Made by a program: the position numbers and the translations under genes
The notes under the pieces: model-generated
The model's database searches: none
What the model was told of the DNA's origin: nothing
The model's input: the letters and a program-made list of their open reading frames with translations, nothing else
NCBI GenBank assembly: GCA_020831775.1
Contig: JAFIFZ010000006.1
Location: 1 to 61,018, forward strand
DNA: 61,018 nucleotides
Reading direction: 5' to 3'
DNA from: Phycisphaerales bacterium
GTDB taxonomy: Bacteria > Planctomycetota > Phycisphaerae > Phycisphaerales > UBA1924
Shown: positions 1-61,018 of the stretch, piece after piece
How positions within the stretch are numbered: position 1 is the stretch's first letter
Layout of the letters: each line of letters opens with the position of its first letter

Positions 1-89
1 CCGCCTCCCCCCGCTACCACATCGGGGGTAATATGGGCGCGTTCGACTGGGGCGACCGCTACAGACTCCCCTCCTAATGGCCAGAGTAA

Positions 90-413
90 TTTATAACTGC
101 CCCCCCAGAACTCGCCTCGGCCGCCGGGGCGGCCCCCGAGCTCTTCGAGCTCCGGCGCGACTTTTACGCCTTCCCGACGGGGGAAGAGGTCCGTGCGATG
201 TGGGATCGGCGTTTCGGCGGGTTCGCCCGTCGCCTGAACGAGGAGGACGCCGCACGCCTTGAGGGCGCGTTCGAGGACTTCACCCCGACCACCTTCAGCG
301 TCGTGCGCGAGTCGTGGCGGGTGCAGGGCGTTGCGGCCCGGATCCAGATCGTCTACACCGAGTTGTTCCGCGAGCGTTACAGGCGGATCGCCGATAGAGC
401 CTCCCGCCTCTAG
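90..413 (+). CDS. hypothetical protein, 5' end unresolved (partial)
   Basis: An open frame runs from just after a stop at 87-89 to a TAG at 411-413, about 107 codons. The first ATG is at 198, preceded by a GAGGT that could be a ribosome binding site. However, the upstream codons (ELFELRRDFYAFPTG) look equally protein-like, so the gene probably starts further left and is damaged or cut by the contig edge. A separate short frame ending at 77 also looks coding (motif GAFDWGDRY). The product is charged, Arg/Glu rich, without membrane segments or a motif I recognise. No function is proposed. Confidence 0.4.
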   Translation, partial: FITAPPELASAAGAAPELFELRRDFYAFPTGEEVRAMWDRRFGGFARRLNEEDAARLEGAFEDFTPTTFSVVRESWRVQGVAARIQIVYTELFRERYRRIADRASRL

Positions 414-467
414 CGCCCAGCCTCACAAGGCCGCCCCCCAATCCCGGCCCCACGGACGGAGATCCGA

Positions 468-2042
468 ATGGCCCTCAAAACCGGCAGAACCGTCAAGTCC
501 TCCATCGCCGAGCACGACCCGGATTTCGCCCCGCCGACCTTCGCCAAGGTCGTCGCCACCATCGGCCCCGCCAGCGACAGCCCGGAGATGCTCGCGCGCC
601 TGATCGAGGCCGGGGTCAATGTCTTCCGTCTGAACTTCTCCCACGGCACGCTCGACGATCACGCCGCCCGCCTGCGCACCATCCGCGAGACCTCCGACGA
701 GCTCGGACGCATCGTCGGCGTGCTCGGCGATTTGGCCGGCCCCAAGCTCCGCATCAGCGAGGTGCCCGAGGGAGGCTTCATCCTCGGCGTGGGCCAGGAT
801 GTCGAGCTGCGCAAGGGTGTGACCCGCGCATTCTTCGAAGACCGCGTCGGCGAACCCGTCCCCGTCTTCGGCGTGACGATCGAGCGGATCATCGACGAGG
901 TCCGCCCCGGGCAGCGGGTGCTGATCAACGACGGCGCGATCAGGATGCTCGCGGTCGAGTCCGAGCCGGGCGTGCTGCGCTGCCGCGTGCTGGTCGGGGG
1001 CGAGGTCACCTCGCGCAAGGGCATCAACCTGCCCGAGACCGACCTCTCGCTCCCCTCGATGACCGACCGCGACCACGAGTGCCTGCAGTGGGCGGTCGCC
1101 AACGGGCTGGACTTCCTCGCGCTCTCGTTTGTGCGCACCGCGGCGGAGGTCCGCTCGCTCAAAGAGACCATCCGCGGGATGTGCGCCGCCGACCGCGCCA
1201 AGGGCGACGAGCAGGGCTCGACCATCCAGGTGATCGCAAAGATCGAGAAACCCCAGGCCCTGGACAACATCGACGCCATCGTCGCAGAGTCCGACGCGAT
1301 CATGGTCGCCCGCGGCGACCTCGGCGTCGAGATGGACCTCGCCCGCGTCCCCGTCGCGCAGAAGAAGATCATCGAGTGCTGCGAGGCCCACGGCACACCC
1401 GTCATCGTCGCGACGCAGATGCTCGAGACGATGATCGACCGCCCGATCCCCACGCGGGCCGAGGCCTCCGATGTCGCCAACGCCATCTTCGACAACACCG
1501 ACGCCGTGATGCTCTCGGGCGAGACGGCCGTCGGCAAGTTCCCCGAGGTCACGGTGCGCACGATGCGGCGCATCATCGCCGAGGCTGAGTCGCACATGCG
1601 AGCCCACCGCCTCAGCAAGCCCCCGATGCGGTTCGCAGAAGGGCACAGCTCAACAGCGGCGCTCGCTCGCGGCGCTTGGCAGGCCGCGGCAGACCTCGAC
1701 GCCGCGGCCATCGTCTGCTGGAGCCAGCACGGCGGCACCGCCCGCTACCTCAGCCAGAACGACTTCCAGATCCCGATCCTCGCCTACTCGTCGGATCCCC
1801 GTTTCGTCCGGCGGATGACGCTGCTGCGGGGCGTGACGCCCGTGCTGCACCAACCGCCCACCGAGGGCGGGCTGGGCTTCTGGAACCGCACCGTCGACGA
1901 TCACTTGGTGGCTCTTGGCCTGGCATCTCCGGGCGACTGGATCGCGCTCTTGGCCGGGCGCCCGCTCGGCGTCGCCAAGCGCACCAACACGCTGACCGTC
2001 CACCGTGTGGGCGAAGAAGACTCGGGCTACATGCGCGAGTAA
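468..2042 (+). CDS. pyk: pyruvate kinase
   Basis: Converts phosphoenolpyruvate and ADP to pyruvate and ATP, the last step of glycolysis, in the cytoplasm. The 524-residue product is slightly longer than the usual 470-500. Near the N-terminus it shows ATIGPASDSPEML and RLNFSHG, then GDLAGPKLRI, the catalytic lysine segment IAKIEKPQAL, the metal-binding MVARGDLGVEM, and MLSGETAVGKFP before the C-terminal domain. The ATG at 468 is preceded by GGAG six bases upstream. It stands alone, convergent with purQ with only 19 bases between the stop codons. Confidence 0.97.
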   Translation: MALKTGRTVKSSIAEHDPDFAPPTFAKVVATIGPASDSPEMLARLIEAGVNVFRLNFSHGTLDDHAARLRTIRETSDELGRIVGVLGDLAGPKLRISEVPEGGFILGVGQDVELRKGVTRAFFEDRVGEPVPVFGVTIERIIDEVRPGQRVLINDGAIRMLAVESEPGVLRCRVLVGGEVTSRKGINLPETDLSLPSMTDRDHECLQWAVANGLDFLALSFVRTAAEVRSLKETIRGMCAADRAKGDEQGSTIQVIAKIEKPQALDNIDAIVAESDAIMVARGDLGVEMDLARVPVAQKKIIECCEAHGTPVIVATQMLETMIDRPIPTRAEASDVANAIFDNTDAVMLSGETAVGKFPEVTVRTMRRIIAEAESHMRAHRLSKPPMRFAEGHSSTAALARGAWQAAADLDAAAIVCWSQHGGTARYLSQNDFQIPILAYSSDPRFVRRMTLLRGVTPVLHQPPTEGGLGFWNRTVDDHLVALGLASPGDWIALLAGRPLGVAKRTNTLTVHRVGEEDSGYMRE

Positions 2043-2061
2043 GAGTCAAACGCGGTCGGGC

Positions 2062-2862
2062 TCAGGCCCGGGCGCCGACGGGGCTCGACGCCGCCTCTAC
2101 CGCGTTCTGGAACAGGCGAAGACCGGGCGGCGACCCGGAACGCTCGTGCTCGGTGAGCCTCGTCCACCACGGGTGGCGGTTCCAGTGCACGAAGTCTTCG
2201 GGGTGGGGCATCAGGCCGAAGACCCTGCCCGACGGGTCGCAGATCCCGGCGATCGAACGCTCCGAGCCGTTGAAGTTCTCTTCGTAGCGCAGGGCGACCT
2301 GTCCGCCGGCTTCCAGCTCGTCGAGGGTTTCGGGCGAGTCGGCGACGAAGCGGCCCTCGCCGTGGGCGCTTGGGAACATGAGCAGCTCGGGCTCGACCGC
2401 TCCTTCAAGGCCCCTCGTCCAGACGCACTTGGAGCCGGGCTCGGGGATCATCCGCACCCACTTGTTGACGAAGCGTGCGCCGGTGTTCTCCGTCAGGGCG
2501 ACTCGCTGCACGGGCGACTTGCCGATCGGGCCGGGCAGCAGCCCCATCTGCACCATGACCTGGAAGCCGTTGCAGACGCCGATGACCAGCGCCCCGCGCT
2601 CAACAGCCCCCGAGAAGCGGTCCCAGAGGCGCTCGCGGGCGTGCATCGCCATGATGCGTCCGGAGGCGACATCGTCGCCGTAGCTAAAGCCACCGGGGAA
2701 GCCGATGATCGCGTACTCGTCGATGCGGTCGGGCTCTGCGATGAGCCGGTCGAGGTGGACGGCCTCCGCGTCGGCACCCGCGAGCTTGAAGGCTCGGAGG
2801 AGCTCGGCGTCACGGTTGATGCCGGCGGTCCGGACGACCAGGGCGCGGGGTCGCTGCTGCAT
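2062..2862 (-). CDS. purQ: phosphoribosylformylglycinamidine synthase, glutamine amidotransferase subunit
   Basis: Class I glutamine amidotransferase that supplies ammonia to PurL for FGAM formation in purine synthesis. Visible features are GFPGGFSYGDDVASGR, the nucleophile cysteine 97 in GVCNGFQ, and the C-terminal His-Glu pair in PHPEDF. The open frame extends 33 codons upstream, but homology begins at MQQRPRALVV, so I place the start at 2862. At 266 residues it is longer than the roughly 230 of Gram-positive PurQ. The start has no Shine-Dalgarno; TATCCT lies six bases before it. No purL or purS is adjacent. Confidence 0.92.
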   Translation of the reverse strand: MQQRPRALVVRTAGINRDAELLRAFKLAGADAEAVHLDRLIAEPDRIDEYAIIGFPGGFSYGDDVASGRIMAMHARERLWDRFSGAVERGALVIGVCNGFQVMVQMGLLPGPIGKSPVQRVALTENTGARFVNKWVRMIPEPGSKCVWTRGLEGAVEPELLMFPSAHGEGRFVADSPETLDELEAGGQVALRYEENFNGSERSIAGICDPSGRVFGLMPHPEDFVHWNRHPWWTRLTEHERSGSPPGLRLFQNAVEAASSPVGARA

Positions 2863-2868
2863 GAGGCG

Positions 2869-2874
2869 AGGATA
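2869..2874 (-). promoter_or_regulatory. candidate -10 box of leaderless purQ promoter
   Basis: TATCCT on the minus strand, six bases before the purQ ATG, fits a -10 element whose transcript would begin at or next to the start codon. No -35 hexamer is obvious. This is inference from spacing shared with mscS, rseP, deoC, pheS and cdsA. Confidence 0.4.
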
Positions 2875-3038
2875 GGCCTGTATCGGCTGCGGCCCCCCGC
2901 CGGCCGGCCCGGAACCCTTCACGGAGGGGCCGATCCGCATAGAGTCCTTTGCAGCGGGCACGGGCTCGGAAGGTTGTTGTGCGCGCCCGTGACGCAGAAC
3001 ACCCTCACCCGACGAAGGCTCCGGGAAAGGATTCGGTC

Positions 3039-4391
3039 ATGGCCGCGGTCTATCCGTTCAACGCGATCCAGTTCAGCGCCGGCAGCGGCGATGTCTCAAC
3101 GCTGGTCAGCCCTCCTTACGATGTGCTCGACGCCGACGACCGCGAGGCCCTGCTCGGCCCCGAGCAGCAGAACATCGTCGCGATCGACCTGCCGCATGTG
3201 CCGCCCAAGGAGCTCGGCCCGTCTTCGGCCTATTCCGGCGCCGCCTCGACGCTGAAGAGTTGGCTCGCCGAGGGCGTGCTCGCCCGGCGCGATCGCCCCG
3301 CCATGTTCGCCTACCGCCAGACTTTCGAGTTCGAGGGCAAGCAGTACCGGCGTTGCGGCATGGCCTGCACCATCGACACCGTCCCCTTCGGCCCCCGCAA
3401 CGGCGGCGGCGTGCTGCCCCACGAACAGACCTTCAGCGGGCCCAAGGAAGACCGCATGGCCCTGATGAAGGCCACGCAGTGCCAGACCAGCCCCGTCTTC
3501 GGCCTCTTCGCCGACGAGAAGGGGACAGGCAGCGAGGTCGTCCGCAGTGTCATGGAGTCCCGCGCGCCCGACATGACCGCCCGCATGTCAGACGGCGTGC
3601 TGCACGAGGTCTGGACCGTCGACGACGCCGCAACCATGGAAGCCTACGAAGAGGCCCTCAAGGGCGAGGACATCTTCATCGCCGACGGGCACCACCGGTA
3701 CACCACCGGGCTGAACTACCTCACCGGTCTGCTGGAAAAGGGCGACCTGCCCCCCGACCACCCCGCGCGGCGCTGCATGATCGTGCTCGTCGGCATGAAC
3801 GACCCCGGTCTGGCCATCGGGCCGACCCACCGCGTGCTGGGCGGCATGAGCGATTACACGATCCAGAAGTTCGAGGAGGCCTCGGCCGGGCTCCTGGACA
3901 TCAAGCCCTGCGACAACAATCCCAAGCAGATCGAGGCGGAGGTCAAGAAGCGGGCCCTCTCGCTCAACGACGACGCCAATGTCTTCGGCATCATCGACCG
4001 CGACACCGGGCTCTGCTTCACCGCGACGACCGCGGCCGACGACCCGCTGGAAGAACGCTTCCCCGACAAGCCCCGCGCCTGGCGAAAGCTCGATGTCGCG
4101 GTCATCCAGCACCTGATCGTCGAGGAGATCTGCCAGCCCGAGCTGAACGGCGGCGAGCCGGTCAAGTGGGCCTTCCCGCACACGATCGAAGAGGTGCAGG
4201 AGATCTTCTCCGGGGTCGAGACGGGCGCGGGCGGGGGCTCGGGCTTCTCGCAGCTGGCGATCATCGTCCGCCCCACGCCTTTGGATGCGGTCAAAGAGAT
4301 CAGCCGCGCGAACGAACTGATGCCCCAGAAGAGCACCTTCTTCTACCCCAAGCTCGCGACCGGGCTGTTCATCCATCCGCTCAGCGACTGA
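3039..4391 (+). CDS. DUF1015 family protein
   Basis: Cytoplasmic protein of the DUF1015 family, recognised from the N-terminal PFNAIQFSAGSG and SPPYDVLDADDRE, the central FIADGHHRYTTGLNYL, and the overall length of 450 residues, which is typical. The biochemical role of the family is not established. I start it at ATG 3039 (MAAVYPF), preceded by GAAAGG; the open frame upstream is not conserved in kind. Its stop codon overlaps the stop of the convergent mscS gene by about 11 bases. Confidence 0.88.
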   Translation: MAAVYPFNAIQFSAGSGDVSTLVSPPYDVLDADDREALLGPEQQNIVAIDLPHVPPKELGPSSAYSGAASTLKSWLAEGVLARRDRPAMFAYRQTFEFEGKQYRRCGMACTIDTVPFGPRNGGGVLPHEQTFSGPKEDRMALMKATQCQTSPVFGLFADEKGTGSEVVRSVMESRAPDMTARMSDGVLHEVWTVDDAATMEAYEEALKGEDIFIADGHHRYTTGLNYLTGLLEKGDLPPDHPARRCMIVLVGMNDPGLAIGPTHRVLGGMSDYTIQKFEEASAGLLDIKPCDNNPKQIEAEVKKRALSLNDDANVFGIIDRDTGLCFTATTAADDPLEERFPDKPRAWRKLDVAVIQHLIVEEICQPELNGGEPVKWAFPHTIEEVQEIFSGVETGAGGGSGFSQLAIIVRPTPLDAVKEISRANELMPQKSTFFYPKLATGLFIHPLSD

Positions 4392-5559
4392 TCTGATCGC
4401 CGATCGGGCCCGCCGCAGGCGGGGGCCCGCCGGGGGGCAACTCGCCCTTGTCGCGCCCCGGGGCGTCCTCGGCCAGTGTGCGGAACTTGGGCAAGGCGCC
4501 CGGGTGCTCGCGCTGGATGTAGGCGATGATCTTCTCGCGCACCTCGCAGCGGAGGTCCCACGCGTCGCCCGAGTTTCTGGCGCTGACGAGCGCGCGGATC
4601 TCCAGCGTCGTGGGCCTCGCGTCTGTCACCTGCAAGACGCAGACGCGTCCGTCGAACTTCGGCGATGCCTCGGTGATGCGCTTGAGCTCGGCGCGCAGGT
4701 CGTCGAGCGGGACGGTGTAGTCCACATGCCAGAAGACCGAGCCGATGATGTCCGCCCGCGTCCTCGTCCAGTTCTGGAAGGGCTCATCGAGGAAGTGCGA
4801 GAACGGGACGATCAGGCGGCGCTCGTCCCAGATCCGCACGACGACATAGGTCGTGGTGATCTCCTCGATGCGCCCCCACTCCCCGGCGATGATGACGACA
4901 TCGTCGAGGCGGAAGGGCTCGGCAAGCGCCACCTGCACCCCCGCGATGAAGTTCGCGATCGATGAGCGTGCCGCGAAGCCGACGATCAGCCCCGCCAGCC
5001 CCGCCGAGGCGAGCACGCTCGCCCCGACCTGGCGCACGCCCGGGAAGGTCATCAGGATCGACGACCCCATCAGGATCAAAACCAGCGCGATCAGGATCCG
5101 GGCGATCACCCGCACCTGCGTGTGCACGCGCCGGGCGCGGAGGTTGTCTGCGACGCCCATGTCGTAGCGACGCGTCAGCGCCTTGGAGACCGCCCCGATC
5201 ATGACGATCAGCGTCCAACCGATCAGGACGATGATCGCGATCGACATCGCCTGCTGGACGCCTTCGGCCAGTTCGGGCGGGAGGTTCCGCGTCGGTCGCG
5301 TCAGGCGGAAGGCCAGCACAACGACGAGGATGAGGGTCGGCCCTCGCATCCTGCGGGCGACTTCGTCGGCCACCTGTGTCTCGGGCTTATCGGCCAGACG
5401 CCGAACAAAGCGGTAGACGAGCCAGTGGATCACCACCGCCAGAGCGATCGCCCCGGCGACGATGCCGAGCTCCGCAAAGAGCCCGAACATCGGCCCCCAC
5501 GCCTCGGCGTCGATTTCTGGAGCGGGAGGGCCGACTTCCTCTTGCGGTTCGTCTTGCAT
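4381..5559 (-). CDS. MscS-family mechanosensitive ion channel
   Basis: Small-conductance mechanosensitive channel of the cytoplasmic membrane, expected to relieve osmotic pressure. The 392-residue product has an N-terminal region with several membrane segments. The MscS pore signature follows (VLASAGLAGLIVGFAARS, then SIANFIAGVQVALAEPFRLDD) with the beta domain (GEWGRIEEITTTYVVVRIWDERRLIVP) and a C-terminal domain ending in a Pro-rich tail. The start at 5559 lacks a Shine-Dalgarno but has TAGCAT six bases upstream. Which MscS subfamily it belongs to is not resolved. Confidence 0.92.
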   Translation of the reverse strand: MQDEPQEEVGPPAPEIDAEAWGPMFGLFAELGIVAGAIALAVVIHWLVYRFVRRLADKPETQVADEVARRMRGPTLILVVVLAFRLTRPTRNLPPELAEGVQQAMSIAIIVLIGWTLIVMIGAVSKALTRRYDMGVADNLRARRVHTQVRVIARILIALVLILMGSSILMTFPGVRQVGASVLASAGLAGLIVGFAARSSIANFIAGVQVALAEPFRLDDVVIIAGEWGRIEEITTTYVVVRIWDERRLIVPFSHFLDEPFQNWTRTRADIIGSVFWHVDYTVPLDDLRAELKRITEASPKFDGRVCVLQVTDARPTTLEIRALVSARNSGDAWDLRCEVREKIIAYIQREHPGALPKFRTLAEDAPGRDKGELPPGGPPPAAGPIGDQISR

Positions 5560-5565
5560 TCGGGC

Positions 5566-5571
5566 ATGCTA
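5566..5571 (-). promoter_or_regulatory. candidate -10 box of leaderless mscS promoter
   Basis: TAGCAT on the minus strand ends six bases before the ATG of the MscS gene, with no ribosome binding site between. The spacing matches that at purQ, rseP and deoC. Confidence 0.4.
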
Positions 5572-5697
5572 CACAGGAAAGGCAAAGACGCGCCGATCCC
5601 GTGGGAACTTTCGAGCGGGTCGTGCGTCCAACCCATCGGCGGGTGTCCCGCCAGCCCACCACTCACAGAGGCGACTCACGCCGGGGAGGGCCGCTCC

Positions 5698-6765
5698 GTG
5701 CCCATCGATAGCGCCAGCACGAAGGCCAGCGCCAAAGACCTCTGCCCGTTCTGCAGTTACGACCGAACCGGCCTACCCGCGGGCGATCGCTGCCCCGAGT
5801 GCGGCAAGATCTCGCGCCCGACGAAGGGGCAGCCCCGCAAGCACGACTTGTTCGGCCGCGCCCCGCTGGCGTATCTCCGAAGGGTGCAGCTCGCCATGTG
5901 GACGCTCGCCCTGGGCGCCCTTGTCGCGACCGTTTCCTATCTCTCGTTCTGGTACGGTGGCGAGCCGACGATGCGCGTGGTCTCGGTGATCGCCAGCGCC
6001 ATGTACTTCGTCGGCGTCTGGGTGATGACGGCGCCCCGCGAGTCGCCCGCGTTGTCGAAAGAGGTCACGCGGCTGGAGTTCAAGCACCTTCGGTGGGTCA
6101 ACCGAGGCACCCAGTCGCTCTGGTTCGTCAGCCACGGGCTCGCCGTGCTGTTCATTCAGGGCTATGTCTCGCACGACATCTTCCGTGTGATTGTCGCGGC
6201 AACCTTCACGATCGCGGCGGTCGGGCTGGTTCCCTTCTCCGCACAGCTCGCCTGGTTCGCTCGGTGGGCGTGCGACGACGGCGTCGCCAGTCGGCTGAAC
6301 GCCTCGGCGTGGGGGCTGGGCCTGCCTGTTGCGTGGTTCGGGCTGCTCACGCTCACCGGAGGCGCACCGACGGGTCTCATCGGCTTCATCGTTGTATTGG
6401 TCTCGATCGCGATGTTCCTCTCGGTGATATTCGCGGTCTTCATCTACCTCTGGTCGTGCGTGACGCTCGCCGGGACGACCAGTTGGGCGATCCGCAACTG
6501 GCACGACGCCCAGGCGCGGGATCAGCGGGAAAGGGACAGAGCGGAGGAGACCGCGCGGAAGAACGCGCGCCGGGCCAAGCCCAAGTCCGCGGCCGCCCAC
6601 AACCCCGGCGGCATCAACCATGCCCAGCGCGATGCGGAATTCGAAGCCGCGTTCTCCCAGATATCCAAATCATCCGACACCCCCGCGAGCGCGCCGATCC
6701 CGAAGAACATCCACCGCATCGAGCGACGCAGCGACGACGACCCCATCCCGCTGGAACCCGAATAG
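5698..6765 (+). CDS. zinc-ribbon multi-spanning membrane protein, copy 1
   Basis: Begins with a short four-cysteine zinc ribbon (CPFC then CPEC, about residues 14-32), a hydrophilic linker, then about six hydrophobic segments and a charged Arg/Glu/Lys-rich tail of about 90 residues. The GTG at 5698 is chosen because GGGGAGGG precedes it and the zinc ribbon follows directly; the longer open frame runs antisense through mscS. The downstream gene has the same architecture and similar phrases (RYDDTPIPYLRR there, APLAYLRRVQ here; WVNRGTQSLWF here, WICRGTQMCWFF there), so the two are tandem paralogues. Function is unknown. Confidence 0.75.
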   Translation: MPIDSASTKASAKDLCPFCSYDRTGLPAGDRCPECGKISRPTKGQPRKHDLFGRAPLAYLRRVQLAMWTLALGALVATVSYLSFWYGGEPTMRVVSVIASAMYFVGVWVMTAPRESPALSKEVTRLEFKHLRWVNRGTQSLWFVSHGLAVLFIQGYVSHDIFRVIVAATFTIAAVGLVPFSAQLAWFARWACDDGVASRLNASAWGLGLPVAWFGLLTLTGGAPTGLIGFIVVLVSIAMFLSVIFAVFIYLWSCVTLAGTTSWAIRNWHDAQARDQRERDRAEETARKNARRAKPKSAAAHNPGGINHAQRDAEFEAAFSQISKSSDTPASAPIPKNIHRIERRSDDDPIPLEPE

Positions 6766-6778
6766 CCGGAGCTCAAGC

Positions 6779-7699
6779 GTGCAGCAGACAAAGTCGTTTC
6801 CGTCTCAACGCCTCTGCCCCGGCTGCGGCTTCGAGTTGACCGGCTACGGGCGCTTCGCCCCCTGCCCGGCCTGCGGCAACAAGCCCGCCCACCGCAGCAG
6901 CACCGCGAAAACCACGCGCTACGACGACACCCCGATCCCCTACCTCCGACGGACTTTCCTCTCCACCACGGCACTCGCCCTCGGCGCCGGCGTGTGCATC
7001 GTCGCGTACGGGCTGTGGCTCGCCGCAAGCGTGCTGCACTATGTGCCGTTCTTCGGAAGGTACTACTTCCCGGAGAGTTCGCTCCCCCACTACAACGGCG
7101 CCGCCCACCTGCTCGGCATGCTCGGCTCGCTGATCTATCTCTTCGGCGTCTGGGAGATCACTTCCCGGCGCGATTCGATCCTGCGGTTTACAAAGCCCGG
7201 CACGCGCCCCTCGGCGGTCGTGCGCTGGATCTGCCGCGGCACGCAGATGTGCTGGTTTTTCTACCACCTCGCGGCGTACGCGTGGCTGATCATGTATCCC
7301 AACGATTTCGTCTACGCAGCCACCGCCGGCGTCCTGTTCGCGATCGCCAGCCTCGGCCTGATCCCGTTTGCGCTGCACCTGAGCGGGCTCGCCTCGTGGG
7401 CGTTCGGGGACGAATTCTCCAACGGGCTGGTGTTCTCGGGCATCGGCGTTGGCTGCGCCGGGGGGCTGCTGGGGCTGGTGTACACCTTCGGCGTGCCGCA
7501 GGGAGCAATCGGCGCTGTGATCGGGCTGGCCACGGTCGTCGTGACTTTGCTGATCCCCGTGGGTGTTTTTCTCTACCTCCGGGCGTACTTCCGCCTCGCC
7601 GGGCTGACGAGATGGTCGATCCGATGCCGCCACGAGGCGGACGCACGCGACGGTCGCCTGCGGGCCAGGGCCTCCACGCTGACGCCCGAGCCCCTCTAA
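6779..7699 (+). CDS. zinc-ribbon multi-spanning membrane protein, copy 2
   Basis: 306 residues: an N-terminal zinc ribbon (CPGC and CPAC, about residues 12-30), then about six membrane segments and a short basic tail. The start is the GTG at 6779, 13 bases after the stop of copy 1 and preceded by CGGAG, so the two are probably co-transcribed. The open frame upstream of 6779 overlaps copy 1 and is a shadow. It shares the order of segments and the RGTQ-W-F motif with copy 1 but has a longer loop between the first two membrane segments. Function is unknown; a membrane-bound sensor or assembly factor is possible but not shown. Confidence 0.75.
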   Translation: MQQTKSFPSQRLCPGCGFELTGYGRFAPCPACGNKPAHRSSTAKTTRYDDTPIPYLRRTFLSTTALALGAGVCIVAYGLWLAASVLHYVPFFGRYYFPESSLPHYNGAAHLLGMLGSLIYLFGVWEITSRRDSILRFTKPGTRPSAVVRWICRGTQMCWFFYHLAAYAWLIMYPNDFVYAATAGVLFAIASLGLIPFALHLSGLASWAFGDEFSNGLVFSGIGVGCAGGLLGLVYTFGVPQGAIGAVIGLATVVVTLLIPVGVFLYLRAYFRLAGLTRWSIRCRHEADARDGRLRARASTLTPEPL

Positions 7700-7707
7700 C
7701 ATTCCCC

Positions 7708-8940
7708 ATGCCGTCACGCTTCGGATCTGAATACACCCCGCCCCCGGGGTCAAGGGTGCTCGTCGCCATGTCCGGCGGCGTGGACTCCTCCGTCGCCGCG
7801 GCGACCCTCCTCCGCCAGGGCTGTGAGGTCATCGGCGTCTTCATGCGTCTCGGCTCGCCAGGCGAAACGCTCGACACTCCCATCGCCGACGACGCCCTCC
7901 GCGGCGTCTGCAACGCCGAAGACCGCGACGACGCCGGACGCATCAAGATCGGCAAGCAGGGCTGCTGCTCGATCAACGACGCGGCCGACGCCCGCCTCGT
8001 CGCCGCCGAGCTCGGCATCCCCTTCTATGTCGTCAACTTCAAGAAGGAGTTCGGGCGCATCATCGACTACTTCGTCGGCGAGTACGCCCAAGGCCGCACG
8101 CCCAACCCGTGCGTCCGCTGCAACGACTGGCTGAAGTTCGGGCGCCTGCACGAGTACGCACACAGCATGGGCGCAAGCTTCGTCGCCAGCGGTCACCACG
8201 CGCGCGTCGCAGTCCGCGACGGCTCACCCGCCCTCCTGCGCGGCGTCGACGAACCGAAAGACCAGTCGTATGTCCTCTTCGGGGCGCCGCGAGCCCGCCT
8301 CGCCGAGATGCTGCTGCCCGTCGGCGAGATGACCAAGGACCAGGTCCGCGAGAAGGCGGAGGAACTCGGCCTGCCGACCTTCGACAAGCCAGACAGCCAG
8401 GAGATCTGCTTCGTCCCCGACAACGACTACGCCGGCCTCGTCGAACGCCGACGCCCCGAGCTCGCCCGCAAGGGCAGGATCGTCGATGAAAGCGGCGCAC
8501 CACTCGGCGAGCACGCGGGCCAGCACCGCTTCACCATCGGCCAACGCCGCGGCGTCGGCGTCGCCCTCGGCCACCCGATCTTCGTCGTCGGCAAAGACCC
8601 CGAGACCAACACCGTCACCGTCGGCGAGCGGGCCTCGCTGCTCTCTTCAAGCTGCACCGCCGCTGAGGCCAACTGGCTGATCGATCCGCCCGCGCCGGGC
8701 GAGCGCCGGCGCGTCATCGCCCGCTACCGCGCCCACGGGCACGACTGCCCCGCGACCGTCCGCGTGCTGCCCGACCTCGACGCCCCGACGCCCTCTGGGC
8801 GCAGCGCGGCGTTCGGTGTCGAGTTCGACGAGCCGCAGGAGGCCGTTGCGCCGGGTCAGGCGATCGTGCTCTACGACGCAAACGAACCGGCCCGCGTCCT
8901 CGGCGGAGGCTGGATCGTCCGGGCCGGCGCTGCGAAGTAA
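7708..8940 (+). CDS. mnmA: tRNA 2-thiouridine synthesizing sulfurtransferase
   Basis: Adenylates and thiolates U34 of tRNA-Lys, -Glu and -Gln. The 410-residue product has the PP-loop AMSGGVDSSVAAATLL near residue 20 and the insertion with GCCSINDAADARLVA. The catalytic cysteine is 138 in NPCVRCNDWLKFG, where a Cys sits at the position of E. coli Asp99, a common variant. The second cysteine is in SQEICFVPD, followed by the C-terminal barrel. The ATG at 7708 is eight bases after the upstream stop. There is no Shine-Dalgarno; TAACAT lies five bases upstream but overlaps the upstream stop codon, so it is weak evidence for a promoter. Confidence 0.96.
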   Translation: MPSRFGSEYTPPPGSRVLVAMSGGVDSSVAAATLLRQGCEVIGVFMRLGSPGETLDTPIADDALRGVCNAEDRDDAGRIKIGKQGCCSINDAADARLVAAELGIPFYVVNFKKEFGRIIDYFVGEYAQGRTPNPCVRCNDWLKFGRLHEYAHSMGASFVASGHHARVAVRDGSPALLRGVDEPKDQSYVLFGAPRARLAEMLLPVGEMTKDQVREKAEELGLPTFDKPDSQEICFVPDNDYAGLVERRRPELARKGRIVDESGAPLGEHAGQHRFTIGQRRGVGVALGHPIFVVGKDPETNTVTVGERASLLSSSCTAAEANWLIDPPAPGERRRVIARYRAHGHDCPATVRVLPDLDAPTPSGRSAAFGVEFDEPQEAVAPGQAIVLYDANEPARVLGGGWIVRAGAAK

Positions 8941-8945
8941 AAGGC

Positions 8946-8970
8946 CGCGGCCCGCCCGAAGGCGAGCCGC
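8946..8970. terminator. possible bidirectional hairpin between convergent genes
   Basis: GCGGC and CGCC pair with GGCG and GCCGC around a CGAA loop, in the 61 bases between the convergent mnmA and PQQ-dehydrogenase genes. No T tract follows on either strand, so intrinsic termination is uncertain. Confidence 0.3.
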
Positions 8971-9001
8971 GACGCCCCCCAAGAGATCGACGCACCCGGG
9001 C

Positions 9002-10417
9002 TCAGCAGCCCTGAGCGAACAAGGCGAGGAACTCGAAGAAGTCGTCCGCGTCGACCACGCCGTCCGGCACGCCGTCGGGGCCGGTGAGGTCCGCACGCGG
9101 ATCGCCGTCGGCGAAGAACGCGAGGTACGCGAAGAAGTCATCGGCGTCGACGATACCGTCAGGCACGCCCGCGGGACCGGAGAAGTCGGCCGGGCAGTCG
9201 CACCCGTTGTACCCGTCGGCGGCGATCAGCCTGAACACCCGCCCGCTCAGGCTGACGATGTACAGGTCGCCCCTGGCGTCCTCGCCGAACGAGGAGATCT
9301 GCGTGATGGAGCCCGAGGACGGCTGGAGCTCGCCTTCCCGTTCGGTCAGGTCGTTGAGATTCTCGCCGTCATAAGTGAAGCTCCAGATCCGTGCCGAGCA
9401 GAAATCGCCGACGAAGTAAGTGCCCCACAGATCGTGGATGCGGCAGCCTCGATAGACATACCCGCCCGTGATCGCGCAGCCTTGGACGCCGGTGTTGTAC
9501 TCCCAGATCGGGTCGACATTGCCCGGGGGCCTCGGCCCGCCGACGGCGCCGGGCGTAGCGATCAAGCCCTCACGCAGACGCCAGCCGTAGTTCTCGCCCC
9601 CCTCGCTCGAAGCGGGCTGGAAGTTGACCTCTTCGCGCGCGTTCTGGCCGACATCGGCGATCCAAAGGTCGCCGGTGTGCCGGTCGAAGCTGTTGCGCCA
9701 CGGATGGCGGAGGCCGTAGGACCAGATCTCGTCGAGCCCGCTCTGGTTGACGAACGGGTTGTCGGCCGGGATGGCGTAGTTGTTGTCGGGGTCGGTGGGG
9801 AAGTCGTCGTTGAACACATCGATGCGGAGCATTGCACCGAGCAGGGTGTCGGTGCGTTGGCCGTGGTTCTGCGGATCGTTGCCGCTGCCGCCGTCGCCGG
9901 CGTTGAAGTAGAGATAGCCGTCGGGCCCGAACGCGGTCCACCCGCCGTTGTGGTTGCTGAAGGGCTGGTTGATCGAGATGACCTGCACACCGGATGTTGG
10001 GTCGGCGACATTCGGGTCGGTCGGCGAGACGGAGAACCGCACGACCTTTGTGTGGCCCGTCTGGCGGTCGGTGTAGTTGACGAAGAAGAACCCGTCCTGG
10101 TCGTAATTGGGGCTGAACGCCATGCCGAGCAGGCCCCGCTCGTTGCCGGTCTGACTGACATCGTCGGTCAGATTGAGAAACGGCGTACTGAGCACAGTGC
10201 CCGGCCCGCTCCCCGAGCCCAGCTCGATGATCCGGATGAGCCCGCGCTGCTGGACGACAAACAGACGCTCGGTGTCGCCGGGCGGGGCCGTCACAAACAC
10301 CGGGCGCGAAAAACCGTCGGCCACAAGCTCCGTCGTCAACTCAGTCTGCGCGACGCAGGGCGAAGCGAGCAGAAGCCCGGCGGCACAAAATCCATACATT
10401 CGGCCACGGATCGACAT
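9002..10417 (-). CDS. secreted PQQ-dependent sugar dehydrogenase with dockerin-like C-terminus
   Basis: Soluble glucose/sorbosone-dehydrogenase-like six-bladed beta-propeller. Evidence is an N-terminal signal peptide ending SPCVAQ, then TELVADGFSRPVFV, NERGLLGMAFSPNY, NHNGGWTAFGPDGYLYFNAG, GDGGSGNDPQNHGQ, SYGLRHPWRNSFDR and GEN-YGW. It is expected to oxidise sugars outside the cytoplasm using PQQ and calcium. The last 75 residues form two tandem repeats (CDCPADFSGPAGVPDG and DADDFFAYLA, then TGPDGVPDG and DADDFFEFLA) of the calcium-binding type common on secreted planctomycete proteins. AGGGAG precedes the ATG. Confidence 0.88.
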   Translation of the reverse strand: MSIRGRMYGFCAAGLLLASPCVAQTELTTELVADGFSRPVFVTAPPGDTERLFVVQQRGLIRIIELGSGSGPGTVLSTPFLNLTDDVSQTGNERGLLGMAFSPNYDQDGFFFVNYTDRQTGHTKVVRFSVSPTDPNVADPTSGVQVISINQPFSNHNGGWTAFGPDGYLYFNAGDGGSGNDPQNHGQRTDTLLGAMLRIDVFNDDFPTDPDNNYAIPADNPFVNQSGLDEIWSYGLRHPWRNSFDRHTGDLWIADVGQNAREEVNFQPASSEGGENYGWRLREGLIATPGAVGGPRPPGNVDPIWEYNTGVQGCAITGGYVYRGCRIHDLWGTYFVGDFCSARIWSFTYDGENLNDLTEREGELQPSSGSITQISSFGEDARGDLYIVSLSGRVFRLIAADGYNGCDCPADFSGPAGVPDGIVDADDFFAYLAFFADGDPRADLTGPDGVPDGVVDADDFFEFLALFAQGC

Positions 10418-10584
10418 CGCAGCTCTCCCTTCTTCCCCACGAGGCGGTCAGGAAAACACCACCCGCGGCCCCGCCGCACGACCCCGGAACGGGCCGCGCA
10501 GCAAAAAGGCCGCGCCGACGCGCAGCCTACCAGATCGCGATGCCGACGCAACCCGGAATACGCCCCAGATTTCAGCAGAAAATC

Positions 10585-11076
10585 TCAGCCCCCGGCGCGG
10601 GCCAGCAGCGACTCGATGTCGCCCTTGCTCTGCACGCCCGACGGATGGGCCACGATTTTTCCGTCGGCGATGATCACCGTCGCCGGGATGCCCCGAACAT
10701 CAAGCCCGAGCGACGAGAGCGTGCGCAGGTCGTCTTGCTGCGTGTCGGCGTCGATGTAGAAGGGGATCGAACGCTCGCGGAGCATCTGCTGCACCGATTC
10801 ATCGGCGAGCGTGGTCCGCTTGTAGGTCTGGCAGGGCGGGCACCAGTCCGCCGTCACCAGCGCAAAGACGGGCCGGCCCTCGGTCCGAGACCGCTCGATC
10901 GCCGCCGCGAGCGTCTCCGAAGCCGCCTCCGCGAAGACCTCGGGGGTCGCGGCGGTCGAGCCGCCGATCCGGACCGTGATGAAGATCACGAGTGTGAACA
11001 ACACCACGATCGCCAGCAGCGTGCCCACGGAAACGCCCCCGAGCCGCAGACCGCCGCCTATTTCTCGTCGCTTCAT
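10585..11076 (-). CDS. membrane-anchored thioredoxin-fold protein
   Basis: 163 residues: a short basic N-terminus, one membrane segment (about residues 13-34), then a thioredoxin-like domain with VTADWCPPCQTYKR as the CxxC active site and cis-proline in GIPATVIIADG. Likely acts on the outer face of the cytoplasmic membrane in disulfide reduction or exchange. Start ATG 11076 is supported by AAGGAG upstream; the longer frame to 11127 has no such support. The WCPPC motif resembles DsbD C-terminal or thioredoxin-family domains rather than DsbA (CPHC). Confidence 0.85.
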   Translation of the reverse strand: MKRREIGGGLRLGGVSVGTLLAIVVLFTLVIFITVRIGGSTAATPEVFAEAASETLAAAIERSRTEGRPVFALVTADWCPPCQTYKRTTLADESVQQMLRERSIPFYIDADTQQDDLRTLSSLGLDVRGIPATVIIADGKIVAHPSGVQSKGDIESLLARAGG

Positions 11077-11206
11077 GACCCGCTCCTTATGCGTGCTCTG
11101 TTGAAAATCACCCGCGCAGCATACCACGAACCGACGCCCGCGAGACAGCGACGGACCGTTTCAATCCTCGTTGTAAGATCCGCCAGCACCCGGGATCTAT
11201 TCCGCC

Positions 11207-12181
11207 CTACCACTGCTCGAGCGTGCCCACCAGCGGCTCGATGAGGTTCTTGGGCGTGACCAGCCCCACCGGACCGGTCGGTCCCATCACGATCCCGATG
11301 GGCGAGTCCGCCTCGCGGAGCCTCGCCAGCGCCACCGTCACCCGCATCTGCGGGTGCAGCGTCGCGCCGGGCGTCATCAGCGACTCGATCGTCCGGTCCG
11401 GGTGCGCGTGCAGGTGCAGCCTGTTGAGCACCCCCACCACGCTCCCGTTCGCGTCGACCACCGGCGCCCGCGTGTGCACCGCCTCGGCGAACACCGCCAA
11501 CGCCTCCTCGCGGCTCGACCCCGCTTCGACCGTGAGCACACGCCTCCACGGGACCATCACTCTTTTGACATCCGCACGCCCCAGACGCATCGCCTGCTGC
11601 ACGATCCGGAGCTGGCTCTCGGAGATCACCCCCTCCGACGCCGACTCGAACAGCAGCGCCGCGACTTCCTCGCGCCGGCTCAGCGCCGGCTCGGGCGCGA
11701 TCCCGCCGATCCGGCCCACAAGCCTCGCAAAGCCGACGACCAACCCCAGGAACCCCGTCGCCGCGAACACCGTCCGCATCACCCACAGCGGACGGGCGAG
11801 GGGGTACATCCATTCGTCGGCCCGCCGGCGGAACAGCTCCTTGGGGGTCGACTCGCAGAACACAAGCACCACAGGCGTGAGCACCAGCGCGTTGAGCAGC
11901 ACGATCGACGCCTCGTTGTACCCGCGGATCTCCAGGAGCGCCGTCAGCCCCAGGACGCCGATGTAGTTAAACGCGTTGTTGCCGATCAGGAGCGACGCCA
12001 GCAGCCCTTGGGGTTTGTCGGTCATGCCGCGCAGCAGCTTCGCGCTCGACTCGCGTTCAGAGCGCACCGCCAGCGTCACGCGGTTAAGGCGGTAGTACCC
12101 CGTCTCCATGCCGCTGCAGACCGCAGAGCCGAAGAGCCCCAGCACGCAGAGCGCCGACCAGAAGAGCACCTCGGGAGTCAT
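11207..12181 (-). CDS. CNNM/DUF21 membrane protein with CBS domains
   Basis: 324 residues with a DUF21 transmembrane domain (SAVCSGMETGYYRLNRV at the start, LLIGNNAFNYIGVLG, VVLVFCESTPKELFRR) and a C-terminal CBS pair (VMVPWRRVLTVEAG, GVLNRLHLHA). The family includes CorC/YtfL-type proteins linked to magnesium or sodium export. It lacks the extra C-terminal CorC/HlyC domain present in its neighbour. Its ATG overlaps the stop of the upstream paralogue by one base (TGATG), implying translational coupling and perhaps a heteromer. Confidence 0.87.
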   Translation of the reverse strand: MTPEVLFWSALCVLGLFGSAVCSGMETGYYRLNRVTLAVRSERESSAKLLRGMTDKPQGLLASLLIGNNAFNYIGVLGLTALLEIRGYNEASIVLLNALVLTPVVLVFCESTPKELFRRRADEWMYPLARPLWVMRTVFAATGFLGLVVGFARLVGRIGGIAPEPALSRREEVAALLFESASEGVISESQLRIVQQAMRLGRADVKRVMVPWRRVLTVEAGSSREEALAVFAEAVHTRAPVVDANGSVVGVLNRLHLHAHPDRTIESLMTPGATLHPQMRVTVALARLREADSPIGIVMGPTGPVGLVTPKNLIEPLVGTLEQW

Positions 12182-13476
12182 CAGAGCGGCTCCCGCTGTT
12201 CTTCTTCCGGTTCGTCGAGCACCCGCAGCACCACGCTATCGACCGCTCGGCCCTTCACCCGGTCGACCTCGAGCTCGACGCGACCGACCGTCACGCGGTC
12301 GCCCTCCTCGGGCATCCGCCCCAGCGCCGCCTGCAGCACGCCCCCCAGCGTCTGCACCCGCTCGCCGAACGCGTCGGCCAGATCCGCGAAAACACTGTCG
12401 GTCTCGGCGAGATCGCGCACCGGCGTCAGCGCCGGCGCCAGCCACGTCTCAAGCCCGATCAGCATCACGCGCGACAGCAGCCCACCGCCCTCGCCCGGCG
12501 GCGGCACCGACATCGCCCGCGCGATGTCCTCGATCTGGATCATCCCCGTGATCGATCCGTGCTCGTCGACACAGAACGCCACATGCTCGCCGGATTCTCT
12601 GAAGAAATCCAGGAGGCGGTCCATGCTCACCGTCTCGGGCACGAACTTCGCCGGGGCGACATATTCGGGCGAGATCGCCGCGTCATTGCCCATCGCCTCG
12701 CTGCCGATCAGGAACGACTTCACATCGAGAAACCCCGCCGGGTGGTCGTCGTCGGCCCGCACAGGCAGGCGCGTGCGCTCGGTCCGCCGGACGACCCGCA
12801 GCACCTCGCCCCGTTTCTGCTGGCGGCTGATCCACGGGATGCGTGTCCTGGGCGTCATCGCTTCCGACGCCTTGCGACGGCCCAGGCGGATCGCCTCTGA
12901 AAGCAGCCGACGCTCCTCCTCGCTGATCGCCCCGTGATCGACGCCCGACTCGACCAACCGGCGGAGGTCGTCGTGGGAGACCGGCGCCGCCAGCTCCCCC
13001 GCCCCGACCAATCGCGTGACGGGCGTCACCATGAACCAGTCGACGAAGATCCGGATCGGTGAGAGCGCCCGGCTGACCACCAGGAGCGGCCCGGCGACCA
13101 CCGCCGCGTAGGTCAGCCGGTGAGCGCCCGCCAGCAGCTTGGGCAGCACCTCGCCCAGCAGGATCAGAAGCAGCACCGACGCGACGCTGATCCCCGCCTG
13201 CAACGCCGCGTGCTCCGACCGCATCGCCAGCACGCTGGAGAAGACGAAGTACAGGATGTTCACGCTCATGTTGAGCAGGAGGATCGTGATCAGCAGGGCG
13301 CGGGGGGCGTCGAGCAGGCGGTCCAGGGCCGCCCCGCCGACCGGCCGCCGCTCACGGACGATCCGTCGCTCCGACTCTGACAGCCGAAACAGCGCCGTCT
13401 CCGTGCCCGAGGCCAGGCCCGAAGCGACCAGCAGCGCTCCGAGCACCGCGATGATCGGCAGCTCTTCAACGCCCAT
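12181..13476 (-). CDS. CNNM/HlyC-CorC family transporter
   Basis: 431 residues. A DUF21 membrane domain (GLASGTETALFRLSESE, LLNMSVNILYFVFSS, LGEVLPKLLAGA) is followed by a linker with EAMTPRTRIPWISR, a CBS pair (AFCVDEHGSITGMIQIEDIA) and the C-terminal CorC_HlyC domain (FGERVQTLGGVLQAALGRMPEEGD). Family members are linked to divalent-cation efflux. The ATG has GGAGGAG upstream. It is first of a two-gene overlapping operon with the shorter paralogue, divergent from the racemase-like gene across 274 bases. Confidence 0.9.
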   Translation of the reverse strand: MGVEELPIIAVLGALLVASGLASGTETALFRLSESERRIVRERRPVGGAALDRLLDAPRALLITILLLNMSVNILYFVFSSVLAMRSEHAALQAGISVASVLLLILLGEVLPKLLAGAHRLTYAAVVAGPLLVVSRALSPIRIFVDWFMVTPVTRLVGAGELAAPVSHDDLRRLVESGVDHGAISEEERRLLSEAIRLGRRKASEAMTPRTRIPWISRQQKRGEVLRVVRRTERTRLPVRADDDHPAGFLDVKSFLIGSEAMGNDAAISPEYVAPAKFVPETVSMDRLLDFFRESGEHVAFCVDEHGSITGMIQIEDIARAMSVPPPGEGGGLLSRVMLIGLETWLAPALTPVRDLAETDSVFADLADAFGERVQTLGGVLQAALGRMPEEGDRVTVGRVELEVDRVKGRAVDSVVLRVLDEPEEEQREPL

Positions 13477-13750
13477 CAGCGCCCACCGCTCCTCCCGCTC
13501 GCGGGGTGAACCGACACCCCGAGGCGGTCAGCCGGGGGTACAAACCCCACCAGTTCCCGGACACGACAAAAAGCCCAACATCTTGGGTCGGGGCCGACCT
13601 GATCCCCAAACCCACGGCATCGTCGCGGGCTGAAGCGCGGGCGGGGATGGTCTTGTGGCTCTCGGATCGGGAAATCTTCATTGACGCGGGGCCCGATATC
13701 GCCCACCATAGCAGGAACGAAGGAGAGGCCAACGCAATGGAGGCGTCGCC
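13477..13750. promoter_or_regulatory. divergent intergenic region
   Basis: Contains no gene I can support. It must hold the promoters for the leftward CNNM operon and the rightward racemase-like gene. TTGACG at 13681-13686 is a possible rightward -35, but the matching -10 (around CACCATAG) is poor. A small CCCAA-CATC-TTGGG hairpin lies near 13574. Confidence 0.3.
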
Positions 13751-14476
13751 GTGATCAAGCACATCGGTATTGTCGGTGTCAGCCCGGAGGGCGCCGCGCT
13801 GTTCATCCGCGAGCTCTCCCGCCAATCCCACAGGATCGGCGGGCCGAACGCGCAGCTCCGTGTCTCCATGCACAACGAGCCCCTCGCGAGCTACCTCAAC
13901 GCGATCCGGCTCGGCGATTGGCACGGCGTCGCCGCACTGCTCTGCAAGTCCGCGGAGGTCGTCGCGGCGGCGGGCGCCGAGGTCTGCGTCACTCCAGACC
14001 ACGCTGTCCAGTATGCCCTGCACCTGGCCGAACACGAGACGCCGATCCCCTGGCGTTCGATGCCCGAGGCGGTTGCCGACGCGATCGCCCGCGAGGGCCG
14101 GAGCACCGTCGGCCTGATCGGGACGCGCTGGGTCACGGCCGCATCGACTTATCAGACCCACCTCGGACTCCGCGGCATCCAGGTCCTCAGCCCCGACGGC
14201 GACGAAGCGGAGGATCTGGACCGGATTATCGTGGACGAGCTGCTCAAGGGCGAAGTGCGCACCAGCTCGCGCGAGAAAGTGCATCAGATTATCCGCAATC
14301 TGGAGGCCCGGGGATGCGAGGGCATTGTCCTCGCCTCGTCGGAGGCGCCGCTGGCGGTCGAGCCCGGCAACAACGGGTTCTCGATGTACGACGCGGGATC
14401 GATCCTCGCCGAAGCCGTGGTCCGCGACGCCCTGTCGCTTGCGGGGCACGGGGAGGCGGCCCCCCCAGCGGCCTGA
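13751..14476 (+). CDS. aspartate/glutamate racemase-fold protein lacking both catalytic cysteines
   Basis: 241 residues, GTG start with GGAGG nine bases upstream. The fold is recognised from the N-terminal IGIVGVSPEGAALFIRELS, GAEVCVTPDHAVQYALHLAE, the interdomain STVGLIGTRWV and the C-terminal GCEGIVLASSEAPL. In true racemases the corresponding motifs are PCNTAHY and GCTE. Here the first reads PDHAVQY and the second ASSE, so both proton-shuttling cysteines are replaced (Asp and Ser). It may bind an amino acid or act as a different enzyme rather than racemise. It stands alone. Confidence 0.8.
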   Translation: MIKHIGIVGVSPEGAALFIRELSRQSHRIGGPNAQLRVSMHNEPLASYLNAIRLGDWHGVAALLCKSAEVVAAAGAEVCVTPDHAVQYALHLAEHETPIPWRSMPEAVADAIAREGRSTVGLIGTRWVTAASTYQTHLGLRGIQVLSPDGDEAEDLDRIIVDELLKGEVRTSSREKVHQIIRNLEARGCEGIVLASSEAPLAVEPGNNGFSMYDAGSILAEAVVRDALSLAGHGEAAPPAA

Positions 14477-14838
14477 AAGAACACCAACGCTCGGGAACCA
14501 TCCCCGGGCGGCGTGCGGAAATGACAAGGTCGGAGGAGGACCGTGTCGCGACGGGCGCACGGCCGGCCAGAACCAAGGCCCAGAACGCAAAAACAAGCCG
14601 ACTACGCCGAGATTGGTCGGAAACAGTTGCGTTCGGACCCCCGGATCTGCTATCCTCCACGCAGCGGACTCGCCCCAGAAAAGCCCGGCGTCGCCAGACG
14701 CTTGCCAGGGCGGGGCAGCGGATGCCCGCACCAAGCGGCTGTTTTCGGTACACTCCGCCCCACCATGCGGACGAAGCGGCCTCAACCCCACGCGGTGCAT
14801 CGGCAGGACGAGCCTGAGCACACGAAGGGAGCCCTAAG
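14477..14838 (+). promoter_or_regulatory. 362-base upstream region of the giant secreted-protein gene
   Basis: No conventional gene is supported here. It holds a candidate promoter (14627-14656), a second TACACT box (14749-14754) and a 25-codon open frame (14765-14842) that overlaps the next start codon. Confidence 0.5.
14627..14656 (+). promoter_or_regulatory. candidate sigma-70-type promoter
   Basis: TTGCGT at 14627-14632 and TATCCT at 14651-14656 are separated by 18 bases, about 180 bases before the giant gene. Each box matches four of six consensus positions. Confidence 0.35.
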
Positions 14839-14842
14839 ATGA
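14765..14842 (+). CDS. possible 25-residue leader peptide
   Basis: ATG at 14765 opens a 25-codon frame (MRTKRPQPHAV to the end HTKGALR) whose TGA overlaps the ATG of the giant gene as ATGA. A TACACT box lies ten bases before this ATG. The peptide is basic and His rich. The overlap could couple translation, but the downstream gene also has its own AGGGAG, so this could be chance. Confidence 0.3.
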   Translation: MRTKRPQPHAVHRQDEPEHTKGALR

Positions 14843-17800
14843 GTGGTTGGCAGATGTGTTCAGTCTTTGCCAGGGCATGGAAGGCCCGTGGCACGACAAC
14901 CCGAAGCTCCGGCCGGATTTTCTCCAGAGCCGGACGGGCCCAAACCAGCATGCACGAGATGTTCGACAAGCTCGAACCTCGAGTGCTCCTGTCGGGCGAT
15001 CCCCTGAACTTTGAAGACGCCGTCTTCGTCCCCATCACGGACGGCTACGGCTTCGACTTCGGAGAGATCGAGGCCACCAACGCCTACGACCTCTTCAGGT
15101 TCAACCTCGCCGACACAGACTTCATCGGCATCCTCGCCGACGCCCAGAACACCGGCAGCGGCTTGAACACCGCTCTGGAGGTCTACGACGCCGACGGCAA
15201 TTTGCTGCCGTTCTTCGTCCAGAGCGGACCGGCGACGGGCAACGGCGTGCTGACCTCCGGCCGCCCGACCGACGCGTGGTACGGCTTTGTCGCCGAGGCT
15301 GATCAGGACTACTTCGTCCGTGTGATGAGCGAGGTGGCCGACCCGGCCGCCCCCGGCGCTCTGGGCGAGTACATCCTCAGGCTCCGGACGGGCTCGCAGG
15401 AGCTCGACGCCGCGTTCAACGGAACGCTGGTCCCCGCGGGCACGAACCTCGATCCCGCCGCGGGGCCGCTGGATCCCGTGACCGGCGAGCTCGGCCTCGA
15501 AGACCCCGCCCGCCCGGGCGAGCGCTTCAGCCAGGACGAGCTGTACTTCAGCTACACCGTGCCGTTCCCCGACGACCCCCGCTACGACGGCGTCGATGTG
15601 AACTTCGACAGCCTCGTGACCGGCGCGATCCGGCCGCTGGGCCCGCAGCTCGACTGGCTCGACGCCCGCCTGGAGGTCTTCGACGGGGAGGGCAACTTCG
15701 TTGTCGCCGACAGCCAGTCCAACTTCCTGACCTCGCCCTTCCTCTGGTTTGACGCCGACCCGGGCGAGACTTTCTACTTCAGGGTCCGAAGCGACGAGTT
15801 CCGCGACCCCGATGAGGTCAACTCGACGGGCACATTCCAGCTCATCGGCGACGCCGCGGCGAGCGAGCTCGTCCTCGACCGCATCAGCCGCATCTTCACC
15901 GCCGAGGCGGAACTGCCGACGGCGTGGTCGTCGCTGCTGTTCCGCTTCACCACGGTGGCCGAGGGGCGTGCGATCCTGACCGCGGTGGGCCTGATGGGCG
16001 CCGATGTCCGCATGCGCCTGCTGGACACCCAGGGCGAGGTGATCATCTTCATCGACGACCTGTTCGGGAACATCCCGCAGATCGACCTCCAGCTCGAGGG
16101 CGGCCAGGAGTACTTCCTGATCGTCGACGGACCGGACCAGGCCGGCGGCAAGGGCGTCTTCCTCGCCATCGAGGCCAACCACACCAACAACACCAGCGGC
16201 AACGACCCCGCGCTGGTCGACGACCACCCCAACACGCCGGACTTCGGCACCAGCGAGGACCCCACCCCCGCCGACATCCTCCGGCGCTCGTTCTCGCAGG
16301 CGACCCCGCTCAACTTCGGGCCCGCCGCCCCGATCCTCGACGCCCACGGCAACCCGGTGCTCGACCTGTCCTACCGCGTGACGGCGCAGGGCCGCGGGCG
16401 CCTCGCCGACGCTGGCGACACGGACCTCTTCCAGTTCGTCGCGCCCTTGGACATGATCGGCTCGCACGAGGGCGACAACGACTCAGAGGGTCAGGGCGTG
16501 TTCATGGGCGGCCGCTTCGGCGGCGCCTGGCTGAACAGCACCATCCCCGTCGCCAGCCCGGGGCTGGTCAACTACGACGCCGGCTCGTTCTGGTTTGTCG
16601 GTCCCAACGAGACCTACACCGACAGCGAGTTCGGCATGTTCCCCAACGGGCAGGACCAGCCCGAAATCTACGCGATGAAGACCGTCACCATGCCCGTCGA
16701 GCAGGGCGTGTACGAGTTCCTCCTCATCGGCGGCGATTTCGAGCTCATCTGGGAGTTGCAGACTCCCTTCGGCCCGGTCCCTGTGACTACGCGCAACCTC
16801 GCGGCATGGCAGTGGATCCCCGGTGAAGGCCGGTACAACTGGGCGACCAATTTCGCCCTGCTCAACCCCGACGGCCCGGTCTACGCGCTGGAGACCTACC
16901 TGCCCGAGACATGGGATCCCGACGGATCCGACGGCCCGCTCCCGCCGGTGGTCATCCCCGACAACCAGATCCGCCTGGGCATCGGCGGCGACTTCTCTGA
17001 GTTCGAGGGCAACGCCGACTTCGGGGTCGGCCCGATCGCGGCCAACAGCCTGGCGGACATCAACATCGCGCCATTCCGCGCAGGCAACTTCGGCGCCGTT
17101 TCCAACATCGGCGACGAGCTCGGCTTCGGGCCCGGCGATGTCGTCTACGCCCTGCAGGCGTTCGAGCCCGAGAAGCCCGGGGAGGGTCGCGATGGCGACC
17201 CCGGCCCGCCCGTGATCCCGCAGGTCGACGACCCGGTCGAGCGTCCCGAGTCGCTTATCATCGGCGGCTCGTTCGCGACCAACGACGATGTCATCATCTA
17301 CAGCCACGGCCCGGGCGTGGCCATCGGCCTCCGCGCCGAGGGACTGGGCATCAATGTCACCGGCGGCGCTGTGCGTGCGCTGGCGGTCTACGAGGCGGGC
17401 TTCGAGGACGACGACATCCGCTTGCCCGGCGGCGGCAACGAGGAAGATCCGTTCGACGGGTTCTTCACACCCGCTCAGCTTGTCATCGCGGGTGACTTCA
17501 CCTCATACACCACGACGGCCGCCACGCTCAACATGGACACGCTCGCCGTCGCCGGCAGCGGCGGCACCTTCACCGGCAACCTGCTCTACTGGGGTTCGCC
17601 CGACCCGCTGCAGGACCCCGAGGACCCGGGTTACGACCCGCGGAATGTCTTCCTCGCCCCCGTCGATTCGCCCGACGGCCCGATCTACTCGCTGGAGGTC
17701 TACACGCCGCCGGTGGCTGCCGGCGCCTTCGCCAGCGCCTTCGCCGCGGTCGATCCTTCAGACACCTCGCCGGACCGCGAGGTGCGCCCGATCCTGGTCA

Positions 17801-20800
17801 TCGGCGGCGACTTCGAGGAGTCTCGCGGCGGCGTGGCGATGCTGAACCTCGCGTTTAGCAACAGCCTGTTCGATGTCGCGGCGCTCGGCCCGGGCTTCGA
17901 CGCGCCGGTGCGTGCGCTGCGCGCCGTTCCGGACGCGCAGGAACCGGGCATCCGCAACCTGAGCAATCTGAGCGGCTCGATCACCGTTTCGTCCGAGCGT
18001 GAGACGCTGTATGTCGGCGGCGAGTTCGAGTTCTTCCTCGACGACCCCGACAACCCGACGGTCACCAACCGCATCGCCAGGTGGGATGTCTTCTACGACG
18101 CGCTCTTCGACGCCTTCTTCTACTCGGCCGTGCCGCTTTCGGACCCGCTCACCGGCGGCGCGAGCAACGGCATCGACCCGACCGAGGGCACGATCGTCTA
18201 CGCCATCGAAGCGTTCAACGACACCAACCCCGACATCGACAACTCCGCCAATGTCTGGGACCGCAACGACCGGCACGCCTCGCGCGCCGCGATCACGATC
18301 TCCGGCCCGACCGACTCGTTCGTCGACGCTTTCCTGCGCATCTACGACTCGAACTTCAACCTCATCTACCAGAACGACACGATCGCCCCGCCCTTCCCCG
18401 ACCCCGCCGGCTCGCTCGACCCTTCGCGCGGCAACCCCAACACGCTCGTCGAGACGTTTGAAATCGGCGGGGCAGATCTCGTCGACGGCCTCTGGGGCGG
18501 CGAAACCTACTACATCGAAGTCAGCGACGCGGCGGGCACCGGCACCGGCCGCTACAACATCGCCCTCACCATGGACGGCCTGCCCAGAGACAGCTTCACG
18601 CCCGACCAGGGCGTCATCGGCGATGTCAACTCGCGAATCACCGACCCCCTGAGCACCCGCATCCCGGGCGCTTTCGGGAACGCGATCTCGCTGGCAACCA
18701 ATGCATCGGGCGACACCAGCATCTTCTTCGACATCAACACGCAGGAAAACCGCTTCGGCATCAACCAGCGCCAGTTCCGCGAGCATCCCGAGTCGGGGAC
18801 CATCAATATCCGCCTGACGGACATCGGCCGGATCTTCACCCCCGACGACGCGGACCTGTACACCTTCACGGCCCAGAACACCGGCACTGTCGAGATCTGG
18901 GTCCAGACCGCCGGCCTCGACACCGTTTTCGAGGATGTCTTCATCGACGCGGCCACCGGCGCGATCGCCAGCACCAACCGCCTCACCAAGACCTTCGACA
19001 GCAACCTCGACTCGGCCCTGCGCGTCTTCAACAACGACTTCGAGCAGATCGGCTACAGCATCAATAACGATGTCGTCCGGGGCGAGCGCTCCGACGCGGT
19101 CATCGGCACCTTCGGGCAGCGCACCTTCACCCAGTACGACGCCCGTCTCGTGCTCAATGTCATCGCAGGCGAACGCTACTTCGTCTCCGTCGAGAGCGCC
19201 CAACGCTATGTCGACGGCTCCATCGAAGACCCCGAGGACCGCGAGCTGCTCGACCCCGAGCGCGTCGACTACCGACGCGCCACCGGCGCCTACAACCTGC
19301 TGATCAACGGCCCCGCGACGCAGGCCAGCTTCCGCATCGGCGACATCCACGCCGACGCCACGGTCATCGGCACCGAACTCTCCGAGATCAACCGCGCCAT
19401 CGCCACCCCGTTGGACATGCGCAACAGCGGGCCCAACGGCTTCGGCATCCGCGTCGACGATCGCGGCACACCGGACCCCTCTGACGACATCTTCTTCGAC
19501 GGCCGGATCCTCGACGCCGCCGACAACGACATGTTCACCTTCGTCGCCAACAACACCGGGCAGATGCAGGTGCAGGTGGGTCGGGTTGCAGGCTTCGGCA
19601 ACCTCCTGCCGACCGTTTCGTTCTACTCCAGCGACGGCCTCCTGGTCGCCAGCGGCTCCTCGAACTCGCAGGGCGTCGCGACCGTCAATCTGCCGACCGT
19701 CAGGGGCGAGCAGTACTACATGGTCGTCGACGGCATCGGCTCGACCAACGGACGCTACCGCATCTTCACCGAGGGCTTCGAGGTCACCGACGACTTTGCC
19801 AACACCGGCCAGCTCCAGTTCGCCGAAGAGATCCCGCTGTTCGACTTCCTCGGCAGCGGCGGCATCAGCGGCAACATCGACTACCTGGGCGATACCGATC
19901 TCTTCTTCTTCGAGCCCTTCGCGACGCAGAACATGACCATCCGCGTCGAGTCCGCCGACGGCTTCTTCAACCCCCGCGTGCGGATCTACGAGGTCTCCGA
20001 GGACGCTCTTGGCACCCCGGTGCTCCTCCGCATCGCCGAGAGCGAGTCCACCTCGGGCGGCCCCTTCGGCCCCGCCGGCCTGGACGCGCAGGTCGTCGTC
20101 CCGGTCTACACCAACCGCGTCTCGTCGATCACCGAGAACGAGTACCCCCGCTACTACCTCGAAGTCAGCGGCGCCGACCCGAGCACCGACCAAGGCGCGT
20201 ACAACATCACCTTCGACTTCGAGCCCACCGACGACCACGCCGACTTCGAGCAGTTGCTCGACCCCGAGACTCGCGACCTCGCCACGCTCCTGCCGATCGA
20301 CGCGGCCACGGGCGAGCTCAATCAGGGCGGCGTGATCGAGGTGCCCTCCGACACCGACCTCTTCCGCTTCAACGCCCTCGCCGGCGGGCCCGCCCGCCTG
20401 GCCCTCTCCTACCCCGACGGCAGCACGCTGGAGGCCTTCCTGACGGTCTATGTCATCGACCCGCAGACCAACGAGCCCGTCGTCGTCACCAGCACGATCG
20501 ACACCGGCGTCCCGGTCCTCGAGTTCATCGTCACCCGCGGTGAGACCTACTACCTCGTCGTCGGCCCCGACGACACCGCCCCCGCGCCCAACCAGATCGG
20601 CGCGTACACCATCACCGTCAACGCGCCCGTCATCGACGACCACGCCAACCAGGGCGAGTGGGATCTGGCCACCCAGATCGTCATCGATGAGTTCACCGGT
20701 CTCGGCCAGCTCGGCGACGGCCCCGGCTCGCCCAACAACCCGCAGTTGGCGCCCCCCACCGACACCGACCTCTTCACCTTCGTCACCATCGCCGATCAGC

Positions 20801-22860
20801 CCGCCGACGAGCCGCTGATCATCCGCGTCACCCCCGTCGGCAGCGGCCTGCAGTTCCGCCCGGATGTGACGATCTTCGACGCCGACCGCGAAGAGATCGA
20901 TCGCCAGACGCTCGCCGTCCCGGGCTCGGTCGCGGAGTTTGCGATCGACGGCGTCACCGCCGACCAGCGCTTCTACATCCTCGTCAAGGACCTCTTTCTG
21001 TCGGCCCCGCCGACCAGCCAGTACTTCATCGAGATCGAGGCCACGCCCGGCGATGCCACCATCCCGGTCGACCCCTCCGAGATCGACTTCGACAACCCCG
21101 ACGGCGTGCTCGTGCCCAACAGCCGCGGCAACGCGACCGCCTCGGGCCAGATCGCCGTCCGCGACGAGCGCGACCTGTTCGTCTACACCGCCCCGGCCGA
21201 CGGCCCGGTCTTCGTCCAGATCGTCACGCCGCAGGGCTCGATCCTCAACGCAACGCTGGCCGTCCGCGACCAGCCCAACGAGACCCCGGCCTCGCTCGTC
21301 GCCTTCGACGCGCAGGGCATCCCCGGGGCCACGGCCGACCTCCGCTTCGAGGCGACCGAAGGCACCACCTACTACCTCATCGTCGACGGCGTCGGCGCCG
21401 GCACCGGCTCGTACACCGTCAAGCTCGACGGCGTCGCGCCCGACATCGTCACCGGCATCCCGCAGATCGACGCGCAGGGCTTCAACTACCGCCTGTTCTA
21501 CCCCGAGGGCTTCGCCAACCAGCAGGTCGACGAGTTCCTCGCGATCGCCAACCCCAACGACCGGGATGTCACCTTCTCTGTCATCCTCCGCTACGAGGTG
21601 TGGGAGAACGGCCCGGAGCGCGACTTCGTCCTCATCGAGAACGCCACGATCGCCGCCGGCAGCCGCAGCGGCGCCGACCTCTCACGCTCGGGCGTGGGCG
21701 GCCTGAACGGCATCGTCAACAATGTCCCCTACGCCATCGAGATCGTCTCCGACGGCCAGCTCGCCGCCAACCTCAGCCACTACGACAACCAGCTCGTCAC
21801 CGGCGAGTCCTTCACCGAGGTCCTCAGCAACAACTGGATCTTCCCCCGCATCGAGCGCAATCCCGGCCTCGTTGATAGCTTCATCCTCTACTACAACCCG
21901 CACGACTTCGATGTGCAGGTGACCCTCACCGTCGACACCAGCTCCGGCCAGCGGACGCAGACGCAGACCGTCGGCGCCTACCGACGCCTCGGCTTCGTCG
22001 TCAACAGCCAGGAGCTCTCCCTCCCGACCGGCGTCTGGGGCGGACGCGTCACCGCGACGCCCGTCAACCCCGCCAACGCCGCGGCGTTCGAGGGCATCGT
22101 CGCCGGCCTCACCCACCTCGATCGGGGCCAGGGCTTCGGCTACGGCAGCCTTGGCGACCCCACCGGCGGCTCGCGCGTCGGCATCGTCCCGAGCATCACA
22201 CGGGGTGAATTCGTCACCGGCGAGCTCGCCTTCTACAACCCCACCAGCCAGGCCGTCAGCGTCCGCATCACCGGCAGCTACATCAACGCCAACCTCCCGG
22301 GCATCGACACCACCCGCCAGATCCAGCCTCGCAGCACGCTGGTCCTCCGCGGGGGCCAGCTCGGCATCGCCGCCAACCAGGCGATCGGCATCCAGTACGA
22401 GGCCGACCGCTCGATCAGCGTCTTCGCCAGCGAGATCCAGAACAACGACGCCAACGCCTCCCTCGCCGTCACCGACCTCGCACGCAGCTACTTCGTCGGC
22501 GACGCCTTCATCGGCAAGAACCGCGCAGGCGAGATCTACTTCGAGACCGTCAGCCTCTTCAACCCGACCGAGATCGACTCGACCGTCAACCTCAACATCT
22601 ACTTCCAGAACGGCACTCAGACCGTCATCGAGGTGCCCCTCTCCGCCGGCGGCTTCGCCTCCATCGACCTCCACACACGCCCCGAGATCCTCAACTACCC
22701 GTTCAACCAGATCCGCTTCGCCGTCGAGGCGACCAGCACCCTCCCCTTCGCCTTTAACTTCGTCCACTACGACCTCTTCCTCGGCAACGGCGGCGGCGGC
22801 TGGGGCACCAACGGCGCTGTCGTCGGTCTCACCAACCCGCTCGCGACCATCTTGGGCTGA
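14839..22860 (+). CDS. giant secreted multidomain protein with LEPRVLLSG motif
   Basis: 2673 residues. The N-terminus is basic and holds LEPRVLLSG at residues 45-53, a motif common near the N-terminus of very large exported planctomycete proteins. PPC-like domains follow (YDLFRF near 90, DTDLFQF near 527). From about residue 630 to 1120 there are six or seven repeats of VYALExF and IGGDF, which look like propeller blades. Further PPC-type repeats start near 1336, 1561, 1683, 1837, 1974 and 2109. Four C-terminal repeats with an NPxxxxV core (near 2232, 2348, 2461, 2567) resemble Ig-like modules. It is very acidic and poor in Cys, with no C-terminal anchor. AGGGAG precedes the ATG and a strong terminator follows. 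A cell-surface or matrix role is inferred. Confidence 0.85.
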   Translation: MSGWQMCSVFARAWKARGTTTRSSGRIFSRAGRAQTSMHEMFDKLEPRVLLSGDPLNFEDAVFVPITDGYGFDFGEIEATNAYDLFRFNLADTDFIGILADAQNTGSGLNTALEVYDADGNLLPFFVQSGPATGNGVLTSGRPTDAWYGFVAEADQDYFVRVMSEVADPAAPGALGEYILRLRTGSQELDAAFNGTLVPAGTNLDPAAGPLDPVTGELGLEDPARPGERFSQDELYFSYTVPFPDDPRYDGVDVNFDSLVTGAIRPLGPQLDWLDARLEVFDGEGNFVVADSQSNFLTSPFLWFDADPGETFYFRVRSDEFRDPDEVNSTGTFQLIGDAAASELVLDRISRIFTAEAELPTAWSSLLFRFTTVAEGRAILTAVGLMGADVRMRLLDTQGEVIIFIDDLFGNIPQIDLQLEGGQEYFLIVDGPDQAGGKGVFLAIEANHTNNTSGNDPALVDDHPNTPDFGTSEDPTPADILRRSFSQATPLNFGPAAPILDAHGNPVLDLSYRVTAQGRGRLADAGDTDLFQFVAPLDMIGSHEGDNDSEGQGVFMGGRFGGAWLNSTIPVASPGLVNYDAGSFWFVGPNETYTDSEFGMFPNGQDQPEIYAMKTVTMPVEQGVYEFLLIGGDFELIWELQTPFGPVPVTTRNLAAWQWIPGEGRYNWATNFALLNPDGPVYALETYLPETWDPDGSDGPLPPVVIPDNQIRLGIGGDFSEFEGNADFGVGPIAANSLADINIAPFRAGNFGAVSNIGDELGFGPGDVVYALQAFEPEKPGEGRDGDPGPPVIPQVDDPVERPESLIIGGSFATNDDVIIYSHGPGVAIGLRAEGLGINVTGGAVRALAVYEAGFEDDDIRLPGGGNEEDPFDGFFTPAQLVIAGDFTSYTTTAATLNMDTLAVAGSGGTFTGNLLYWGSPDPLQDPEDPGYDPRNVFLAPVDSPDGPIYSLEVYTPPVAAGAFASAFAAVDPSDTSPDREVRPILVIGGDFEESRGGVAMLNLAFSNSLFDVAALGPGFDAPVRALRAVPDAQEPGIRNLSNLSGSITVSSERETLYVGGEFEFFLDDPDNPTVTNRIARWDVFYDALFDAFFYSAVPLSDPLTGGASNGIDPTEGTIVYAIEAFNDTNPDIDNSANVWDRNDRHASRAAITISGPTDSFVDAFLRIYDSNFNLIYQNDTIAPPFPDPAGSLDPSRGNPNTLVETFEIGGADLVDGLWGGETYYIEVSDAAGTGTGRYNIALTMDGLPRDSFTPDQGVIGDVNSRITDPLSTRIPGAFGNAISLATNASGDTSIFFDINTQENRFGINQRQFREHPESGTINIRLTDIGRIFTPDDADLYTFTAQNTGTVEIWVQTAGLDTVFEDVFIDAATGAIASTNRLTKTFDSNLDSALRVFNNDFEQIGYSINNDVVRGERSDAVIGTFGQRTFTQYDARLVLNVIAGERYFVSVESAQRYVDGSIEDPEDRELLDPERVDYRRATGAYNLLINGPATQASFRIGDIHADATVIGTELSEINRAIATPLDMRNSGPNGFGIRVDDRGTPDPSDDIFFDGRILDAADNDMFTFVANNTGQMQVQVGRVAGFGNLLPTVSFYSSDGLLVASGSSNSQGVATVNLPTVRGEQYYMVVDGIGSTNGRYRIFTEGFEVTDDFANTGQLQFAEEIPLFDFLGSGGISGNIDYLGDTDLFFFEPFATQNMTIRVESADGFFNPRVRIYEVSEDALGTPVLLRIAESESTSGGPFGPAGLDAQVVVPVYTNRVSSITENEYPRYYLEVSGADPSTDQGAYNITFDFEPTDDHADFEQLLDPETRDLATLLPIDAATGELNQGGVIEVPSDTDLFRFNALAGGPARLALSYPDGSTLEAFLTVYVIDPQTNEPVVVTSTIDTGVPVLEFIVTRGETYYLVVGPDDTAPAPNQIGAYTITVNAPVIDDHANQGEWDLATQIVIDEFTGLGQLGDGPGSPNNPQLAPPTDTDLFTFVTIADQPADEPLIIRVTPVGSGLQFRPDVTIFDADREEIDRQTLAVPGSVAEFAIDGVTADQRFYILVKDLFLSAPPTSQYFIEIEATPGDATIPVDPSEIDFDNPDGVLVPNSRGNATASGQIAVRDERDLFVYTAPADGPVFVQIVTPQGSILNATLAVRDQPNETPASLVAFDAQGIPGATADLRFEATEGTTYYLIVDGVGAGTGSYTVKLDGVAPDIVTGIPQIDAQGFNYRLFYPEGFANQQVDEFLAIANPNDRDVTFSVILRYEVWENGPERDFVLIENATIAAGSRSGADLSRSGVGGLNGIVNNVPYAIEIVSDGQLAANLSHYDNQLVTGESFTEVLSNNWIFPRIERNPGLVDSFILYYNPHDFDVQVTLTVDTSSGQRTQTQTVGAYRRLGFVVNSQELSLPTGVWGGRVTATPVNPANAAAFEGIVAGLTHLDRGQGFGYGSLGDPTGGSRVGIVPSITRGEFVTGELAFYNPTSQAVSVRITGSYINANLPGIDTTRQIQPRSTLVLRGGQLGIAANQAIGIQYEADRSISVFASEIQNNDANASLAVTDLARSYFVGDAFIGKNRAGEIYFETVSLFNPTEIDSTVNLNIYFQNGTQTVIEVPLSAGGFASIDLHTRPEILNYPFNQIRFAVEATSTLPFAFNFVHYDLFLGNGGGGWGTNGAVVGLTNPLATILG

Positions 22861-22887
22861 TCCGGGACCCCTCACCGCTCACGCACA

Positions 22888-22918
22888 GGACCGGGCCTTC
22901 AGGCCCGGTCCTTTTTTC
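22888..22918 (+). terminator. intrinsic terminator of the giant gene
   Basis: A perfect ten-pair stem GGACCGGGCC / GGCCCGGTCC with a TTCA loop is followed directly by six T. It lies 27 bases after the stop codon. Confidence 0.92.
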
Positions 22919-23062
22919 ATTCCTCCAGCTCGACGCCCCCGCGGGAATCACTGCGGACACAGACATCCGCCTTGTGACACCGGCTGTTGCAACATCCTGC
23001 CGGAAGACCGGAATACCCTCTGAAGGACCGTGGTTCCCCGTACTCGCCAGTCGGAGGTGAAG

Positions 23063-23974
23063 GTGCAGTCGACCCTCAAAGCATTCGGTCTCGTGTTCTC
23101 GGCGGCTCTCGCCCTGACCGGATCCGACGCTGCCGCTGCCCCATCCCCCGGCGAAAACCACACCAAGGTCAGTTTCGTGGCGGAAGTCTCGGAGGTGCTC
23201 CCCGGCGCCGAGTTCCGCGTTGCGGTCGTCTTCGACATTGAGGACGGCTGGCACACCTACTGGAACGGCCTGAACGACACGGGGATGCCCACAACCATCG
23301 ACCTGACCCTGCCCCGCGGGTTCGAGCGGGACGACATCCGCTGGCCCGTGCCCGAGCGGTACATCATGGGCCGCAACGACATGATCGATCATGTCTACAA
23401 GGGGCGAGCCGTGCATGTCATCCCGGTCAAAGCGCCCGAGGAGATCGGCGAGGGCGGCACGGTCACGATCACTGCCGACATCGAGTGGCTCGTCTGCAAA
23501 GAGGCCTGCCTGCCCGGGTGGAAATCGCTCACGCTGACGCTCCCTGTGGGATCGGCCAGGCCCGGCGTTTCTGCCAAGCCATCGGACGCCGCCCCGCTGT
23601 TCCGTTGGGCCGACGCACGCACACCCCGCCCGTTCGAAAAGGCGAAAGAGAGTGTCCGGGTCGACCGGTCCGGCGAGGTCGTGACGATCCGTGCCGCCGG
23701 GGCCGAAGGCCTGGAGTTCTACCCCGGTCCGGGCAGTGCCGAGCTCTACGACAGGTTCAACGACCCGGTCGCCGATGGCGACACCCTGCGGCTTCGCCTC
23801 AGGCCCGGGAGCGACCTGCCCCTCAAGGGCGTGCTCCGGATCAAGAGCCCGCCGCCAGCCCCCGACCCCGAGGGCGAACCGGGCAGCAGTCCACCAACCG
23901 ATCCGCGCCCTTCGTTCGCGGTCACTGCGTTCCACATCGAGTCGCCCGCACCAGACGAAGGCGCGTCAGACTGA
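23063..23974 (+). CDS. secreted DsbD alpha-domain-like protein
   Basis: 303 residues with a signal peptide (LKAFGLVFSAALALTGSDAAAA) and a domain like the periplasmic N-terminal region of DsbD (DGWHTYWNGLNDTGMPT, then VCKEACLPG with a CxxxC pair). In DsbD the alpha domain passes electrons to periplasmic partners. Here there is no transmembrane or thioredoxin part, so the protein stands alone. I choose GTG 23063 because GGAGG lies five bases upstream; GTG 23030 and 23057 are alternatives. The thiol-type gene 98 bases downstream suggests a linked redox function. Confidence 0.72.
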   Translation: MQSTLKAFGLVFSAALALTGSDAAAAPSPGENHTKVSFVAEVSEVLPGAEFRVAVVFDIEDGWHTYWNGLNDTGMPTTIDLTLPRGFERDDIRWPVPERYIMGRNDMIDHVYKGRAVHVIPVKAPEEIGEGGTVTITADIEWLVCKEACLPGWKSLTLTLPVGSARPGVSAKPSDAAPLFRWADARTPRPFEKAKESVRVDRSGEVVTIRAAGAEGLEFYPGPGSAELYDRFNDPVADGDTLRLRLRPGSDLPLKGVLRIKSPPPAPDPEGEPGSSPPTDPRPSFAVTAFHIESPAPDEGASD

Positions 23975-24072
23975 CAATCCCCGCGGGTGTCTCGGTGATC
24001 CGAGACCGCGGGGCGTTTCAATCCTTGATCGGCGGCCGGTCGGCCGCCCAAAGCAATGGAGGTTCCGAAGTT

Positions 24073-24741
24073 ATGAGCATGCTGAGCACACCGAAGAAAG
24101 TCGCGGCGGGTCTTTTCGCGGGCGTCGCCGCCCTCGCGTTTGTCGCGGGCCCGGCGATCTCATCGTCGCAACAGACCCAGGCGCCGCAGCGGCCCCTCGC
24201 CCAGATCGGCGAGCCCGCCCCCAACTTCGAGCTTCCCGACCTGGACGGCAAGAAGCACAGCCTCGAGAAGCTCCGCGAAGGCGGCTATGTCGTCGTTCTG
24301 GAGTGGTTCAACGCCGACTGCCCCTTCGTCGTCAAGCACCACCAGCACCACCAGACGATGAAGGAGACCTACAAGGAGTTCAAGGACAAGAAGGTCCGCT
24401 GGGTCGCGATCAACTCCGCGGCGCCGGGCGGCCAGGGCCACGGCATGGAGCGCAACAAGCGCGCCCACCGCGAGTGGGAGATGCAGTACCCGATCCTGAT
24501 CGATGAGCCCGGCACGGTCGGTCGCGCCTACGGCGCCCGCACCACCCCGCACATGTACATCATCAGCGCCGAAGGCGTCCTGATCTACAACGGCGCCATC
24601 GACAACAACCGCTCCGCCCGCGAGCTCGGCGACATCAACTATGTCCAGAAGGCGCTCAAGGAGCACTTCAACGGCGACACCGTCGAGATCGCCGAGACCC
24701 GCCCCTACGGCTGCTCGGTCAAGTACGAGGGCGTCCGCTAA
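24073..24741 (+). CDS. secreted redoxin (AhpC/TSA-thioredoxin-like)
   Basis: 222 residues: an N-terminal hydrophobic signal segment (about residues 9-29), then a redoxin domain beginning APNFELPDLDGKKHSL. It has WFNADCPFVVKHH with a single active-site Cys (CPFV instead of CxxC), GRAYGARTTPHMYII containing the cis-proline, and a second Cys near the end (PYGCSVKY). This CPFV and GCSVKY layout fits the peroxiredoxin-like redoxin family, acting outside the cytoplasm. GGAGG lies upstream of the ATG. It follows the DsbD-like gene and ends at a strong terminator. Confidence 0.87.
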   Translation: MSMLSTPKKVAAGLFAGVAALAFVAGPAISSSQQTQAPQRPLAQIGEPAPNFELPDLDGKKHSLEKLREGGYVVVLEWFNADCPFVVKHHQHHQTMKETYKEFKDKKVRWVAINSAAPGGQGHGMERNKRAHREWEMQYPILIDEPGTVGRAYGARTTPHMYIISAEGVLIYNGAIDNNRSARELGDINYVQKALKEHFNGDTVEIAETRPYGCSVKYEGVR

Positions 24742-24793
24742 ACGGACCCCTTGAACAGACGGGGCGCTGACGCCCCGATCCGCTGATCCAAGC

Positions 24794-24828
24794 AAACGGC
24801 CCGGCCTCAACGCCGGGCCGTTTCTCTT
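24794..24828 (+). terminator. intrinsic terminator after the redoxin gene
   Basis: Twelve perfect pairs (AAACGGCCCGGC / GCCGGGCCGTTT) enclose a six-base loop, followed by CTCTTG. It lies about 50 bases after the redoxin stop; a smaller GGGGCG-CTGA-CGCCCC hairpin precedes it. Confidence 0.85.
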
Positions 24829-24942
24829 GCCCCGCTCCTTTTCTCGCCTCGCCCCGCACATCGCCCGATGTTGCGAGCGGACGGGGACGCTTTGCGACTC
24901 GATCCGGGGCCCGCGGCTCCGAGAGCCCCGCCATCGCCGGAA

Positions 24943-24948
24943 TAGGAT
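24943..24948 (+). promoter_or_regulatory. candidate -10 box of leaderless rseP promoter
   Basis: TAGGAT is followed by CCCCCG and then the rseP ATG. The same six-base spacer CCCCCG separates TAAAGT from the deoC ATG. No Shine-Dalgarno is present. Confidence 0.45.
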
Positions 24949-24954
24949 CCCCCG

Positions 24955-27069
24955 ATGATCGACGCCCTCCGCACCGGCCTGGACCTGCTGATCGTGATCT
25001 TCGGGTTCGGGCTCATCATTTTCGTGCACGAGCTCGGCCACTTCCTCGCCGCCCGCTGGGCGGGGATCCGGGTGATGGCCTTCGCGATCGGCTTCGGCCC
25101 GGCCCTGCTTTCCTACCGCAAGGGCGTGGGTCTGCGCCGGGGCTCTGGCGAGAACGAGTACTTCGCCGACCTGAGGCGAGCGGGCGAGGACGGCCTGCCG
25201 GGCGTCAGCCCCACCGAGTACCGCCTCAACGCGCTCCCGCTGGGCGGCTATGTCAAAATGCTCGGCCAGGAAGACCTCGACCCTCAGGCGACCAGCACCG
25301 CCAAAGACAGCTACCAGAACTGCCCGCCCTGGAAGCGGATGATCGTGATCTCCGCGGGCGTGGTGATGAACCTGATCTCAGCCGCGGCGTTGTTCATCTT
25401 CGTGTTCATGGTCGGGCTCGCGTCCGAGCCTGCGATGGTGGGCGGGGTGGATCCAGCCGGTCCGGCCGCGACCGCCGTCGCGAGCAATGCCGAAGAGCGC
25501 GAGATCGAAGAACCGGGTCTGAAGACCGGCGACCGCGTGGTACGCATCGACGGCAAGTCGCCCCGGACTTTCAACGACCTGATCCTGGCTGTGGTCATGG
25601 CGCCGCGCGGCGAGACGCTCCGCCTCGGGATCGAGCGCCCCGGCGTCGAGGGCGTGATCGAGTTCGAGATCGAGCCGGAGATCGAGTCGGCGACCAACCT
25701 GCAGCAGATCGGCGTCTCGCCGATCCGCTCGGCGACGCTGATGAACCCCCGTTCGGACTCGGGGCGCAGGGCCGTGGCCCAACTGCTCAAGCAGATCGGC
25801 CTCGAACGCGTCGAGCCGGGCATGACGCTCATCGGCGCCGAGCCGGGCGGCGAGATCGACACCATCCACGACCTCGTCGCCCTGATCCGAGAAGGCGACG
25901 GCTCACCCGTCACCCTGCGCTTCGCCAGAGACCCGGCCTCGCCGACGCCCGACGCCAGCACCACCATCACGCCGCGCCCGGCGTTCGACAGCGCGTTCGC
26001 CGAACTCCGCGGCGGCACCCTCGTCGGTGTCCGCCACCTCCTCGGCCTGACGCCCGTCCTCCGCATCGACGCCGGCAGCGAGCCGAGCGATCGCACGGGG
26101 CTGCAGGGCGGCGACATCTTCGCACGCCTCGGCGCTGTCGAGTTTCCCAATGTCGCCACGGGCATCGGCGAGATCCGCGCCCACTCGGGCGGCCCGATCG
26201 ACGCGGTGGTGCTGCGCAACAGCGAACGGCTGGAGGTCAGCCCGCGTGTCAGCCGCGCCGGACAGATCGGCTTCGGCGCCGACGACACGGCCGAGACCGA
26301 CACACTCCTCTCGATCCCGCCGACCCCGGGCGCACTGCGCGAGAACGGCACCGACAGCCTCCGCCACGGCGCCAATCTGCCGATCCTCCCCGGCTCGCGC
26401 ATCACGAGCGTCGCCGGCCGCTCCGTCTCGAACTTCGCGGAGATCCGCGATGCGTTGCTCGACGCGACCCGCGATGCGCACGCCGAAGGCGAGGGAACGA
26501 CGATCGAGCTGATGATCTCGCCGCCCACGCTCGATGCCGCAGCCGAGCCCGAGCCCGTGAGCTGGGCGCTCAGCGCCGAAGCGATCGAGCACCTGCACGC
26601 GCTCGGCTGGTCCTCTCCCATCGGCCCGGGGCTTTTCGAGCCGGTCTCGTTCCTGCTCAAGGCCGACAACCCGATCGAGGCGATCGCCCTGGGCATCGGC
26701 GAGACGCACCGCGTGATGCTCACCACCTATGTGACCTTCCTCCGCCTCTTCCAGGGCACGGTGAAGGTCGAGCACCTCAAGGGCCCCGTCGGCATCGCCC
26801 ACCTCGGCACTCGCATCGCCGAACGCGGGATCATCTGGCTGCTCTTCTTCGCCGCCCTGATCAGCGTGAACCTCGCGGTGATCAACTTCCTGCCCCTGCC
26901 GATCGTCGACGGCGGGCAGTTCCTGATGATCCTGTACGAGCAGATCACAGGTCGCCCCGTTCCGATCGTGGTGCAGAACATCGTGACGCTGATCGGCCTG
27001 GTGCTGATCGGGGCGCTCTTCCTCATCGTGACCTACAACGACATCGCGGCCCTCTTCGGCGGCCTCTGA
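24955..27069 (+). CDS. rseP: RseP-type site-2 membrane metalloprotease (M50), enlarged
   Basis: Intramembrane zinc protease that cleaves anti-sigma factors or signal-peptide remnants in the membrane. The N-terminal segment contains HELGH at residues 25-29. GGYVKMLGQED follows, then a second membrane segment, PDZ-type regions (GLKTGDRVVRIDGKSP near 185; TGLQGGDIFARLGAVEFP near 380) and the C-terminal NFLPLPIVDGGQ near residue 645 with the third zinc ligand. At 704 residues it is about 250 longer than E. coli RseP, with extra PDZ-like segments between the two catalytic halves. The start is ATG 24955. Confidence 0.92.
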   Translation: MIDALRTGLDLLIVIFGFGLIIFVHELGHFLAARWAGIRVMAFAIGFGPALLSYRKGVGLRRGSGENEYFADLRRAGEDGLPGVSPTEYRLNALPLGGYVKMLGQEDLDPQATSTAKDSYQNCPPWKRMIVISAGVVMNLISAAALFIFVFMVGLASEPAMVGGVDPAGPAATAVASNAEEREIEEPGLKTGDRVVRIDGKSPRTFNDLILAVVMAPRGETLRLGIERPGVEGVIEFEIEPEIESATNLQQIGVSPIRSATLMNPRSDSGRRAVAQLLKQIGLERVEPGMTLIGAEPGGEIDTIHDLVALIREGDGSPVTLRFARDPASPTPDASTTITPRPAFDSAFAELRGGTLVGVRHLLGLTPVLRIDAGSEPSDRTGLQGGDIFARLGAVEFPNVATGIGEIRAHSGGPIDAVVLRNSERLEVSPRVSRAGQIGFGADDTAETDTLLSIPPTPGALRENGTDSLRHGANLPILPGSRITSVAGRSVSNFAEIRDALLDATRDAHAEGEGTTIELMISPPTLDAAAEPEPVSWALSAEAIEHLHALGWSSPIGPGLFEPVSFLLKADNPIEAIALGIGETHRVMLTTYVTFLRLFQGTVKVEHLKGPVGIAHLGTRIAERGIIWLLFFAALISVNLAVINFLPLPIVDGGQFLMILYEQITGRPVPIVVQNIVTLIGLVLIGALFLIVTYNDIAALFGGL

Positions 27070-27093
27070 GCCGTCGGGTACACTGCCGCCTCC

Positions 27094-28005
27094 ATGGGCC
27101 TTGCGACGCTGCTGCTGATCGGTCTGGCGCTCACCTGGGCGATCTGCATCGCCGGGACGATCGTCGTGCTCACGCGACCGCCGCGCCGGACCTACGCCAG
27201 CGCCGTCGCCAAGGGCCGCCCGGGTGAGCCCTCGGAGCTCGACACCCCGCTCGCGTTTGCCGAATGGACCCTCGATCCGGAAGGCTGCCCGGTTTGGGAC
27301 ATCACCGGGCTCGACCCTTCCGGCCCTGTGATCGTCATGACGCACGGGTGGGCCGACAGCCGTGTGGGCGCCCTCGTCCGCGTCCCAGCCTTCGCCGGCC
27401 TCGCCTCGCGGATCATCGCGTGGGATCTGCCCGGGCACGGCGAAGCGCCCGGCGCCTGCCGCCTGGGCACACAAGAGCCCGAGCTGCTCAAACGCCTGCT
27501 CGATCGCGTCATGCAAGGGGACGGGGCCCGCCCGCCCCTGTTCCTGTACGGGTGGTCGCTGGGGGCGGGTGTCTCGATCGCCGCGGCGACCGACCCGGCC
27601 TTTGCGGACAGGATCGCGGGGATCATCGCCGAGGCCCCCTACCGCCTGCCCAAGACCCCCGCCCGGCGGGTGCTGCATCTCAAGCGTCTGCCCGTCAAAC
27701 CGGTCGTGCCGCCCGCTTTCGCCCTGCTGGGGCTCCGCTTCGGCGTCGGTCCCGGCTGGCGAGGGTTCGACCGGGCCGAGTTCGCCAAGGCCCTTGCCTG
27801 CCCGCTGTTGGTGCTGCAAGGGTCCGAGGACGAGGTCTGCCCGATCGAGGACGGGCGGGCGATCGCGCAAGCCGCCCCGGCGGGTGAGCTACTGGAGATC
27901 ACCGGCGGCAGCCACAACACCCTCTGGACCGACCCCGAGACCGGCCCCCGCTGCGCCGAGGGTGTGCGGGCGTTTTTGGAGCGGGCCGCAAGCGCGGACC
28001 GTTGA
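27094..28005 (+). CDS. alpha/beta hydrolase with N-terminal membrane anchor
   Basis: 303 residues. One hydrophobic segment (about residues 4-26) is followed by an alpha/beta hydrolase fold: HGWADSR as the oxyanion region, GWSLGAGVSIA with the nucleophile Ser, VLQGSEDEVCPIEDG with the Asp, and GGSHNTLW with the catalytic His. The substrate is unknown; an esterase or acylhydrolase is likely. It lies 24 bases after rseP. No Shine-Dalgarno is seen; GGGTACACT lies nine bases before the ATG. Confidence 0.83.
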   Translation: MGLATLLLIGLALTWAICIAGTIVVLTRPPRRTYASAVAKGRPGEPSELDTPLAFAEWTLDPEGCPVWDITGLDPSGPVIVMTHGWADSRVGALVRVPAFAGLASRIIAWDLPGHGEAPGACRLGTQEPELLKRLLDRVMQGDGARPPLFLYGWSLGAGVSIAAATDPAFADRIAGIIAEAPYRLPKTPARRVLHLKRLPVKPVVPPAFALLGLRFGVGPGWRGFDRAEFAKALACPLLVLQGSEDEVCPIEDGRAIAQAAPAGELLEITGGSHNTLWTDPETGPRCAEGVRAFLERAASADR

Positions 28006-28033
28006 CCTCCGGGCGGCACAAACAAACGAATCG

Positions 28034-28055
28034 GGTTGTATTCTGCGATACAACC
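28034..28055. promoter_or_regulatory. perfect inverted repeat upstream of deoC, candidate operator
   Basis: GGTTGTAT and ATACAACC are perfect inverted repeats separated by TCTGCG, in an A/T-rich island of about 60 bases between the hydrolase and deoC. The half-sites and spacing suit a dimeric repressor. No T tract follows, so it is unlikely to be a terminator. GGTTGT recurs at 28062-28067. Confidence 0.45.
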
Positions 28056-28105
28056 AATCAAGGTTGTTGTCCCCGACCATCGTGATCCCGTCCCTGCTGT
28101 TCACC

Positions 28106-28111
28106 TAAAGT
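28106..28111 (+). promoter_or_regulatory. candidate -10 box of leaderless deoC promoter
   Basis: TAAAGT lies six bases before the deoC ATG with no ribosome binding site between, and about 50 bases after the inverted repeat at 28034-28055. Confidence 0.45.
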
Positions 28112-28117
28112 CCCCCG

Positions 28118-29035
28118 ATGCCCGCCGCAATCCCAGCCAGCCCGACGGTCGACCGCGTGATGGCCGACGCCCGCGCCGGGGCGTTCGCCACCCGCTCGAT
28201 CAAGAAGGACGCGAAGGTCGCGGGGCTGCTCTTGGCGGTCTCGATGATCGACCTGACGACGCTGGAGGGCAAGGACTCGCCGGAGAAAGTGCGTTCGCTC
28301 TGCCGCAAGGCGTTGCGGCCGTTCGACGCCGACGAAGCGGTGCTGGGGTTCCGCGTGCCGCCGGTCGCTGCGGTCTGCGTCTACCCGAGCATGGTCGGCG
28401 CGGCGCGGGAGCTGCTCGACGGGACGGGCGTGCGCGTCGCGTCGGTGGCGACGGGGTTTCCCAGCGGGCAGTACCCGATCGAGATCCGGCTTGAGGATGT
28501 CCGGGACGCGGTGCGCGACGGGGCGGACGAGATCGACATGGTCATCAACCGCGGGGCGTTCCTGGCGGGGCGGCACGACGAGGTCGCCGATGAGATCCGG
28601 CGCGTCGCCGAGGCGTGCGGGGTCGCGCACCTGAAGGTGATCCTGGAGACGGGCGAGCTGGAGACCTACGACAACATCCGGCGCGCCAGCGACATCGCGA
28701 TCGCCTGCATCCGCGACGGGGACTTTATCAAGACGAGCACGGGCAAGGTGAGCCCGGCCGCGACGATGCCCGTCACGCTGGTGATGCTCGAAGCGATCCG
28801 CGACGAGCTCCTGCGCAGCGGGCGGCGGATCGGAATGAAGCCCGCTGGTGGCATCCGCACATCCAAGCAGGCGCTGCACTACCTCGTGATGGTCAAGGAG
28901 ACGCTGGGCGACGGGTGGCTCACGCCGACGATGTTCCGCTTCGGCGCTTCGAGCCTGCTCAACGACCTGCTTCGCCAGCTCGTGAAGGAAAAGACGGGGC
29001 GTTACGCGGCGTGGCACGACTTCGCGGAAGCCTGA
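28118..29035 (+). CDS. deoC: deoxyribose-phosphate aldolase
   Basis: Class I aldolase that splits 2-deoxyribose 5-phosphate into glyceraldehyde 3-phosphate and acetaldehyde. The Schiff-base lysine lies in FIKTSTGK and the second lysine in GMKPAGGIRTSKQAL; EIDMVINRGAFLAG is the substrate-loop region. At 305 residues it is of the longer type, with a roughly 50-residue N-terminal extension compared with E. coli. The aldehyde dehydrogenase 28 bases downstream would oxidise the acetaldehyde, so the operon fits deoxyribonucleoside use. Confidence 0.95.
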   Translation: MPAAIPASPTVDRVMADARAGAFATRSIKKDAKVAGLLLAVSMIDLTTLEGKDSPEKVRSLCRKALRPFDADEAVLGFRVPPVAAVCVYPSMVGAARELLDGTGVRVASVATGFPSGQYPIEIRLEDVRDAVRDGADEIDMVINRGAFLAGRHDEVADEIRRVAEACGVAHLKVILETGELETYDNIRRASDIAIACIRDGDFIKTSTGKVSPAATMPVTLVMLEAIRDELLRSGRRIGMKPAGGIRTSKQALHYLVMVKETLGDGWLTPTMFRFGASSLLNDLLRQLVKEKTGRYAAWHDFAEA

Positions 29036-29063
29036 TGCCGCACCAGCCCGAAAGGACCCGCGC

Positions 29064-30611
29064 GTGAGCGACACGACGCCCGCAACCCCGACGACCGGCG
29101 CGCCCGCAAACGGCATGCGCGCCGCCCTCGGCCCAACACCCGCCGTCGAGTTCGGCTCCGCGTGGGACTACTCGCCCGCGCCCGAGACAACCAAGGTCGA
29201 GATCGCCGATCGATACGGCCTGTTCATCGGGGGCGAGTTCGTCGAACCCGTCTCTGGTAAGCACTTCGCCACAGTCAACCCGGCGAACGAGACGACGCTT
29301 TCGAAGATCGCCGAGGCGGACGGAGCGGATGTGGATCGCGCCGTCGCCGCGGCTCGCGAGGCGCTGCCCGCCTGGGCGGCACTGCCCGGGCGCGAGCGGG
29401 GCAAGTACCTCTTCCGCATCGCCAGACGCATCCAGGAACGGGCCCGAGAGCTCGCGGTGCTTGAAACAATGGACGGGGGAAAGCCGATCAAGGAATCGCG
29501 GGATGTCGACATCCCGCTGGCCGCGGCCCACTTCTTCCACCACGCCGGCTGGGCGGACAAGCTCAAGTACGCGCTGCCGGGCAGGGAGCCGAGGCCCGTC
29601 GGCGTCTGCGGGCAGATCATCCCGTGGAACTTCCCGCTCTTGATGGCGGCATGGAAGCTCGCCCCCGCCCTGGCGTGCGGGAACACCTGCGTGCTCAAAC
29701 CCGCCGAGACGACGCCCCTGACGGCCCTGCGCCTCGCCGAGATCTTCATGGAGGTCGGCCTGCCGCCGGGCGTGGTGAACATCGTGACGGGCGCGGGCGC
29801 GACGGGCGCCGCGATCGTCGAGCACCCGGGCGTCGACAAGGTCGCCTTCACCGGCTCGACCGAGGTTGGGCGCAAGATCGCCCTGGCCGTCGCTGGATCG
29901 CGTAAACGCCTCACGCTCGAACTCGGCGGCAAGAGCCCCAACATCATCTTCGCCGACGCCTCGATCGACCAGGCGGTCGAGGGGATCATCGGCGGGATCT
30001 ATTTCAACCAGGGGCATGTCTGCTGTGCCGGCAGCCGCCTGTTTGTCGAAGAGCCCGCGATGGAAGCGGTGATCGCCAAGCTCAAGCTGCGGATGCAGAG
30101 CCTGCGCGTCGGCGATCCGCTGGACAAGAACACCGACATCGGCGCGATCAACAGCAAGGATCAGCTCGACACCATCCGGCGTTACCTCGACGCGGGGCGT
30201 GACGAGGGCGCGTCGCTGCACATCGGCGGGGCGGGCGTGAACGGGCAGGCTACGCCCGTGATGGACGGGCCGGGGTACTACTGCCGCCCGTGCTTTTTCA
30301 CCGGCGTGCAGCCCTCGCAGACGGTCGCGAGGGAGGAGATCTTCGGCCCTGTGCTGAGTGTGCTCTCGTTCAGGACACCCGAGGAAGCGATTTCGAGGGC
30401 GAACAACACGCCCTACGGGCTCGCCGCCGGCGTATGGACCGACAAAGGCTCGAAGATCTTCGAGGTCGCGGGCAGGCTGAAGGCCGGCGTGATCTGGTGC
30501 AACACCTACAACCGCTTCGACCCTTCGAGCCCGTTCGGCGGGTTCAAGGAGTCGGGCTTCGGACGCGAGGGGGGGATGCAGGGGCTGCGGGCGTATCTCG
30601 CGGCGGACTGA
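29064..30611 (+). CDS. NAD-dependent aldehyde dehydrogenase
   Basis: 515 residues, a complete ALDH. Visible are PWNFPLLMAAWKLAPALACG, FTGSTEVGRKIA for cofactor binding, LELGGKSPNIIF with the general base Glu, catalytic Cys 320 or 321 in FNQGHVCCAGSR, and the C-terminal NTYNRFDPSSPFGGFKESGFGRE. An N-terminal extension of about 45 residues precedes the ALDH domain. The GTG start has AAAGGA upstream. It lies directly downstream of deoC, so acetaldehyde is the likely substrate. With the half-length ALDH downstream it resembles the two modules of ALDH16. Confidence 0.94.
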   Translation: MSDTTPATPTTGAPANGMRAALGPTPAVEFGSAWDYSPAPETTKVEIADRYGLFIGGEFVEPVSGKHFATVNPANETTLSKIAEADGADVDRAVAAAREALPAWAALPGRERGKYLFRIARRIQERARELAVLETMDGGKPIKESRDVDIPLAAAHFFHHAGWADKLKYALPGREPRPVGVCGQIIPWNFPLLMAAWKLAPALACGNTCVLKPAETTPLTALRLAEIFMEVGLPPGVVNIVTGAGATGAAIVEHPGVDKVAFTGSTEVGRKIALAVAGSRKRLTLELGGKSPNIIFADASIDQAVEGIIGGIYFNQGHVCCAGSRLFVEEPAMEAVIAKLKLRMQSLRVGDPLDKNTDIGAINSKDQLDTIRRYLDAGRDEGASLHIGGAGVNGQATPVMDGPGYYCRPCFFTGVQPSQTVAREEIFGPVLSVLSFRTPEEAISRANNTPYGLAAGVWTDKGSKIFEVAGRLKAGVIWCNTYNRFDPSSPFGGFKESGFGREGGMQGLRAYLAAD

Positions 30612-30640
30612 TCCGACACGATTTTACGAGGAGACAGAAA

Positions 30641-31471
30641 ATGCAAACCGTCATCAGTGCGTTGCTCGGACTCGGCATGCTGCTCGGTTCGGCGGGCGGG
30701 CTCGTGCAGGAGGGCCAGCAGGCGCAGGAGAATAGACGCATGCAGCAGGACGACGACGGACAGCGACAGGTCCAGAGCCAGCCGGCGCCGGTGCAGATCG
30801 AGGCGACGAGCATCCTCCGCGTGCGGGGCGAGGCGACCGCCGCAGCGGCGCCGGACCGCGCGACCGTCACCATCGGCGCCGTCGCCCAGGGGCGCAACGC
30901 GGCGGAGGCGCAGCGGAGCGTCAACAGGCAGGTCGAGAACATCGTGCGCGCGGTCCGCGTCCTGGATGTTGAAGACATGGTGCTTCAGACCCAGAGCGTC
31001 TCGCTCTCGCCCCGCTACGACAGCGACCGGGGCAGGCGCGAACCCGGCGCACCGCCGGTCATCATCGGCTACCAGGCGTCCAACACCGTTCAGGTCCGCA
31101 TCGACGAGGTCGGCATGATCGGACGCGTGATCGACGCGGCGATGGAAGGCGGCGCCAATACCATCTCCGGAATCTCCTTCCACCTCCGCGACGACTCCGA
31201 GCAGCGTGCCGAAGCGCTCGCGAAGGCCGCCGAGCGGGCGCGGGAGAAGGCCCGGGTGCTCTCGCGCGCGACGGGGGCTCAGATCACCGGCATCGTCGAG
31301 ATCGCAGAGGAGGGGACACAGGCGATCCCGTTCCATCCCCGCGGCTTTGGGCCGGAGATGCTGGCCGCACGCGCGACCGATCCGGGCGCACAGATCGAGG
31401 CCGGGCAGATCGAGGTCCGCGCCGCCGTCACGATCACCTATCACATCAAGGTGGAAAACGGGGAGTTCTGA
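30641..31471 (+). CDS. SIMPL (DUF541) domain exported protein
   Basis: 276 residues with an N-terminal signal-like segment and a Gln-rich stretch (about residues 25-50). The SIMPL domain follows: ILRVRGEATAAAAPDRATVTIG, VENIVRAVR, IIGYQASNTVQVRI, IDAAMEGGANTISGISF and ALAKAAERAREKARVLS. The family includes E. coli YggE and is periplasmic; its role is poorly understood, with links to oxidative stress. GAGGAG precedes the ATG. It sits between the two ALDH genes in the same direction. Confidence 0.87.
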   Translation: MQTVISALLGLGMLLGSAGGLVQEGQQAQENRRMQQDDDGQRQVQSQPAPVQIEATSILRVRGEATAAAAPDRATVTIGAVAQGRNAAEAQRSVNRQVENIVRAVRVLDVEDMVLQTQSVSLSPRYDSDRGRREPGAPPVIIGYQASNTVQVRIDEVGMIGRVIDAAMEGGANTISGISFHLRDDSEQRAEALAKAAERAREKARVLSRATGAQITGIVEIAEEGTQAIPFHPRGFGPEMLAARATDPGAQIEAGQIEVRAAVTITYHIKVENGEF

Positions 31472-31532
31472 TCCGAACAAGGCTCGTGGGAGCCTTCGCG
31501 TGGCGGGCGTTCCCGCCACTTGGAGCGAAGCG

Positions 31533-32396
31533 ATGAGCGAACGCCTCGGCGTCCTGAAAACCTACAAGCTCTTCATCGGCGGAAAGTTCCCGCGCACCGA
31601 GTCCGGCCGGTCGATGAAGGTCGCCGACGGGGTCGGGGGCGGCCAGGCGCATGTCTGCCGCGCCAGCAGGAAAGACCTGCGCGGGGCGGTAGAAGCGGCG
31701 CACGCGGCGCAGCCGGGCTGGGCCGCGGCGGGGTCGTTCCTGCGGAGCCAGATCCTCTACCGCGTCGCGGAGATGCTCGAAGCTCGATCCGGCGAGTTCG
31801 AGAGATCGCTCGCGCCGGGCGGGTCGGCGTCGCTCTCGCCGACCGAAGAGGTCGCGCTGTCGGTCGATCGCCTTGTCGCCTTCGCGGGGTGGTGCGACAA
31901 GTTCCAGCAGGTGCTGGGCACGCACAACCCTGTCTCCGGCCCCTACTACAACTTCACGGTGCCCGAGGCGACGGGTGTTGTCGGTGTGATCTCGCCGCAG
32001 TCGCCCGCGCTGTTGGGCATGGTGTCACTGCTTGCTCCGGCTCTCTGCTCGGGCAACGCGGCGGTCGTGCTCGCGAGCTCCGCCAACCCTGTGCCCGGCG
32101 CGATCTTCGGCGAGGTGTGCGTCAGCGGGGATGTGCCGCCGGGCGTAGTGAACATCCTGACCGGCGATCCCGTAGAAGTTGTTGAACATTTCGCGACACA
32201 CCGCGAGATCAACGCGCTGCACGCCGCGGGCCTCACCGACGAGCAGAGCACAACGCTGCGCTCGGGCGCTGCAGAGAATCTCAAGCGTGTGTGTATCCGC
32301 GAAACCAACGAGTGGTCGGGTGATGTTTGTGAATCACCCGAATGGATCGAACCGTTTGTCGAGTTCAAGACAATCTGGCACCCCAGTTCGGCCTAG
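31533..32396 (+). CDS. half-length aldehyde dehydrogenase without catalytic domain (ALDH16 second-module-like)
   Basis: 287 residues. It starts like an ALDH (YKLFIGGKFPRTESG) and has the cofactor-domain phrases GVVGVISPQSPALLGMVSLL and SGDVPPGVVNILTGDPVEV. It then jumps to WIEPFVEFKTIWHPSSA and stops. The LELGGK glutamate and the catalytic cysteine segment are missing, so it should be inactive alone. ALDH16 enzymes consist of a full ALDH followed by a vestigial second ALDH; this gene looks like that second part encoded separately. The sequence reads cleanly, so it is not simply decayed. Confidence 0.82.
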   Translation: MSERLGVLKTYKLFIGGKFPRTESGRSMKVADGVGGGQAHVCRASRKDLRGAVEAAHAAQPGWAAAGSFLRSQILYRVAEMLEARSGEFERSLAPGGSASLSPTEEVALSVDRLVAFAGWCDKFQQVLGTHNPVSGPYYNFTVPEATGVVGVISPQSPALLGMVSLLAPALCSGNAAVVLASSANPVPGAIFGEVCVSGDVPPGVVNILTGDPVEVVEHFATHREINALHAAGLTDEQSTTLRSGAAENLKRVCIRETNEWSGDVCESPEWIEPFVEFKTIWHPSSA

Positions 32397-32429
32397 GGTT
32401 GAACTTCACCCATTGACGGAGATATGACG

Positions 32430-32630
32430 ATGGACAAGAAGAATGTGACCAGGATCCTCGCCGCCACCTTCGCTGGCGTGTGCTGCCTCGCGCTGAACGG
32501 CTGCCAGGAGCAGGGCCCCGCAGAGCGGGCCGGAGAGCGCGTCGACGACGCAGCCGAGCGCACCGGCGAAGCCATCGAGGACGCAGGCGAGGGGATCCGC
32601 GAAGGCGCCGACGGCGGCGGCGGATACTAA
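32430..32630 (+). CDS. small lipoprotein with charged amphipathic repeat
   Basis: 66 residues. A short basic N-terminus and hydrophobic segment end in the lipobox LALNGC, so the mature protein is about 42 residues, lipid anchored. The mature part is rich in Glu, Asp, Ala and Gly with a loose repeat (ERAGERVDDAAERTGEAIED), and likely forms an amphipathic helix. GGAG lies eight bases before ATG 32430, which I prefer to ATG 32424. It resembles entericidin-type small lipoproteins only in general layout. A strong terminator follows. Confidence 0.7.
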   Translation: MDKKNVTRILAATFAGVCCLALNGCQEQGPAERAGERVDDAAERTGEAIEDAGEGIREGADGGGGY

Positions 32631-32654
32631 TCCGCCCGTCGAACTTGTAGAGTC

Positions 32655-32690
32655 GCAACAGGCCGCTCCAACCGAGCGGCCTGTTGCTTT
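32655..32690 (+). terminator. intrinsic terminator after the small lipoprotein gene
   Basis: A perfect 14-pair stem (GCAACAGGCCGCTC / GAGCGGCCTGTTGC) with a five-base loop is followed by TTTG. It separates the deoC-ALDH group from convergent pheS. Confidence 0.9.
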
Positions 32691-32713
32691 GTGCGCTTTC
32701 CCCGTCCGACCCG

Positions 32714-33742
32714 TCAGAGCTGATCGAGGAAACGCAGATCGTTCTCGAACAGCAGGCGGATGTCGGGGATGCCGTACTTGCCCATCGCGAGGCGCTCGAC
32801 GCCCATGCCCCAGGCGAAGCCTGTGAACTCCTCGGGGTCGATGCCGCAGGCTTCCAGCACGGCCGGGTCGACCATGCCGCAGCCGCCCAGTTCGATCCAC
32901 TTCGGCTCTTCGCCGGGCTTGAGCGCGATCTTCATGTCGAACTCGGCCGAGGGCTCGGTGAAGGGGAAGAAGCTGGGGCGGAGGCGGACATCGGCGTCGT
33001 CGCCGAAGTAGGCGCGGGCGAACTGGAGCAGCGTCGTCTTGAGATCCACCATCGAGACGCCCCGGTCGACATAGAGCGCTTCGAGCTGGTGGAACATGAA
33101 CGAGTGCGTCGCGTCGACGGTGTCGGGCCTGTACACGCGACCGGGCGAGACCACCTTGATCGGCGGGCCCCAGCCCTCCTTGACCGCACGCTCCATCACG
33201 CGGATCTGCACTGTGCTGGTCTGGCTGCGGAGCATGCGGGGCAGGTCGGTCGAAGCGGGATTGTCGACATAGAAGTTGTCGATCGGGTCGCGGGCGGGGT
33301 GCTCGGGCGGGATGTTGAGCTTGACGAAGTTGTGCTCGTCGTCTTCGAGCTCGGGCCCCTCGGCGACGGCGAAGCCCATCCGGGCGCAGACCTCGACGAG
33401 TTCGTCGATCACGCGGGTGATGATGTGCCGCCGTCCGACTGCGTGGGATGAGACCAGCCCCGGCTCGGTCGGATCGATCAGGGGCCCGCAGGGGCCGGCC
33501 CCGGCGAGGGCGGCCTTGCGGGCCTCGAAAGCGGACTCGAGGGCGGTCTTGACCTCGTTGAGCTTCTGGCCGACCTTGGGCTTGTCCTCCCGCGGCACAT
33601 CCTTGAGCCCGGCCATCGCCCCCTTCAGCCGCCCCTTGGCGCCAAGGTAGGCGATCCGCCAGGCTTCCAGGGCGTCGTGGTCAGCCGAAGCGTCGAGCTC
33701 GGCGAGGGCGTCGTTCTGCAGTCGTTCGAGCGTATCGAGCAT
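32714..33742 (-). CDS. pheS: phenylalanine-tRNA ligase alpha subunit
   Basis: Class II synthetase subunit that, with PheT, charges tRNA-Phe. The 342-residue product has an N-terminal coiled-coil region, HPARDPIDNFYVDN, HSFMFHQLEALYVD, FPFTEPSAEFDMKI and motif 3 in GFAWGMGVERLAMGKYGIPD. Length is typical. In many bacteria pheT follows; here a convergent gene lies 84 bases beyond the stop, so pheT must be elsewhere. The start lacks a Shine-Dalgarno and has TACCAT seven bases upstream. Confidence 0.96.
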   Translation of the reverse strand: MLDTLERLQNDALAELDASADHDALEAWRIAYLGAKGRLKGAMAGLKDVPREDKPKVGQKLNEVKTALESAFEARKAALAGAGPCGPLIDPTEPGLVSSHAVGRRHIITRVIDELVEVCARMGFAVAEGPELEDDEHNFVKLNIPPEHPARDPIDNFYVDNPASTDLPRMLRSQTSTVQIRVMERAVKEGWGPPIKVVSPGRVYRPDTVDATHSFMFHQLEALYVDRGVSMVDLKTTLLQFARAYFGDDADVRLRPSFFPFTEPSAEFDMKIALKPGEEPKWIELGGCGMVDPAVLEACGIDPEEFTGFAWGMGVERLAMGKYGIPDIRLLFENDLRFLDQL

Positions 33743-33749
33743 GGGGCGG

Positions 33750-33755
33750 ATGGTA
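33750..33755 (-). promoter_or_regulatory. candidate -10 box of leaderless pheS promoter
   Basis: TACCAT on the minus strand lies seven bases before the pheS ATG with no ribosome binding site between. Confidence 0.4.
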
Positions 33756-33780
33756 GGAGGCCCCCGGCCCGGCGATGGAA

Positions 33781-33811
33781 GGGCCGGCCGCTCGGTGCGG
33801 CCGCAGGGCCC
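33781..33811 (-). terminator. possible terminator of the secreted-paralogue island
   Basis: GGGCC and GGCCGC pair with GCGGCC and GGCCC just after the stop of the last paralogue gene. The following minus-strand bases are TTCC, so the T tract is weak. Confidence 0.4.
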
Positions 33812-33814
33812 GGG

Positions 33815-35044
33815 TCAATCGTTGGTGTAGCTGGCGACCTGTAGGCAGAGGATCGCCCTGAAGCGGCCGTCCTTCTCGCCGGTGAGCAGGACGCGGAGGT
33901 CGCCGTTGTCCGAGGGGAGCCGACGGGGGACACGCCCGCTGACATCGTGGTTGGGGAATGAAGGTCTGGGCGCCGCGATCCGGGTCGGTCCCTCGCCGAA
34001 GCCGATATCGAGCTGGAGCGCCGGATCGTCGATACCCCGCTCGAAGTCCGGCATGACAGGACGGCCACGAAAGCCATGGAACGGCATTGTGTGCATCGAG
34101 CCGCGAATCGATCCGACCCCGCGGATTCGTGACCTGCTGAGTATCTTCAGGCCGCCTTCCGCGTGAGCCCTGACCACCTTCTCTGATACGCCGCGCCGAT
34201 GCCGCGAGTACTGGGTCATCGTCGCGTGAGGCGCGATCGACGAGAGTTCGCGGGCGAGTTCGGAATCCGCATCGCACTCGATCAGGGCGAAGAAGATGTC
34301 CTCGACATCAACTCTGCGGCACTCGACGACGGCCACGACCGTCACCGGCATGCCGAGCGACCGGTGGTGGTACCGGCCCACACCCGCGAACGCCTCACCG
34401 TCTCGGAGGTACGCGGCCGGCGTGCCGATCGGCGGGATCGCTGGATCGCTGTTCCACGGATCCAATGTCGCCTCTTCGTACTCATCGGCAGCCATCTCCG
34501 CCCCGTAGACTCTGACGCCGGCGAGCAGGTCTTCGGACGAGATGACTCTTGTGTCAACGGAAGCGCTCGCTTGCGTGTTCGCGGGAGGATTGAAACTCGG
34601 AATTCCCGCGCGGGAGGTATAACCGGGGCTGTCCGCGCTGGAGACGACGACGCTGCTGCTGCTCCATCGCGGGGGAATGCTCGATTGTGCGATCTCGGCA
34701 TCCTCGCCAGCTCCACGCGAAACTCGGTGCGCATGGCTGAACGCGGCACGCAAAGCCTCGAAGCGTGACGCGGGGAACACTTCGCCGGTCTCCGCGGCTT
34801 TCAGAAGAAAATCGTAGTCCGCGTCGGCCTCGTTTGGTTCGCCGACCCCCACCATCATCGAGACCTTGACCTCGAAGCCCGCGCGCCTTGCGGTCGGCAG
34901 GTCCTCCCCGAAGAGGATGAGTTCGGCGAGCGCCTCGTCCTGCACCGCCTGATCCGTCTGGATCCGCAGGTCCGCAGCCCCAACGACCAACAGCCCCACG
35001 ACAAGACCGACCAGAAACACCATGATTCCCTTGGCAAGTTCCAT
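33815..35044 (-). CDS. secreted or anchored protein of unknown function, paralogue A
   Basis: 409 residues with an N-terminal hydrophobic segment (GIMVFLVGLVVGLLVVG), then a domain shared with the next two upstream genes. Shared phrases are DEALAELILFGEDLP, VGEPNEADADYDFLLKAAE, LLAGVRVYGAEM, YLRDGEAFAGVGRYHH, MPVTVVAVVECRRVDVED and the C-terminal GDLRVLLTGEKDGRFRA. A Ser-rich variable stretch lies near residues 105-150. The start is ATG 35044 with AGGAG upstream. No known family was recognised. It is closest to paralogue B. Confidence 0.75.
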   Translation of the reverse strand: MELAKGIMVFLVGLVVGLLVVGAADLRIQTDQAVQDEALAELILFGEDLPTARRAGFEVKVSMMVGVGEPNEADADYDFLLKAAETGEVFPASRFEALRAAFSHAHRVSRGAGEDAEIAQSSIPPRWSSSSVVVSSADSPGYTSRAGIPSFNPPANTQASASVDTRVISSEDLLAGVRVYGAEMAADEYEEATLDPWNSDPAIPPIGTPAAYLRDGEAFAGVGRYHHRSLGMPVTVVAVVECRRVDVEDIFFALIECDADSELARELSSIAPHATMTQYSRHRRGVSEKVVRAHAEGGLKILSRSRIRGVGSIRGSMHTMPFHGFRGRPVMPDFERGIDDPALQLDIGFGEGPTRIAAPRPSFPNHDVSGRVPRRLPSDNGDLRVLLTGEKDGRFRAILCLQVASYTND

Positions 35045-35116
35045 CCGCCCGCACTCCTGAGTCTCGATTAATTCTCGCAGTCTAATCAGATCGGCTGGCC
35101 GTGCAACCACCGCCCG
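35041..35116. repeat. duplicated upstream region, copy 1
   Basis: A 76-base segment covering the start codon, ribosome binding site and promoter of paralogue A. It matches 36387-36462 with about six differences. Confidence 0.85.
35079..35106 (-). promoter_or_regulatory. promoter of paralogue A (repeat copy 1)
   Basis: TTGCAC and TAGACT on the minus strand are separated by 16 bases and sit 35 bases before the ATG. The same arrangement is kept in front of paralogue B, which supports function. Confidence 0.5.
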
Positions 35117-35154
35117 GAAAGAACGACGGAAACCGGCGGCCACGATCGCCCGGG

Positions 35155-36390
35155 TCAATCGTCGGTGTAGCTGGCGACCTGCAGGCAGAGGATCGCTCTG
35201 AAGCGGCCGTCCTTCTCGCCGCTGAGCAGGACGCGGAGGTCGCCGGTGAGCGAGGGGAGCCGTCGGAGGACGCCGTTGTGGTCCATGACGCTGTGACGGC
35301 TCGGCTGCGGCGCCGCGACCCGGATCGGCTCATCGCCGAAGCCGAGGTCGAGCCTGAGTCGCGGATCGCCGCCGGCCGCAGAATACTCGAACCGGAAAGC
35401 ATCGATTCTTGGACGGTGAAAATTGTCCATGTGCTCAACCGAGCCTCGCCCCGCGCTGTTTCTTCCGGCGCTGCGGCTGCGGCTTCTGAGAAGCACGCTC
35501 AGCTCTCCATCGAAGTGTGATCTGATCACTTCCCGCGACAACGCCTGGCGCGGCTCCGACAGTTCGACCATCGGTGCGTCCGGGCCGATCTTCGAGAGCC
35601 GTCGGGCGAGCTCAGAGTCGGCGTCGCACTCGATCAGCACGAGATGCAGGTCTTCGACTTCGATGCTGCGGCACTCGAACATCGCGACAACCGTCACCGG
35701 GAGGTCGAGCGAAGGGTGGCGGTAACGACCGATCGCGGCGAACGCCTCGCCATCACGGAGATAGACCGACGAAGCAACGAGCGGCGGGAGCGACGACCTT
35801 GCCAGCACGCCGGTACGCATGAGACGACCGAACTGGTCCTGCGTCATTTCCGACCCGAAGATTCGGACTCCAACGAGCATGCGGTCGAGTTCTACGACCC
35901 CGGCGTCTGCGATCGCGCCGGCCTGGGTGTTCGCGGGCAAAATGCCGTCGCGCGTCTGCGTTCGAGCCACCCGCCCCGGCCCCTCCGAACTCGTGACGAT
36001 GGACCTGCTCTGGCTGAGATACGGCCCTTCGCCCGCCCGTGTACGCCCCGCACCGACTCCTTCGTCGGCACGGTGCGCACGGTCGAACGCCAGACGAAGA
36101 GCGTCCACGCGATCGACCGGGAAGGCTTCGCCGCTTTCGGCGGCTTGCAAAAGAAACTCGTAGGACGCGTCGGTTTCGTTGGGCTCACCGACCGCCACCA
36201 GCATTGAGAGCTTCACCTCGAAACCCGCGCGTTCGGCGACCGGCAAGCCCTCCCCGAAGAGCACGAGCTTGGCGAGCGCCTCGTCCGGCGCTGGCTGATT
36301 CATGCCGACCCACTGGCCATGAGCCGCAGTGGTCCACAGCACGAGGACCAGTCCGATTGGAAACAGCGTGATTCGCTTGGTGAATTCCAT
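35155..36390 (-). CDS. secreted protein of unknown function, paralogue B
   Basis: 411 residues with a signal peptide (LFPIGLVLVLWTTAAHGQ). It aligns with paralogue A over most of its length: DEALAKLVLFGEGLPVAERAG, VGEPNETDASYEFLLQAAE, MLVGVRIFGSEM, YLRDGEAFAAIGRYRH, VTVVAMFECRSIEVEDLHL and GDLRVLLSGEKDGRFRA. The last 90 bases of the two genes are nearly identical. ATG 36390 is preceded by AGGAG in the duplicated segment. Function is unknown. Confidence 0.75.
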   Translation of the reverse strand: MEFTKRITLFPIGLVLVLWTTAAHGQWVGMNQPAPDEALAKLVLFGEGLPVAERAGFEVKLSMLVAVGEPNETDASYEFLLQAAESGEAFPVDRVDALRLAFDRAHRADEGVGAGRTRAGEGPYLSQSRSIVTSSEGPGRVARTQTRDGILPANTQAGAIADAGVVELDRMLVGVRIFGSEMTQDQFGRLMRTGVLARSSLPPLVASSVYLRDGEAFAAIGRYRHPSLDLPVTVVAMFECRSIEVEDLHLVLIECDADSELARRLSKIGPDAPMVELSEPRQALSREVIRSHFDGELSVLLRSRSRSAGRNSAGRGSVEHMDNFHRPRIDAFRFEYSAAGGDPRLRLDLGFGDEPIRVAAPQPSRHSVMDHNGVLRRLPSLTGDLRVLLSGEKDGRFRAILCLQVASYTDD

Positions 36391-36462
36391 CCGCCCGCAC
36401 TCCTGAGTCTCGATTGATCCTCGCAGTCTAATCGGGTTGGCTGTCCGTGCAACCACCGCCCG
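36387..36462. repeat. duplicated upstream region, copy 2
   Basis: Second copy of the 76-base start-promoter segment found at 35041-35116. It reaches to within two bases of the stop codon of paralogue C. Confidence 0.85.
36425..36452 (-). promoter_or_regulatory. promoter of paralogue B (repeat copy 2)
   Basis: TTGCAC-16 bases-TAGACT on the minus strand, both hexamers identical to those before paralogue A although the spacer between them has changed at several positions. Confidence 0.5.
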
Positions 36463-36463
36463 T

Positions 36464-37738
36464 TCAATCAAGCAGGTACTCCCCGATGTGCAGGCAGAGG
36501 ATCGCCCGGTGGCGGTCGCCGTCGGAACCGGTGAGCAGGACGCGGAGGTCGCCGTTGAGGGATCCTCTCCACGAAGGAACCCCATTGCTGGTTACTTCGG
36601 TGCGTGTCAGCTTGGGGATCGGGCGTTCTTGCGGCCCTTCGCCCAGCCCGAGGTCGAGCTTGAGCACCGGGTCGCCGCGGGCTTCGGGGCGAGCGATGGC
36701 GAAGGGTGTGAATCGCCGGATCACTTCACCCTGCGACCGCATCGACGAGCCCTCCCATCCGGAAGCGCCTCGCCTGGCCCGCCCGCTGGAAAGCACTCGG
36801 AGCGTTCCCTCCCGACGCCCGTCCATCGCCGCGAGCATGAGGCTGTCGCGGAAGCCCGCGCCCTCTGTCATCGCGGCGTCGGTCCGGAATCTCGACAAGA
36901 GCCGCCCGAAGTCCGAGTCCGACTCGAATTCGAGCAAGGCGTAATGCAGATCTTCGGCGAGCACTCTCTTGCACTCGACCACGGCGATCGTGCGGACCGG
37001 CACGCCGTAGGTGTCGCTCTGGTACTCGCCGATCACGACCATGGCTTGGCCGTCTTCGAGGAAGCCCGAACGCGACTCGACGAGCGGATAGACCGAATCG
37101 TGGGGACGGGGACCGAACTCGCGGGCACGATCGAGCCTTTCCTCGCTGGTCATGCGGGCGCCGTGGACCCTGACACCGACGAGCACGCTGCGATTGGGCG
37201 TTGCAAGGGCGTTGGTGATCGTTTCGGAGTTGTGGTCTCCCTGCAGCCCGATCTGCAGCCGGCTTCTCGCGGCGTGGTCGTTTGCGGCGTCGCTGGTGGT
37301 GACGACCGCGCTGCCGGTCATCTGGTACGGCCCGGAGAGATGCTGTCGGTGTTCTGCGCCGTCCTCGCCTGTGATGGTGATCGTCCTCATCTGGTGGTTC
37401 AGGTAGGCGTGCTTCAGGCCGTCGAGCATCTCGGGAACGCGAGATGCGGGAACCGGTTCGCTCTTCCGGGCGGCGTGCAACAGCGATTCGTACCTGGCGT
37501 CCTGCCTTTCCGGCTCGCCGATGACGACAAACACGCGAGTGGGCAGGGCGTAGCCGGTGCGATTGGCGCTCAGCGTGCCCTCACCGAAGATCCATCGCTC
37601 CGCCGCCCTGGCGGCCGAATAGCGTGAGCCGTCATCCATGGCTTGAACGACCGGCGTGAACAGCCCGACCGCCGCAAGGCAAACCAATGCCGCCGCCGGT
37701 CCGAACCAGCTCGACCACCGTCGCGATCCGTTCTTCAT
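36464..37738 (-). CDS. secreted protein of unknown function, paralogue C
   Basis: 424 residues with a signal-like N-terminus (WFGPAAALVCLAAVGLF). It is a more distant member of the A/B family: FVVIGEPERQDARYESLLHAA, VLVGVRVHGARM, FLEDGQAMVVIGEYQ, VRTIAVVECKRVLAEDLHYALLEF and GDLRVLLTGSDGDRHRAILCLH. It has its own middle region with YLNHQMRTITITGEDGAEH. GGGAGAGG precedes ATG 37738. It starts 43 bases after the upstream lipoprotein gene and is probably in its operon. Confidence 0.73.
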   Translation of the reverse strand: MKNGSRRWSSWFGPAAALVCLAAVGLFTPVVQAMDDGSRYSAARAAERWIFGEGTLSANRTGYALPTRVFVVIGEPERQDARYESLLHAARKSEPVPASRVPEMLDGLKHAYLNHQMRTITITGEDGAEHRQHLSGPYQMTGSAVVTTSDAANDHAARSRLQIGLQGDHNSETITNALATPNRSVLVGVRVHGARMTSEERLDRAREFGPRPHDSVYPLVESRSGFLEDGQAMVVIGEYQSDTYGVPVRTIAVVECKRVLAEDLHYALLEFESDSDFGRLLSRFRTDAAMTEGAGFRDSLMLAAMDGRREGTLRVLSSGRARRGASGWEGSSMRSQGEVIRRFTPFAIARPEARGDPVLKLDLGLGEGPQERPIPKLTRTEVTSNGVPSWRGSLNGDLRVLLTGSDGDRHRAILCLHIGEYLLD

Positions 37739-37781
37739 GTTCCTCTCCCTGTGTTCGAAGGCACGCGTTCGTGAAGCCCTT

Positions 37782-39002
37782 TCATCGCCCGCCGTACGCA
37801 CGGCTCCAGTCTTGCCGCAGAACGCCAACACCCGCGTGGCCCCGCGTGACGACCAGCAGGTCGACGGAGCGTGCGACAAACGGGGACGACATGGTGGGCC
37901 CGCCGTCGCGGCGTTGCACGACCATCGCCCGGTCCGGCTCCAACGGCAGGCGCACGGTTTCGTCCAGACCTGTGTCCATCAGGAAGTAGCGTCTTGCGCC
38001 CGAGCGTTCCAGGTCCGACGCGATGTGGATTCTGCCCCGCGGTTCGTGCCACGGCATGAAGACCAGGTGCAGGCCGTTGTGGTACCCCCATGCGATGCAC
38101 GGCAATCGGTCTTCGTCGCGTCGTTCGTCGAGCCGATCGGCGAGCAGCTTTGCGGCCTCGCCGGCGGCGATCGAAACCCGCCAGCCGCCGGCTTGCGGGG
38201 CGGTCGGGTGGGCCAGACCCTCGGCGGCCTCGGCGAGCGTGTCCCGATCGACCATGTAGACGGCGATGCCGATGCACTCGGAGGGGTCGACCATGTGCAG
38301 CATCTGCACGAGCTCGGCGCCGGTCTTCAGATCGACCGCGATGCGCCGGGCCACGCTCTGTCCCGGCGCGATGCTGAAGGTCTCGTCGGCCGAGACATTC
38401 GCCCGCTTCCACACGACGCCCCTGGCCCAGCCTCGTTTGTCGAACTCGGGGTCGGTCTCGAGGTCGGACCGCCAGCGGACGCGGAGGGATTCCGGCGCTT
38501 CGCCCCGCTCGACTCCGAAGCGGTGCTGGATGTTGACCGTGAGGTCGGGCGTGAAGGTAACGGTGCATGCGGCCGGTTGGTCGCCGACCTGCTTATCGAT
38601 CGGAAGACGCAGATGGAACACCGGCCCCTCGCTCAGAGCAGTGGTTCCGGGGACACGGGCCCAATTGTCGAGATCGCGGTCGAACCTCGATAGACCGACA
38701 TCTCTGAAAGCTGAGGCAGAGGCTGGGGGCACTCCCGCTTCCAGCAACGCCCGGCCCGCGACGCTCGACCACGCGTCTTCGGAGCGGATTGCGATCTGAT
38801 CGACCACCAGGAGATCCCCCGCGACCGGAGGCGGCGGCCAGTGTGAACGCATTCGCCTGAATCCAGGCTGAATGCGCTTGCCCGGATCCTCCGGCCGAAG
38901 CTCGATCCCGGGCTCTCTCGTCTGCGGTGGCGTGCTCGTTGCGCAGCCGCAGACAGACATCGAGGCGAGCACAGCACAGAAAACGACGATCTTCCAGTGC
39001 AT
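37782..39002 (-). CDS. lipoprotein of unknown function
   Basis: 406 residues. The signal peptide ends in the lipobox SVCGCATS, predicting lipid attachment at the second Cys. The mature part has no motif I recognise; a stretch DQIAIRSEDAWSSVAGRALLEAG weakly resembles VFHDDWHWPSEAGQALLESV in the next gene upstream, so the two may share a domain. Start ATG 39002 is supported by AAGGGG upstream. It lies 37 bases from the upstream gene and 43 from paralogue C, suggesting one operon of unknown purpose. Confidence 0.7.
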   Translation of the reverse strand: MHWKIVVFCAVLASMSVCGCATSTPPQTREPGIELRPEDPGKRIQPGFRRMRSHWPPPPVAGDLLVVDQIAIRSEDAWSSVAGRALLEAGVPPASASAFRDVGLSRFDRDLDNWARVPGTTALSEGPVFHLRLPIDKQVGDQPAACTVTFTPDLTVNIQHRFGVERGEAPESLRVRWRSDLETDPEFDKRGWARGVVWKRANVSADETFSIAPGQSVARRIAVDLKTGAELVQMLHMVDPSECIGIAVYMVDRDTLAEAAEGLAHPTAPQAGGWRVSIAAGEAAKLLADRLDERRDEDRLPCIAWGYHNGLHLVFMPWHEPRGRIHIASDLERSGARRYFLMDTGLDETVRLPLEPDRAMVVQRRDGGPTMSSPFVARSVDLLVVTRGHAGVGVLRQDWSRAYGGR

Positions 39003-39039
39003 TCGGATACCCCTTCTCGCCGCGATCAAGGCGACGCGA

Positions 39040-39765
39040 TCAAGGCGCCGGCAGGGCGACCTCTACCATCGCTGCGCCGTAACCGTGTTCCTCGGAATGG
39101 AACTCGGTCACCAGGATTCTGCGCTCGCCGCGGCGGAGACTGATCGGCTGGCTGAAGACTTCGCCTCCGGGTCGGACCCTGTCGCCTCCGACATGTTTCC
39201 CGAGGTCGATGCGCACATCGAAGAAGTAGTCGCGGTCGATCCGGCCGACAAATGTGGCTGTCGCCGTCGCCTGAACAAACTGGGAGTTGGTTCCGAATGT
39301 CGATCGCTCTCGCGATCGATTTGCAGAAACCGCGCCGGTGATCGTGGTCGCTCCGGTGTTGGGGATTCCTTGTCCGCTCAGGCGCGCCGCGATCGCACGC
39401 TCGCAGTCGCGCAACGCGGGATCCCGCATCGCTTCCCGACCCAAACGCGAGATCTGCTCCGAAAGCGGCTCTGCGTCGGCGGCGTTCACGCTCTCCAAGA
39501 GCGCCTGGCCCGCTTCAGAAGGCCAGTGCCAATCGTCGTGGAAGACAGCGATTGTCATTCGGTGCTCAGCTCCGAGCGGGTCCAGGCTCGACACTCCGGG
39601 CAAAGCATGCCCGTGGCGGACTTGCAGTTGCTGAGGACTCTGCTGGGCGGCGGCTCTTGCGTGCCTGTCGATCTGCACCACCGAAACCACCAGCGCGACG
39701 ATGAACAACACGCCCAAAAGGCTGAAAGCCGCGAATGTGGCGTGTTTGCTCGTGTTGGGTCCCAT
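39040..39765 (-). CDS. membrane-anchored protein of unknown function
   Basis: 241 residues: one N-terminal membrane segment (FAAFSLLGVLFIVALVVSVV) and a mostly beta-predicted extracytoplasmic part with MTIAVFHDDWHWPSEAGQALLE, TATATFVGRIDRDYFFDVRI and a C-terminal RRILVTEFHSEEHGYGAAMVEV. GAGGAG precedes ATG 39765. It is the first gene of the leftward island. No family was recognised. Confidence 0.68.
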   Translation of the reverse strand: MGPNTSKHATFAAFSLLGVLFIVALVVSVVQIDRHARAAAQQSPQQLQVRHGHALPGVSSLDPLGAEHRMTIAVFHDDWHWPSEAGQALLESVNAADAEPLSEQISRLGREAMRDPALRDCERAIAARLSGQGIPNTGATTITGAVSANRSRERSTFGTNSQFVQATATATFVGRIDRDYFFDVRIDLGKHVGGDRVRPGGEVFSQPISLRRGERRILVTEFHSEEHGYGAAMVEVALPAP

Positions 39766-39916
39766 GCCAAAAACTCCTCTTTCAAGAAATCCGAGAGCGG
39801 CCCGCCCCGCGGCTTCGCCCCTCGACCTGACCACCTTACTCGGGACCGGCACCCTGCCGCAACCCTGACGCGGGGATTGTTTGGATTCGGCGCGCGCCGA
39901 TGACGGGTGCGCAATG

Positions 39917-39941
39917 AAAAAGCCCCGCCTGGGCGGGGCTT
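39917..39941 (-). terminator. intrinsic terminator of the alpha/rplQ operon
   Basis: Eight perfect pairs (AGCCCCGC / GCGGGGCT) with a four-base loop are followed on the minus strand by TTTTCATT. It lies about 40 bases past the rplQ stop. Confidence 0.88.
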
Positions 39942-39981
39942 GGGAGGTTTGTCGAATTCTGCTCGCCGGGCGTGCCCGGGA

Positions 39982-40677
39982 TCAGCTCTCGGAGGCTTCG
40001 GCGTTGCCTTCGCCCTCGGGGGTTTCGGCGGGAGGTGCTGCCGCGGGGGCGGCGGCCTTGGCCGTGGCGCCACGCTCCTTGCGGAGCTTGGCGGCGTAGG
40101 CGGTGCGCCGGTCGGCCTGGCGACGGCGGGTGCTGGGGCGGCCGCCGATCTCGGGGCCTTCCTCGGCGCCGACGAACTGGATCACGCAGGTCTGGGCCTG
40201 GTCGCCGAGGCGTCGGTAGTCGAGCTTGACGATGCGGGTGTAGCCGCCGGCGCGATCGGCAAAGCGGGGCGCGACATTGTCGAAGATGTGCTTGACGAGC
40301 TTGGGCGACTTGCGGAGCTCGCCGTAGCGGTTGCGCTCGACCTCGTCGCTCGCGGGGACGGGGAAGTAGGCCTCGGCCCGCTCGCGGAGCTTGTCGACAT
40401 GCTCACGCTCCTGGTCGGTGGGCGTCTTTGGGAGGTAGAGCCACTCGAAGCCCCGACGGTCGCGGCCGAGCATGGAGATCACCTGGCGGCGGGCGTGGAG
40501 GTCGCCCCGCTTGGCCTTGGTGATGATCTGCTCGACAAAGGGCTGGAGGGCCTTGGCCTTGGGGATGGTGGTGACGATCTGGCCGTGCTCGAAGAGGCTC
40601 GCGGCCATGTTGCGCAGCATCGCCTTGCGGTGCGATGATGTGCGTCCGAGTTTGTAGCCGGCTTTGCGATGTCGCAT
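39982..40677 (-). CDS. rplQ: 50S ribosomal protein L17, extended
   Basis: Binds 23S rRNA near the exit tunnel. The N-terminus [21 protein letters not shown] and the C-terminal [11 protein letters not shown] identify it. At 231 residues it is almost twice the usual 116-127. About 45 extra residues ([20 protein letters not shown] onward, roughly 75-118) interrupt the core, and an Ala/Glu-rich tail of about 40 residues follows it. Last gene of the supercluster, preceding a clear terminator. Confidence 0.95.
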
Positions 40678-40738
40678 CGGCGTAATCCTTCGCTCTCAGG
40701 CCCGGCGTGTTCGGCCGGGCGGGTGCTCTACTTGGGGA

Positions 40739-41752
40739 TCAGGCCCCGGCCCGGCCGGCGGGCGTGAACCCTTCCGGCAGCTCCATGCCCAGATCAAGTT
40801 CGATGTCCAGGAGCTTGCGCTTGACCTCACGCAGCGATGTGCGGCCGAACGAGCGGAGCTTGAGCAGCTCGGGCTCGGACTGCTGCACCAGATCGCCGAC
40901 GGTCTCGATACGGGCCGACTCCAGGCAGTTGCTGGCCCGGACGGAGAGGTCCAGCTCGGAGATCGGCATGTTCAGCTTGCGGATGAGTTCCTCGTCGACG
41001 CCGGCGGCGGCGGCGGCTTCCTCGCTCACGCGGTCGTCACCCAGTTCGTAGTACTGCACGAAGGGGTTGAGGTGCTTGCGGAGGATCTTGGCGGCCTCGA
41101 CGAGCGCGAGCTCGGGCGTGAGGGTGCCGTTGGTCCAGATCTCCAGCGTGAGCTTGTCGTAGTTGGTCTTCTGGCCGACGCGTGTGTCTTCGACGTTGTA
41201 GCGGACGCGCTGGACGGGGGAGTAGATGGCGTCGATCGAGATCTCGCCGACTTCCTGCTCTTCCTTGGAGACCATGTGCTCTGAGGCGGGGACATAGCCC
41301 CGGCCCTTCTGCACGGTGAACTCCATCTCAAAGTCGACCTCGTCGGTCAGGGTGCAGATGACCAGGTCCTTGTCCATGATGGTGATCGAGGGGTCGGCCT
41401 CGATCAGGTCGGCGGTGACCTCGCCCGGGCCCTGCGCCGCCAGGCGCATGGTCCTCGGCTCGTCGCCGTCCATCCTCACGACAAGGTTCTTCACATTGAG
41501 GACGATGTCGGTCATGTCCTCCAGAACGCCCGGCAGCGAGGTGAACTCGTGGGGCGCGCCGGTAATCTTGACGCTGGTAACGGCGGCGCCTTCGAGACTG
41601 GAGAGGAGGACCCGCCGCAGGCTGTTGCCGACGGTGGTGCCGAAGCCGCGCTCGAACGGCTCGACGGTGAACCGGCCGAAGTTCGGCCCGGTGTGCTTGG
41701 GATCTGCGACAACACGCGTGGGGAGCTCAAGCCCTCGCCAACGAACCCTCAT
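40739..41752 (-). CDS. rpoA: DNA-directed RNA polymerase alpha subunit
   Basis: Assembly platform of RNA polymerase. The 337-residue product has the N-terminal domain with FERGFGTTVGNSLRRVLLSSLEG and the C-terminal domain with ELDLSVRASNCLESARIETVGDLV and LRSFGRTSLREVKRKL, which contacts UP elements and activators. Start ATG 41752 has GAGG upstream; the frame to 41791 is not needed. Unusually, rpsD does not lie between rpsK and rpoA. Confidence 0.97.
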   Translation of the reverse strand: MRVRWRGLELPTRVVADPKHTGPNFGRFTVEPFERGFGTTVGNSLRRVLLSSLEGAAVTSVKITGAPHEFTSLPGVLEDMTDIVLNVKNLVVRMDGDEPRTMRLAAQGPGEVTADLIEADPSITIMDKDLVICTLTDEVDFEMEFTVQKGRGYVPASEHMVSKEEQEVGEISIDAIYSPVQRVRYNVEDTRVGQKTNYDKLTLEIWTNGTLTPELALVEAAKILRKHLNPFVQYYELGDDRVSEEAAAAAGVDEELIRKLNMPISELDLSVRASNCLESARIETVGDLVQQSEPELLKLRSFGRTSLREVKRKLLDIELDLGMELPEGFTPAGRAGA

Positions 41753-41878
41753 GGGAACCTCTACTTTCCGGCGGACCGTGGACAATGTCACGGAATCTGT
41801 GGGGAGCTGCGGCTCTCGGCCCCGATCGCCCGCCGGCGTCGGTCGCGGCCTTCTTCCCGAGCTCCCGCTCTGACAACA

Positions 41879-41912
41879 AACGACCCGGCGGGGCTTTCGC
41901 GCCGCCGGGCGT
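41879..41912 (-). terminator. possible attenuator hairpin between rpsK and rpoA
   Basis: CCCGGCGG / CCGCCGGG pair around a ten-base loop in the 174-base gap, followed on the minus strand by TCGTTTGTTG. This may reduce read-through into rpoA; the T tract is interrupted. Confidence 0.45.
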
Positions 41913-41926
41913 GGAAAAGACTCTGG

Positions 41927-42304
41927 TTACACGCGCCGCTTCTTGCGGGGGCGGCAGCCGTTGTGCGGCACCGGCGTGTGGTCCTCGATCGCAGTCACGC
42001 GCAGGCCGGTGGAGGCCAGGCCGGTGACGGCCGACTCGCGCCCGGCGCCGGTGCCCCTGACACGGATCTCGACCTCCTGCATGCCGACCTTGCGGACCTT
42101 CTGGCCCACCTGTTCGGCGGCGCGGGTGGCCGCGAAGGGCGTCGCCTTGCGGGCGCCCTTGAACCCAATGGTGCCGGCCGAATCCCAGGCGAGGGTCTCG
42201 CCGTTGGTGTCGGTGATGGTGACCATCGTGTTGTTCTGGGTCGCCTTGATGTGGGCGATGCCCCGGACGACATTCTTACGGACTTTTTTCTGCTTCTTCG
42301 CCAT
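41927..42304 (-). CDS. rpsK: 30S ribosomal protein S11
   Basis: Platform protein of the 30S subunit. 125 residues with [22 protein letters not shown], the central [18 protein letters not shown] and the C-terminal [16 protein letters not shown]. The N-terminal Lys-rich stretch is typical. ATG 42304 is chosen over the earlier frame start because the family begins with MAKK. It follows rpsM by 63 bases and is followed by a long gap before rpoA where rpsD is often found. Confidence 0.97.
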
Positions 42305-42367
42305 ATGGTCTCTCGCTGGTGTCGGCTCCACACTCCCGGGTTCGGGCTGGAGCCTCGCGGAGGGCTA

Positions 42368-42745
42368 TCAGCCCTTGATGCCCTTCTTGCCGGCGACGGT
42401 CTTCTTGCGTCCCTTGCGGGTGCGTGCGTTGCAGCGGGTGCGCTGGCCGCGGACGGGCAGGCCCCTGCGGTGACGCTCGCCGCGATAGGCGCGGATGTCC
42501 TTCAGACGCTGGATGTTCTGGCCGACCTGGCGGCGGAGGGCGCCCTCGACGATGTAGCTCGAGTCGATGATCGAGTTGATGTTGGCGATGTCCTGCTCGG
42601 TGAGCTGGTTCGCCCGCGTCTCGGGGTTGATCGACGCTTCTGTCAGGATGTCCGCGGCGTACTTCTCTCCGACGCCGTGGATGTACTGCAGAGCGAAGTA
42701 GATCTTCTTCTTGTCGGGAACATCGATACCTGCGATTCGGGGCAC
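42368..42745 (-). CDS. rpsM: 30S ribosomal protein S13
   Basis: Head protein of the 30S subunit contacting the P-site tRNA and L5. 125 residues with PRIAGIDVPDKKKIYFAL, IHGVGEKYAADIL and the basic tail RGLPVRGQRTRCNARTRKG. I use GTG 42745 because GAGGAG is eight bases upstream and the product then begins MPRIAGID, as in the family; GTG 42754 is the alternative. It lies 42 bases after rpmJ. Confidence 0.96.
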   Translation of the reverse strand: MPRIAGIDVPDKKKIYFALQYIHGVGEKYAADILTEASINPETRANQLTEQDIANINSIIDSSYIVEGALRRQVGQNIQRLKDIRAYRGERHRRGLPVRGQRTRCNARTRKGRKKTVAGKKGIKG

Positions 42746-42787
42746 GCCGAACACTCCTCGCCGCTCGCGGCGGCGTTTAGATCAACC

Positions 42788-42904
42788 TCAGCCCTGGACC
42801 TGCTTGTGCTTGGGGTCCGCCTTGCAGATCACGCGCACCTTGCCGCCGCGCCGGATGATCTGGCACTGGTTGCAGATTCGCTTGACGCTCGATCTGACTT
42901 TCAT
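42788..42904 (-). CDS. rpmJ: 50S ribosomal protein L36
   Basis: 38 residues: [19 protein letters not shown], then [19 protein letters not shown]. The zinc ligands C11, C14, C27 and H33 are all present, so this is the zinc-binding form. It sits where L36 is expected, directly before rpsM. infA, which commonly precedes it, is absent. The 224 bases upstream hold a nested inverted repeat. Confidence 0.95.
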
Positions 42905-43038
42905 CGCACCACCTCCCCGGGGATGTCCCGGCGAGCGAAAGGTCAGCGCCGCCCCGACCTTCGAAGCGGCGCAATATAGCCAAACCCCAGGCCGAAAACC
43001 GGGGCGAAGAGTCTAGGCCGGCCCCCGCGGACAGTCAT

Positions 43039-43110
43039 CTCCGATCCGCCCCGCCCGGGCCGCATTCTCCCCGAAAATCGTGATCCGGCCCGAAAAACCG
43101 CGGATCGGAG
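43039..43110 (-). promoter_or_regulatory. nested inverted repeat, candidate structured leader of rpmJ-rpsM-rpsK-rpoA-rplQ
   Basis: Outer arms CTCCGATCCGC / GCGGATCGGAG (11 perfect pairs), a middle stem CGGGCC / GGCCCG and an apical stem GAGAAT with ATTTTC (one G-U pair) stack in order around two internal loops, with a GGG apical loop. It begins 18 bases after the map stop and ends about 135 bases before rpmJ. No T tract follows on the minus strand, so a regulatory leader or RNA processing site is more likely than a plain terminator. Confidence 0.5.
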
Positions 43111-43128
43111 GCTCGGGGCGCGTCCTTG

Positions 43129-43932
43129 TCACGCCCCGCCGCCCGGACGGGCCCCGAGCACGCGGCACCCTTCGGCCGTAACTGCGAGCATCCGCTCCTC
43201 GTGGCAGGCGGGGGCGCCGTCGGCGGTCACGACCGTCCACCCGTCGTCGAGCGTCCGGACCCGGGGATCGCCCAGGGCGAAGGTCGGCTCGACGCTGACG
43301 ACCATGCCCGGCCGGAAGACCAGGTCCTCGTCCGTCCCCTCCAGATCCCCACCCGTCACGCTCAGGAGGGGCAGGCGGGGTGGCTCGTGCAGCGAACGGC
43401 CGATCCCGTGCCCGATGTACCCCGGCACGACACCCAGCCCCGCTTCGGAGGCGATCTCACGCATCGCCCTCGCGACGCCCGACCAGCGGACGCCGGGGGC
43501 GATGAGCCCCGTGGCGAGTTCCGCGGCTTTGTCGGCTGCGTGGGCGAGACGGGTATTCTGGAGCGAGCACTCCCCCACCATGACCGAGGCGGCCATGTCG
43601 GCGCACCAGCCGCCGAGCGTCAGCCCGATGTCGATGGTGACCAGGTCGCCCTCGCGGATGGGTCGGCCCGAGGGCACGCCGTGGACGACCTGCTCGTTGA
43701 TGCAGATGCACGAGACGCCGGGGAAGGGCGGGACGCCAACGCGGCCGACAACGCCCTTGAACAGCGGCTGTGCCCCCGCGTCTTGTATCAGGAGGGCGGC
43801 CAAAGCGTCGAGCTCGATGCCGGTGGCGCCGGGCACGCACGCGGCGCGGACCTCGGCAAGGATTTCGCCGAGGGCGTCTGCGGCGACGCCGATCGCGTCG
43901 ACCTCGCGGGGTGAGCGGATGGGGATCGCCAA
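43129..43932 (-). CDS. map: methionine aminopeptidase type I
   Basis: Removes initiator methionine from nascent proteins. All five metal ligands are recognisable: Asp in VTIDIGLT, Asp in GWCADMAAS, His in GYIGHGIGRSLHEPP, Glu in VSVEPTF and Glu in CHEERMLAVT; the substrate His is in VVHGVPS. TTG 43932 (product start MAIPIRSPREVDAI) is chosen because family homology begins there and GGGGGG lies upstream. A GTG at 44013 would overlap secY by 50 bases. It follows secY without adk between. Confidence 0.93.
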   Translation of the reverse strand: MAIPIRSPREVDAIGVAADALGEILAEVRAACVPGATGIELDALAALLIQDAGAQPLFKGVVGRVGVPPFPGVSCICINEQVVHGVPSGRPIREGDLVTIDIGLTLGGWCADMAASVMVGECSLQNTRLAHAADKAAELATGLIAPGVRWSGVARAMREIASEAGLGVVPGYIGHGIGRSLHEPPRLPLLSVTGGDLEGTDEDLVFRPGMVVSVEPTFALGDPRVRTLDDGWTVVTADGAPACHEERMLAVTAEGCRVLGARPGGGA

Positions 43933-43963
43933 CGGGCCCCCCGGGGTGCGTGGGCCGGGCGAG

Positions 43964-45379
43964 TCAGCCGCGCGGGCCGCGGATGCGCTTGGCCTTGCCG
44001 TCGTCCTGGCCACCGAGGAAGCCGGCGTAGTTGCGCATCATCAGGTTGGCCTCGACGCGCTGGAGGAAGTCCAGACTTACAGCCACCACAATGAGCAGAC
44101 CGGTCCCCCCGAGGAACTGCGCCACCCTGAAGTCGATGTTGAGACTCCGGTTGACGATCATCGGGAGCACGGCGATGACGGCCAGGGCCGCGGCGCCGAC
44201 GAAGGTGATGCGCTCCATGACCGTCTCGAGGTACTCGGCGGTTCTGGGGCCCGGGCGGAGGCCGGGGATGAACGAGCCGTGGTCGCGGAGCTGCTTGGAC
44301 ATCTCCTCCGGATTGAACTGGACGGTGATCCAGAAGTAGCTGAAGAAGTAGACGAGCACGATGTAGAACATCACATACATGAACTCGCCCATCTGGAAGT
44401 TGTCGCTCATCCATTGGGTGAGTATGGGCCAGAAGCCTCCGGCCCCGATGCGCTGCACATTCTCGTTGATCGCACTGAAGATCACCGAGGGGAAGAGCAT
44501 CAGGCTGGAGGCGAAGATGATGGGCATCACGCCGCCGTGGTTGACGCGGAGGGGGAGGTAGCTGCGCTGGCCGCCGACGACCTTGCGTCCGCGTGTGTGC
44601 TTGGCCTGCTGGACGGGGATGCGTCGCTGGGCGACGGTGATGAGGACCGCCCCGCCGCAGACGAGCACGAAGCCGCCCAGGAGGAGGATGAGGGACATGA
44701 AGTCGAGCTTGCCATCGACGCCGGGCTCGAAGTTGCCGATGACCCAGCCGATGGCGCCGGGCATCTCCGCGAGGATGCCGGCCATGATGATCATCGAGGC
44801 GCCGTTGCCGATGCCGAAGCGGTCGATCTGCTCACCGATCCACATGAGGAAGACGGTGCCGGCCGTCATGGCGGTGACACCCATGAGGTACCAGACGGTG
44901 TTGCCCCGCCACTGGGGCTCTACGAGACCGGCCTGGTTGATGTAGCTCAGCCACATGATCGCCTGGATCAGGCAGAGGCCGACGGTGAGGCGCCGGGTCC
45001 AATCCTGGATCTTGGCCTGGCCGGTCGGGCCCTCTTCGCGCAGCTTCTTGATCGTCTGCGAGACGCTGCCGACGAGCTGCATGATGATGGCGGCCGTGAT
45101 GTAGGGCATGATGCCCAAGCCGAAGATGGTGCTCTGGCCGAAGCTGCCCCCTGAGAACACAGCCACATAGGAAGCGACGCGCCCGAAGGCGGTCTCGCCT
45201 GCGTCCTGGAAGTGCTGGATGAGCAGCGCCTGGTCGACGCCCGGCAGGGGGATCCAGAAGCCGATGCGATAGACCGCGAGCATCGCGAGCGTAAAGAGGA
45301 TCTTGGTCCTCAGCTCGGGGACTTTGAAGACATTGACGACCGAGGCTAGGCCGAGGAAGTTCAGGACAGGCTGGAGCAT
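43964..45379 (-). CDS. secY: preprotein translocase subunit SecY
   Basis: Central channel of the Sec translocon. 471 residues with ten expected membrane segments. Typical motifs are GFWIPLPGVDQ, the plug region SGGSFGQSTIFGLGIMPYITAAIIMQL, RGNTVWYLMGV, HTRGRKVVGGQRSYLPLRVN and FNPEEMSKQLRDHGSFIPGLRPGPRTAEYL. The C-terminal tail is short and basic. It follows rplO by 139 bases and leads into map. Confidence 0.97.
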   Translation of the reverse strand: MLQPVLNFLGLASVVNVFKVPELRTKILFTLAMLAVYRIGFWIPLPGVDQALLIQHFQDAGETAFGRVASYVAVFSGGSFGQSTIFGLGIMPYITAAIIMQLVGSVSQTIKKLREEGPTGQAKIQDWTRRLTVGLCLIQAIMWLSYINQAGLVEPQWRGNTVWYLMGVTAMTAGTVFLMWIGEQIDRFGIGNGASMIIMAGILAEMPGAIGWVIGNFEPGVDGKLDFMSLILLLGGFVLVCGGAVLITVAQRRIPVQQAKHTRGRKVVGGQRSYLPLRVNHGGVMPIIFASSLMLFPSVIFSAINENVQRIGAGGFWPILTQWMSDNFQMGEFMYVMFYIVLVYFFSYFWITVQFNPEEMSKQLRDHGSFIPGLRPGPRTAEYLETVMERITFVGAAALAVIAVLPMIVNRSLNIDFRVAQFLGGTGLLIVVAVSLDFLQRVEANLMMRNYAGFLGGQDDGKAKRIRGPRG

Positions 45380-45518
45380 TCCGGCTCGCTCTTTGAGGGG
45401 TCCGGCGGGGTGTTCGGCCCGCCCGGGCGATTGAGCCCGAGCATAGGCCGCACGACCGGGCCCGGACCGTGCTGATCATCCGTGGCGATCGGGCATTCGG
45501 CGATAGACGCCGGTCCGA

Positions 45519-46139
45519 TTAGCCCTTCTTCTTGGGCGCTTCGCCCCGGGCGAAGGCGGCCTTGTTGGCCTCGCTCTGGCGGAGGCGCTTGAGCTTCTTC
45601 GTCAGGTTCTTGGGGGTGTGGTCGTCGCTGTTGCGGTCGACCCCGCGGACGCGGTCACGCCTGGTGCCCAGCTCGTTGACCTTGCCGCCCGCTTCGAGGA
45701 TCTTGGCGCGGGCGCCGGCGGTCACGCGGCTGACCTCGACATCGAGGGCGACGGTGAGCTTGGCGTCTTCCGCGTCGGCCTTGAGGTCGCCGAGGATCTT
45801 CACATCGCGGCTGGAATCGCGGACCAGGCCGGACTTGATCAGCGTCTCGTCGTCGACCCGGCCGCCCTTGGCGAAGTCGGGGTGCTTGACGATGTCGCCG
45901 AGGTTGACCGCCCAGAACAGCGTGCGGAACTGGACATTGGTGAACCCGAACTTGGGCATGCGCCGGAAGTAGGGCATCTGGCCGCCCTCGAAGGCGTAGC
46001 GGCGGCTGTTGCCTGTACGGCTGCCGGCGCCCTTGAAGCCTCGGGTCGAGGTCTTGCCCCGCCCTGAGCCGGGGCCACGCCCGACGCGCTTGCGCTTCTT
46101 GTTCTTACCGGCGATCTCGGTGATCTCGTGGATCATCAT
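45519..46139 (-). CDS. rplO: 50S ribosomal protein L15, extended
   Basis: Late-assembly protein of the 50S subunit. Core motifs are KRVGRGPGSGRGKTSTRGFKG, FEGGQMPYFRRMPKFGF and VTAGARAKILEAGG. 206 residues against the usual 145, because a charged tail (NSDDHTPKNLTKKLKRLRQ onward) of about 45 residues is added. Two ATGs are adjacent at 46139 and 46136; GAGGG lies upstream. rpmD (L30), usually between rpsE and rplO, is absent from the 77-base gap. Confidence 0.96.
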   Translation of the reverse strand: MMIHEITEIAGKNKKRKRVGRGPGSGRGKTSTRGFKGAGSRTGNSRRYAFEGGQMPYFRRMPKFGFTNVQFRTLFWAVNLGDIVKHPDFAKGGRVDDETLIKSGLVRDSSRDVKILGDLKADAEDAKLTVALDVEVSRVTAGARAKILEAGGKVNELGTRRDRVRGVDRNSDDHTPKNLTKKLKRLRQSEANKAAFARGEAPKKKG

Positions 46140-46216
46140 GGCCGAAGCCCTCTGGCCCTTGTGGGCCCGTTGTCCGTCGCCGCGTTCGCACGGGTGCTTC
46201 GCGGCGTCGGCGATGG

Positions 46217-46825
46217 TCAGTCGTTGCTCTCGTTCTTCTTGTTCTCGTCGTCGTCGGTCGCGGCGCCCTTGACGGAGCGGTCGCCGAACTTGGGCACGAA
46301 GCGTGCACCGCGTTCGACCTTCTCCTCGGTCTCGGTGGCGCCGAGGTCCTGGCCCCGCAGCTCCTCGATCTGCTCCTTGGTCTGGAGGCGTCCGAGCCCG
46401 TCGAAGACGGCCTTGACGACATTGATCGAGTTGGTCGAGCCGTAGCACTTGGTTAGGCAATCGCTGATGCCGGCGTGCTCGAGCATGGCTCGGACAGTGG
46501 TGCCGGCGACGACGCCCGTGCCCGGTGAGGCGGGGATCAGCCTGACCGACGAGGCGCCGAAACGGCCGGTGACCTCGTGGGGGATGGTCGAGCCGACCCT
46601 CGGCACCTTGCGGGTGTGGGCGCGGGCCTTCTTGGTGGCCTTCTCGATCGCGCTGGGCACCTCGTTCGACTTGGCGTAGCCGAAGCCGATCGTCCCGTTG
46701 TGATCGCCGACGATCACGAGGGAGCCGAAGCTGAACCGTCGCCCGCCCTTGACGGTGGCGGCGGTTCGATAGACCCCGATCGTGTGGGAGTCCATCTGGT
46801 TTCGTTCTTCCATCACCTCACGCAT
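46217..46825 (-). CDS. rpsE: 30S ribosomal protein S5
   Basis: Small-subunit protein at the mRNA entry site. 202 residues with YRTAATVKGGRRFSFGSLVIVG, FGYAKSNEVPSAIEKA and SVRLIPASPGTGVVAG. About 50 residues after the core (EELRGQDLGATETEEK onward) are rich in Glu, Asp, Lys and Asn. The start is probably ATG 46825; ATG 46813 with GAGGTG close upstream is possible. It lies 37 bases after rplR. Confidence 0.96.
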   Translation of the reverse strand: MREVMEERNQMDSHTIGVYRTAATVKGGRRFSFGSLVIVGDHNGTIGFGYAKSNEVPSAIEKATKKARAHTRKVPRVGSTIPHEVTGRFGASSVRLIPASPGTGVVAGTTVRAMLEHAGISDCLTKCYGSTNSINVVKAVFDGLGRLQTKEQIEELRGQDLGATETEEKVERGARFVPKFGDRSVKGAATDDDENKKNESND

Positions 46826-46862
46826 GTCGCTCTCGCTCGGGTCGCGCGCCGACCCAGTTGGT

Positions 46863-47225
46863 TCAGAATTCGAGTCCGGCCTTCCGCGCCGCGTCCGCAA
46901 GGGCGCGCACGCGTCCGTGGTACCTGAAGCCCCCCCGGTCGAAAACGACCTGGGTCACGCCGGCGGCGCGGGCCTTCTCTGCGATCTTCATCCCGACCGC
47001 CGCCGCGGCGTCGGTGTTGCCTGTGCTGTCCAGGCGGGTGTCCTTGTCGCGCGTCGAGGCCGAGACCAGCGTCTTGCCCTCCAGATCATCGACGACCTGG
47101 ACATAGATGTGGTTCAGCGACCTGTACACGCACAGGCGCGGACGCGAGGGCGTGCCGATCACGCGCTTGCGGATGCCGACGCGTCGCCGGCCCCTGCGCT
47201 TGTCCTTGAGTTTCTGACGGTTCAT
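46863..47225 (-). CDS. rplR: 50S ribosomal protein L18
   Basis: Binds 5S rRNA with L5. 120 residues, normal length: the basic N-terminus [38 protein letters not shown] and the C-terminal [21 protein letters not shown] with the family signature. It lies 52 bases after rplF in the usual spc order. Confidence 0.97.
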
Positions 47226-47277
47226 CGCTTGCGTCCTTCAGCGGGGAGGCTCTCGCCGCCCCGTGGCGCGCCCGGCA

Positions 47278-47829
47278 TCAGCTGCCGAACTGCTTGCCCT
47301 GCTTCTTCTTGATCACTTCGCCGCTGTACTTGATGCCCTTGCCGTTGTAGGGCTCGGGCTTGCGCTTGGAGCGGACGATGGCGCAGAACTGCCCCACCGC
47401 CTGCTTGTCGGAGCCCTCGACCTTGACGATCTGCTTCTCGACCGAGACATTCACGCCCTGGGGCACATCGACCTCAACCGGGTTGGCGTACCCGAGCTTG
47501 AGGACCAGCTTCTGGCCCTGCAGTTGGGCGCCCCAGCCGACGCCGACGATCTCGAGCGTCTTGGTGAAGCCGGTCGAAGCGCCCTCCATCATGTTGGCGA
47601 TGAGCGCCCAGGCGGTGCCCCACATCGCGCGGTTAGCGGGGACGGCCATGTCCTTCTCGTCGACCGAGACATTGACCGTCTTCTCGTCCTCGGACCAACT
47701 CAGACGCACGACCTCGGGGAAGGTCTGCGTCAGCTTACCCTTTGGGCCCTCGACCTCGACGGTCTGCCCGTTGATCGAGACCTTGACCCCCTTGGGGGCG
47801 GTGATCGGTTTTTTGCCTAGACGCGACAT
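47278..47829 (-). CDS. rplF: 50S ribosomal protein L6
   Basis: Binds the base of the GTPase centre. 183 residues, normal length: MSRLGKKPITAPKGVKVSI, VEGPKGKLTQTFP and the C-terminal half with VGVGWGAQLQGQKLVLKLGY, then EPYNGKGIKYSGEVIKKKQGK. It lies 85 bases after rpsH. Confidence 0.97.
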   Translation of the reverse strand: MSRLGKKPITAPKGVKVSINGQTVEVEGPKGKLTQTFPEVVRLSWSEDEKTVNVSVDEKDMAVPANRAMWGTAWALIANMMEGASTGFTKTLEIVGVGWGAQLQGQKLVLKLGYANPVEVDVPQGVNVSVEKQIVKVEGSDKQAVGQFCAIVRSKRKPEPYNGKGIKYSGEVIKKKQGKQFGS

Positions 47830-47914
47830 GGTTCTTTCCGCCTCGTTTCCTGCTTAACGGCCCTGCGAGGCCTTTCAGCCCAAGGATCCGACGCCCTTCT
47901 GTTCAGCCCTGCCG

Positions 47915-48313
47915 TCACGCGACGACGCAGAGCACCTCTCCGCCAACCCGCGCCTCGCGACACTTGCGGTCGCTGAGCACGCCGCGGCTGGTCGAGACCA
48001 CCGCGATGCCCAGACCCTGGAGCGGGCGGGGCAGCTCGTCGACCTTCTGGTAGACGCGCCGGCCCGGCTTGCTCACGCGGTCGATGCGGTTGAGCACGCG
48101 CTCGCCTCGGGGGCCGTACCGGAGGGTGATCCGGATGATGCCCTGGCGTCCGTCCTCGATGACATCGAAGGCGTTGATGTAGCCTTCGTTCACGAGAACA
48201 TCTGCGATGCCGCGGTTGACCTTGCTGTTGAGCACGGTCACCGCCTTCTCTCTGTTCCGGCCGGCGTTGCGGATCCGGGTCAGCATGTCCGCGATCGGGT
48301 CGCTCAGTGCCAT
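47915..48313 (-). CDS. rpsH: 30S ribosomal protein S8
   Basis: Central-domain assembly protein; in E. coli it represses the spc operon. 132 residues, normal length: DPIADMLTRIRNAGRNREKAV, VLVNEGYINAFDVIED and the C-terminal VVSTSRGVLSDRKCREARVGGEVLCVVA. An 89-base gap separates it from rpsN. Confidence 0.97.
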   Translation of the reverse strand: MALSDPIADMLTRIRNAGRNREKAVTVLNSKVNRGIADVLVNEGYINAFDVIEDGRQGIIRITLRYGPRGERVLNRIDRVSKPGRRVYQKVDELPRPLQGLGIAVVSTSRGVLSDRKCREARVGGEVLCVVA

Positions 48314-48402
48314 CGTTCGTCCATTCCTCTTGCTGGGACGCTCAGGGTCCCTGGCCCGTGTCCCTTACGCGGGACGGGGCTCGCCACCTTCGGCCACGGG
48401 TC

Positions 48403-48588
48403 TCACCAGCTCGACTTGCGCATGCCCGGGATCTTGCCCTCAAGGGCGAGCTTGCGGAGCATGATCCTGCTGATGCGGAACTTGCGGTAGTACCCGCGCG
48501 CCCGCCCGGTCAGCTCGCACCTGCGGACGACCCGCGAGGAGTATTTCGGCTTGCGGTTGCTCTTTGCGACCTGCGCCTTGGTGGCCAT
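48403..48588 (-). CDS. rpsN: 30S ribosomal protein S14, short form without zinc ligands
   Basis: 61 residues, the length of zinc-binding (type Z) S14, ending in the typical [10 protein letters not shown] with [16 protein letters not shown] before it. Type Z S14 normally has two CxxC pairs; here only one Cys remains (RRCELTGR) and the second pair reads SRIM. The site is therefore lost, although the protein has not gained the extra N-terminal length of the usual zinc-free form. Genomic position between rplE and rpsH is standard. Confidence 0.95.
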
Positions 48589-48648
48589 ATGCGTTCTTCT
48601 TTCCGTCCTAAATCAGGGCTCGCCAGAGCCCGGCTTTGCTCTAAAAAA

Positions 48649-49278
48649 TCAGTTCTCGCCGACCTTCGCGAAGGGCATGCCCAGCTTCTCGAGAACGAAC
48701 TCGCTCTTCTTGCGGTCGCTGTTCTTGAAGGTGAGGTTGATGTTCATCCCGTGGGTGAAGTTGGCGTCGGCCATGTTGATCTCGGGGAACACGCCCTGCT
48801 CGGTCAGGCCGAAGGAGTAATTGCCCTGGCGGTCGAAGCCCTCTCGCTTCAGACCCCGGAAGTCCTTGATGCGGGGCGTGGCCAGGTGGATCAACCGGTC
48901 GAGGAAGTGCCACATCCGGTCGCGCCGCAGCGTCACGATCGCCGAGGTCGGGTACCCCTCGCGGACCTTGAAGTTCGAGACGGACTTCTTGGCCTTGACG
49001 ACCACCGGCTTCTGGCCGGAGATCACCGTGAGGGTCTCGAGCACGGTGTTCTGCACATTCGGCGGCAGCTTGGTCCCGTCGAGATGGCGCCCCATGTTGA
49101 CATTGAGCGTGATCTTCTCGAGATTGGGCAGGGCCATCGGGTTGTCGATCCCGAACTCCTTGGCGACCTCCTGAGCGACTTCGGACTTGAAACGCTCGCG
49201 GAGGCTGGAGGGACCCATCGCGGGCCCATCGACAGCGCCCTTCTTGCCGCCCTTCTTGGATTTCTTCTCTTCGGCCAT
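48649..49278 (-). CDS. rplE: 50S ribosomal protein L5
   Basis: Binds 5S rRNA and bridges to S13. 209 residues: an N-terminal Lys/Gly-rich extension of about 25 residues precedes the core, followed by ALPNLEKITLNVNMG, VVVKAKKSVSNFKVREG, VTLRRDRMWHFLDRLIH and NYSFGLTEQGVFPEI. It lies 33 bases after rplX. Confidence 0.97.
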   Translation of the reverse strand: MAEEKKSKKGGKKGAVDGPAMGPSSLRERFKSEVAQEVAKEFGIDNPMALPNLEKITLNVNMGRHLDGTKLPPNVQNTVLETLTVISGQKPVVVKAKKSVSNFKVREGYPTSAIVTLRRDRMWHFLDRLIHLATPRIKDFRGLKREGFDRQGNYSFGLTEQGVFPEINMADANFTHGMNINLTFKNSDRKKSEFVLEKLGMPFAKVGEN

Positions 49279-49311
49279 TGTCGTTCATCCTGCCGGGTGC
49301 GTCCCCGGGGT

Positions 49312-49650
49312 TCAGCTCTTCTTCTTGGGCCCGCGGACTTTGGAGAGGACCTCTCCGCTCCTGGCGGCGATCCGATCCTTGCTGCCGTCCTGGTTGACGC
49401 GGAAGCGGACGCGTGTGGCGCGACCGTCTGCGACCGGGCTGACATTGGAGATGTGGACCGGGCCTTCTTTGGTGATCACGGCGCCCTGGGGGTTCAGCCG
49501 CGTCGGCTTGACATGCTTGGTCCGGAGGTTGACGCCCTTGATCAGGACGCGGTCACGGTCGGTGTCGACGAACATGATCTCGCCCGTGCGTCCCTTGTGG
49601 TCGCCGGCGGTGATGATCACGGTGTCGCCCTTTTTCACATGGCGGGGCAT
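49312..49650 (-). CDS. rplX: 50S ribosomal protein L24
   Basis: Early 50S assembly initiator. 112 residues with the KOW motif KKGDTVIITAGDHKGRTGEI, GVNLRTKHVKPTRLNPQGAV and the Lys-rich end GPKKKS. The start is one base after the rplN stop, so the two are likely coupled. Confidence 0.97.
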   Translation of the reverse strand: MPRHVKKGDTVIITAGDHKGRTGEIMFVDTDRDRVLIKGVNLRTKHVKPTRLNPQGAVITKEGPVHISNVSPVADGRATRVRFRVNQDGSKDRIAARSGEVLSKVRGPKKKS

Positions 49651-49651
49651 C

Positions 49652-50038
49652 TCACACCACCTCCTGCGCGAGCGAGACGATCTTCATGTACGACCGGTCG
49701 CGGAGCTCGCGGGCGACCGGGCCGAAGATGCGCGTACCGCGGGGGTTGCCGTCGGGGTTGATCAGCACTACCGCGTTCGTGTCGAACGCGACATACGAGC
49801 CGTCCTTGCGGCGGGTCTGCTTCCTGGTGCGGACCACTACCGCCTTGGACATGTCGCCCGGCTTGACATCCGCGCCGGGCAGCGCCTTCTTCACCGAGAT
49901 CAGCACGCGGTCGCCGACGCCAGCGGTGCGGCGAGTAAAGCCGCCCCGGCGCGTCGACCCGCCGTACACACGGATGACATAGGCGATTTTCGCGCCGGAG
50001 TTATCCGCGACCTCGCATCTTGATTCCTGCTGCAGCAT
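49652..50038 (-). CDS. rplN: 50S ribosomal protein L14
   Basis: Intersubunit-bridge protein of the 50S subunit. 128 residues: [56 protein letters not shown] and [23 protein letters not shown] start at ATG 50038 because the family begins with MLQQ or MIQ; the longer frame overlaps rpsQ. Confidence 0.97.
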
Positions 50039-50063
50039 CGCTGGGTCCTGTTCCGCTTGCGCC

Positions 50064-50354
50064 TCAGACGGTCTCGGATCGCTTCTCGACGACCTTGACC
50101 AGACGCCACGACTTGGTCTTGCTGATCGGGCGGCACTGGGCGACCTCGACCACATCGCCGTTGCGCGACTCGTTCGCCTCGTCGTGCACATGCAGGACGG
50201 TCCGGCGCTTGACATACTTGCCGTACTTCGTGTGCTTGGCGAGGTAGCTGATCACGACCTTGCGCGTCTTGTCGCGCGAGTCGGTCTCGACCACCCCGAC
50301 CCTTGTGCCTTTGGGCTTGGGGCCGCCCGTTGCCGTGGTGCTGTCTTCTGCCAT
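50064..50354 (-). CDS. rpsQ: 30S ribosomal protein S17
   Basis: Primary 16S rRNA binder. 96 residues: [37 protein letters not shown] and [21 protein letters not shown]. About 15 extra residues lie at the N-terminus. ATG 50354 has AGAGG upstream, which rules out the longer frame. Confidence 0.97.
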
Positions 50355-50445
50355 CTGCGACCTCTTCTGAAAGGGTCCCGCCCGCTCCGGAGCGAGCCCT
50401 TGTCGATCCACTACGCCCTAAAAGCCCTGAACACCGGGGCCACGA

Positions 50446-50649
50446 TCACCCGGCCGCCGACGCCCGACGCCTGGCGTTCTGCTCGGTGAGCAGACGCGCG
50501 ACATCGTTCCTGAGCGAACGGAAGCGGGAGTTGTCCGCCACCTTCTCTGTAGCCGCCGACTGACGCAGGTCGAACAGCTTTTCCCGCAACCTCTTGAGCT
50601 CGACCTCGATCTCTTCGCTGTCGAGCTTTCTGACTTCATCGCCGGTCAT
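50446..50649 (-). CDS. rpmC: 50S ribosomal protein L29
   Basis: Exit-tunnel protein and part of the docking site for the signal recognition particle and trigger factor. 67 residues, two helices: EVRKLDSEEIEVELKRLREK and LFDLRQSAATEKVADNSRFR, ending in NDVARLLTEQNARR. It lies between rplP and rpsQ as expected. Confidence 0.95.
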   Translation of the reverse strand: MTGDEVRKLDSEEIEVELKRLREKLFDLRQSAATEKVADNSRFRSLRNDVARLLTEQNARRRASAAG

Positions 50650-50676
50650 ATCAATCGCTCCTGGCCGCCCGGCCCG

Positions 50677-51108
50677 TCACACCGACATCCGGCGCGAGAC
50701 GAACCGGCACCGCACCGGCATCTTCATCGCCACGCGGGCCATCGCCTCGCGGGCCCGCACTTCCGAAACGCCGGCGAGCTCGAAGAGCATGGTGCCGGCC
50801 TTCACCCTCGCCGCCCAGTAGTCCACATCCGCCTTGCCCTTGCCCATTCGGGTTTCCAGGGGCTTCTTGGAGACGGGCTTGTCGGGGAAGACGCGGATGA
50901 AAAGCTTGCCCTCACGCTTGAGGAAGTGCTGGCAGGCGATGCGTCCTGCCTCGATGCAGTTGCTCTTGAGCCAGCAGGACTCAAGGGACTGCAGCCCGTA
51001 CTCGCCGTAGGCCACATAGTTGCCGCGCGTCGCGTTGCGGTTGACGCGGCTGGTGCGGCGCATCTCCTTGCGGAACTTCACTCGCTTGGGGATTTTGTAC
51101 GGAGGCAT
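50677..51108 (-). CDS. rplP: 50S ribosomal protein L16
   Basis: Helps position the A-site tRNA. 143 residues: PKRVKFRKEMRRTSRVNRNA, YGLQSLESCWLKSNCIEAGR, REGKLFIRVFPDKPVSKKPLE and RMGKGKADVDYWAARVKAG. Length is normal. It lies 57 bases after rpsC. Confidence 0.97.
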   Translation of the reverse strand: MPPYKIPKRVKFRKEMRRTSRVNRNATRGNYVAYGEYGLQSLESCWLKSNCIEAGRIACQHFLKREGKLFIRVFPDKPVSKKPLETRMGKGKADVDYWAARVKAGTMLFELAGVSEVRAREAMARVAMKMPVRCRFVSRRMSV

Positions 51109-51165
51109 CGGTCAGTCCTTGGCAAATCTCTGTCTGGCTCGTCGTTCCGTGTGTTCCGTTCCGGC

Positions 51166-51864
51166 TCAGCGCCGGCCTCTGGCCCGCATCCGCCGCCCGG
51201 GGGCCGCGGTGTCTTCTTCTTCCTGCTGGCTGTAGAAGCCGCGGTACACCCACGCCTTCACGCCGATCACGCCGTAGGTCGTCACCGACTCGGCAAACCC
51301 GTACTCCACCCTCGCCTGCAGGGTCGAAAGGGGGAGCGCCCCGTGGCGAACCTCCAGGCGCCGGCTCATGTCGGCCCCGCCCAGGCGACCGGCGATGCCG
51401 ATCTTCACGCCCTTGGCGCCCGCCTGCATCGCGGCCTCGGCCCGCATCTTCAGGGCCCGGCGGAAGCTCGAACGCCGCTTGAGCTGCTCGGCCACCGCCT
51501 CGGCGATGAGCTGCGGGTCGATGTCGGGGTTCTTGATCTCGACGATCGAGATCGCGACCTTGCGAGCCGTCATGAACTGCAGCTCCTGCTGCATCCGGTC
51601 CACCTCGGCGCCCTTGGGGCCGATGACCAGGCCCGGACGCGCGGTCCGGATGATGATCTTCAGCTCCTCGCGGGTGCGCTCGATGTGGATGTCGGCGACC
51701 GCGGCGTTTGGCGGCGTCCGGTTCAGACGCTTGTCGAGGAACCGGCGGATCTTTTCGTCTTCGATCAGGAGCTCGCCGTAGAGCGCCTTGGGCGCGTACC
51801 AGCGGCTCCTGTGGGCCTCGGTGATGCCGAGGCGGAGCCCGAACGGGTGCGTCTTCTGGCCCAT
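51166..51864 (-). CDS. rpsC: 30S ribosomal protein S3
   Basis: mRNA-entry helicase protein of the 30S head. 232 residues: MGQKTHPFGLRLGITEAHRS, the KH domain with VLIGPKG-type loop (PGLVIGPKGAEVDRM), FRRALKMRAEAAMQAGAKGV and GRLGGADMSRRLEVRHGALPL. The ATG overlaps the rplV stop by one base (TAATG), indicating coupling. Confidence 0.97.
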   Translation of the reverse strand: MGQKTHPFGLRLGITEAHRSRWYAPKALYGELLIEDEKIRRFLDKRLNRTPPNAAVADIHIERTREELKIIIRTARPGLVIGPKGAEVDRMQQELQFMTARKVAISIVEIKNPDIDPQLIAEAVAEQLKRRSSFRRALKMRAEAAMQAGAKGVKIGIAGRLGGADMSRRLEVRHGALPLSTLQARVEYGFAESVTTYGVIGVKAWVYRGFYSQQEEEDTAAPGRRMRARGRR

Positions 51865-52412
51865 TAAGCCCTCTCCTCCAGCCCGATGGTGATGTGGCTG
51901 GTCTGCTTCAGAATCGGATGCGCCCGCCCGCGGTCCTTGGGGCGGAACCGCTTGATCTGCGGCCCCTCCTCCACATGGACCTCGGCGATGACGAGACGCG
52001 CGGGATCGTTGGCCTCGAACTCCTCCGCCTCGGCGAAGGCGGCAGCGAGGCACTTCTGCACATTGACCGAGGCACGCTTCGGGCTGAACCGAAGGATCTG
52101 CTCGGCCTGGTCGAACCGCTTGCCGCGGATCATGTCCGCGACCAGACGCGCCTTTTGGGTGCTGCCACGGTGGTAGCGCACCTCGCTGACGAAGCGGGCG
52201 ATGTCCTTGACCTGGACGCCCAGCACGCCGGCCATGCGGGCGAGGTCGGCCGCCTTGCAGCGGGGGTGGTCGCGCCCGGCCATCCAGTTGCGGACGGCCT
52301 TCTCGGCCTGCTTGCCGGTCAGACCCGTCCGCTCGACGGCGGCGGCGAGCTCTTCGACGCCGACACCGGCGCTCTGGGCCGCCTGCTTGAGTTTTTGGCT
52401 GTTCAGTCTCAC
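51864..52412 (-). CDS. rplV: 50S ribosomal protein L22 with N-terminal helix-turn-helix-like domain
   Basis: The L22 core starts near residue 74 (VSEVRYHRGSTQKARLVADM) and ends with the tunnel hairpin and PILKQTSHITIGLEE. It lines the exit tunnel. Residues 1-72 are not part of normal L22 (about 110 residues). They read like a Cro/Xre helix-turn-helix: SQKLKQAAQSAGVGVEELAAA, the recognition-helix region KQAEKAVRNWMAGRDHP, then AADLARMAGVLGVQVKDIARF. The extension is in frame with no stop, and ATG 52412 is the only suitable start before the rpsS stop. Whether it binds DNA or RNA is unknown. Confidence 0.95.
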   Translation of the reverse strand: MRLNSQKLKQAAQSAGVGVEELAAAVERTGLTGKQAEKAVRNWMAGRDHPRCKAADLARMAGVLGVQVKDIARFVSEVRYHRGSTQKARLVADMIRGKRFDQAEQILRFSPKRASVNVQKCLAAAFAEAEEFEANDPARLVIAEVHVEEGPQIKRFRPKDRGRAHPILKQTSHITIGLEERA

Positions 52413-52499
52413 GCCTGTTCACCCAATCTGCCCGGCGTCTGCCGGGGCGGTTCATTCCGAACCAGTTACCGTCTCAAATCCGGTCACCAGCTCAGGGCC

Positions 52500-52784
52500 T
52501 CAGCGCCCGGACCTGATGCCTTCCTTCTTGTTCGTGTGCCCGCGGAAGGTCCGCGTCGGTGCGAACTCCCCGAGCTTGTGCCCGACCATGTCCTCGGTGA
52601 CAAAGAGCTCCTGGAAGCTGCGCCCGTTGTGGATCTGGAAAGTCACACCCACGAACTCGGGCACGATCGTGCAGGAACGAGCCCAGGTCTTGATCGGCGT
52701 TCTGGCGCCGCTCTCGGCCTGACGCTGCACCTTGAAGTACAGCTTCTCGTCGACATACGGGCCCTTCTTTGCACTGCGACTCAT
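52500..52784 (-). CDS. rpsS: 30S ribosomal protein S19
   Basis: 30S head protein. 94 residues: [41 protein letters not shown] and the C-terminal [20 protein letters not shown]. Length is normal. It lies between rplB and rplV. Confidence 0.97.
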
Positions 52785-52805
52785 CGCTCGGTCTCCATCT
52801 GCCCC

Positions 52806-53663
52806 TTAGCGGAGCTGCCCGTATCGCTTGCTGCGCCGGCGACGCAGGATCAGGTCCTGGCTCGGCTTGTTCTTGTCACGCGTCGAGCCGCCCTTGGAGA
52901 GCGTGCCCTTGAAGTTCGAAGGCGCCCGTCCGCCCTTGGACCGGCCCTCGCCGCCGCCCATCGGGTGCGCGTCGTGGCTCATCGCCACGCCGCGCGTCTT
53001 GGGACGCCGGCCCAGGTGACGGCTCAGGCCCGCCTTGCCCAAGCGACGGTTCTGGTGGTCGGAGTTGCCGACCTGCCCGATCGTCGCACGGCAGTTCACA
53101 TGCACGCGACGCGTCTCACCCGAGGGGAGCACCAGCGTCGCGTACCCGCCCTCGCGGTTGGTCAGCCTGGCGTACGCGCCGGCGGAGCGGCACATCTGCC
53201 CGCCCTTGCCCGGCTGCAGCTCGATGCAGTGCACATTCATGCCCGTGGGGATGAACCGCAGGGGCATCGAATTGCCGACGCTCGGCTCGATCGCCTTGTC
53301 CGAAGAGGTCAGGATCTCGTCGCCGTCCTTCAGCTTCTCGGGGGCGAGGATGTAGCGCTTCACACCGTCGGCGTACTGCACGAGGGCGATGTGGCAGGTG
53401 CGGTTGGGGTCGTACTCGATGCCGACCACCTCGCCCCTGATGCCGTCGCGATCGCGCCGCTTGAAGTCGACCATGCGGTACAGACGCTTGGCGCCTCCGC
53501 CGCGACCCTGGACGGTGATCTTGCCGCTGTGGTTGCGACCGCCCTTCTTCGGGCACGGGCGCAGCAGCGACTTCTCGGGCGACTTCTTGGTCACCTCTGT
53601 GTGGAGGTTGACCGAGGCGTTGCGCCGCCCTGCGCTGGTAGGTTTGTAAACACGGATCGGCAT
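52806..53663 (-). CDS. rplB: 50S ribosomal protein L2
   Basis: Needed for peptidyl transferase activity and subunit joining. 285 residues: MPIRVYKPTSAGRRNASVNL, GRNHSGKITVQGRGGG, GNSMPLRFIPTGMNVHCIEL and the catalytically important region RGVAMSHDAHPMGGGEGRSKGG. It lies 52 bases after rplW. Confidence 0.97.
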   Translation of the reverse strand: MPIRVYKPTSAGRRNASVNLHTEVTKKSPEKSLLRPCPKKGGRNHSGKITVQGRGGGAKRLYRMVDFKRRDRDGIRGEVVGIEYDPNRTCHIALVQYADGVKRYILAPEKLKDGDEILTSSDKAIEPSVGNSMPLRFIPTGMNVHCIELQPGKGGQMCRSAGAYARLTNREGGYATLVLPSGETRRVHVNCRATIGQVGNSDHQNRRLGKAGLSRHLGRRPKTRGVAMSHDAHPMGGGEGRSKGGRAPSNFKGTLSKGGSTRDKNKPSQDLILRRRRSKRYGQLR

Positions 53664-53715
53664 GATCGATCCCTACTCTTCTGCGGGCAATGGCCCGCTC
53701 GTTTCGTGTCGGTCT

Positions 53716-53994
53716 TCAGAACAACTCAATCGCCTGGCCCTCGGGCAGGCGGACCATCGCCTTCTTCGTCTTCTTGCCGTCGACGACGCCGTAGCGGTAT
53801 CGCCTCTGCCGCGCCTTGTGCACGGTCGTTCTCACACCCAGCACCTTGACGCCGTAGATGTCCTCGACGGCAGCCTTGATCTCGTCCTTGCTGGCGCGCC
53901 TGTCAACCTCGAAGGTGTAGGTGTTTTCCTGCATGCTCGCGGTGCTCTTCTCGGTGAGCACCGGGCGCTTGATGATGTAGGTATTGTCGATCAC
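53716..53994 (-). CDS. rplW: 50S ribosomal protein L23
   Basis: Docking site for trigger factor at the exit tunnel. 92 residues: YIIKRPVLTEKSTASMQENTY, KDEIKAAVEDIYGVKVLGVRT and a basic end. Its ATG overlaps the rplD stop by four bases (ATGA). Confidence 0.97.
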   Translation of the reverse strand: MIDNTYIIKRPVLTEKSTASMQENTYTFEVDRRASKDEIKAAVEDIYGVKVLGVRTTVHKARQRRYRYGVVDGKKTKKAMVRLPEGQAIELF

Positions 53995-54755
53995 GCGTCA
54001 CCTCCGACCGCGGCGGCGCCGCGCTTGGGGCGTGCCGCACGCTCGCGACGCACGCCGCTGGAACCACGCCCCATCGGGTCGATCTTGGCCTCCTTGCCGG
54101 TCTGGCTGGAGGGGCCGGCGAGCCAGGCCTCGAGGTCGGGCTTGGAAATCACCAGGTAGCGGTGGTTGAGCATCTCGAAGCAGTTGAGCTGGTCGGCCCG
54201 GCAGAGCGTGACACCTTCGAGGTTGCGGGCGCTCAGGCGGGCGTTCTGGCTCTTCTCCGGATCCGGGCTCAGGGCGATCAGGGCCGAGCGGTCGAGGCTC
54301 AACGCCTCGATCATGCTCTTGAAGGCCTTGGTGCCGGGCTTGTCGAAGTCCAGCGAGTCGATGATCCGGACCTCGGGGCCGAACTGCTCCGAGCCGATGA
54401 GCTTGGAGAGCAGGGCGTTGCGGTTCGCCTTGCGGCGCATTTTCTTGGGCATGTCGAGGTGGTAGTCCTCGCGGACACGCTTCTTGGCCTTGGCGTGACC
54501 GCCGCCCTTGAAGATCGGGGCGTACTTGGCGCCGTGCCGGGCGTTGCCCGTGCCCTTCTGGCGGTAGATCTTGCGGGTCGAGCCCTCGACCTCGCCTCGC
54601 GTCAGCGAGCGAGCGGAGCCCTGGCGCAGGTTCGCGTGGTAACGGACATAGGCCTGTTTGATGAGGTCGGCATTGATCGTGCCACCGAGCGACTGCTCGT
54701 CGATGGACATCGAGCCAACCTCTTGGCCCTGCATGTTGTAGACGGGGACATCCAT
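53991..54755 (-). CDS. rplD: 50S ribosomal protein L4, extended
   Basis: Exit-tunnel protein; in E. coli it represses the S10 operon through the mRNA leader. 254 residues against about 205: GSARSLTRGEVEGSTRKIYRQ, GTGNARHGAKYAPIFKGGGHA and RYLVISKPDLEAWL identify it, and a basic tail (GRGSSGVRRERAARPKRG) is added. ATG 54755 has GAGGAA upstream. It is preceded by a 365-base non-coding gap after rplC, where normally there are few bases. Confidence 0.96.
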   Translation of the reverse strand: MDVPVYNMQGQEVGSMSIDEQSLGGTINADLIKQAYVRYHANLRQGSARSLTRGEVEGSTRKIYRQKGTGNARHGAKYAPIFKGGGHAKAKKRVREDYHLDMPKKMRRKANRNALLSKLIGSEQFGPEVRIIDSLDFDKPGTKAFKSMIEALSLDRSALIALSPDPEKSQNARLSARNLEGVTLCRADQLNCFEMLNHRYLVISKPDLEAWLAGPSSQTGKEAKIDPMGRGSSGVRRERAARPKRGAAAVGGDA

Positions 54756-55120
54756 GATGTCGTTCCTCGTCGGTCGCCTCGGTCCACCCAAAGGGACGGG
54801 CCGAAATGGTTTCGCCTATCCGGCCGCCTCCTCTTGTCCCCTGAGGCTCGCCTCTGGGGGACGCTGCTCTTCGACGCAGCGGGGTCGGCTCGGAATCGAC
54901 TCGGCACACTCCAGCGGGCCCCGAAGAGACCCGCCACAACACGCTTGTCGTCGCCCGGCGGTCTCCCTTTCGGGACCCTTCGGGCCGGCGGGCCGCTTGT
55001 TCATGCGACCAGCCGTGTTCCTCTCACAAGCTTCGAACAGTTCCGCCCGTTTTCACGGGGCCCAGACTTTACCCGGCCCCACGCTCCCCGTCCACAAACA
55101 GGCGGGATATCCCCTGAATA
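54756..55120 (-). promoter_or_regulatory. 365-base structured gap between rplC and rplD
   Basis: No gene is supported. Several hairpins can form: GTCCCC-T-GAGGC with GCCTC-T-GGGGAC at 54836-54862, directly next to CGCTGC / GCAGCG at 54862-54881, and a bulged stem GGT-CCC / GGGACC at 54960-54977 inside CCGGC / GCCGG arms (54955-54988). No clear terminator T tract or consensus promoter was found. Being next to L4, it may be a target for autogenous control, which is inference. Confidence 0.45.
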
Positions 55121-55798
55121 TCAGTCTCCGGCCTTGCCCTTAGAGCGGTTCAGACGCACCGCGGGGCGGACCTGCACCAGCGACTTGTTCGAGCCGGGGA
55201 CCGGTCCCTTGACCAGGAGCAGCCCCTGCTCGGCGTCGACGCGGATGACCGGGAGGCTGCGAACGGTGACCCGCTCGTTGCCCATCTGGCCGGACATCTT
55301 CTTGCCCTTCTTCAGCTTGCCGCTGAAGCCGCGGTTGGTCGCGTGCCCGCCGATCGAGCCGAGCGAGCGGTGCTTGCGCTCGACGCCGTGGGAGGCGAGC
55401 TGCCCCTTGAAGCCGTGGCGCTTCATGCCGCCCTGGAACCCCTTGCCCTTGCTCGTCCCGACGACATCGACATAGACGACCCCGTCAAAGCGGTCGACGC
55501 CGAGCTCCTGGCCCAGCTCGAACCCTGACAGATCCTTCTCATCGACGCGGAATTCGTGGTGATGACGCAGCGGCTCAGCGCCCGCCTTCGCGTCGTGCCC
55601 GATCATCGGGATCGTCGAGTTGCGGGCCTTCATCTCGCCGAAACCGATCTGGACGGCGGCGTACCCGTCCTTCTCGACGGTCCGGAGCTGCGTCACCACG
55701 CAGGGCCCGACCTGGATGACGGTCACGGGGATGCTGACATTGTTCTCGTCGTACACCCGGGTCATCCCGAGCTTGGTGCCCATCAGTCCGATCGACAT
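55121..55798 (-). CDS. rplC: 50S ribosomal protein L3
   Basis: Early 50S assembly protein near the peptidyl transferase centre. 225 residues: SIGLMGTKLGMTRVYDENN, VTVIQVGPCVVTQLRT, GVVYVDVVGTSKGKGFQGGM, HGFKGQLASHGVERKHRSLGSIG and GKKMSGQMGNERVTV. I use ATG 55798 with AGAGG upstream; TTG 55807 is not needed. A terminator lies between it and rpsJ. Confidence 0.97.
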   Translation of the reverse strand: MSIGLMGTKLGMTRVYDENNVSIPVTVIQVGPCVVTQLRTVEKDGYAAVQIGFGEMKARNSTIPMIGHDAKAGAEPLRHHHEFRVDEKDLSGFELGQELGVDRFDGVVYVDVVGTSKGKGFQGGMKRHGFKGQLASHGVERKHRSLGSIGGHATNRGFSGKLKKGKKMSGQMGNERVTVRSLPVIRVDAEQGLLLVKGPVPGSNKSLVQVRPAVRLNRSKGKAGD

Positions 55799-55950
55799 GG
55801 CCTTCAACCTCTGTCTTCGCCCGGGCGTTTGAAGCCTCGGGGCCCGAATCCGGTCGGGCGGCCGCCTCTTGCCCGGACCCCGTGAAAGCCCGGGGCCGAT
55901 GCAGAGGAGGGTTTCTCACGCCGGGAGGCCGACGGTCGGCCCCGGCAATC

Positions 55951-55968
55951 GCCGGCGCTTTGGCCGGC
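55951..55968. other. hairpin GCCGGC-GCTTTG-GCCGGC
   Basis: A six-pair stem just downstream of the rpsJ terminator on the minus strand, within the rplC leader. Function is not known; it could stabilise the 5' end of a transcript beginning there. Confidence 0.35.
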
Positions 55969-55970
55969 AC

Positions 55971-56002
55971 GAAAAAACCGGGCCCTCTCAGAGGACCCGG
56001 CC
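55971..56002 (-). terminator. intrinsic terminator between rpsJ and rplC
   Basis: On the minus strand CCGGG and CCTC pair with GAGG and CCCGG (one mismatch in the middle, three-base loop), followed by six T and CG. It lies about 15 bases after the rpsJ stop. Either rpsJ is transcribed alone or this is an attenuator for the rest of the cluster. Confidence 0.82.
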
Positions 56003-56016
56003 ATCAGCAATCAGCG

Positions 56017-56325
56017 TCACGCCTTGATGCGGACGAACACGCCGGCGGGGACCACAAGGCGATTGAGCGCCTCGACCGTCCGGGCGTTGGGCTCGACGAT
56101 GTCGATGATCCGCTTGTGAGTGCGGATCTCGAACTGCTCGCGGCTCTTTTTGTCTACGAACGGGCCCCGCAGCACGGTGTACCGCTCGATCCGGGTCGGC
56201 AGGGGCACCGGCCCCTTGACCTTCGCGTTGGTCCGCTTGGCGTGGTCGACGATTTCTTTCGCCGACGCGTCAAGCGCGACATGGTCATACGCCTCCATCC
56301 GGATCCGGATCTTGCCGCCCGTCAT
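56017..56325 (-). CDS. rpsJ: 30S ribosomal protein S10
   Basis: 30S head protein and NusE partner in transcription antitermination. 102 residues: [41 protein letters not shown] and [20 protein letters not shown] 56325 is preceded by GAGG; the longer frame is not conserved. First gene of the supercluster but cut off from rplC by a terminator. No tuf, fusA, rpsG or rpsL lies upstream in this window. Confidence 0.97.
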
Positions 56326-56703
56326 GTGCCTGTGCCTCACTGCAAGAGCCGACGGGCCGGTGCTTCGGACCCCGTCACTTGTCAAAGCCCCCTCTGCCGG
56401 CTGGGACCGCCAGAACGCTCTCGCGTCCGACGACCGACACCCGTCCAGAAGGGAGAAGTACAACTTCAGCCACGCGACGATCGGTCGCGAGCCTGATAGG
56501 GTACCCGCAGCACCCGCCGCGTCAACGCGGAGGCATCAACCAATTCTTCGCGTCGGGCCGATCCGCCGCGGCTCGACGCTCCGCTTCGCGGTCAGCGTTC
56601 CGGCCCGGATCGGGCGAACCCCGCCCCGCCGGGCAGCGAACCGGTACACCGACGCCCACCCGAACCCGACCCCCTTTCGCACCCTCACGGAAGCTGGCCG
56701 AAC
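56326..56703. promoter_or_regulatory. 378-base divergent region between rpsJ and a secreted-protein gene
   Basis: No gene is supported. It holds the rpsJ promoter at 56498-56525 and therefore an rpsJ leader of about 165 bases. No good promoter was found for the rightward gene at 56704. Confidence 0.5.
56498..56525 (-). promoter_or_regulatory. promoter of the ribosomal cluster (rpsJ)
   Basis: TTGACG (five of six matches) and TACCCT separated by 16 bases on the minus strand. TACCCT is the right half of a GGGTACCC palindrome. Confidence 0.55.
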
Positions 56704-58170
56704 ATGACGCCACAACGAGTCCTGACGATCTGCCTCGCCGCCACGCTCTGCCTCGCGTCGCTCGCCGACGCCCAGACCCGCCAGAGCGCCGAGGAGGCGC
56801 CCGCCGGCGTCCGCCTCTCGGGCGAGGAGCTCCGCATCGATGAGATCGGGCTCGTGCTCGACCTGCCCGAGGGCATCCGGGCCGAGCGGGTCGATGACCC
56901 CGCCATCGTCGCCCGCCTCACCCCCGAGCACTCGCGATTCCTCGTCAACATCAAGACCCCCCGTCTCCGGGGGGGCGGCGCCACACCCGAGCACTTCATC
57001 GACCAGATCGTCGACGACCTGCGCCGGGCGCATGGCGTCGTCCGCTCCAAGCGCGATCGCGAAGGCCGGCTGGTCGAAGAGCTCGTCGAGACCCGCGTGA
57101 CCGTCGAGGAACGCGTCCGCAACCTCCGTGTCGGCGAGCGCACCGCCTCGCGGGTCTACCTCCGTGCGCCCCATCCCACCAGCGATCGCCCGATCCTGAT
57201 GGCCTACTCGGTGGTGCAGGCGACGCCCGCCCGCTTTGTGGTCTACGAGCTGATCTCGACCGAGCACGCCGAGCGCGAGTCGCGCGCCATCTACGAGACG
57301 CTCGTCGCCTCCGCCCGCTACGAGGACTCGATCGAAGCGATGGCCGAACGGGGAAGGCTGGTTCAGCGCGGGCGCGAAGCCTTCACCATGCTCCCCGACA
57401 GCGCGTACCGGCGGGTGATCGAGATCAACCGCGACCGGTGGGAGCGCCTGTACGAGCCGGCACGCAGCGGCTCAGACCGCGACGCCCGCGAGCTGGGCTA
57501 CCGGCGCATCCGCGCCTCGGTCGGCCCCCGCGGCGCCATCGACCCGACAAAGAGCCCCGACCGCTTCACCGAGGCCGAACGCGAAGAGGGCTACCTCGTG
57601 CGGATGAACATCCGCCTGCTCCAGCCCGACTCGGGCAACCTCATCGTCGACACTGAGGCGGTCTTCTGGCTCGCCAAGGATTTCGGTGAGGAGGCCTGGA
57701 GCATCCGCATGGCCAACCGTCGCCGCGGCGAACTGGCCGGCACCTACACCGAGCTCGGCCTCCGCGAAGGCCGGCGGATGCAGATCATCATCGAGGGCAT
57801 GGGCGAAACCTCGCGGAGCATCCACCCGATGATCAGGGGCGAGGGGTACATCAGCCAGGTGCAGACATGGCTGCTCCCTCAGCTCCTCGCCGAGGTCGGC
57901 ATCGAGTCCGAGTACGCGTTCTACGCCTACCGCTCCGCCGACGAACGCATCCGGCTCCGGCGCGACACGGTCGAGAAGCCCAGCGACCGCGAGGGCGTGA
58001 CCCGGATCATCACCCAGCTCGTCGAGACCCGCGAAGACACGCAGGAAACCCTGCTCGACTCCGAAGGCCGGTTCATGCGGACGACCCTCTCTGACGGACG
58101 CGTCTGGGAGGACACCACGCTCGACCGCCTCGCCCGCCTGTGGCGCAGCAAGGGCCTCCCGATGAACTGA
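56704..58170 (+). CDS. secreted protein of unknown function
   Basis: 488 residues with a signal peptide ([19 protein letters not shown]). The mature protein is very rich in Arg and Glu, with no Cys outside the signal region and no membrane segment. Recognisable stretches are [18 protein letters not shown], the middle [19 protein letters not shown] and [21 protein letters not shown]; none points me to a known family. Start ATG 56704 has CGGAAG upstream. It precedes cdsA in the same direction with 51 bases between. Confidence 0.75.
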
Positions 58171-58208
58171 CGGATCGGCCATAGACGCCCGATACGCCCA
58201 ACACCCCC

Positions 58209-58214
58209 TACCCT
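58209..58214 (+). promoter_or_regulatory. candidate -10 box of leaderless cdsA promoter
   Basis: TACCCT is followed by seven bases and then the GTG start of cdsA; no ribosome binding site lies between. Confidence 0.4.
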
Positions 58215-58221
58215 CCCCGCC

Positions 58222-59121
58222 GTGCGCCAGCGAATCCTCCTCGGACCACTGTTGATCCTCGTGCTCGTCGGGCTCTTCTGGCTCGACGAGTTCCTCGCCG
58301 AGACGGCGGCCCCCGCCTTCCTGCGCCCGCTCCTGTTCGGCCTGACCGAGTTCCCGCGTGGGTCGGTCCTGTTCCCCGCCGGCGTGCTGCTCGGCCTGAT
58401 GGCCACGCGCGAGCTGGCGGCGATGCTCCGGGCCAACGGGCTGGGCGTCTCCACCCGCTTCATGTCGTTCTCGTGCGTGCTCGGGCTGGTCGCTTCGTGC
58501 CTGGTCCCCGCGACGACCGACCCGATCCAGGCCGTGGCGATGGTCGCGACGGCCGCGGTCGTCGTCCTCGTCGGCGCGATGCTCGCCCACTCGCGGAACA
58601 AGACTGTCGAGGGTGTGCTCGCCGCGGCCTGCGGGGCGCTGCTCGCGTTCGTCTACCTCGGCCTCATGTTCGGCTTTTTCCTCGCCATCCGGCGCGAGTA
58701 CAGCGCCTGGACCGTGCTCTGGATCCTGCTGGTCACCAAGTCCTGCGACATCGGGGCGTACTTCACCGGCAAGTCGATCGGCCGGCACAAGCTCATCGAG
58801 TGGCTCAGCCCGGGCAAGACCTGGGAGGGGCTGGCGGGAGGCGTCGTCTTCGCCGCGATCGTCGGCGCGGTCGGCGCGATGATCCTTTCGCGGGCTGTCG
58901 AGCCCTCGCTCCAGTGGTACCACGGCATCTTCGCGGGCGTGCTGTTCGCGCTGACGGGCCAGTTCGGCGACCTGCTCGCCAGCCTCTTCAAACGCGACGC
59001 GGGCGTCAAGGACGCCAGCAAGACGCTCCCGGGCTACGGCGGCATCCTCGACCTGATCGACTCGCCCCTGCTCGTCGGCCCCGTCGCGTTCTGGTGGCTC
59101 TACTTCACGATCGGGATGTAA
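58222..59121 (+). CDS. cdsA: phosphatidate cytidylyltransferase
   Basis: Integral membrane enzyme that makes CDP-diacylglycerol from phosphatidate and CTP. 299 residues, about eight hydrophobic segments. The signature region is clear: KSIGRHKLIEWLSPGKTWEG, GQFGDLLASLFKRDAGVKDAS and KTLPGYGGILDLIDSPLL (the family motif S-x-x-K-R-x4-K-D with the catalytic Asp residues). GTG start at 58222. dxr and rseP, often near cdsA, are not adjacent; rseP is about 33 kb away. Confidence 0.95.
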   Translation: MRQRILLGPLLILVLVGLFWLDEFLAETAAPAFLRPLLFGLTEFPRGSVLFPAGVLLGLMATRELAAMLRANGLGVSTRFMSFSCVLGLVASCLVPATTDPIQAVAMVATAAVVVLVGAMLAHSRNKTVEGVLAAACGALLAFVYLGLMFGFFLAIRREYSAWTVLWILLVTKSCDIGAYFTGKSIGRHKLIEWLSPGKTWEGLAGGVVFAAIVGAVGAMILSRAVEPSLQWYHGIFAGVLFALTGQFGDLLASLFKRDAGVKDASKTLPGYGGILDLIDSPLLVGPVAFWWLYFTIGM

Positions 59122-59150
59122 AGCGACTCGCTCGAGCCAGCAACACAGCG

Positions 59151-59942
59151 TCAGTAGTCTCTGCCTCGCACTCCGCCCGGCGTGTCGTCGTATACAAGTG
59201 GATCTGCCCCGTCGACAGCGTTCGCGACCGGCGCTGTCGCGTCACGGTTGTGGCGCATCGAGACCGCCCCATCCACAGAGCCGACGGCTCGGGGCTTGCC
59301 CCGGCGTGCGTCCAGATCCCGCGGCAAATACTCTCGCCTGCGGTCGACGACGATCGCCTTTGAGGATGGAAACCGGACATCGGACAAGCCGACGGGCTTC
59401 AGCAGGTCGGCTTCTTCGCCCTGCCAGGGCGGCGCTGATGCGGAGGCCGGCCACGCTTGCGGGCGGGCCTGAAACGACCTCGTGTAGAAATAAGACGGCC
59501 AGAGGGTGCGCCCTTCCGGATCGATCCACGGACGGTCGCCGCGATCCGCTCTGCGGTTGAGCCATGACGCGTAGTGCGACTCCCACGGCGCGACATCGTG
59601 CATCATCGCGGGCCACATCAATCGGAGCGACCAAGGGTTCGTCGAGGACACGAGCCCCCCGCTGCCGGACGGACCGACCAGCAGCCAACCGCCCGCGGGC
59701 AGGAACGGGTACACGCCCTCGGAGGACTGGTAGCTGTCGAAAACGACCGCGACCCCACGCACATTCGACATCGACTGGGCGACCGCGGCTTGGTGCCGGG
59801 CGTAAGAGAGAGCCGGGAGAGCGATGGCGAGCAGCACGCCGATGATCGCGATGACCACCAGCAGCTCGATGAGGCTGAACGCCTTTCGGTCCCGGCCTGC
59901 ACGCCGAGCAACATCGCCGGTTTCCTTGTTTGCTCGATTCAT
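59151..59942 (-). CDS. type II secretion pseudopilin-like protein (prepilin N-terminal methylation motif)
   Basis: 263 residues. A 22-residue basic leader precedes KAFSLIELLVVIAIIGVLLA, the class III signal cleaved by prepilin peptidase, followed by the hydrophobic helix. The remainder has PFLPAGGWLLVGPSG and a late GSVDGAVSMRHN, which resembles the C-terminal DG region of planctomycete pseudopilins. ATG 59942 lies a few bases beyond the upstream stop, which suggests an operon with the two upstream genes. Confidence 0.88.
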   Translation of the reverse strand: MNRANKETGDVARRAGRDRKAFSLIELLVVIAIIGVLLAIALPALSYARHQAAVAQSMSNVRGVAVVFDSYQSSEGVYPFLPAGGWLLVGPSGSGGLVSSTNPWSLRLMWPAMMHDVAPWESHYASWLNRRADRGDRPWIDPEGRTLWPSYFYTRSFQARPQAWPASASAPPWQGEEADLLKPVGLSDVRFPSSKAIVVDRRREYLPRDLDARRGKPRAVGSVDGAVSMRHNRDATAPVANAVDGADPLVYDDTPGGVRGRDY

Positions 59943-59955
59943 GCGCCTGATTGGG

Positions 59956-60720
59956 CTACAGCCAAGGGGCCGCCAAAGCCCCGGCGGACTGACTCGGATC
60001 GAAGTACGCGGCACACCACGGGACCCACGACCGTGCTGTCCCCTTCCATACAAAGCTCAACACAAGGTAAACGCGAACCTGCGATTGCGTGCTTGGGCTC
60101 TGAATCTCGATCGGGATGTACACATCGATCACATCGGACTCGGGGTGGAACCCGGCATCGCTGTAGAGATTGATTGTGTCGATATGCATCGATTGACTGC
60201 CGCTCGGAAAGTTGACCCGTTCACCCTGAGCGACCCTGACACGGGCGAACACCCCAGACAGGTCGACGCCGCTCTGTGCGATCTCCCCGGCAACAGACTC
60301 CCACATCGCCCGGTCTTCGTACATGTGCGGCCCCGTCGGACTCCCTGTCCCCCAGTCATCGATCTGACGGAGGTACTCTTCGTACTCCGGGTTCACATAC
60401 AGATCAATTCTGCGTCGAACAGTTGCTTCGAGCGAGCGCAACCTCGCCTCCGAAAGCACATCGCCCACGCCCGATTCCCGAAGATCATTGATCGCCGCGA
60501 TCGCCGAACGAACCGCATCCTCTGGAGCATCAGCAAACCGCGACTCGAACTCCGCAGCAAGAATCATCTGCCCATCTCTGCGGGCCTCCTCGCTCAAATA
60601 CTCTGGAGCTTCTGGGGCCGGGCGATCAATCGTGAAGTACACGGCAGCCGCCACAACACCCAACAGCGCCAATCCTGCAACAAACAATCGCATCCGATAT
60701 GGTGATCGTCCGTCACTCAT
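59956..60720 (-). CDS. membrane-anchored protein of unknown function
   Basis: 254 residues: a short basic N-terminus, one membrane segment (LFVAGLALLGVVAAAVYFTI), an acidic helical region and a C-terminal beta-rich part with TQSQVRVYLVLSFVWKG. AAGGAG precedes ATG 60720. Its start overlaps the stop of the truncated gene at the contig end (ATGA) and its stop is 13 bases before the pseudopilin gene, so the three are probably co-transcribed. No family was recognised. Confidence 0.75.
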   Translation of the reverse strand: MSDGRSPYRMRLFVAGLALLGVVAAAVYFTIDRPAPEAPEYLSEEARRDGQMILAAEFESRFADAPEDAVRSAIAAINDLRESGVGDVLSEARLRSLEATVRRRIDLYVNPEYEEYLRQIDDWGTGSPTGPHMYEDRAMWESVAGEIAQSGVDLSGVFARVRVAQGERVNFPSGSQSMHIDTINLYSDAGFHPESDVIDVYIPIEIQSPSTQSQVRVYLVLSFVWKGTARSWVPWCAAYFDPSQSAGALAAPWL

Positions 60721-60902
60721 CGGAACACTCCTTGACCGAGAAAACTGCGCGTGCTCCAGTACGCACCGATCGATATCAGAGCGACTGCTTGGTCGTCGGC
60801 GGGTTTGCTCGGCTCATCGTTGTCGTACACGCAGAAGGCGTGCGCGATCGCTCGCCGCCAAGCGGCCTTGGACGCGGATTGTTCGTCCCGAAACCATGCC
60901 GA
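60717..60902 (-). CDS. C-terminal fragment of a protein, truncated at contig end
   Basis: A minus-strand frame without an internal start codon, ending in TGA that overlaps the next ATG as ATGA. The 61 residues (including KAAWRRAIAHAFCVYDNDEP and ALISIGAYWSTRSFLGQG) look like real protein. A stop appears at 60903-60905, just where the sequence turns into a G run and A/T-rich bases. I therefore suspect the upstream part is lost to poor assembly. Function is unknown. Confidence 0.45.
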   Translation of the reverse strand, partial: SAWFRDEQSASKAAWRRAIAHAFCVYDNDEPSKPADDQAVALISIGAYWSTRSFLGQGVFR

Positions 60903-60917
60903 TCAAGATAACACACC

Positions 60918-61018
60918 GGGGGGGGGGGGGGGGGGGACCCACGCAACACCCCGACAACCGAAAAAATTTTTGGACCCGGGCACATAAAAGTTGCCCCAAA
61001 AACAATTAACAAAAAAAA
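60918..61018. other. low-complexity contig end, probable artefact
   Basis: About 20 consecutive G, then bases much richer in A than the rest of the window, ending in a run of A. Reading frames break here. This looks like sequencing or assembly error rather than biology. Confidence 0.7.

Follow-up and report, generated by a model that had tools for sequence, protein, structure and literature searches.

The ribosomal protein uL22 encoded by the rplV gene of a Phycisphaerales bacterium carries, ahead of an ordinary core, an additional N-terminal domain with the predicted fold of a Cro/C1 (Xre) helix-turn-helix (HTH); this domain is continuous with the core, conserved, under selection and linked to L22. 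It may be a ribosome-docked structural module, a tentative reading that is favoured over a gene regulator at a probability of about 0.45. A whole repressor-type domain fixed on a tunnel-exit protein is undescribed in bacteria as far as a search of open-licence PubMed Central went.

The rplV gene and the limits of its extension

The window, i.e., the whole stretch of DNA analysed, comprises 61,018 nucleotides, and in its gene calls rplV is a single open reading frame that occupies the S10 operon position between S19 and S3, within a cluster of the S10/spc type (Table 1); the stop codon of rplV and the ATG of S3 overlap in the sequence TAATG. S19 is directly upstream of L22 in all 77 loci examined, two of the 79 being omitted because the contig end is too near. 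The core is recognised by Pfam Ribosomal_L22 (PF00237) over residues 78-178 (111 bits, cut-off 28) and by NCBIfam rplV_bact (TIGR01044) over residues 78-176 (107 bits, cut-off 73.65), and in a whole-protein search of solved structures L22 alone is found among the best 60 of 106 rows. The first residue of E. coli-type L22 aligns with residue 72 of the window protein, so the extra part comprises residues 1-71, followed by an ordinary uL22 at residues 72-181; among the matches listed, the alignment of most solved bacterial L22 chains starts at residue 71-73. The earlier note, which was silent on the strand (minus), had described an N-terminus of 72 residues in excess of normal L22; the reading frame is real and the extra part is one residue shorter. 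A mis-called start or a chance reading frame was rejected, since only two codons separate the upstream stop from the GTG, homologous extensions occur throughout the window's family and the extension evolves under constraint (see below).

In the same window, the S14 protein at 48403-48588 of the minus strand is of the short 61-aa form with a single cysteine. Short S14 proteins usually have zinc pairs, which are therefore missing here.

Table 1. Features of the rplV locus, with positions in the window.
Feature	Positions	Strand	Details or basis
rplV, uL22 with predicted N-terminal HTH domain	51864..52412	-	182 aa, GTG start at 52412, TAA stop
Predicted N-terminal HTH domain segment of rplV	52191..52412	-	Pfam over relatives, model, structure comparison, profile test
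Predicted helix 2 of HTH, residues 19-25	52338..52358	-	helix limits from models
Predicted helix 3 (recognition-helix position), residues 33-44	52281..52316	-	models
Conserved patch, residues 42-53 (N42, W43, G46, P50 and loop, basic in the window's family)	52254..52289	-	conservation, charge
uL22 core, residues 72-182 (72-181 = E. coli-type L22 1-110)	51867..52199	-	Pfam, alignment
S19-L22 intergenic stretch, 87 nt	52413..52499	-	element common to relatives: none seen
rpsS (S19), upstream neighbour	52500..52784	-	gene call
rpsC (S3), downstream neighbour	51166..51864	-	ATG overlaps L22 stop

Predicted fold of the extension

On the level of sequence profiles the HTH signal is weak for the window protein alone and clearer over its relatives. 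Pfam HTH_31 gives E 0.095 on the whole protein and 17.2 bits (E 0.0067, below the cut-off of 27) on residues 1-75; the curated Pfam cut-off for Cro/C1 HTH domains is not reached by the window protein, and NCBIfam carph-isopro (NF046037) scores 20.3 bits with a cut-off of 38. Among the 78 N-terminal domains of the window and its relatives, HTH_31 matches 76 at E <= 1 (best 1.6e-7), HTH_26 43 and HTH_3 26; HTH_31 also matches 65 of 79 full-length proteins. The profile search of the extra residues that the earlier note had proposed is thus positive over the relatives, with the window itself below the cut-off. Among eight domains taken from other families, two exceed a curated cut-off (HTH_26 26.0, cut-off 22; HTH_3 25.7, cut-off 23), and for the f26 and f4 domains among these eight there is no HTH match at E <= 0.1. 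Sequence-profile searches of solved structures returned nothing at E 0.001 with either of two profiles: the best match of the 25-domain profile is a viral RNA-binding protein (E 0.0066), followed by an HTH protein (0.042), and that of the profile from both clades (see below) is the HTH protein 7t5u (E 0.0024), followed by TniQ (0.005).

Structure prediction supports the assignment of residues 1-71 to the Cro/C1 (Xre) HTH fold. AlphaFold models the whole protein with a mean pLDDT of 92.1 and a pTM of 0.82 (79 aligned sequences) and residues 1-75 alone with a pLDDT of 96.3 (78 rows); the first HTH helix begins at residue 5 and the domain leads directly into L22. In the comparison by VIA-align, the best match is C.Csp231I (3lfp; Z 10.3, 2.2 A over 68 residues) and further matches are BswR (9.5), SinR (9.1), P22 c2 (8.8) and a phosphonate enzyme (9.5), with Z >= 5 for 353 of 481 chains and Z >= 8 for 83; these Z values alone are not decisive, because a typical best Z for mostly helical models that lack a clear match is 14 (five models). 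The stronger point is that one kind of domain runs throughout the structural list: among the best 50 neighbours, 33 are HTH regulators or DNA-binding proteins related to these, and the other 17 are phosphonate enzymes with a domain of this type. At E <= 10 the Foldseek list comprises 277 PDB matches, of which the best is at 9.8e-3 and none at E <= 0.001; the best 50 of these 277 include 30 regulators or other HTH proteins, with Mbf1 and EDF1 (9f9s, 1x57) among them, and 20 phosphonate enzymes such as HppE and PhpD, top row included, whose matched part is presumably their own HTH-type domain. The Cro/Xre-like HTH that had been noticed from the letters of the sequence is therefore borne out by HTH_31 over the relatives, by a confidently predicted fold and by structural neighbours of the Cro/C1 type.

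The domain shares with the Cro/C1 HTH of Pfam HTH_3, HTH_26 and HTH_31, and of C.Csp231I, BswR, SinR and P22 c2, the predicted fold and the order of the helices; its NW..G...P segment follows the helix 3 pattern of this group, which we take to be usually W/E-x-G-x-x-x-P. It differs in the fusion to a ribosomal protein, in the scores of the window protein below the Pfam cut-offs, in variable residues where bases would be expected to be read and in a longer link between helices 2 and 3: the tight turn is lacking in the models, where the last residue of helix 2 is 25 or 26 and the first of helix 3 is 33. In the f4 domains this link is three residues shorter.

Distribution, constraint and history of the domain

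Among 269 genomes sampled from the order, each at least 90% complete, the extension is present in all 112 of the window's family (f1), where the match begins at model position 1-3 with E <= 2.7e-69, and in all six of family f4, where the match starts at position 1 in five genomes and a frame change divides the domain in the sixth; this sixth locus (L164, genome G039) comes from a two-contig assembly and a sequencing error is possible. In families f2, f3, f5 and f6 (151 genomes) the best E is 7.8e-53 or weaker and matches start at position 61 or later among the matches listed. In the class survey 38 of 148 genomes carry the extension: 10 of f1, two of f4 and 26 of a second clade, which we take to be the order Sedimentisphaerales, distributed over f13 (1), f18 (3), f20 (9 of 10), f23 (7), f24 (5) and f26 (1). 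The other 109 class matches start at position 33 or later, and no L22 match was obtained in G022 (f1, 82% complete) and G346 (f20). Direct reading of 26 extension-less loci (24 in the class and two genomes outside it) found no HTH before the core; eight further extension-less loci, in which the match or the frame runs upstream, likewise have no HTH and no profile score above 0.1 bits. In the phylum survey of 148 genomes, 131 outside the class match from position 42 or later among the matches listed; the extension was seen in none of the other families or classes sampled. Among named genome contigs, the best 80 of 509 relatives of this L22 are nearly all metagenome-assembled genomes labelled Phycisphaerales, Phycisphaerae or Planctomycetota, three being labelled otherwise (two cyanobacteria and one uncultured bacterium). 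Of the two outcomes that would speak against an HTH-bearing L22, namely a missing HTH match and a missing extension in related genomes, neither occurred.

The extension evolves under constraint and faster than the core, with a dN/dS of 0.158 and 0.057, respectively, in 21 separate pairs at >= 80% identity; this conclusion rests on the closer pairs and not on a first pooling of 34 pairs that included saturated ones (0.50 for the extension, 0.34 for the core). W43 and P50 do not vary among the 102 sequences compared, N42 is found in 101 and G46 is nearly fixed, all at the end of helix 3 and in the next loop; Ala occupies position 36 in 97 of the sequences and position 39 in 99. An HTH that became joined to L22 in the distant past and survives as a relic with no specific function would agree with its faster evolution and with the related families that lack it, but is very unlikely given its retention in every f1 genome, the dN/dS of the closer pairs and the two residues invariant across two clades. 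The entropies of positions 37, 38 and 41 are 3.18, 1.89 and 2.23 bits, the assignment to base reading following the general Cro/C1 pattern and not a residue-level structural alignment; positions 37 and 41 are where Cro/C1 proteins presumably read bases, and since these positions are variable a DNA operator shared by the L22 domains is unlikely. The loop GRDHPRCK is kept within f1, while the second clade reads GL..P.P instead. The mean net charge of the domain is +4.8 in f1 (79 sequences) and +6.3 in f4 (n = 3), and is lower in the second clade (mean +2.7, range -4 to 7, n = 20).

In sequence comparisons, the domains of the two clades resemble one another much more closely than they resemble the free Xre domains of the genome. 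A profile of 79 f1 domains, from which the core residues were excluded, gives 30-69 bits for 20 second-clade domains and 56-59 for three f4 domains, whereas the eight domains of the same genome that match HTH_3 do not exceed 10.5 bits and 400 shuffled decoys do not exceed 11.4. With a profile built in reverse on the second clade, 22 f1 domains score 35-68 bits and the f4 domains 64-69, whereas the HTH_3-matching domains stay at or below 15.5 and the shuffled decoys at or below 5.2. The profile-profile alignment of the two clades spans 72 residues, gapless, at 35% identity (E 1.8e-24). In 120 class genomes the domain profile has 30 hits, of which 29 fall on the L22 gene in as many genomes, while the thirtieth is a weak one (7.7e-4) in a 386-aa frame elsewhere; no close free-standing copy of the domain was found in these genomes, nor was a second copy in the window's own genome at E <= 10.

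In a tree of ribosomal proteins L2, S19, S3, L16 and L23 from 61 taxa, the second clade forms one group (100/99), f1, f4 and the extension-less f3 are unresolved among themselves, and three changes of extension state are needed. An exchange of the complete L22 gene between the clades was rejected, because in the tree of the L22 core f1 and f4 stay with their own order, although a topology that unites all rows with the extension is not rejected there (p-AU 0.089). An ancestral domain with subsequent losses and the transfer of a 5' segment both fit these data.

Role on the ribosome

We infer the place of the domain, its binding partner and its role along the following lines. Proteins uL22, uL23, uL24 and uL29 ring the tunnel exit, as stated in the excerpted text of PMC5071890, and residue 1 of the core is joined directly to the domain, which would therefore sit on the 50S surface near the tunnel exit. 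Here, the last part of helix 3 and the loop after it may dock on 23S rRNA or on a neighbouring ribosomal protein, and the docked domain may stabilise the tunnel-exit part of the 50S subunit during or after assembly. The nearly fixed residues of this patch, the variability of the positions presumed to read bases and the positive mean charge of the f1 domains speak for such docking. Such docking can be pictured like that of EDF1/Mbf1, the Cro/C1 HTH of which lies between the 18S rRNA helices h16 and h33 of the 40S subunit, according to the excerpted text of PMC7486125. Extensions of bacterial ribosomal proteins are common and largely unexplained in the part of PMC9534751 at hand, which includes a structured one on the L22 of Mycoplasma. 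The lower charge and the different post-helix 3 loop of the second clade count against docking, as do the fact that close relatives manage without the domain and the lengths of 23S rRNA blocks and of neighbouring ribosomal proteins, which do not follow it (see below). A structural prediction follows clearly, i.e., extra density at the tunnel exit, and the related families with and without the domain provide a natural comparison.

The same location would also suit a protein surface for nascent-chain, targeting or membrane-insertion factors, in which nucleic-acid binding is not required. In a fungal mitoribosome, helices at the N-termini of uL22m and uL24m block one of the tunnel's side paths, as an excerpt of PMC7560712 reports, and the HTH domains inside the enzymes HppE and PhpD in the structure lists are in line with such a platform, which is nevertheless unlikely: trigger factor does not follow the domain, being present in 98 of 100 class genomes, and the two genomes without it (f16 and f9) come from extension-less families. 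For the same reason replacement of trigger factor by the domain was rejected.

The earlier note had proposed that the domain could link ribosome assembly to gene control or bind rRNA. Docking on rRNA or a ribosomal protein is possible and is the reading preferred here; the link to gene control fares worse. Autoregulation by ribosomal proteins is established as such, the fold is that of repressors and all five domains scanned with PHROGs hit phage families of transcription regulation (best E 5.9e-6), so that free L22 in excess might bind and repress the DNA or mRNA of its own operon through the HTH; this is decidedly unlikely, given the variable base-reading positions, the lengthened HTH turn and the S19-L22 intergenic stretches, 77 of which (14-124 nt; two of 79 rows dropped as upstream sequence is lacking) share no conserved element before L22 when compared by eye. 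A GC hairpin lies upstream of the window's L22 and similar ones are suspected in three relatives. A combined possibility has a low probability, that of a transcription-factor fold which is a permanent part of the bacterial ribosome and still a switch, the domain of free L22 binding operon DNA, leader RNA or pre-rRNA until its incorporation into the 50S subunit; if true, it would couple subunit assembly or the state of the tunnel to gene expression.

No change of the ribosome paired with the domain emerged from lengths: among 22 23S rRNAs the 11 with the extension (one partial) are not set apart from the 11 without by the length of any block, which also offers nothing to the gene-control link, and the approximate lengths of L29, L24, L14 and S17 overlap between loci with and without it (L24 measured in 29 of 61 loci). 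Five 23S columns separate the two groups, weakly and with no tree correction over the 22 sequences.

Mbf1/EDF1 is likewise a Cro/C1 HTH on the ribosome. It differs in being a free factor of eukaryotes and archaea, found on the small subunit of collided ribosomes in the excerpted text of PMC7486125, and in its MBF1 or zinc-ribbon domain, whereas L22 is an integral protein of the bacterial large subunit in which such an N-terminal domain is absent. The L22 domain could, alongside Mbf1/EDF1, help to tell how DNA-binding folds enter ribosomes. Tails are a common addition to ribosomal proteins; in Mycoplasma pneumoniae, chloroplasts and mitochondria, uL22 also has added sequence, in part helical, for which the source excerpts describe no HTH fold. 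The NCBIfam model PRK12279 (L22/unknown domain fusion) matches only the L22 part of the window protein (residues 84-178, 51.6 bits, cut-off 526). Among the matches listed from open-licence PubMed Central, none describes an HTH carried by L22 or by any planctomycete ribosomal protein, and the earlier note likewise knew of no functional account of extended L22; the excerpts of an exit-tunnel survey (PMC13338714) and of a review of extraribosomal functions (PMC10931766) mention no such domain.

The rRNA and L22 comparisons yielded some further observations. The 23S rRNA of f1 is short (2734-2763 nt in five genomes, L117, L119, L120, L201 and L202), mainly owing to reduced helices around E. coli positions 261-360, and some f6 genomes are alike in this. 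About 290 extra bases near E. coli 1861-1880, possibly an intervening sequence or an intron, are present in the 23S rRNA L194 of genome G289 (f18), whose second rRNA copy, L204, has nearly the same length (3167 and 3170 bases), and about 450 extra bases lie near E. coli 1161-1180 in L203 (G333, f22). Finally, the L22 of f9 (L225, L226, L229 and L232), which has no N-terminal domain, has at its C-terminus a tail some 30-50 residues long in which Lys, Arg and Ala are abundant.
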